Assembly: GCA_946479075.1 (NCBI GenBank)
Contig: CAMLDT010000043.1
Coordinates: 1-20,045 of the forward strand
Length of the DNA stretch: 20,045 bases
Reading direction: 5' to 3'
DNA from: an uncultured Polaromonas sp.
Lineage (GTDB): Bacteria > Pseudomonadota > Gammaproteobacteria > Burkholderiales > Burkholderiaceae
Shown here: piece by piece, positions 1-20,045 of the stretch
How the letters are laid out: the number at the start of each line of letters is the position of its first letter
How positions within the stretch are numbered: the stretch's first letter is position 1
Made by a program: the position numbers and the translations under genes
Notes under the pieces: model-generated
Database searches by the model: none
What the model was told of the DNA's origin: nothing
The model's input: the letters and a program-made list of their open reading frames with translations, nothing else

Positions 1-524
1 GTGCCCAGCAGCACCCAGCGCTTGGCGCCGCCGCCTTCCTTGCTCATGAGGTAGTCCACGGCCGGAATGGCTTGCTGGTTAGGCGCTGCACCGGTGTAGA
101 ACACGTTCTTGGACAGCTCTTCCCCTTCGTACTGGACGGGGTAGAACAGCAGGCCGTTCATTTCTTCCACGACCGGCAACACCGACTTGCGGGACACCGA
201 CGTCCAGCAACCAAAGATCACGGACACCTTGTCCTGGCCGAGCAACTGCTTGGTTTTTTCGGCAAACAGCGGCCAGTTGGAGGCCGGGTCAACCACCACC
301 GGTTCGAGCTTCTTGCCCAGCACACCACCCTTGGCGTTGATTTCGTCAATCGCCATCAGCACCGTGTCTTTCAACACGGTTTCCGAGATGGCCATGGTGC
401 CCGACAGGCTGTGAAGAATGCCCACCTTGATGGTGTCGCCCGACTGGGCGTGGGCTGGCAGGACAGAGAGGCCCGCCAGGGCGACGGCGGCGCTAAGCGC
501 CTTGAGGGTAAAACGACGTTGCAT
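1..524 (-). CDS. urtA: Urea ABC transporter substrate-binding protein UrtA (N-terminal part, cut by window edge)
   Basis: Periplasmic binding protein of the urea (short-chain amide) ABC importer UrtABCDE. I translated 174 codons from the ATG at 524. A Tat/Sec-like signal starts [18 protein letters not shown] and probably ends at AHA-QSG. The mature start is typical of Urt[16 protein letters not shown], then [35 protein letters not shown] and [12 protein letters not shown]. The start is supported by a GGAGAAG ribosome site 6-8 bases upstream. The remaining two thirds of the protein and presumably urtBCDE lie beyond the left edge, since transcription runs leftward. The family is the Leu/Ile/Val-binding type I fold; the urea assignment rests on the GCWTSVSRK and YPVQYEGEE signatures. 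The leader upstream is structured (549-608). Confidence 0.93.
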
Positions 525-548
525 GTTCAGCTTCTCCGGTAGGGGGTC

Positions 549-608
549 AATCACTTGTCGCTCCAGCAAAGCCGCTACGGGTGGCTTTGAAGAAGCGATG
601 AGGTGATT
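549..608 (-). promoter_or_regulatory. Long imperfect hairpin in the urtA leader
   Basis: Nested inverted repeats lie 25-84 bases upstream of the urtA start codon. The inner arms CAAAGCC (567-573) and GGCTTTG (583-589) match perfectly around a 9-base loop. TCGCT (558-562) pairs with AGCGA (594-598), and AATCAC (549-554) with GTGATT (603-608). Seen directly in sequence. A role as a leader RNA structure controlling urtA is inference. Confidence 0.5.
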
Positions 609-633
609 CTGGGGACCGGAGAAGAATCGGGCT

Positions 634-651
634 ATACGCCGGGTGGCGTAT
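634..651. promoter_or_regulatory. Palindrome upstream of urtA, candidate operator
   Basis: ATACGCC (634-640) and GGCGTAT (645-651) are perfect 7-base inverted arms with a 4-base spacer, about 110 bases upstream of urtA. On the minus strand the sequence reads GGCGTATAGCC, so the right arm overlaps a possible -10 (TATAGC). No good -35 is visible, which would suit an activator-dependent promoter. The regulator is unknown; a LuxR-type or GntR-type protein would bind a site of this size. Confidence 0.4.
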
Positions 652-706
652 GCAGGAGGGGCGCTACGCAGCCGGAACAGACCACGCAGGACTCCAGCAA
701 GAAACC

Positions 707-1537
707 CTAGCCGCCTGAAACTGAATAGGCCTGCAGGTCGACTGCAGTGATCGCAGCGGCGGAAACGAGCTGATAGTGTTTTTCATCGACCACCTTGACA
801 TCGTCGCCAACCAGGACCAGTTCGAACATTGCAATGCGGTGGTCAGACATGAACTGTGCAGAAACCGCGCGGCAAATCAAATTCTTGAAGGCCTGCTTGC
901 AAAAAGCCATATCTTGCTGGGTTTGCACGACCCCATGTTTATCTGATCCGCCCTTGGCTTGAACCGGCACGACAAACTGCCGGCCGTGGCGGTCAACCCC
1001 CACATAAACCTCATCAATCTCGATTTGCCCAACGCCTTTGACCGTGGTGCGCAAATGGTTCTGGAGGGAAAACGCAGTGATGCCCAGAAAAATATCGACC
1101 AGCCGGTTGTATCTGACCTTGGCGAGCAAGGCTTGTTCGTCACCAAGTGCATAAGCGCCAATGATTTCGGGTGTGGCGTCAGGAATCTTGATTGTCAGCA
1201 ACTCCTCACGGGGCGAAATGCGATTGAGCCTGACCAGACGAAACCGGTATTTGGCCCGCCCGGCGCCTTCAATAATCCATTCTTTTCCCCTGCTTGCCGT
1301 GGAAAGAATACTTGCTGGAAGGTCGTTGCGATAACGGAAGGAATAAATAAGGTCGCCGACATTCTTGGGGAGCTGAATGCCGAGCCCAGTCGCCACACCC
1401 TCAAACTCATCACGTGTGAACTCGAAGGAATCAAGCTTCGGCAAATAATGATTTTCAAATACTTTGGCAATGATCGCGGAATAGCGATTGAGCGCCGGAA
1501 GTGGCGCTGCCCTGGGCTTCTTTTTGGCATCAGACAT
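707..1537 (-). CDS. Probable type II restriction endonuclease (partner of the m5C methyltransferase)
   Basis: 276-residue protein directly downstream of the methyltransferase; its ATG at 1537 overlaps the methyltransferase stop by 8 bases (ATGTCTGA), so translation is probably coupled. An upstream in-frame TTG (1549) is a weaker start. Near residues 173-195 it shows [11 protein letters not shown] followed by VPVQAKGG, which resembles a PD-(D/E)XK nuclease core in the variant with Q-x-K (D175/E176, Q193, K195). I do not recognise a named enzyme and cannot give the recognition site. The call rests on the overlapping methyltransferase plus this core. GC content is lower than in flanking genes, as for its partner, suggesting transfer as a unit. 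Alternative: another nuclease or an accessory R-M protein. Confidence 0.7.
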
Positions 1538-2822
1538 AGGACTCTTCAATCGTTTTGCTTATGCCATCAACAAACGGTTTGCGGATTCGCTGCGCAATCA
1601 CGTTTTTGGCAACACCAAAATGACGGGACGCATGCCACATCTGAAAAGAAAGCAACTGGTCTTCCCCGAGTTGCAACGCGACTCCTGGTTTTACGGGTAC
1701 CACGCCCAGCGCGCTCATGATTCCGGAAGCGACTGCGCGTCCGAGCAAAGGCGGAACGCTGTTTCCAATCTGGCGAAATCCATGCCATTTGGTGGTATGA
1801 AACCTGAACCAGTCTGGATAAGAATGAAGGCGAGCAGCTTCACGGACCGTGATCACTCGCGGCAAAAAAGGGTGAATGGGTCGGGGTGAAGTAAATGCAC
1901 CTCGTGCGCTGTCTGTTCCAGCGCGCAAGGTGTTGCACAAGCCCTCCGGATCAAGCTTTTTGAATCGGCTGACTGGCTCGGTGGCACCGGTGTCAGTGCT
2001 TAAAAATCGCTTCTTCGAAAGCGCTGTGTGTTCCGTCCTGAGGCTGCCGGTCAGCAAGCTGTCATCGTATTTCCGGACGTACCCAAAGTTGGAGGGGTCG
2101 CGAGCCATACCACGCAGGCGCCTTGCATAAACGGACTCTGTGCTCCACCGGATAGCTTTGCAGTCCGAGTCAAGCAGCTCGGAAAACTGGTCCGCATCCG
2201 GCAGGTCCCCGATTGCCTCCCAAACCGTTACTTTCTTTTTGAAAGGTGTGGGGTATGCCGGCAGACGCTGGTCCATCCGGGCACACATCAGAAACAGACG
2301 CCTTCGGTCTTGCGGCACGCCATAGTCTGCCGCATTGAGCACCTGGTAAGGCGACAAGACCTTGTAACCAGCGAGCGAGAGTGCCTCCATCAACTCATCC
2401 AGAAATTTCGCATGCTTGCCCAGCGTCAATCCTTTGACGTTTTCAAATACGCAAAATTTGGGTTGCAACTCCTCGACCAGACGCACATAGTGAAACACGA
2501 GCTGGTTGCGCTGGTCGTCCAGCGCCCGCTTCCCGATCATTGAGAACCCCTGGCACGGCGCACCGCCGAACACGACGTCAATGTCAACGAAATCCAACCC
2601 TGCGCGGCGCCGAATCTCTGCGCCGGTCAGATCCACGACCGAAGCGCAGATGGCTTTCGAATAAGGAAAATTGAACTCGTGGGTTGCACAGTGAATAGGA
2701 TCAATTTCCACAGCAGCAGCAATGTCAAAACCCGCCTGCTCGAATCCTAAAGACAGCCCCCCCGCCCCTGCAAACAAGTCAATGCCGATGGGTCGCTTTT
2801 GGGCGAGGTTGAAGGATGTCAT
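1530..2822 (-). CDS. DNA (cytosine-5-)-methyltransferase, type II R-M
   Basis: Transfers methyl from S-adenosylmethionine to C5 of cytosine in a specific site, protecting host DNA from the partner nuclease. Numbered from the ATG at 2822 (430 residues): motif I IDLFAGAGGLSLGFEQAGF (14-32), motif IV GGAPCQGFS with catalytic Cys90, motif VI ENVKG (127-131), motif VIII QDRRR (171-175), a variable target-recognition region up to about 320, then REAARLHSYPD (327-337) and motif X GNSVPP (353-358). About 60 residues follow motif X, a longer tail than usual. An in-frame ATG at 2855 would add 11 residues; neither start has a clear ribosome site. I chose 2822 because motif I then begins after a normal short lead. 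No Vsr or C-protein gene is seen nearby. GC is lower than in the surroundings. Confidence 0.93.
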   Translation of the reverse strand: MTSFNLAQKRPIGIDLFAGAGGLSLGFEQAGFDIAAAVEIDPIHCATHEFNFPYSKAICASVVDLTGAEIRRRAGLDFVDIDVVFGGAPCQGFSMIGKRALDDQRNQLVFHYVRLVEELQPKFCVFENVKGLTLGKHAKFLDELMEALSLAGYKVLSPYQVLNAADYGVPQDRRRLFLMCARMDQRLPAYPTPFKKKVTVWEAIGDLPDADQFSELLDSDCKAIRWSTESVYARRLRGMARDPSNFGYVRKYDDSLLTGSLRTEHTALSKKRFLSTDTGATEPVSRFKKLDPEGLCNTLRAGTDSARGAFTSPRPIHPFLPRVITVREAARLHSYPDWFRFHTTKWHGFRQIGNSVPPLLGRAVASGIMSALGVVPVKPGVALQLGEDQLLSFQMWHASRHFGVAKNVIAQRIRKPFVDGISKTIEESYV

Positions 2823-3019
2823 GCTGCAAAGTATGTGGTTATTTACAGTGTACATGGCAATTCAGGAACGATGCAGGTCGCAGCAGTTGGGTGCGATGAA
2901 CACCGACACCCTGAAGCCAGCTCAAAGCCTTGAAACTCTGCTTTTAACAAGCTCATCGAGGCCCAATGCGATTTGAATCCTCGCGTGGGTCTGCAGCGTC
3001 CACCCGCGCAAGCGAACAA

Positions 3020-3040
3020 GCGGCCATTCAGCAAGGCCGC
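3020..3040 (-). terminator. Possible terminator after the diiron enzyme gene
   Basis: GCGGCC (3020-3025) and GGCCGC (3035-3040) form a perfect 6-bp stem with a 9-base loop, about 20 bases past the stop at 3062 in the leftward direction. The minus-strand continuation TTGTT is a weak U tract. On the plus strand the same hairpin is followed by CGGATTTTT, but no plus-strand gene ends here. Confidence 0.35.
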
Positions 3041-3061
3041 CGGATTTTTGAGCGAAATGTT

Positions 3062-4528
3062 TCAGGTCAAACTGACGCGCTGCATGAACAGACGTGTTGC
3101 CAACAATCCCGCAGGTGTCCAGTGCTGGCTGGGTGCCATCGCCTGGACCAGCAGCCTGGCCTGCCCGGCTTCGTCGGCACTGGCGAGTTGCTGATCGAGC
3201 GCCTGCTTGTCCACATCCAGCAGGTCTTCCGCACTCACTGCATCAAAGCTGGACGCCCCGCGGGTGGCTGAAAGCCGGGCCGCCACGCGAAAGCTGGGCC
3301 GGCGTGCAGGCGCTGCTTCACCCGCCGCCTCGGTGTAAGCGCGGCCGTCGTGGCTGGCCTCGCCGCGTATCCAGTCGTGAATGAGCTGCAGCTCATACGG
3401 GCTGAACACACCAAACATCTCGGCACGCGGGCCTTGCAGCAAAGCCCAGAAGCGGCTTTCTGCCACCGGCGCGCCGCGCTTGATCCAGCCGGCTTTTTGC
3501 AAGGCAGCGAGAAACTCCGGAACATCTTCTTCGCGCGCCAGCCAGTCATTGATGTTGCGCCCGGCAACCCGGCAATAGTCAGAATGCGCGCCGTGGCCGG
3601 TGGCACTTTTGCGCGAAAAGATACGCACCACTTCCTGCTCGATATCGAAGCTCTTGATCACATCGGTGCTGCCGGTGCCGGCATTGCTGAGCTGGTAACC
3701 CCGCCGGACCCGGCGCCAGAAGTCATTGGCATCCCCCAGCCGCGGCAGGTTGTCGAAGACGGCCTGCACGGCGCGCCTGGCGTGACCGGTGTCGGCGTTA
3801 TCGACGGTCACATGCAGCGTGAAGTAATACGGGTCCAGCCCCAGCTCATTGAGCTCATAGGCGGTGATCAGCAGATGCAGCGGCAGCTGTTCGTAGCCGA
3901 GGTTAAAACCAATCACCTCCGGCAGATAGTCCTCGGCGGCGCAGGCCAGCGCGAGCTGGATCACGCCCTGGGCATACAGGCCGTCGTCAAGACCATCGAG
4001 TGAATCGAGCCCGTAACGCGCCATCAACGCGCGGTAAATCACCACATGGTTCTTGTCGGCGGCACCGTCGCCAAGCTCCTCCACATAAGTGCGCAGCAGA
4101 TCCGAAAAACGCGGATTGCGCCAGTGCCTGAGCAGGCCGTACAGCCATGCGCCATCCACCAGCTTGGTGGGGGCAACCGCCCGCAGGAAATACAAGGCGT
4201 GGGCGCGGTTGCTGAAGTAGCGGCGCGGGGCGCCAGCCTGGCGCTCTTCCAGATACTGGCTGTAAGCTGCCGTCGCGCGCTGCGCACCCGCATGCATCCA
4301 GGCTTCAAGTTCATCGGGGGTGTCGGGCAGGTCGCAGGGCAGGCGCGCGGCGTCGGCGAGCTGCCCGTCCAGGAACAAAGCGGCCTCGGTGGCCAATTCA
4401 CCCGTGCTGTCCTTATCCAGCAGCCGGCGGTAAAAACGGGCCAGCGTACCGCCAGGAACCTCCAGCGCAGCAGGGCCGGGCGGCGCAGCCGGGGGACGTG
4501 AAAGCCATTCGTTCGCAGAGATATACAT
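3062..4528 (-). CDS. Iron-containing redox enzyme family protein (haem-oxygenase-like diiron oxidase/oxygenase)
   Basis: 488 residues. The central part (about 140-300) carries the signature of the iron-containing redox enzyme / haem-oxygenase-like diiron (HDO) group: GYEQLPLH (211-217), then ELNELGLDPYYFTLHVTV (225-242) and DNADTGH (243-249). Likely metal ligands are E213, H239, D243 or D246, and H249, with E150/E151 and H161 from an earlier helix. Characterised HDO proteins (UndA, BesC, CADD, FlcD) activate O2 on small substrates or amino acids; the substrate here is unknown. The N-terminal 140 and C-terminal 100 residues are not recognised and make it longer than the minimal enzymes. No signal peptide, so cytoplasmic. 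It stands alone: no peptide precursor or biosynthetic partner is adjacent. ATG at 4528 has only a weak ribosome site. Confidence 0.8.
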   Translation of the reverse strand: MYISANEWLSRPPAAPPGPAALEVPGGTLARFYRRLLDKDSTGELATEAALFLDGQLADAARLPCDLPDTPDELEAWMHAGAQRATAAYSQYLEERQAGAPRRYFSNRAHALYFLRAVAPTKLVDGAWLYGLLRHWRNPRFSDLLRTYVEELGDGAADKNHVVIYRALMARYGLDSLDGLDDGLYAQGVIQLALACAAEDYLPEVIGFNLGYEQLPLHLLITAYELNELGLDPYYFTLHVTVDNADTGHARRAVQAVFDNLPRLGDANDFWRRVRRGYQLSNAGTGSTDVIKSFDIEQEVVRIFSRKSATGHGAHSDYCRVAGRNINDWLAREEDVPEFLAALQKAGWIKRGAPVAESRFWALLQGPRAEMFGVFSPYELQLIHDWIRGEASHDGRAYTEAAGEAAPARRPSFRVAARLSATRGASSFDAVSAEDLLDVDKQALDQQLASADEAGQARLLVQAMAPSQHWTPAGLLATRLFMQRVSLT

Positions 4529-4556
4529 GCTTGCTCAGGTGATGAGAGCCATCCAG

Positions 4557-4581
4557 CATGCGTGCCGCAGCACGGTGCATG
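4557..4581 (-). promoter_or_regulatory. Imperfect hairpin in the leader of the diiron enzyme gene
   Basis: CATGC (4557-4561) pairs with GCATG (4577-4581) and GTGC (4562-4565) with GCAC (4570-4573), with a three-base bulge on one side. It lies about 29-53 bases before the start at 4528. Function unknown. Confidence 0.25.
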
Positions 4582-4708
4582 TATAGGTGGGCCGCCCCAG
4601 CGCAGGTGGGAGACCTCCTACCCGCGGGCACGCGCGCCCATGGCACGAACACTTGTCGCCAGCCGGCGCCTGATCGTGCAGGCGCATACTGCGTGCGCCT
4701 CGTCGCCA

Positions 4709-4765
4709 TGCTATAAAATTCGGAGCTGCTTAACCTTGCTGGACGGGGGCTGGGGCCGGGTTTGT
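4709..4765 (+). repeat. Dispersed intergenic repeat, copy 1 (diverged)
   Basis: Shares the order GCTAT...AGCTGCTT...CTTGCTGGAC.GGGGCTGG with the copies at 6013, 7208 and 16594, but is the most diverged. It sits just downstream of the AI-2E-family gene (leftward) and upstream of the diiron enzyme gene. Confidence 0.6.
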
Positions 4766-4785
4766 CTAAAAAATAGAAACAAGCC

Positions 4786-5928
4786 CTAGACGTGTTTGCT
4801 CGGGTCTGCCGGCGCTGGCGCCTCGGCAAGGGGTGGCGGCGGAAGTGCGGCAGCCTGCCCGGCCTCCGCGCGCGCCTTGGCAAACAGGTCCCAGGCCGCC
4901 ATGAACATCGCCGCCACCACCGGCCCGATCACGAACCCATTCAGACCAAAAATTGCCATGCCACCGAGCGTGGAGACCAGCACCACGTAGTCGGGCATCT
5001 TGGTGTCCTTGCCGACCAGCAAGGGGCGCAGGATGTTGTCCACCAGGCCAATCACCAGCACGCCAAAAGCCGTGAGCACCAGGCCCTTGCCGAGGTCGCC
5101 GGTGACCAGGTAATAAATCGCCACCGGGCCCCAGACCAGTGCCGCGCCGACAGCCGGCAACAGCGACAGAAAGGCCATCAACGTGCCCCAGAGCACCGGC
5201 GCGTGAATGCCCAGCATCCAGAAAATCAGCCCCCCAAGCGCACCCTGCAACATCGCCACCACCACATTGCCCTTGACGGTGGCGCGGATCACGGTGACGA
5301 ACTTGCCCGACAACTCGCGCTTGATGCCCGACTCCAGCGGCACCGCGTCCCGGATGCGCCTGGCCAGCGCGCCGCCATCGCGCAGCAGGAAAAACAGGAT
5401 GTACAGCATGACGAAGAAGCTGACGACGAAGTCAAAGGCGTTCTGCCCGATGTTCAGCGCCTGGGTGGCCAGGAACTGGCTGCCCCTGGAAATGCTGGCC
5501 GAGACCCGCTCCAGGATGACGCTGGTGTTGCTCAGGCCAAATCGGTCCAGCAAACCCGTGACCCAGGCCGGCAAGGCACCGTACACCTGCTGGAAGTAGC
5601 TGCTGACGCTGAACTCGCCGGACTGCATGCGCTGGTACAGCGCCGACGCTTCCTGCACCAGCGAGGCGACGATCAGACCCAGGGGCAGAATCACCGCCAC
5701 CAGGATGATGCTTAGCGTGGCCAGCGCAGCCAGCGTGCGGCGGTTGGGCATGGCCCTGAGCAGGCGCGCGAACAGCGGTGTGAACATCAGCGCAAAAATG
5801 GCGCCCCAGAACACCGCGCCATAAAAAGGCCAGAGCACCCAGACAAAGGCCAGCGACACCAGCAGCAACAGCAGCAGGAAAAACCGGTTTTCCAGGGAAG
5901 ATGATCGTGCAATGCTGGACAGTTTCAT
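4786..5928 (-). CDS. AI-2E family transporter (PerM/YdiK type membrane protein)
   Basis: 380 residues from the ATG at 5928; an in-frame TTG at 5946 would add six residues but has no ribosome site. The protein has two N-terminal membrane segments (LLLLLLVSLAFVWVLWPFYG and ALATLSIILVAVILPLGLIV), a soluble stretch, then several membrane helices containing the family pattern of VKGNVVVAMLQGALGGLIF, LSLLPAVGAALVWGP and LVDNILRPLLVG. This matches the AI-2E transporter family (formerly UPF0118), about 350 residues, whose members export autoinducer-2 or act as Na+/H+ antiporters or peptide-related exporters. The substrate cannot be read from sequence. The Pro/Ala-rich cytoplasmic tail is low complexity. 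The upstream gap to the EF-hand gene is shared and divergent. Confidence 0.9.
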   Translation of the reverse strand: MKLSSIARSSSLENRFFLLLLLLVSLAFVWVLWPFYGAVFWGAIFALMFTPLFARLLRAMPNRRTLAALATLSIILVAVILPLGLIVASLVQEASALYQRMQSGEFSVSSYFQQVYGALPAWVTGLLDRFGLSNTSVILERVSASISRGSQFLATQALNIGQNAFDFVVSFFVMLYILFFLLRDGGALARRIRDAVPLESGIKRELSGKFVTVIRATVKGNVVVAMLQGALGGLIFWMLGIHAPVLWGTLMAFLSLLPAVGAALVWGPVAIYYLVTGDLGKGLVLTAFGVLVIGLVDNILRPLLVGKDTKMPDYVVLVSTLGGMAIFGLNGFVIGPVVAAMFMAAWDLFAKARAEAGQAAALPPPPLAEAPAPADPSKHV

Positions 5929-6012
5929 GATGCGGTGCCTGTGCAAAAAGTGGGGCCGGGGTTGACAGCGATGGTATCGGCAAATCTTGCCGCCGCACCT
6001 TCGTCTTGTGGT

Positions 6013-6069
6013 TTGCTATTGAAAGAGTAGCTGCTTGCCCTTGCCCAGCAAGGGCTGGAGGTCTTTTTG
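6013..6069 (+). repeat. Dispersed intergenic repeat, copy 2
   Basis: Two hairpins: GCTA (6015-6018)/TAGC (6028-6031) and GCCCTTG (6037-6043)/CAAGGGC (6049-6055), then TGGAGGTC. It lies in the 310-base divergent gap between the AI-2E-family gene and the EF-hand gene. Nothing else coding is seen in this gap; a TTGACA at 5962 lacks a matching -10. Confidence 0.75.
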
Positions 6070-6178
6070 TTCACAAGTCCGGGGCTCAGGGCGTTGCAGT
6101 GACAAAGCAAAGAAATGTGTCGCGCCGCGGGCCGAATGTAAACCTGCGAAACACCCTGAAAAACCGCTGGCCGGGCGC

Positions 6179-6227
6179 GCCGGGCAGGCGTCCAATAGAG
6201 CCTTGTCAGACTCACCGCCTGCCCGGC
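6179..6227 (+). promoter_or_regulatory. 12-bp perfect inverted repeat just before the EF-hand gene
   Basis: GCCGGGCAGGCG (6179-6190) and CGCCTGCCCGGC (6216-6227) are exact inverted arms around 25 bases, ending 11 bases before the ATG at 6239. In RNA the right arm would occupy the ribosome-binding region, where no purine-rich site is visible. It could be a translational control hairpin or an operator. Confidence 0.5.
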
Positions 6228-6238
6228 CCGCCCGCTCC

Positions 6239-6685
6239 ATGACCCGTTCCCTCATTTTTCGTTCCACGCCTTCACACCTGAGCTCGCACCCGGACCGCGG
6301 TCCGCAGACTCCCGCCCGTGCCAACGCTCAAGCCACCGGGCACGTCCGGCCTGGTCAGCGGCAAGCACCTTTGCTTGTTGTCATAGTCAGCGCGCTGGCG
6401 CTGGGCACCGCCGTGCTGCTGTGGAGTGCCGCCGCGCAGGCGCAGACCGCGCCGCCTGCGCCTGCCGTGGCGAGCGCGCCGTCCAATGAACCCCACTACA
6501 CCGCTGCGCAGATCGCACAGGCCTTCAGCTTCATTGATGCCAACCGCGACGGCCAGCTCAGCCGCGAGGAAGCCGCAGGCTTTCGGGGCGTGGCGCGGCA
6601 TTTTGACGAAGCCGACACCAACAAGGACGGTATGCTGTCGCGCGAGGAATTTGAAAGCGCCCTGAGCGGCGGGAAAAAACGCTGA
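6239..6685 (+). CDS. EF-hand calcium-binding protein, secreted or membrane-anchored
   Basis: 148 residues from the ATG at 6239. The frame is open further upstream, but that stretch overlaps the intergenic repeat at 6013-6069 and reads as low-quality protein, so the internal ATG is preferred. An unusually long basic N-terminus (1-43) precedes a hydrophobic segment LLVVIVSALALGTAVLLW (45-62) and a likely cleavage site AQA-QT near 68. Two canonical EF-hand loops follow: D100-N102-D104-G105-Q106-S108-E111 and D126-N128-D130-G131-S134-E137. It probably binds Ca2+ in the periplasm; the partner is unknown. No ribosome site is visible, and a 12-bp inverted repeat lies immediately upstream. The VOC gene follows 58 bases later with its own ribosome site. 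Confidence 0.85.
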   Translation: MTRSLIFRSTPSHLSSHPDRGPQTPARANAQATGHVRPGQRQAPLLVVIVSALALGTAVLLWSAAAQAQTAPPAPAVASAPSNEPHYTAAQIAQAFSFIDANRDGQLSREEAAGFRGVARHFDEADTNKDGMLSREEFESALSGGKKR

Positions 6686-6743
6686 GGCCGCGGCTGGAAG
6701 CCCGGCCGCAGTACCGATGACGACATGACGTTGAGGAGACCCC

Positions 6744-7205
6744 ATGGCGATTCATGAATTGTTTGCCTGCATCCGCGTCAAAAACACCGACGCGGCGATT
6801 GACTTCTACACCCGCGTGTTCGGCGCCCGTGAAAAATTCCGGCTGGTGGAGCCCGGCGGCCGCGTCGGCCATGCCGAGCTGGACCTGCAGGCCAGCACCC
6901 TGATGATCTCCGACGAGTTTCCGGAATACGGCATGCTGGCGCCGCAAGCGGGCGCGCCGGTGTCCATGAGCCTGCACCTGCATGTGGACAACTGCGACGA
7001 ACTCATCGCACGCGCCCTGCAGGCCGGCGCCAAGCTGGAAATGGCCGCGCAGGACCAGTTTTACGGCGAACGCTCGGGCAGCTTCATCGACCCTTTCGGC
7101 TACCGCTGGAATGTCGGCCACCCGATTGAAAAGCTCAGCACGGAGGAAATGCAGCGGCGCTACACCGCCCTGCTGTCCACGCCGCCCTCCTCCCCATCCT
7201 CCTGA
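6744..7205 (+). CDS. VOC family protein (glyoxalase/bleomycin-resistance/PhnB-like)
   Basis: 153 residues; the ATG follows a strong GAGGAG site. It contains paired beta-alpha-beta-beta-beta modules of the vicinal oxygen chelate fold: FACIRVKNTDAAIDFYTRVF (7-26), GHAELDL (42-48), LHLHVDNCDEL (77-87) and YGERSGSFIDPFGYRWNVG (107-125). Candidate metal ligands are H43 or E45, H80 and E109. This arrangement is closest to PhnB-like / YdcJ-like VOC proteins, many of unknown substrate. The Ser/Pro-rich tail TPPSSPSS is not conserved-looking. The stop is followed three bases later by an intergenic repeat and then the end of the convergent kinase gene. Confidence 0.9.
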   Translation: MAIHELFACIRVKNTDAAIDFYTRVFGAREKFRLVEPGGRVGHAELDLQASTLMISDEFPEYGMLAPQAGAPVSMSLHLHVDNCDELIARALQAGAKLEMAAQDQFYGERSGSFIDPFGYRWNVGHPIEKLSTEEMQRRYTALLSTPPSSPSS

Positions 7206-7207
7206 AG

Positions 7208-7264
7208 CCGCTACCAAAACGATAGCTGCCTGCGCCCGCCAGACAAGGGCTGGAGGCCGATTTG
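7208..7264 (+). repeat. Dispersed intergenic repeat, copy 3
   Basis: GCTA (7210-7213)/TAGC (7223-7226), then ...ACAAGGGCTGGAGGCCG. The left arm of the second hairpin (GCGCCCG) is degenerate. It fills the gap between the convergent ends of the VOC gene and the large kinase. Confidence 0.75.
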
Positions 7265-7302
7265 ATACCCAATCCGCTAGCAATGGCGCAAAGGCCGGGC
7301 CT

Positions 7303-10300
7303 TCAGCTCGCGGCCCCGCGGCGATCATGCAGCACGCCTTGCAGGGTGCGCAGCAACTCCTCGTTGGTGGTCTGTGCCTTGAGCAGCACCGCGGCGACCC
7401 GTGCGCGCGCCGCCGGCGCTACCTCTGCTGCAGAAAAAACCACCACCGGTGGTGGCAGCGTGGTGGCTTCAATGTCAGTCAGCAAGTCCCAGCCGGAGCC
7501 CTCGCCCAGCGTCAGGTCGAGCAGCACCAAGTCGAAGTGCTGCTGGCGCAGCCGCACGCGCGCCTCGGCCAGCGTGGCCGCAAATTCAAACACGGCAAAG
7601 TCCTGCGCAATGGCGGCCGTCACGCGCTGGAGATCAAGGTCGTCCTCGACATGGAGAATCCGCGGCCTGCTGCCCGCGCCGGCCATCGCGCGCCGCAGGC
7701 TCCGGATCAGCAGGTTTTCGTCAATCGGCTTGTCCAGCCAGTCCGACACTGACAGCGGCTGGTCGTTAAAGCGTATCTGCCCCTCGCCGGCAAGGGCAGA
7801 CACCACCACGATGGGCAAGTCGCGCGTGGCTTCCTGGCGGCGCAGCTGACGGATCAATACCAGCCCGTCGGCGTCGGGCAAACGCAGGTCCAGCGTCATC
7901 GCCGCATACGGCCGCAATGCCAGCCGCGCCTGGGCCTGGGCTGCGTTGTAAGCCAGATCGGCGTCGAAGCCGCCCTTGTCCAGCATCATGTCAATCAGGC
8001 GCGCAATGTCGGGATCGTCCTCGCAAACCAGCACACGCGGCCGCGCCCCTGGCTGCGCACTGCCCGGCCCGGCTTCCGGCGCTGGCAGCCGCGGCGCCTG
8101 GCTGTCCAGGGCAGCTTCTTTCCATTCGGGAAGCTCGAAGAAAAAGGTACTGCCCGCACCGATGCTGGTGTCAAAACCGATGCTGCCGCCCAGCCGCTCG
8201 ACCAGGGCGCGCGCAATGCTCAAGCCCAGCCCGGTCCCGCCCCTGGCGCGCGTGTCCGAGGCGTCGGCCTGCGAAAACTTCTGGAAGATGCGATGGCGGA
8301 ACGGCTCGGGGATGCCCGGGCCCTGGTCACGCACCTCGACCCGCAGGCGCGGACCCTTGCGCAGCACACAAACGTCCACCGGTTTGTCGGGTGGCGAGAA
8401 CTTCATGGCATTGGACAGGAGGTTGGTGACAACCTGCACCAGGCGGTCGCTGTCCACCTTGACCATCAGCCGGCCCTCGGGGAGCTGCAGACGCAGCTCG
8501 ACCTTGTGGCCGCCGCCATAATTTTCATTGGCGGCCAGCACCTGGGCCAGCAGGGGACCCAGATCAACCGCTTGCGCATCCATGTTCATCTTGCCGGACT
8601 CGATTTTTTCGATGTCCAGGATGTCGTTGATCAGGCGGATCAGCCGTTCGCAGTTGCTGCTGGCAATGGCCACCAGCGATTTCGCGGCGTCCGGCAGCAC
8701 GCCGGCCACCCCGCCCGAGATCAGGCCGAGCGATCCGCGGATGGAGGTCAGCGGCGTGCGGAGCTCGTGGCTGACGGTGGAGACGAACTCGCTTTTCATG
8801 CGGTCAATGCGCTTGAGTTCGGTCACGTCGGTGCCCAGTGAATAAAACCCGATCACCCGGCCCGTGTCCGCGCCATCACCATAACGCGGGAAATAGGTCA
8901 CGACAAAATCGCGCATGTCCCCTTGCGGCGTTTTGCGGTTGCGCTCAAAAGTCACCGGATAACCCGACAACACCTCCTCGACCCAGGGCAGCGCAAGTGC
9001 GTATCCCTCCTCACCCAGCACATCGCGCATCAGCCTGCCATGGATCTGGTCATGCGACAGCCCCAGGCCCTCCGCATAGGCGCGGTTATGGAAGCGAAAG
9101 CGCTGGCTGCTGTCCACATAGGAGATGTACGCGGGCAAGGTATCCGTGATGTCGCGCAGCTGCGACTCGCTCGCCCGCAGTGCATCCTGGACCTGGCGCA
9201 TCGCCGTGGTATCGCGGCCGGTGCCGTGGTAACCCGTGAAACGGCCGGTCTCATCGAAGATCGGCACACCGCTGATGCTTTCATAATGCAGCGCCCCGTG
9301 GATATCCTGCCGCACGATCTCAAAATCGCGGAACACCTCATGCCGCTCCAGCTGCGCGCGGTGGTCGTCCCAGCCGCCGGGCGCCATCACCACATCGGTG
9401 AGCTCCCAGCGCGTCTTGCCGACGATGTTGTTGTCCACACGCTGGCCCATGTCGGTGGTTTTCCCGGAGATTTGCACAAAGCGGAAGTGTTCGTCCTGCT
9501 CCCAGAACCAGTCCGACGCCAGCTCGGTCAACGCGCGGAAACGCTCCTCGCTTTCACGCAGCACCGCTTCGGCGTTCCTGCGCTCCGTGATGTCCTGCAC
9601 CTGTGAGATGAACATCAGCGGGCGGCGGTCCGTGTCGCGCACCAGCGAACAGCTCAGGTGCGCCCAGACAATGCGGCCGCTCTTGTGGAAATAACGCTTT
9701 TCCCATTGATAGGTCTCGATTTCGCCGGCCAGCGCGCGCTTGCGCTGGGCCACGTCGTACTCGACGTCATCGGGATGGGTCACGTCGTGGATGGTGCGGG
9801 CCAGCATCTCGGCCTCGGAATAACCGAGCATCTGGCAAAAAGCGCTGTTGACACGCAAGCGGCGCGAATCCACCCCAATCAGCGCCATGCCGATGGCCGA
9901 GTGTTCAAAGGCGTTGCTGAATTGCTGCTCGCTGAGGCTGAAGGCGTCGTTGTCGCTGCTGGCTGTACCGCCGCCCGTGCCCGGAACCAGCAGGCTGCCG
10001 CGTGACATGCGCGCCAGTGCAAAACCCGGCTCCTCGGCCTGGTCGGCCTGCACCTGCTCACTGCCCAGCGTGAAATAAAAGGTGCTGCCCTTTCCCAGCG
10101 CAGACTGGGCCCAGATGCGGCCTCCATGGCGGGTGATGATGCGTTTGACCGTCGCCAGGCCAATGCCGCTGCCCGAGAACTCCTCGGGCGAATGCAGGCG
10201 CTGGAAGGTGCCAAACAATTTGTCCACGTAGGCCATGTCGAAACCGGCGCCGTTGTCGCGGACGAAATATACCGGCTGCTGGTCCGTGCCGGTCTCGGTG

Positions 10301-12468
10301 CCGACGCTGATCTCGGCCCTGGGAGTCTTGGACGTGAATTTCCAGGCGTTGGAGATCAGGTTTTCCAGCACCTGTCGCAGCAGCGCGGTGTCCGCGCGCA
10401 CCACCAGCCCCGGCTCGACATGCACGTGCACCTGGCGCCCGGCATCGCGCTCGGCATGCAGCCGCAGCAGCTGGCTGGCCTCGGCGCTGAGGTCCATGGC
10501 CGCCCAGCGCAGGCTGGTGCGCGAGAGTTGCGCCAGCAAGAGCAAGCCATCGGTCAGCTCGCCCATGCGCTGCACGCCGGCGCGTATGCGCACCAGGTAA
10601 TGATCGGCCTTGTCGCCGATGCTCGCGGGCAGTGCCTTCTGCAGCAAGGCGCTGAAGCCATCGATGGAACTCAGCGGTGACCGCAGGTCGTGCGCCACCG
10701 AATAGGAAAACGCTTCCAGCTCCCGGTTGGCGGCTTCAAGCTGGGCGGTGCGGCGCAGCACCCGGTTTTCCAGATCCACATTGAGCCGGACGATTTCCAT
10801 CTCGTCGCGCTTGCGCTTGCTGATGTCGGTGATCGTCGTGACAAATCCGCTCGGCTCCGGGCCGGCGTTTTCAAACAGCGGCTGGATGTTGATCTGTACC
10901 CACAGGGTCTGGCCGTCCGGCTTGCGGTAACAGATCACCTTGTCGTTCTGGGGCTGACCGGTACGCAGGGCCACCACGCTGGGAAGCTCGTCGGCCGGCA
11001 TCAGGGCGCCATCTTCACGCAGCACCTGCCATTCGGGCGCCATGATGGTCTGCCCCCGGATTTCGGCCAGCGTCTTGCCAAGAATGCGTTCCGCGCTGGC
11101 ATTGCAGCCGATGATCTGCCCGCCGGCATCGCGCAGCACCAGGCCCTCCGCCAGTGTGGCGACCACCGCCCGGAAACGCGCCTCACTGGCGCGCAGGGCT
11201 TCCTCGGTGAGCTTGCGCGCGGTGATGTCGGAGCCGACGCCGCGGTACCCGGCAAAACGCCCCCCGGCATGAAAGAAGGGTTCGCCGCTGATGCAGAGCA
11301 CGCTGACCCGTCCATCCGCATCGAAGCGCTGGTACTCGAAGTCGCGGAACACCTCGTGGCGCTCCAGTGTGGCCTTGTGGTCGGCCCAGAGCTGCTGCTG
11401 GGCCCGGCCCGGGTCCATTTCCCAGCGAGCCTTGCCGATGAAGCCGCCTATCCACTGCCGTTCTTTCTCGGTCTCCCCACCCGACAGGACGGTCAGCCGG
11501 AACTGCTCATCGGTTTCCCAATACCAGTCGGAGGACAGTTGCGTCAGGCTGCGGAACTGCAGTTCGCTCTGGCGCAGGCGGGCTTCAGCCGCCTTGCGCT
11601 CGGTGATGTCTTCGGCGGTGATCAGCAGGTGGCTGACCTTCCCGCTGGCATCCCGCAAGGCAATCTTGCGCATGTGGACGTGGATCGCACCGCGATGCCG
11701 GGTGACAGTTCGACGGTCCGGAAAGTCCTCGGCCACCCCCGTGCGGACCAGTTCCAGATCGGCGGCGTACATGCGGTCGGCATCCTCGGCAGGCCACAAG
11801 TCATGCACGGTGCGGCCCAGGGCTTCCTCACGCGCCACCCCGTAGAGTTCTTCGGCGGCCTTGTTCCATATCAGCACCGGCATCCCCGCCTGCGCGGATT
11901 TCAGGTGCAACGCAATCGGGATGTTGTCCACGATGGCATTGAGCAACTTGAACGTGTCGCGGCTGGCCTCGTCAGCGCGCCTGACCTCGCTGATGTCGCG
12001 CGACGTCCCGCGGTAACCCGCAAAGCGGTTCTCGCTGTCGTACACCGGCACACCGCTGACAGAAAACCAGGAGAGCGTTCCGTCGGCGCGTGTGCGCATG
12101 TACTCGAAGTCGCGGAAGGGCTTGCGCGCGTCAAGCCCGGCGCGGTGGACCTCCCAGGAGCTGCTCAGCGGCACCAGGCCCGGCAGCTCCCACGGACGCT
12201 GGCCGATGGCGCTGTGGTGTTGCTCCCGGCTGAAGCTGCTGTGATCCAGCGTCACGCCGAACTCGGTAAAACGGTAGTCCGCGTCCTGCTCCCAGTACCA
12301 GTCACCGGAAATGTCGGCCAGGCTGCGCAGCGCATTGCCCTTGAGTGTGCTCAGTGCAAAATCGCGTTCCGCCAGTTCGCGCCTGAGGGCGTCATTGGCG
12401 CGCCCCAATTGCAGCGCCTCGGCCTGCAGGCGGCGGATTTCCTCCTGCAAATCCCGGTCGGGTGTCAA
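7303..12468 (-). CDS. Giant cytosolic hybrid histidine kinase: PAS repeats, two kinase cores, two receiver domains
   Basis: Start: TTG at 12468 behind GGAGG with 5-base spacing; the frame is open to a TTG at 12522 with no ribosome site, and residue numbers here count from that longer form (1739). Order: coiled coil 24-60; PAS about 66-180, 190-310, 326-436 and 445-570; kinase core 1 with VAHDLRSP (H611), N box NLISNAWKF and DNGAGF/SGSGIGLA (715-820); PAS about 865-980, 1000-1108 and 1118-1235; kinase core 2 with VSHELRTP (H1252), NLLSNAMKF, DQGPGI, GGTGLGLS (up to 1463); receiver 1 (D1545, K1598); receiver 2 (D1669, K1715). No membrane segment, so a soluble sensor; PAS domains may bind haem, flavin or small ligands. 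Usual hybrid kinases have one core. No dedicated response regulator gene is adjacent. Ligand and output are unknown. Confidence 0.9.
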   Translation of the reverse strand: MTPDRDLQEEIRRLQAEALQLGRANDALRRELAERDFALSTLKGNALRSLADISGDWYWEQDADYRFTEFGVTLDHSSFSREQHHSAIGQRPWELPGLVPLSSSWEVHRAGLDARKPFRDFEYMRTRADGTLSWFSVSGVPVYDSENRFAGYRGTSRDISEVRRADEASRDTFKLLNAIVDNIPIALHLKSAQAGMPVLIWNKAAEELYGVAREEALGRTVHDLWPAEDADRMYAADLELVRTGVAEDFPDRRTVTRHRGAIHVHMRKIALRDASGKVSHLLITAEDITERKAAEARLRQSELQFRSLTQLSSDWYWETDEQFRLTVLSGGETEKERQWIGGFIGKARWEMDPGRAQQQLWADHKATLERHEVFRDFEYQRFDADGRVSVLCISGEPFFHAGGRFAGYRGVGSDITARKLTEEALRASEARFRAVVATLAEGLVLRDAGGQIIGCNASAERILGKTLAEIRGQTIMAPEWQVLREDGALMPADELPSVVALRTGQPQNDKVICYRKPDGQTLWVQINIQPLFENAGPEPSGFVTTITDISKRKRDEMEIVRLNVDLENRVLRRTAQLEAANRELEAFSYSVAHDLRSPLSSIDGFSALLQKALPASIGDKADHYLVRIRAGVQRMGELTDGLLLLAQLSRTSLRWAAMDLSAEASQLLRLHAERDAGRQVHVHVEPGLVVRADTALLRQVLENLISNAWKFTSKTPRAEISVGTETGTDQQPVYFVRDNGAGFDMAYVDKLFGTFQRLHSPEEFSGSGIGLATVKRIITRHGGRIWAQSALGKGSTFYFTLGSEQVQADQAEEPGFALARMSRGSLLVPGTGGGTASSDNDAFSLSEQQFSNAFEHSAIGMALIGVDSRRLRVNSAFCQMLGYSEAEMLARTIHDVTHPDDVEYDVAQRKRALAGEIETYQWEKRYFHKSGRIVWAHLSCSLVRDTDRRPLMFISQVQDITERRNAEAVLRESEERFRALTELASDWFWEQDEHFRFVQISGKTTDMGQRVDNNIVGKTRWELTDVVMAPGGWDDHRAQLERHEVFRDFEIVRQDIHGALHYESISGVPIFDETGRFTGYHGTGRDTTAMRQVQDALRASESQLRDITDTLPAYISYVDSSQRFRFHNRAYAEGLGLSHDQIHGRLMRDVLGEEGYALALPWVEEVLSGYPVTFERNRKTPQGDMRDFVVTYFPRYGDGADTGRVIGFYSLGTDVTELKRIDRMKSEFVSTVSHELRTPLTSIRGSLGLISGGVAGVLPDAAKSLVAIASSNCERLIRLINDILDIEKIESGKMNMDAQAVDLGPLLAQVLAANENYGGGHKVELRLQLPEGRLMVKVDSDRLVQVVTNLLSNAMKFSPPDKPVDVCVLRKGPRLRVEVRDQGPGIPEPFRHRIFQKFSQADASDTRARGGTGLGLSIARALVERLGGSIGFDTSIGAGSTFFFELPEWKEAALDSQAPRLPAPEAGPGSAQPGARPRVLVCEDDPDIARLIDMMLDKGGFDADLAYNAAQAQARLALRPYAAMTLDLRLPDADGLVLIRQLRRQEATRDLPIVVVSALAGEGQIRFNDQPLSVSDWLDKPIDENLLIRSLRRAMAGAGSRPRILHVEDDLDLQRVTAAIAQDFAVFEFAATLAEARVRLRQQHFDLVLLDLTLGEGSGWDLLTDIEATTLPPPVVVFSAAEVAPAARARVAAVLLKAQTTNEELLRTLQGVLHDRRGAAS

Positions 12469-12530
12469 GGCTGCCTCCGCCGCGTGCGAGACGCACCCGC
12501 TGCGGCGCCAGCCGCTGCGCAAGCAGGAGG

Positions 12531-12549
12531 GGTGAAATGGCCATTCACC
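12531..12549. promoter_or_regulatory. Near-palindrome upstream of the giant kinase gene
   Basis: GGTGAAATGGCCATTCACC: arms GGTGAA and TTCACC around a centre containing the perfect 10-base palindrome AATGGCCATT. It lies about 63 bases upstream of the TTG at 12468. A dimeric repressor or activator site is plausible; no protein is assigned. Confidence 0.3.
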
Positions 12550-12602
12550 ATGGTGTCGCCGTCAATCGTGCCATGCCCGGCCTGTCCTTTGTGGAAGAAA
12601 GG

Positions 12603-12622
12603 GCGCCCGCGTGGGCGGGCGC
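12603..12622 (-). terminator. Probable terminator after creA
   Basis: GCGCCCGC (12603-12610) and GCGGGCGC (12615-12622) form a perfect 8-bp stem with a 4-base loop. On the minus strand it is followed by CCCTTTCTTCC, a broken U tract. It lies about 100 bases past the creA stop and would separate creA from the kinase gene. Confidence 0.45.
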
Positions 12623-12724
12623 ACCGTGTCAAACCGCAGTGTCCGGCAACACCCTCGTGAATGTTATAGGGATAAGTCCTTGTTGGCTGTGGGACGGTGC
12701 AGCCGCGCTGGCAGCCGGTGCACT

Positions 12725-13210
12725 TTATTGCAGGGGAATTTTCAGGGAACGCTCCACGGGAACTGCCGCCACGCTGTTTTGCGGTGAGCCCTCGATCACG
12801 CGGTCCGAATAAGTCAGGTACACCAGCGTATTGCGAGCGGCATCCACCATGCGCACGATGCGTATCTTCTTGAAAATCAGTGAAATGCGTTCGCTGAAAA
12901 CCTCTTCCTGCACCGGCAGCGGTTTGACAAAGGAGATGGGGCCCACCTGCCGGCAATCGATGGAGGCTTCCGACCGGTCCTCGGCCAGCCCGACAGCGCC
13001 CTTGATGCCCCCGGTCTTGGCCCGCGACACATAACAGCTGACGCCGCGAACCTTGGGGTCGTCGTGTACGTCCACCACAATCTTGTGATCCGGCCCGATC
13101 AACTTGAACACCGTGTCCACCTCGCCAATGGTCTCGGCGCGGAGCGGCGCGAGCACCACCCACAAAAGTGCAAACAGGACGACATGGCGGAAGGCAGCGT
13201 GGATCTTCAT
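12725..13210 (-). CDS. creA: CreA family periplasmic protein
   Basis: 161 residues, ATG with AGGAGA ribosome site. Signal peptide 1-25 ([19 protein letters not shown]). The body matches the CreA family closely: [20 protein letters not shown] (28-47), [20 protein letters not shown] (50-69), [19 protein letters not shown], with two cysteines (C59, C86) that could form a disulfide. The family length is about 155-160 residues, so it is complete. CreA is conserved in Proteobacteria but its biochemical role is not established; in E. coli it is merely located with creBCD. Here there is no creBCD, so context gives no hint. It is divergent from the secreted unknown at 13317, with a 13-base tandem repeat in the shared gap. 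Confidence 0.92.
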
Positions 13211-13240
13211 GGACTCTCCTGGTAAAGGCTTGCCCCACTA

Positions 13241-13266
13241 TACCCATGCCTGCTACCCATGCCTGC
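13241..13266. repeat. Perfect 13-base tandem repeat between divergent genes
   Basis: TACCCATGCCTGC occurs twice head-to-tail (13241-13253 and 13254-13266) in the 106-base gap between creA and the gene at 13317. It may be a slippage product or a paired regulator site. Confidence 0.7.
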
Positions 13267-13316
13267 CATCTCCCACAGACGCTTTGCTGCGCGGTCAACG
13301 CCGGGAAGGGAGTAGC

Positions 13317-13790
13317 ATGGCGGCCATCGTCCCGAGCCGACCCAACAAATCGCAAAAACGCATGAATTTCCAACCCAGACTGTGGATCCTGGCCTGCCTG
13401 CTGCAGGCTTCGTCCTGGGCCTTCGCCGCCGGCCCTGCAGAAACACCCAGCCATCCCCTCGTCGGGACATGGAGCTGGGTCGTCTTTGGCGGAAGCTGCA
13501 CGGAGACCTGGCAATTCAGGTCCGGCAAAACAGTGCTCAGCACCAGCGGAGAAGAGGTCACGGAAAAAAACTACACCGTCACCCCTGCGGCCGATGCCAA
13601 GGGCTTTTACACGCTGCAGGAAACGGTCAAGCGGGGAAACGGCAAGAAGGATTGCTCCGGGGCAGTCGCGGGTGAGCCTGGCGAATCATCGACGCGGTTT
13701 GTTCAATTCAGTCCTGCGCGGGACAAAATGCTGGTGTGCGAAGCGCCGGCGCTGACGGCCTGCTTCGGGCCTTTACGCCGGTTGCCCTGA
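13317..13790 (+). CDS. Secreted protein of unknown function
   Basis: 157 residues. The ATG at 13317 has a strong GGGAG site; an alternative ATG at 13362 has none. A signal peptide follows a basic lead (KSQKRMNFQPR), with core LWILACLLQASSWAFA and cleavage near 37. The mature part begins HPLVGTWSWVVFGGSCTETW (46-65), a lipocalin-like opening G-x-W motif, and has four cysteines after the signal (C61, C113, C141, C149), which could give two disulfides. I do not recognise a named family. It is probably a small periplasmic beta-rich protein. The small membrane protein gene follows 31 bases later on the same strand and may be co-transcribed. Confidence 0.75.
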   Translation: MAAIVPSRPNKSQKRMNFQPRLWILACLLQASSWAFAAGPAETPSHPLVGTWSWVVFGGSCTETWQFRSGKTVLSTSGEEVTEKNYTVTPAADAKGFYTLQETVKRGNGKKDCSGAVAGEPGESSTRFVQFSPARDKMLVCEAPALTACFGPLRRLP

Positions 13791-13821
13791 AGCCGCCAAC
13801 CCAAACACCACAGGAGAAATC

Positions 13822-14022
13822 ATGCGTACAGCAGGAAAAATTATCGCGGTATTGATGCTGGTGCTGGGTGCCGTCTGGATTCTCCAGGGCTTCAATATCC
13901 TGCCCGGCAGCTTCATGACGGGCCAACGCCAGTGGGCGGCCTATGGGGGCTTGCTGTGTGTGGCGGGACTGGTGGTATGGATGGTGTCGCGCAAGGGCTC
14001 AGGCACGTCATCACGCCCCTGA
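13822..14022 (+). CDS. Small two-helix inner membrane protein
   Basis: 66 residues; ATG with AGGAGA site. Two hydrophobic segments (about 6-27 and 40-58) flank GFNILPGSFMTGQRQWAAYG. This arrangement, with a conserved LPGSFMTGQ loop, resembles a widespread family of short uncharacterised bacterial membrane proteins. The tail after residue 58 is polar and basic, probably cytoplasmic. It follows the secreted protein gene closely. Function unknown. Confidence 0.75.
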   Translation: MRTAGKIIAVLMLVLGAVWILQGFNILPGSFMTGQRQWAAYGGLLCVAGLVVWMVSRKGSGTSSRP

Positions 14023-14058
14023 GCTCCCGCGGACAGCCCCTGCGTTTGAATCAGGCTT

Positions 14059-14214
14059 TCAAACCTGTCCGGCCGGCGCACCGGCGCGGCGACGCCGGGT
14101 CTGCACCGGCGCGCTCTCGGCCACATCGGCATCGCTGCGCTTGTTCACATAGCTGCGATAAAGCTTGGCCGCCAAACCGGACGTGATGGCAAAAACAATC
14201 AGTTTGCGTAGCAT
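14059..14214 (-). CDS. Small basic protein, 51 residues, unknown
   Basis: ATG at 14214 with GAGGAG seven bases upstream; the site overlaps the stop of the preceding 24-residue gene. Sequence begins MLRKLIVFAITSGLAAKLYR, one possible short membrane helix, followed by a polar stretch and an Arg-rich tail (QTRRRRAGAPAGQV). Two-gene unit with the gene at 14226 (11-base gap). Not recognised; the good ribosome site and tight spacing support that it is real. Confidence 0.6.
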   Translation of the reverse strand: MLRKLIVFAITSGLAAKLYRSYVNKRSDADVAESAPVQTRRRRAGAPAGQV

Positions 14215-14225
14215 CGGTCTGCTCC

Positions 14226-14300
14226 TCAAAACACGCCGAACAGCATGAGAAGAATGATGACACTGATGGGGACACCGAGTAGCCAGGCGATGATGGGCAT
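14226..14300 (-). CDS. Very small hydrophobic protein, 24 residues
   Basis: ATG at 14300 behind CTGGAG (7-8 base spacing). Translation MPIIAWLLGVPISVIILLML then FGVF and TGA. Nearly all of it is one membrane helix with a GxP kink. It resembles small membrane proteins I recall from Burkholderiales but I cannot name it. The next gene's ribosome site overlaps its stop, suggesting coupled translation. Confidence 0.6.
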   Translation of the reverse strand: MPIIAWLLGVPISVIILLMLFGVF

Positions 14301-14497
14301 TTGTTTTCTCCAGGGTTTGATTTAAGAAGTTTCAAAGATAAAGGCGTCATCACCGGCGGGTTGCCGGAGTTGGCCGAAAGCACGGGTAGGGCCACACCTA
14401 CACTTCTGCACGGCGCACGCAGCGCCGCGAACAGTCTGTATATTCGCTACACACCCTGGATAAAAACAGCGGCAATGCCATCAATGACACCCATGAC

Positions 14498-15133
14498 ATG
14501 TCGGCACCGCGCGCAATGATGAAAAAACTCTACAAGTATTTCTTTCGCGGGCTGATCACCGTGCTGCCGGTCGCGCTCACGCTCTACCTGCTCTATATCT
14601 TCCTGGCGTGGACTGAAAAACTCACGCTGTGGGTGCTCAGTCCCATCATCGGTGGCTTCTACATCCCCGGCATGGGGCTGCTTTCGGGCGTGCTGATCAT
14701 CCTGCTGATTGGTTACCTGGTGTCCAAACCGAAGGTGCGCCACCTGTTGGCTTTTGCCGAACTGCCGTTTACCAACCTGCCGGTGGTCAAGAGCATTTAC
14801 AGCTCGCTCAAGAGCTTTGCGGACTACTTTTCCCCCACGGGCTCACCGGGCGAACAAAGCGTGGTGATCCTGCGCATGCCCGGGCATCCGCTTGAAATTG
14901 TGGGGCTGGTGACGCGCCGGGGGTTTGCTGATTTGCCTGCAGGCTTCCTGCCGGGAGAACGCGTGGCGGTTTATTTGCCCATGGGCTACATGATTGGTGG
15001 CTACACCGTGTTCGTGCCCGCCGAGTGGATTCAACCGATCAACATGTCGGTGGAAGAAGCCATGCGGTCTTCGCTGATCGCCTGGATGGCGCGGCCCGGG
15101 TCGGGCACTGAAGGTTCAGGTAGCCGGCAATAA
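14498..15133 (+). CDS. DUF502 family membrane protein
   Basis: 211 residues from 14498; in-frame ATGs at 14516 and 14519 (MKKLYKYF...) fit the family start equally well, and none has a clear ribosome site. Two membrane segments (about 15-37 and 58-76) are followed by a soluble domain with family features: FTNLPVVKSIYSSLKSFADY, VVILRMPGHPLEIVGLVTRR, VAVYLPMGYMIGGYTVFVP. DUF502 proteins are around 200 residues and widespread in Proteobacteria; their function is unknown, though membrane or envelope roles have been suggested. The gene converges on infA and its stop runs into a shared terminator. Confidence 0.88.
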   Translation: MSAPRAMMKKLYKYFFRGLITVLPVALTLYLLYIFLAWTEKLTLWVLSPIIGGFYIPGMGLLSGVLIILLIGYLVSKPKVRHLLAFAELPFTNLPVVKSIYSSLKSFADYFSPTGSPGEQSVVILRMPGHPLEIVGLVTRRGFADLPAGFLPGERVAVYLPMGYMIGGYTVFVPAEWIQPINMSVEEAMRSSLIAWMARPGSGTEGSGSRQ

Positions 15134-15160
15134 AAAACGGGGCACTGGGCCCCGTTTTTT
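15132..15160. terminator. Strong bidirectional intrinsic terminator
   Basis: CGGGGC (15138-15143) and GCCCCG (15149-15154) with a 5-base loop, preceded by six A and followed by six T. It works in both directions, ending the DUF502 gene (stop 15131-15133) and infA (stop 15166-15168). Confidence 0.93.
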
Positions 15161-15165
15161 GTTGT

Positions 15166-15420
15166 TCAGTGTGACGGGCGCGACGGGCCAGGGCCACGGC
15201 CGGCGATATGCCGGAAAGTGATGCGGCCCTTGCTCAGGTCGTAAGGCGAGAGTTCCAGCGACACCTGGTCACCCGCCAGAATGCGGATGTGGTTCTTGCG
15301 CATCTTGCCGGAGGTGTAAGCCACCAGCTTGTGACCGTTGTCCAGCGTCACGCGAAAACGCGAGTCGGGCAGCACCTCGTTGACCAGCCCGTGCATTTCA
15401 ATCAGTTCTTCTTTGGCCAT
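15166..15420 (-). CDS. infA: Translation initiation factor IF-1
   Basis: 84 residues from ATG 15420 with AAGGAGT ribosome site. The S1-like OB fold of IF-1 is plain: [20 protein letters not shown], then [54 protein letters not shown]-1 binds the 30S A site during initiation. Usual length is 72; here a short Gly/Pro/Ser tail ([12 protein letters not shown]) is added. MHGLVNE replaces the usual MRGKVDE or MQGEVVE. The location outside a ribosomal protein operon suggests a second infA copy, as is known in several betaproteobacteria. It lies 49 bases downstream of the small gene at 15470, probably in one transcript, and ends at the strong terminator. Confidence 0.95.
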
Positions 15421-15469
15421 GATGTAACTCCTTGGAAATTGGAAAAAATAGCTGTACGGGTGCGCAGGT

Positions 15470-15709
15470 TCAGGCGCAAGCAGGGCTTGACCGTTCGCGG
15501 ATCCAGCCCAGCGCATGCTCGGTAGCGTAATGCAGGGCCGCAGCCGCCGTGTCAAACAGCCCGCTGAAACGCATCACGCGGTCGTGCGTGGCGCTGCCTT
15601 GACCGGAGCGGATGGACACCGAAGCAGCGTATTGGCCTTCGCCATGGGGCTTGGCCAGCGGTGAGACAAGGTATTTGCCCACCGAAATGTGGTTGTGATC
15701 AATCGTCAT
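15470..15709 (-). CDS. Small conserved protein of unknown function, upstream of infA
   Basis: 79 residues from ATG 15709 ([20 protein letters not shown]). The frame is open further upstream but that part reads as leader. The body [40 protein letters not shown] looks like a small alpha/beta protein similar to short conserved Burkholderiales proteins; I recall no named function. Lack of a signal peptide indicates cytoplasm. It precedes infA in the same direction, and its leader carries hairpins (15720-15775). A translation or cold-stress link is inference from neighbour and leader only. Confidence 0.7.
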
Positions 15710-15719
15710 AAAAGTCGGT

Positions 15720-15775
15720 GCCGGGTATGGTTCCCGGCTTGATAAATGGAGAAATAAACGGCTTGCGAGCAAGCC
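15720..15775 (-). promoter_or_regulatory. Two hairpins in the leader of the small gene before infA
   Basis: GCCGGG (15720-15725)/CCCGGC (15733-15738) and GGCTTGC (15760-15766)/GCAAGCC (15769-15775). On the minus strand the second is followed by GTTTATTTCTCC, so it resembles a terminator about 50 bases before the start codon: a possible attenuator. Confidence 0.4.
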
Positions 15776-16044
15776 AACGGGTATCCGGTTCTGCCCTGCC
15801 GGCCTGGAAGGACCGGGTGGGTGAGCCTTGAATGGGCACCGTTGGGAGAAGTGCTCGTCAGGAAATGAAACAGTGCGGAGAAGGTTCAATGCTGGGATGG
15901 CACTGAAAACACTGTCAAATTTCGGTGATTTTCGGGCTCTGAGAAGCGCCGCATTTGAGAAGGAAGCCAGAGGAATGGGACTTCGTTGAAAAAAGCTGAT
16001 GCGTTACCGAAGCTCTTATTGTAACCGCTACAGCAATTTTCTGC
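15776..16044. other. Non-coding stretch
   Basis: Part of the 503-base divergent gap between the small gene (minus) and hpf (plus). I find no credible gene on either strand and no RNA gene. GC is lower toward 16020, as expected for promoter DNA, but no convincing -35/-10 pair is visible. Confidence 0.5.
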
Positions 16045-16077
16045 ACCTGACCGGCTCAGCGCCTTTACCTGACCGGC
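16045..16077 (+). promoter_or_regulatory. Direct repeat ACCTGACCGGC, 22-base period, upstream of hpf
   Basis: Exact 11-base copies at 16045-16055 and 16067-16077, spaced 22 bases start to start, about two helical turns. They lie 136-168 bases before the hpf start. Helical phasing suggests two sites on one DNA face for a regulator; not proven. Confidence 0.45.
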
Positions 16078-16136
16078 GATTGTGGAAAAACACCTACATC
16101 GCGCCGCAGCCAGAACGCCCAAACTGAAGGCTCCAT

Positions 16137-16184
16137 GCCGCAACCCTGCGGCGTTTTGGGGCGGTGGCACCCCGGTGCCGCCCC
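16137..16184 (+). promoter_or_regulatory. Two tandem hairpins in the hpf leader
   Basis: Hairpin 1: GCCGCA (16137-16142)/TGCGGC (16147-16152), followed by GTTTT, terminator-like. Hairpin 2: GGGGC (16158-16162) with GCCCC (16180-16184) and inner GGCACC (16166-16171)/GGTGCC (16174-16179). They end 28 bases before the ATG. Possible attenuation or mRNA stability element. Confidence 0.45.
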
Positions 16185-16212
16185 GGACCACCGACAAGAA
16201 AGGACATCTGCC

Positions 16213-16575
16213 ATGCAAGTGCAAGTCAACACCAACAACAGCATCGAAGGCCGTGAGGCGCTGGAGCGCTGGGCCCAGGCGGAGATCAATCAGACCCTGG
16301 AGCGATTCAGCCATGAGGTCACACGTGTGGAAGTTCACCTGAGTGATGAAAACAGCGGAAAAGCCGGCGCGGCCGACAAACGCTGCCTGATGGAGGCCCG
16401 GCTGGCCAACCACCCGCCCGTCGCCGTGACGCACCACGCAGCAGGCATGGATGAGGCCTTTCGCGGTGCAGAAGGCAAGCTCAAACGTGCGCTGGACAGC
16501 ACGCTGGACCGGCTCAAACACCACCGCGACCGCGACTCCATCCGCAGGGATGACGCGCTGATTCAGCCGGAGTGA
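16213..16575 (+). CDS. HPF/RaiA family ribosome-associated protein (short form)
   Basis: 120 residues from ATG 16213 with AAAGGA site. It matches the S30AE (sigma-54 modulation/ribosome hibernation) domain: MQVQVNTNNSIEGREALERW, RVEVHLSDENSG (39-50), CLMEARL (58-64), then AGMDEAFRGAEGKLKRALDS and DRLKHH. Such proteins bind the 30S decoding centre in stationary phase and stabilise 100S dimers or block translation. There is no C-terminal dimerisation domain, so it is a short form like HPF or RaiA; which one cannot be decided. The basic and polar tail (RDRDSIRRDDALIQPE) is unassigned. The long structured upstream region suggests stress-dependent control. Confidence 0.85.
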   Translation: MQVQVNTNNSIEGREALERWAQAEINQTLERFSHEVTRVEVHLSDENSGKAGAADKRCLMEARLANHPPVAVTHHAAGMDEAFRGAEGKLKRALDSTLDRLKHHRDRDSIRRDDALIQPE

Positions 16576-16593
16576 GGTTGGGCCAACCGCTGT

Positions 16594-16645
16594 TTGCTAT
16601 TGGTTTTATAGCTGTTCGCCCTTGCTGTACAAGGGCTGGAGACCT
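16594..16645 (+). repeat. Dispersed intergenic repeat, copy 4
   Basis: The best-formed copy: GCTAT (16596-16600)/ATAGC (16608-16612) and GCCCTTG (16618-16624)/CAAGGGC (16630-16636), then TGGAGACC. It lies between the convergent ends of hpf and the response regulator gene. Confidence 0.75.
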
Positions 16646-16664
16646 GAAAGGCTTGTAACTGGCC

Positions 16665-16685
16665 CATGCCGCATGCCGCATGCCG
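16665..16685. repeat. Triple tandem heptamer CATGCCG
   Basis: Three exact copies (16665-16671, 16672-16678, 16679-16685), ending 13 bases beyond the response regulator stop. A slippage-prone short repeat in a convergent gap. Confidence 0.7.
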
Positions 16686-16698
16686 CTTGCGCCTGGCC

Positions 16699-17670
16699 TC
16701 AGGCTTCGAATTGGGGGTGCAATTGCCGGATGCGGCTCATGGCCATGCCTGCTGCTGCGGTGCGGGTTTCCACGCCCAGCTTGGCAAACACGCGTTCCAG
16801 GTGCTTTTTGACCGTCATCGGACTGGTGCCCAGGATGTCGCCGATATCGCGGTTGATCTTGCCTTTGACCACCCAGTACAGCACCTCGGCTTCACGGGCG
16901 GTGAGTTTGAAGCTCAGGCTCATCGCCTGGATCACGGTCTCATCCGACTCTTCGCGCATGATGATCAGCCAGTCGTCATCGCCGGTTTGCTGGTGCAGGC
17001 GAAAGGTCAGCCGGCGCGCAGCCGATGCCGCACTTTCGCAGCTGAGGCGCGGTGGCTCGATCTGCCGTTCGGCATCGGCCAGGTTGCGGCGCAGCCAGCT
17101 CAGCACGGCGTCTGGCGTCTGGGGTGCGCTGGTGCCGTAATACTGCGAGAGCAGATCGCGCGCCAGCGGGGTTTGCCACATCAGTTTGCCGTCACTCACC
17201 CGCACCGTGATGGTGGCGTAGCCGAAGGCATCCAGCGCATTGCGCGCCTGGCGCTTCTCACGCGCGCTTTGCAGATGCACACCGATGCGTGCCAGCACTT
17301 CCTTGGGCTTGATCGGTTTGGTCACATAGTCCACGCCGCCGGAATCGAGCGCCGCGACCAGGTATTCGGTTTCGGTCAGGCCGGTCATGAAGATGATGGG
17401 AATATGCGCCGTGCGGGCATCGGCCTTGAGCCGTTTGGCGACCTCGAAGCCGTCCATGCCGGGCATCATGGCGTCGAGCAACACAATGTCGGGCAAAGCC
17501 TGCACAGCGCGCTGCAGCGCCGCCTCGCCGTGCGTGGCGACCAGCACGGTGAAGCCCGACTCGTCCAGCGCATCGTGCAGCACCGACAGGTTGTCGGGCA
17601 CGTCATCGACGATCAGCACCACATCGCTGTTGGCGCGGTCCAGCGTGTGCGCCAGGCTGCGGTCGTTCAT
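16699..17670 (-). CDS. Two-component response regulator, receiver plus LuxR-type DNA-binding domain
   Basis: 323 residues. Receiver domain 16-135: acidic pair D22/D23, phospho-acceptor D66 in DIVLLDAMMPGMDG, T96 in FMTG, K118 in YVTKPI. The middle part (about 150-240) looks like a degenerate PAS-type domain (FGYATITVRVSDGKLMWQTP ... DDDWLIIM). The LuxR/NarL HTH is at 255-310: LTAREAEVLYWVVKGKINRD, then MTVKKHLERVFAKLGVETRT. The longer middle segment is unusual for NarL types (about 210 residues). Its ATG overlaps the kinase stop (ATGA), so the pair is translationally coupled. It probably activates or represses promoters when phosphorylated by the adjacent kinase; a urea or amino-acid uptake target is an inference from the urt gene on the same strand. 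Confidence 0.92.
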   Translation of the reverse strand: MNDRSLAHTLDRANSDVVLIVDDVPDNLSVLHDALDESGFTVLVATHGEAALQRAVQALPDIVLLDAMMPGMDGFEVAKRLKADARTAHIPIIFMTGLTETEYLVAALDSGGVDYVTKPIKPKEVLARIGVHLQSAREKRQARNALDAFGYATITVRVSDGKLMWQTPLARDLLSQYYGTSAPQTPDAVLSWLRRNLADAERQIEPPRLSCESAASAARRLTFRLHQQTGDDDWLIIMREESDETVIQAMSLSFKLTAREAEVLYWVVKGKINRDIGDILGTSPMTVKKHLERVFAKLGVETRTAAAGMAMSRIRQLHPQFEA

Positions 17671-20045
17671 GTCGGCACCTGGCTGAGCTGCTGGCTCATG
17701 GTCTCGAACTGGAACTGGCGCGCCAGGCCGCGCATCTCGGCGGCAAACGCTGCGCTTTGTGGTTGTGACTTTTCGATCTCGTCGAGCGTGTTCATGATGC
17801 CGCGAAAGTAACCGAGGTTGACCACCTCGCGCAAGGCGTCGAGCTGCGCGGCAGGCGGGTACACCAGAGGCAACGCCGCCTGCGCCGGCACGGCCGCGGC
17901 TGGCACGGGTGCTTCCAGCCAGACCAGCTGCAAACGCCGCTCCAGCCAGTCCAGCAATTCGCTGTGGCGCACCGGCTTGAGGATGAAGTCTTCCAGACGG
18001 ATGCCGACATCGTTGTCCAGGCCTTTGTCGAAGGCATTCGCGGAAACAATAGCGAAATGGGCCCCCACGCTGTTCACGTCGTGTAATGCGCGAGGCCTTG
18101 CAGGCCGCCGCTCGCCAGAGGCTTCGCTTCTGTCGCCTGTCCCAACCTGCTCAAGCAGGTTGGGAGCCTCAGGCTCCAGCCCCTCGGGGGCAATGCTTTG
18201 CTGGGGCGGCCCGGCGGCGGGGCGCTGCTCAGCCTGTTCAAGCGCACGCACACGGCGCAGCGTCTCCCAGCCATCGATGCCCGGCATCGCCAGGTCCATC
18301 AGGATCACTTCGGGCCGGTAGCCGGCGGCCAGCAAATCCAGGCAGTCGTGGCCGCTGGCGGCGGTGCGTATCTCGAAGCCCAGTGGCTCCAGCACATTGA
18401 CCAGCAGCTCGCGGTCGGCCTCCTCGTTGTCCACCACCAGCACGCGCCGGCGCGGCCCCGCATAGCCGAGCCGTGTCTTGTGCGCGCGCGAGGACGGCAC
18501 CGGCAGCGCTGCGCCGGGCGCCACACGCACCTCGGGCAAGAACAGCTTGATACGAAACACCGAGCCCACGTCCGGTGTGCTGGCCACCGTGAGTTCGCCA
18601 CCCATCAGGTCGGTCAGCATCTTGGCAATCGTCAGGCCCAGACCCGCGCCGGGTGCGGCCTGGCCCGGCGTCGAGGCGCGCGTAAAGGGCTCGAAGATGC
18701 GTTCGATTTCCTGCGCCGACAAGCCCGGGCCGGTGTCCTCGATCTCGATGCTGGCCATCTCGCGGGCATATTTCAGACGCAGGCTGATGCGGCCTTTCGC
18801 CGTGAACTTGATGGCATTGCCCAGCAGGTTGATCAGGATTTGCCGCACACGTTTTTCGTCGGCGCGCACCACCACCGGCAAGGTGCCTTCGGACTCGAAG
18901 TGAAACTCCAGGCCCTTGGCCTGCGCTTCGAGCTCGAACATGCCGGTGAGTTCGTGCACGAAGTCGGCGAAGTGCATGGGTTTGACATTGAGCGTGAGTT
19001 TGCCGCTTTCGATGCGCGCGATGTCCAGCGTGCCCTCAATCAGCGACAGCAGGTGTTCGCCGCCGCGCTTGATCACCCCGACGGCCTGCTGGCGGTGCGG
19101 TGGAATCGACGTGTCTTCCCCCATCAGCTGCGCATAACCGAGGATGCTGTTGAGCGGCGTGCGCAGCTCGTGGCTGATGGCGCTGATGTAGCGGCTCTTG
19201 GCCTGGTTGGCGAGATCGGCCACACGTTTGGCCTGCTGCAGCGCCTCGTCGGTCTGGCGGTGCGACTCGATTTCCTTCATCAGCAAATGCGTCTGGCGGT
19301 TCGATTCTTCCTGCGCCACCTGCCGGCTCTTGTGGGCCAGCACCAGCCACCAGGCCACCAGCCCGGCGATCACCAGCAACGCCATGTAGGCCTTCAAAAA
19401 ACCCGAACGCAGCGCCGACTCGGACGCGACTTCCAGATCAAGCAAGGCGCGCATCTCCTGGTGGTAGAGCAGGCCAAACACACTGGCCAGCAGCGGCACG
19501 ATCACCAGCATCAGCAGCAGGAAGTGGCCCAGGCCGGTATCCAGATAGGGCCAGATGCGGCGCGGCAGCAACCAGCGCAGGGTGGCCGACCACTGTGACG
19601 ACAGGCTGGCTTGCGGCTTGCACAAATCGCCGCAACGCGCGTCCAGCGTGCAGCACAAGGAGCAGATGTGGCCCTGGTAGGCCGGGCAATGCGCCATGTC
19701 CGGGCCTTCGTAGTCGCGCTCGCAGATCACACAGCGTTTGAGCGCATAAGGCTTGTCCTTGCCCTGGGCATCGGTTTCGGGCGTTTCAGCCTGGCGTGCA
19801 ATGTAGTAGCGCCCCTGGGTCGCCCAGGCGATGAGCGGTGAGGTGACAAAAGCCGTGCCGAGTGCGATCAACGCCGAGAACGCCTGCGCCAGCGGGCCGA
19901 ACAAGCCCAGGTGAGCCGCCACCGACAACACCGACGCCAGCGCCATCGCGCCGACACCGACCGGGTTGATGTCGTAAAGATGCGCGCGCTTGAATTCGAT
20001 GCCTTTGGGCGACAGGCCCAGCGGCTTGTTGATGACCAGGTCGGC
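17667..20045 (-). CDS. Membrane hybrid sensor histidine kinase with transporter-like N-terminus (cut by window edge)
   Basis: The frame stays open to 20045, so the start is outside. Numbered from the Met codon at 19946: the edge and first 50 residues (NKPLGLSPKGIEFKRAHLYD before it, then membrane helices) resemble the last helices of a sodium:solute symporter domain, as in CbrA-like kinases. A Cys-rich module follows (C72, C75, C87, C95, C98, C99, C105, C109), then two membrane helices (about 140-160, 185-204), coiled coil, HisKA (H259 in SHELRTP), HATPase (N374-N377 region NLLGNAIKF, DTGPGLS, GAGLGLT), receiver (D551, K657) and a helical C-terminus (700-755) without an HPt-type His motif. 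The receiver contains an extra Pro/Glu/Arg-rich stretch (about 572-628) encoded by a palindromic repeat. Stop overlaps the response regulator start. Confidence 0.9.
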   Translation of the reverse strand, partial: ADLVINKPLGLSPKGIEFKRAHLYDINPVGVGAMALASVLSVAAHLGLFGPLAQAFSALIALGTAFVTSPLIAWATQGRYYIARQAETPETDAQGKDKPYALKRCVICERDYEGPDMAHCPAYQGHICSLCCTLDARCGDLCKPQASLSSQWSATLRWLLPRRIWPYLDTGLGHFLLLMLVIVPLLASVFGLLYHQEMRALLDLEVASESALRSGFLKAYMALLVIAGLVAWWLVLAHKSRQVAQEESNRQTHLLMKEIESHRQTDEALQQAKRVADLANQAKSRYISAISHELRTPLNSILGYAQLMGEDTSIPPHRQQAVGVIKRGGEHLLSLIEGTLDIARIESGKLTLNVKPMHFADFVHELTGMFELEAQAKGLEFHFESEGTLPVVVRADEKRVRQILINLLGNAIKFTAKGRISLRLKYAREMASIEIEDTGPGLSAQEIERIFEPFTRASTPGQAAPGAGLGLTIAKMLTDLMGGELTVASTPDVGSVFRIKLFLPEVRVAPGAALPVPSSRAHKTRLGYAGPRRRVLVVDNEEADRELLVNVLEPLGFEIRTAASGHDCLDLLAAGYRPEVILMDLAMPGIDGWETLRRVRALEQAEQRPAAGPPQQSIAPEGLEPEAPNLLEQVGTGDRSEASGERRPARPRALHDVNSVGAHFAIVSANAFDKGLDNDVGIRLEDFILKPVRHSELLDWLERRLQLVWLEAPVPAAAVPAQAALPLVYPPAAQLDALREVVNLGYFRGIMNTLDEIEKSQPQSAAFAAEMRGLARQFQFETMSQQLSQVPT
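18065..18235 (-). repeat. Palindromic repeat unit inserted in frame in the kinase receiver domain
   Basis: The segment codes for extra residues between helix 3 (RRVRALEQ) and strand 4 (AIVSANAF) of the receiver. It holds three adjacent inverted repeats: CCCAACCTGCT (18141-18151)/AGCAGGTTGGG (18154-18164), GAGCCT (18165-18170)/AGGCTC (18172-18177), and GCCCC (18179-18183)/GGGGC (18187-18191). Outer borders are estimated from the protein, not from a known element. Confidence 0.6.

What the first reader, a model, noticed from the sequence alone, without database searches (positions are those of the whole stretch)
7303..12468. One polypeptide with two complete histidine kinase cores, each with its own PAS array, plus two receivers
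Seen: two H boxes (VAHDLRSP, H611; VSHELRTP, H1252), two full ATPase domains with N and G boxes, and two receivers each with Asp and Lys (D1545/K1598; D1669/K1715). Family knowledge: hybrid kinases normally have one core. The linker after core 1 (about 821-865) is Gly/Ser/Ala-rich, as expected at a fusion joint. Inference: two sensor kinases fused, giving intramolecular signal integration or two-step control of tandem receivers. There is no adjacent response regulator, so the output is unknown.
Basis: partly seen in the sequence, partly recalled or inferred. Interest (0 to 1): 0.75.

Follow-up and report, generated by a model that had tools for sequence, protein, structure and literature searches.

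The report
Two tethered sensor kinases, one protein
A very large bacterial sensor protein carries two complete kinase engines joined by a loose linker, plus two receiver domains; this rare layout was seen here almost only in Polaromonas bacteria, where the front and rear engines have different evolutionary histories.

Summary
The gene is on the minus strand (7303-12468): seven PAS domains, two complete histidine kinase cores, two C-terminal receivers. Both phospho-histidines and the ATP-binding motifs are kept in 77 of 77 comparable proteins, so it is no artefact and neither core is dead.

The fusion reading is supported. Each half also exists as its own gene, and in two genomes a core-1-type gene overlaps a core-2/receiver gene by 4 nt. 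The last PAS-to-His spacing of each core is invariant (71 of 71), whereas the distance across the linker varies from 41 to 69 residues: two sensor kinases on a loose tether.

Front halves form one clade; rear halves do not (AU p 4.6e-42, in a subset chosen after a quick tree). So the rear kinase was exchanged or split off repeatedly. Several relatives lost core 2 and the receivers while core 1 stayed intact, so core 1 probably has an output of its own.

Two-core kinases are known but rare (TodS, LvrA; 53 proteins in a 2010 census). I rate this a new variant of a known kind. Which receiver each core feeds is inferred, not shown.

The parts
7303..12468 (-). whole gene, two-core hybrid histidine kinase, 1721 aa from TTG 12468 (1739 aa if read from TTG 12522)
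11953..12336 (-). PAS1 (residues 63-190, DWYW type)
11569..11952 (-). PAS2 (191-318)
11185..11568 (-). PAS3 (319-446, DWYW type, 48% identical to PAS6)
10753..11184 (-). PAS4 (447-590); spacing to H611 invariant in 71 of 71
10453..10725 (-). core 1 DHp (600-690) with H611; best solved matches include bacteriophytochromes
10045..10455 (-). core 1 ATPase (690-826): N725, D756/G758/G760, G784/G786/G788
9925..10044 (-). linker between the halves (827-866): variable length, Gly/Ser/Ala/Pro/Gln-rich
9553..9924 (-). PAS5 (867-990)
9169..9555 (-). PAS6 (990-1118, DWFW type)
8803..9171 (-). PAS7 (1118-1240); spacing to H1252 invariant in 71 of 71
8587..8805 (-). core 2 DHp (1240-1312) with H1252; most conserved domain (mean 91% identity to this copy over 69 proteins)
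8113..8586 (-). core 2 ATPase (1313-1470): N1367, N1371, D1399/G1401/G1403, G1429/G1431/G1433
7687..8043 (-). receiver 1 (1494-1612): D1502, D1503, D1545, S1575, K1598; closest solved chain 3grc_A
7318..7671 (-). receiver 2 (1618-1735): E1626, D1627, D1628, D1669, S1697, K1715

Best explanation
It is a sensor without an evident membrane span, made of two complete histidine kinases joined by a flexible tether. Module A is PAS1-4 plus core 1, whose closest solved relatives include bacteriophytochromes. Module B is PAS5-7 plus core 2 (a different kinase type) and two receivers. Shown by sequence: both cores and both receivers keep their key catalytic residues, the last PAS-to-His spacing of each core never varies, and the tether does. 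Inferred: each core autophosphorylates under control of its own PAS array; core 2 drives receivers R1 and R2 in cis; core 1 keeps an output of its own (most likely a diffusible, unlinked single-domain regulator) and is tethered to module B so that the two signals are integrated by proximity and phosphotransfer, not by a continuous signalling helix.
For: Catalytic residues: H611, N725, D756, G758, G760, the G2 glycines, H1252, N1367, N1371, D1399 and D1545 are kept in 77 of 77; D1669 and K1715 in 76 of 77, the other being a gap. Spacing: 51 residues PAS4-H611, 27 PAS7-H1252, 30 PAS5-PAS6 and 30 PAS6-PAS7 in 71 of 71, against 41-69 for core 1-PAS5. Highest 19-residue Kyte-Doolittle mean 1.36, below the usual cut for a membrane helix (cut-off recalled). 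Halves as separate genes: 10 loci with PAS5-PAS7-core 2-R1-R2 alone and 3 with a stand-alone core-1 kinase (L026, L028, L029); core-1/core-2 gene pairs overlapping by 4 nt in L127 and L141. Core 1 without core 2: 33 of 117 core-1 proteins lack the core 2 ATPase (some cut by contig ends), while core-1 catalytic residues are kept in 117 of 117; such ORFs stop inside the contig in 7 of the 87 genus genomes searched. Receivers in trans: 23 of 42 distant core-1 genes have a receiver-only gene within 150 bp downstream, and 17 of 36 single-core module-B genes have one within 14 bp.
Against: No phosphotransfer data exist, and no unlinked partner of core 1 was identified. 19 of the 42 distant core-1 genes have no such neighbour. 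The overlapping gene pairs (L127, L141) also fit the view that core 1 feeds module B. R1 and R2 could take phosphate from core 1 in cis. Proteins that lost core 2 could be decaying and non-functional, although their core 1 stays intact.
Confidence: 0.5

Rival explanations
1. Convergent integrator: both cores phosphorylate the tandem receivers in cis, for example one receiver each, and the pattern of R1-P and R2-P decides the output.
For: Two cores and two intact receivers in one chain; core-1-type and core-2/receiver genes overlapping by 4 nt in L127 and L141; no receiver gene within the sequence held for 7 of 13 two-core loci (L002, L004-L007, L011, L012; L002 and L007 have short upstream flanks).
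Against: Core 1 persists where core 2 and both receivers are gone. Single-core relatives keep both receivers with one core, so two receivers do not need two cores.
Confidence: 0.28
2. TodS-like phosphorelay: core 1 passes phosphate to a receiver, back to H1252 acting as a phosphotransfer site, then onward to R2 or an outside regulator.
For: TodS and Red precedents, where the second transmitter acts as a phosphotransfer domain (PMC3018481 and PMC4321377, passages). P0082 and P0083 keep a core-2 DHp with its His but no ATPase, an HPt-like remnant (L119 has the same length as P0082 and nearly the same end, so it is not an independent case).
Against: No receiver lies between the cores as in TodS and LvrA. 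Core 2 keeps a complete ATPase in the main family.
Confidence: 0.15
3. Core 1 is mainly an allosteric or dimerising input domain for module B, with no receiver of its own.
For: Core 1 is covalently attached to module B; pseudokinase-like regulatory cores are known in other systems (recalled, no call).
Against: Catalytic residues of core 1 intact in 117 of 117; variable tether rather than a continuous helix.
Confidence: 0.07

Closest known systems
TodS / TmoS (Pseudomonas toluene sensors)
   Same: Two autokinase cores and PAS domains in one protein without membrane regions.
   Different: TodS is transmitter-receiver-transmitter with partner TodT (PMC4321377 and PMC3018481 passages). Here there is no receiver between the cores, two at the C-terminus, seven PAS and no adjacent regulator.
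LvrA/LvrB (Leptospira)
   Same: LvrA has two kinase modules; NCBIfam's LvrA model gives the whole protein 333.2 bits, best stretch 591-819 on core 1, far below its cut-off of 1200. The REC-core-1 genes of L127 and L141 have LvrB's layout.
   Different: LvrA is PAS-HK-REC-HK (PMC5863495 passages).
Single-core PAS-HK-REC-REC kinases: L015-L018, L021-L023, L025, L030, L038 (nine titled Polaromonas; L016 is a MAG titled Brevundimonas), P0110, and P0111 (named Rhodoferax)
   Same: Same core 2, R1 and R2 (core-2 DHp 82-89% identical).
   Different: Lack PAS1-4 and core 1.
Stand-alone core-1 kinases L026, L028, L029
   Same: With L127 they sit beside the front cores; that larger group has 97/86 support.
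   Different: No module B; a CHASE sensor in front (Pfam run on L028 only).
3grc_A, solved receiver
   Same: Matches R1 over 1493-1615 at 170 bits; by recall a structural-genomics entry from Polaromonas JS666.
   Different: Isolated domain only.

Membership tests
Hybrid histidine kinase with two transmitters (2T2R class of Williams & Whitworth 2010) | two HisKA+HATPase_c units in one protein | tested here: met
Hybrid histidine kinase with two transmitters (2T2R class of Williams & Whitworth 2010) | two receivers with Asp and Lys | tested here: met
TodS family | receiver between the two cores | tested here: not met
   residues 827-866 are a low-complexity linker followed directly by PAS5
TodS family | adjacent cognate regulator (TodT) | tested here: not met
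   nearest receiver gene 4,177 bp away, overlapping a kinase gene of its own
TodS family | His-Asp-His-Asp phosphorelay | not testable with these tools
   needs biochemistry
LvrA (NF047465) | score above curated cut-off 1200 | tested here: not met
   333.2 bits
Bacteriophytochrome | photosensory PAS-GAF-PHY front end (definition recalled) | tested here: not met
   Pfam lists no GAF or PHY in P0001 at E 0.01; only the kinase cores match these entries

The most novel reading that the evidence does not exclude
A 'chassis' kinase family: the front sensor kinase arose once in Polaromonas and is always kept catalytically intact, while its C-terminal partner kinase is an exchangeable cartridge (replaced by other paralogues, swapped for a distant hybrid kinase, or eroded to a His-containing or His-less DHp stub). 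The tether, rather than a fixed phosphorelay, would then be what is selected.
Probability: 0.4. Interest if true: 0.6.

Novelty: new variant of a known kind. Interest (0 to 1): 0.42.

Why it matters
Why some sensor kinases carry two engines is an open question (the abstract of PMC4321377, as shown in the listing, says the reason for complex kinases is little understood). This family offers natural knock-outs (core 2 lost, receivers lost), a natural swap of core 2 and natural separate-gene versions among close relatives, so the contribution of each core can be tested by comparing existing proteins.

Tried and rejected
Internal duplication of one kinase: rejected. The DHp domains share 26% and the ATPase domains 32% identity and their best solved matches differ, although some bacteriophytochrome entries also match core 2, with lower scores. 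Only PAS1, PAS3 and PAS6 look like shuffled copies (38-48%).

Pseudokinase or frameshift artefact: rejected. For one orthologue (G055) the search counted a TAG inside its match, but the frame read in L088 is open for 1729 aa. Plasmid-borne gene: no match in 72,556 plasmid records at E 1e-100. Rfam and tRNA: nothing in the window. Linked regulator as output: a homologue of the upstream LuxR regulator is seen in 6 of 13 loci (window, L001, L003, L008-L010) at 1.1-4.6 kb, but not in L004-L006, L011 or L012, which have 6 kb of upstream sequence.

Direction of fusion or fission: not resolved. Limits of the trees: one search used 78 front rows (quick), 60 of them (careful; its bootstrap had not fully settled). 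One search used 67 back rows (quick), from which L129 and L130 had been left out although they are not repeats. One search used 41 of the 67 (18 of 24 doubles, 23 of 43 singles), thinned for run time; long rows P0074, P0120, L125 and L147 are among those left out, and it covers DHp2 to R2 only. That subset was picked after the quick tree had shown the doubles to be split, so its p-value is not that of a test set up blind. Spacing: six swapped-core proteins (P0085-P0088, P0091, P0114) were left out of the 77. The first regulator tally (15 of 35) wrongly left out L129 and L130 and counted L135, a repeat of L125; one search puts this right (17 of 36). In the distant set, L039 and L042 are near-copies.

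Papers: seen only as search listings, plus passages of PMC4321377, PMC3018481, PMC4603909, PMC5863495 and PMC8534201. Searches listed no described Polaromonas two-core kinase.

Full report
WHAT IS THERE. The finding is one uninterrupted frame on the minus strand, 12522..7303. The order is PAS1-PAS4, DHp1 (H611), ATPase1, linker, PAS5-PAS7, DHp2 (H1252), ATPase2, receiver 1 (D1545/K1598), receiver 2 (D1669/K1715). No stretch is hydrophobic enough for a clear membrane span (cut-off recalled).

BOTH CORES ARE INTACT. Of 121 proteins (the window's plus the 120 listed of 2539 hits), 77 have core 1, core 2 and receiver 1 by domain-wise BLASTP (this includes the window's protein and its identical database copy). 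The two phospho-histidines, N725, N1367, N1371, the D-x-G-x-G and GxGxG motifs and D1545 are kept in 77 of 77. N721 is N in 71 of 77, K1374 is K in 76, D1502 is D in 73, S1575 is S or T in 75; K1598, D1669 and K1715 are kept in 76 with one gap each.

THE CORES ARE OF DIFFERENT KINDS. Among solved structures, core 1 (588-821) matches a histidine kinase entry (121 bits) and bacteriophytochromes (102 bits) best. Core 2 (1231-1467) matches other sensor kinases best (147-132 bits; among them, by recall, HK853); a few bacteriophytochrome entries also match core 2, at about 80 bits. Receiver 1 matches 3grc_A at 170 bits. Identity between the two cores is 26% (DHp) and 32% (ATPase), so this is a combination of two kinases and not a recent duplication.

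WHERE IT OCCURS. In the scan of 84,980 species genomes (best 80 places kept) the twelve loci in which both cores were seen, L001-L012, are all titled Polaromonas. L012 has a different core 2. Of the 120 protein hits that carry a name, one two-core protein is labelled Haliea (P0025, a partial MAG protein) and others only Pseudomonadota. Of 87 genomes of the genus, 17 have a match over essentially the whole protein and one more (G003, 2112 aa) in pieces; a nineteenth (G032) has the same front with a distant core 2. In an even sample of 100 family genomes, 2 had a match at 1e-200, both genus genomes already counted. The tool scored only a few candidates per genome, so these are minimum counts.

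THE HALVES EXIST SEPARATELY. Ten loci encode PAS5-PAS6-PAS7-core 2-R1-R2 alone (L015-L018, L021-L023, L025, L030, L038; nine titled Polaromonas, L016 Brevundimonas). Others share only PAS7-core 2-R1-R2. Core 1 alone appears in L026, L028 and L029 behind a different front end; the one scanned with Pfam, L028, has a CHASE sensor. In L127 and L141, from two genomes, a 431-aa kinase with a receiver in front of a core-1-type core overlaps a 799-aa core-2 gene by 4 nt. Pfam on L141's 799-aa protein gives PAS, core 2 and three receiver stretches, so it has one receiver more than module B. Their core-2 genes are close kin, but their core-1 cores fall apart in the tree; L141's is flagged as a long branch, so its place is unsure. 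The pairing of the two kinase types may have arisen more than once.

A LOOSE TETHER. Over 71 orthologues (six swapped-core ones excluded) the distances PAS4-H611 (51), PAS5-PAS6 (30), PAS6-PAS7 (30) and PAS7-H1252 (27) never vary. The distance from the end of core 1 to PAS5 runs from 41 to 69, and the linker is 50% Gly/Ser/Ala/Pro/Gln against 31% for the whole protein. Core 2 to receiver 1 also varies, less (31-43), and receiver 1 to receiver 2 is 29-30. Spacings among PAS1-PAS4 were not measured, and the number of PAS domains differs between relatives. A continuous signalling helix from core 1 into module B is therefore unlikely (inference). The residue four after the phospho-His is T in core 2 (71 of 71) and S (53) or T (18) in core 1; by recall the T favours phosphatase activity, so core 2 may be the bifunctional one.

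DIFFERENT HISTORIES. In the front tree, doubles, core-2-less relatives and swapped-core relatives form one clade (49 rows, 100/99); adding the stand-alone core-1 kinases and L127 gives the next clade (53 rows, 97/86). Core-2-less forms need at least three changes there. In the back tree, the doubles are not one clade: holding them together costs 159 log units (AU p 4.6e-42) and starred branches force at least four changes (41 of the 67 rows, chosen after that tree was seen). Either module B was exchanged, or single-core genes split off repeatedly; the data do not say which. P0085-P0088 show that replacement does occur (core 2 DHp 34-36% identical, PAS5-PAS7 59-73%).

NATURAL LOSSES OF CORE 2. 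Of 117 core-1 proteins, 33 lack the core-2 ATPase (some cut by contig ends), and core-1 catalytic residues are kept in all 117. P0082 and P0083 end after a DHp that still has its His; L119, with nearly the same end, is probably the same gene as P0082. P0089, P0092, P0096, P0098, P0101, P0107 and P0109 end in a stub at the DHp place without that His; for P0096 and P0109 the likeness to a DHp is by eye only. P0103 and P0116 end right after PAS7. In assembled contigs such ORFs stop inside the contig in G002, G006, G041, G050, G051, G054 and G062, 7 of 87; for G054 the tool counts one in-frame TGA inside its match, and G002 also has an intact two-core gene. No case of a dead core 1 with a live core 2 was seen, but the search was seeded from this protein.

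SURROUNDINGS. The nearest receiver genes in the window are the LuxR regulator (16699-17670) and hybrid kinase (17667-19946), 4.2 kb from the gene; homologues of that regulator lie upstream in L001, L003, L008, L009 and L010 but not in the other seven loci (L002 and L007 have short flanks). L003, L008 and L010 have a convergent receiver-containing gene 102, 749 and 2292 bp downstream. Of 36 single-core module-B genes, 17 have a receiver-only gene within 14 bp downstream; of 42 distant core-1 genes, 23 have one within 150 bp. None of the 13 two-core loci shows a receiver-only gene on the same strand just downstream.

HOW IT PROBABLY WORKS. Shown: intact catalytic sites, modularity, variable tether, persistence of core 1 without core 2. 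Inferred: core 2 serves R1 and R2 in cis, because the same module occurs alone; core 1 has an outside target, because it persists without receivers and because about half of its distant relatives sit beside a receiver-only gene; the tether co-localises two independently gated kinases. The rivals (both cores feed R1/R2; a TodS-like relay; a regulatory core 1) are not excluded.

KNOWN OR NEW. In a census of 1405 replicons, 53 proteins had two transmitters and 13 of these had two receivers (PMC3018481, passages); myxobacteria have TRTR and TRTTRT proteins (PMC4603909, passages). TodS and LvrA are studied cases with a receiver between the cores (passages). My searches listed no paper on a core-core-receiver-receiver kinase or on this Polaromonas family; the library lacks most subscription journals, and members of this family may be among the 13.

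Noticed in passing
window 707-2855 (-): A type II restriction-modification pair in a lower-GC stretch: cytosine-5 methyltransferase (1530-2855) overlapping a restriction endonuclease gene (707-1549; PADLOC REase_II 414 bits, no Pfam or NCBIfam hit).
   Followed up: partly
window 10690-12660 (+): A 656-aa open frame antisense to the kinase gene; probably a by-product of high GC, not tested further.
   Followed up: no
L127 1044-4735 and L141 3-6198: Gene strings with 4-nt overlaps between a REC-core-1 kinase and a PAS-core-2 gene with receivers; in L141 a HAMP-PAS-GAF kinase gene also overlaps by 4 nt upstream: a likely three-kinase operon.
   Followed up: partly
L003 11214-12266 (-), L008 11939-12970 (-), L010 14616-15605 (-): Convergent gene downstream of the two-core kinase encoding about 200 residues of unknown (in L008 weakly HATPase-like) sequence plus a C-terminal receiver; a possible phosphotransfer partner in some strains.
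   Followed up: partly
L118, L120: Two single-core module-B kinases in tandem followed directly by a single-domain regulator gene.
   Followed up: no
P0003, P0006, P0010, P0024, P0028, P0035, P0039: Longer versions (1846-2112 aa) with extra PAS copies, in P0003, P0006 and P0010 a repeated PAS6-PAS7 pair.
   Followed up: no
window 3062-4528 (-): 488-aa protein with a haem-oxygenase-like domain (Pfam Haem_oxygenas_2, iron-containing redox enzyme).
   Followed up: no
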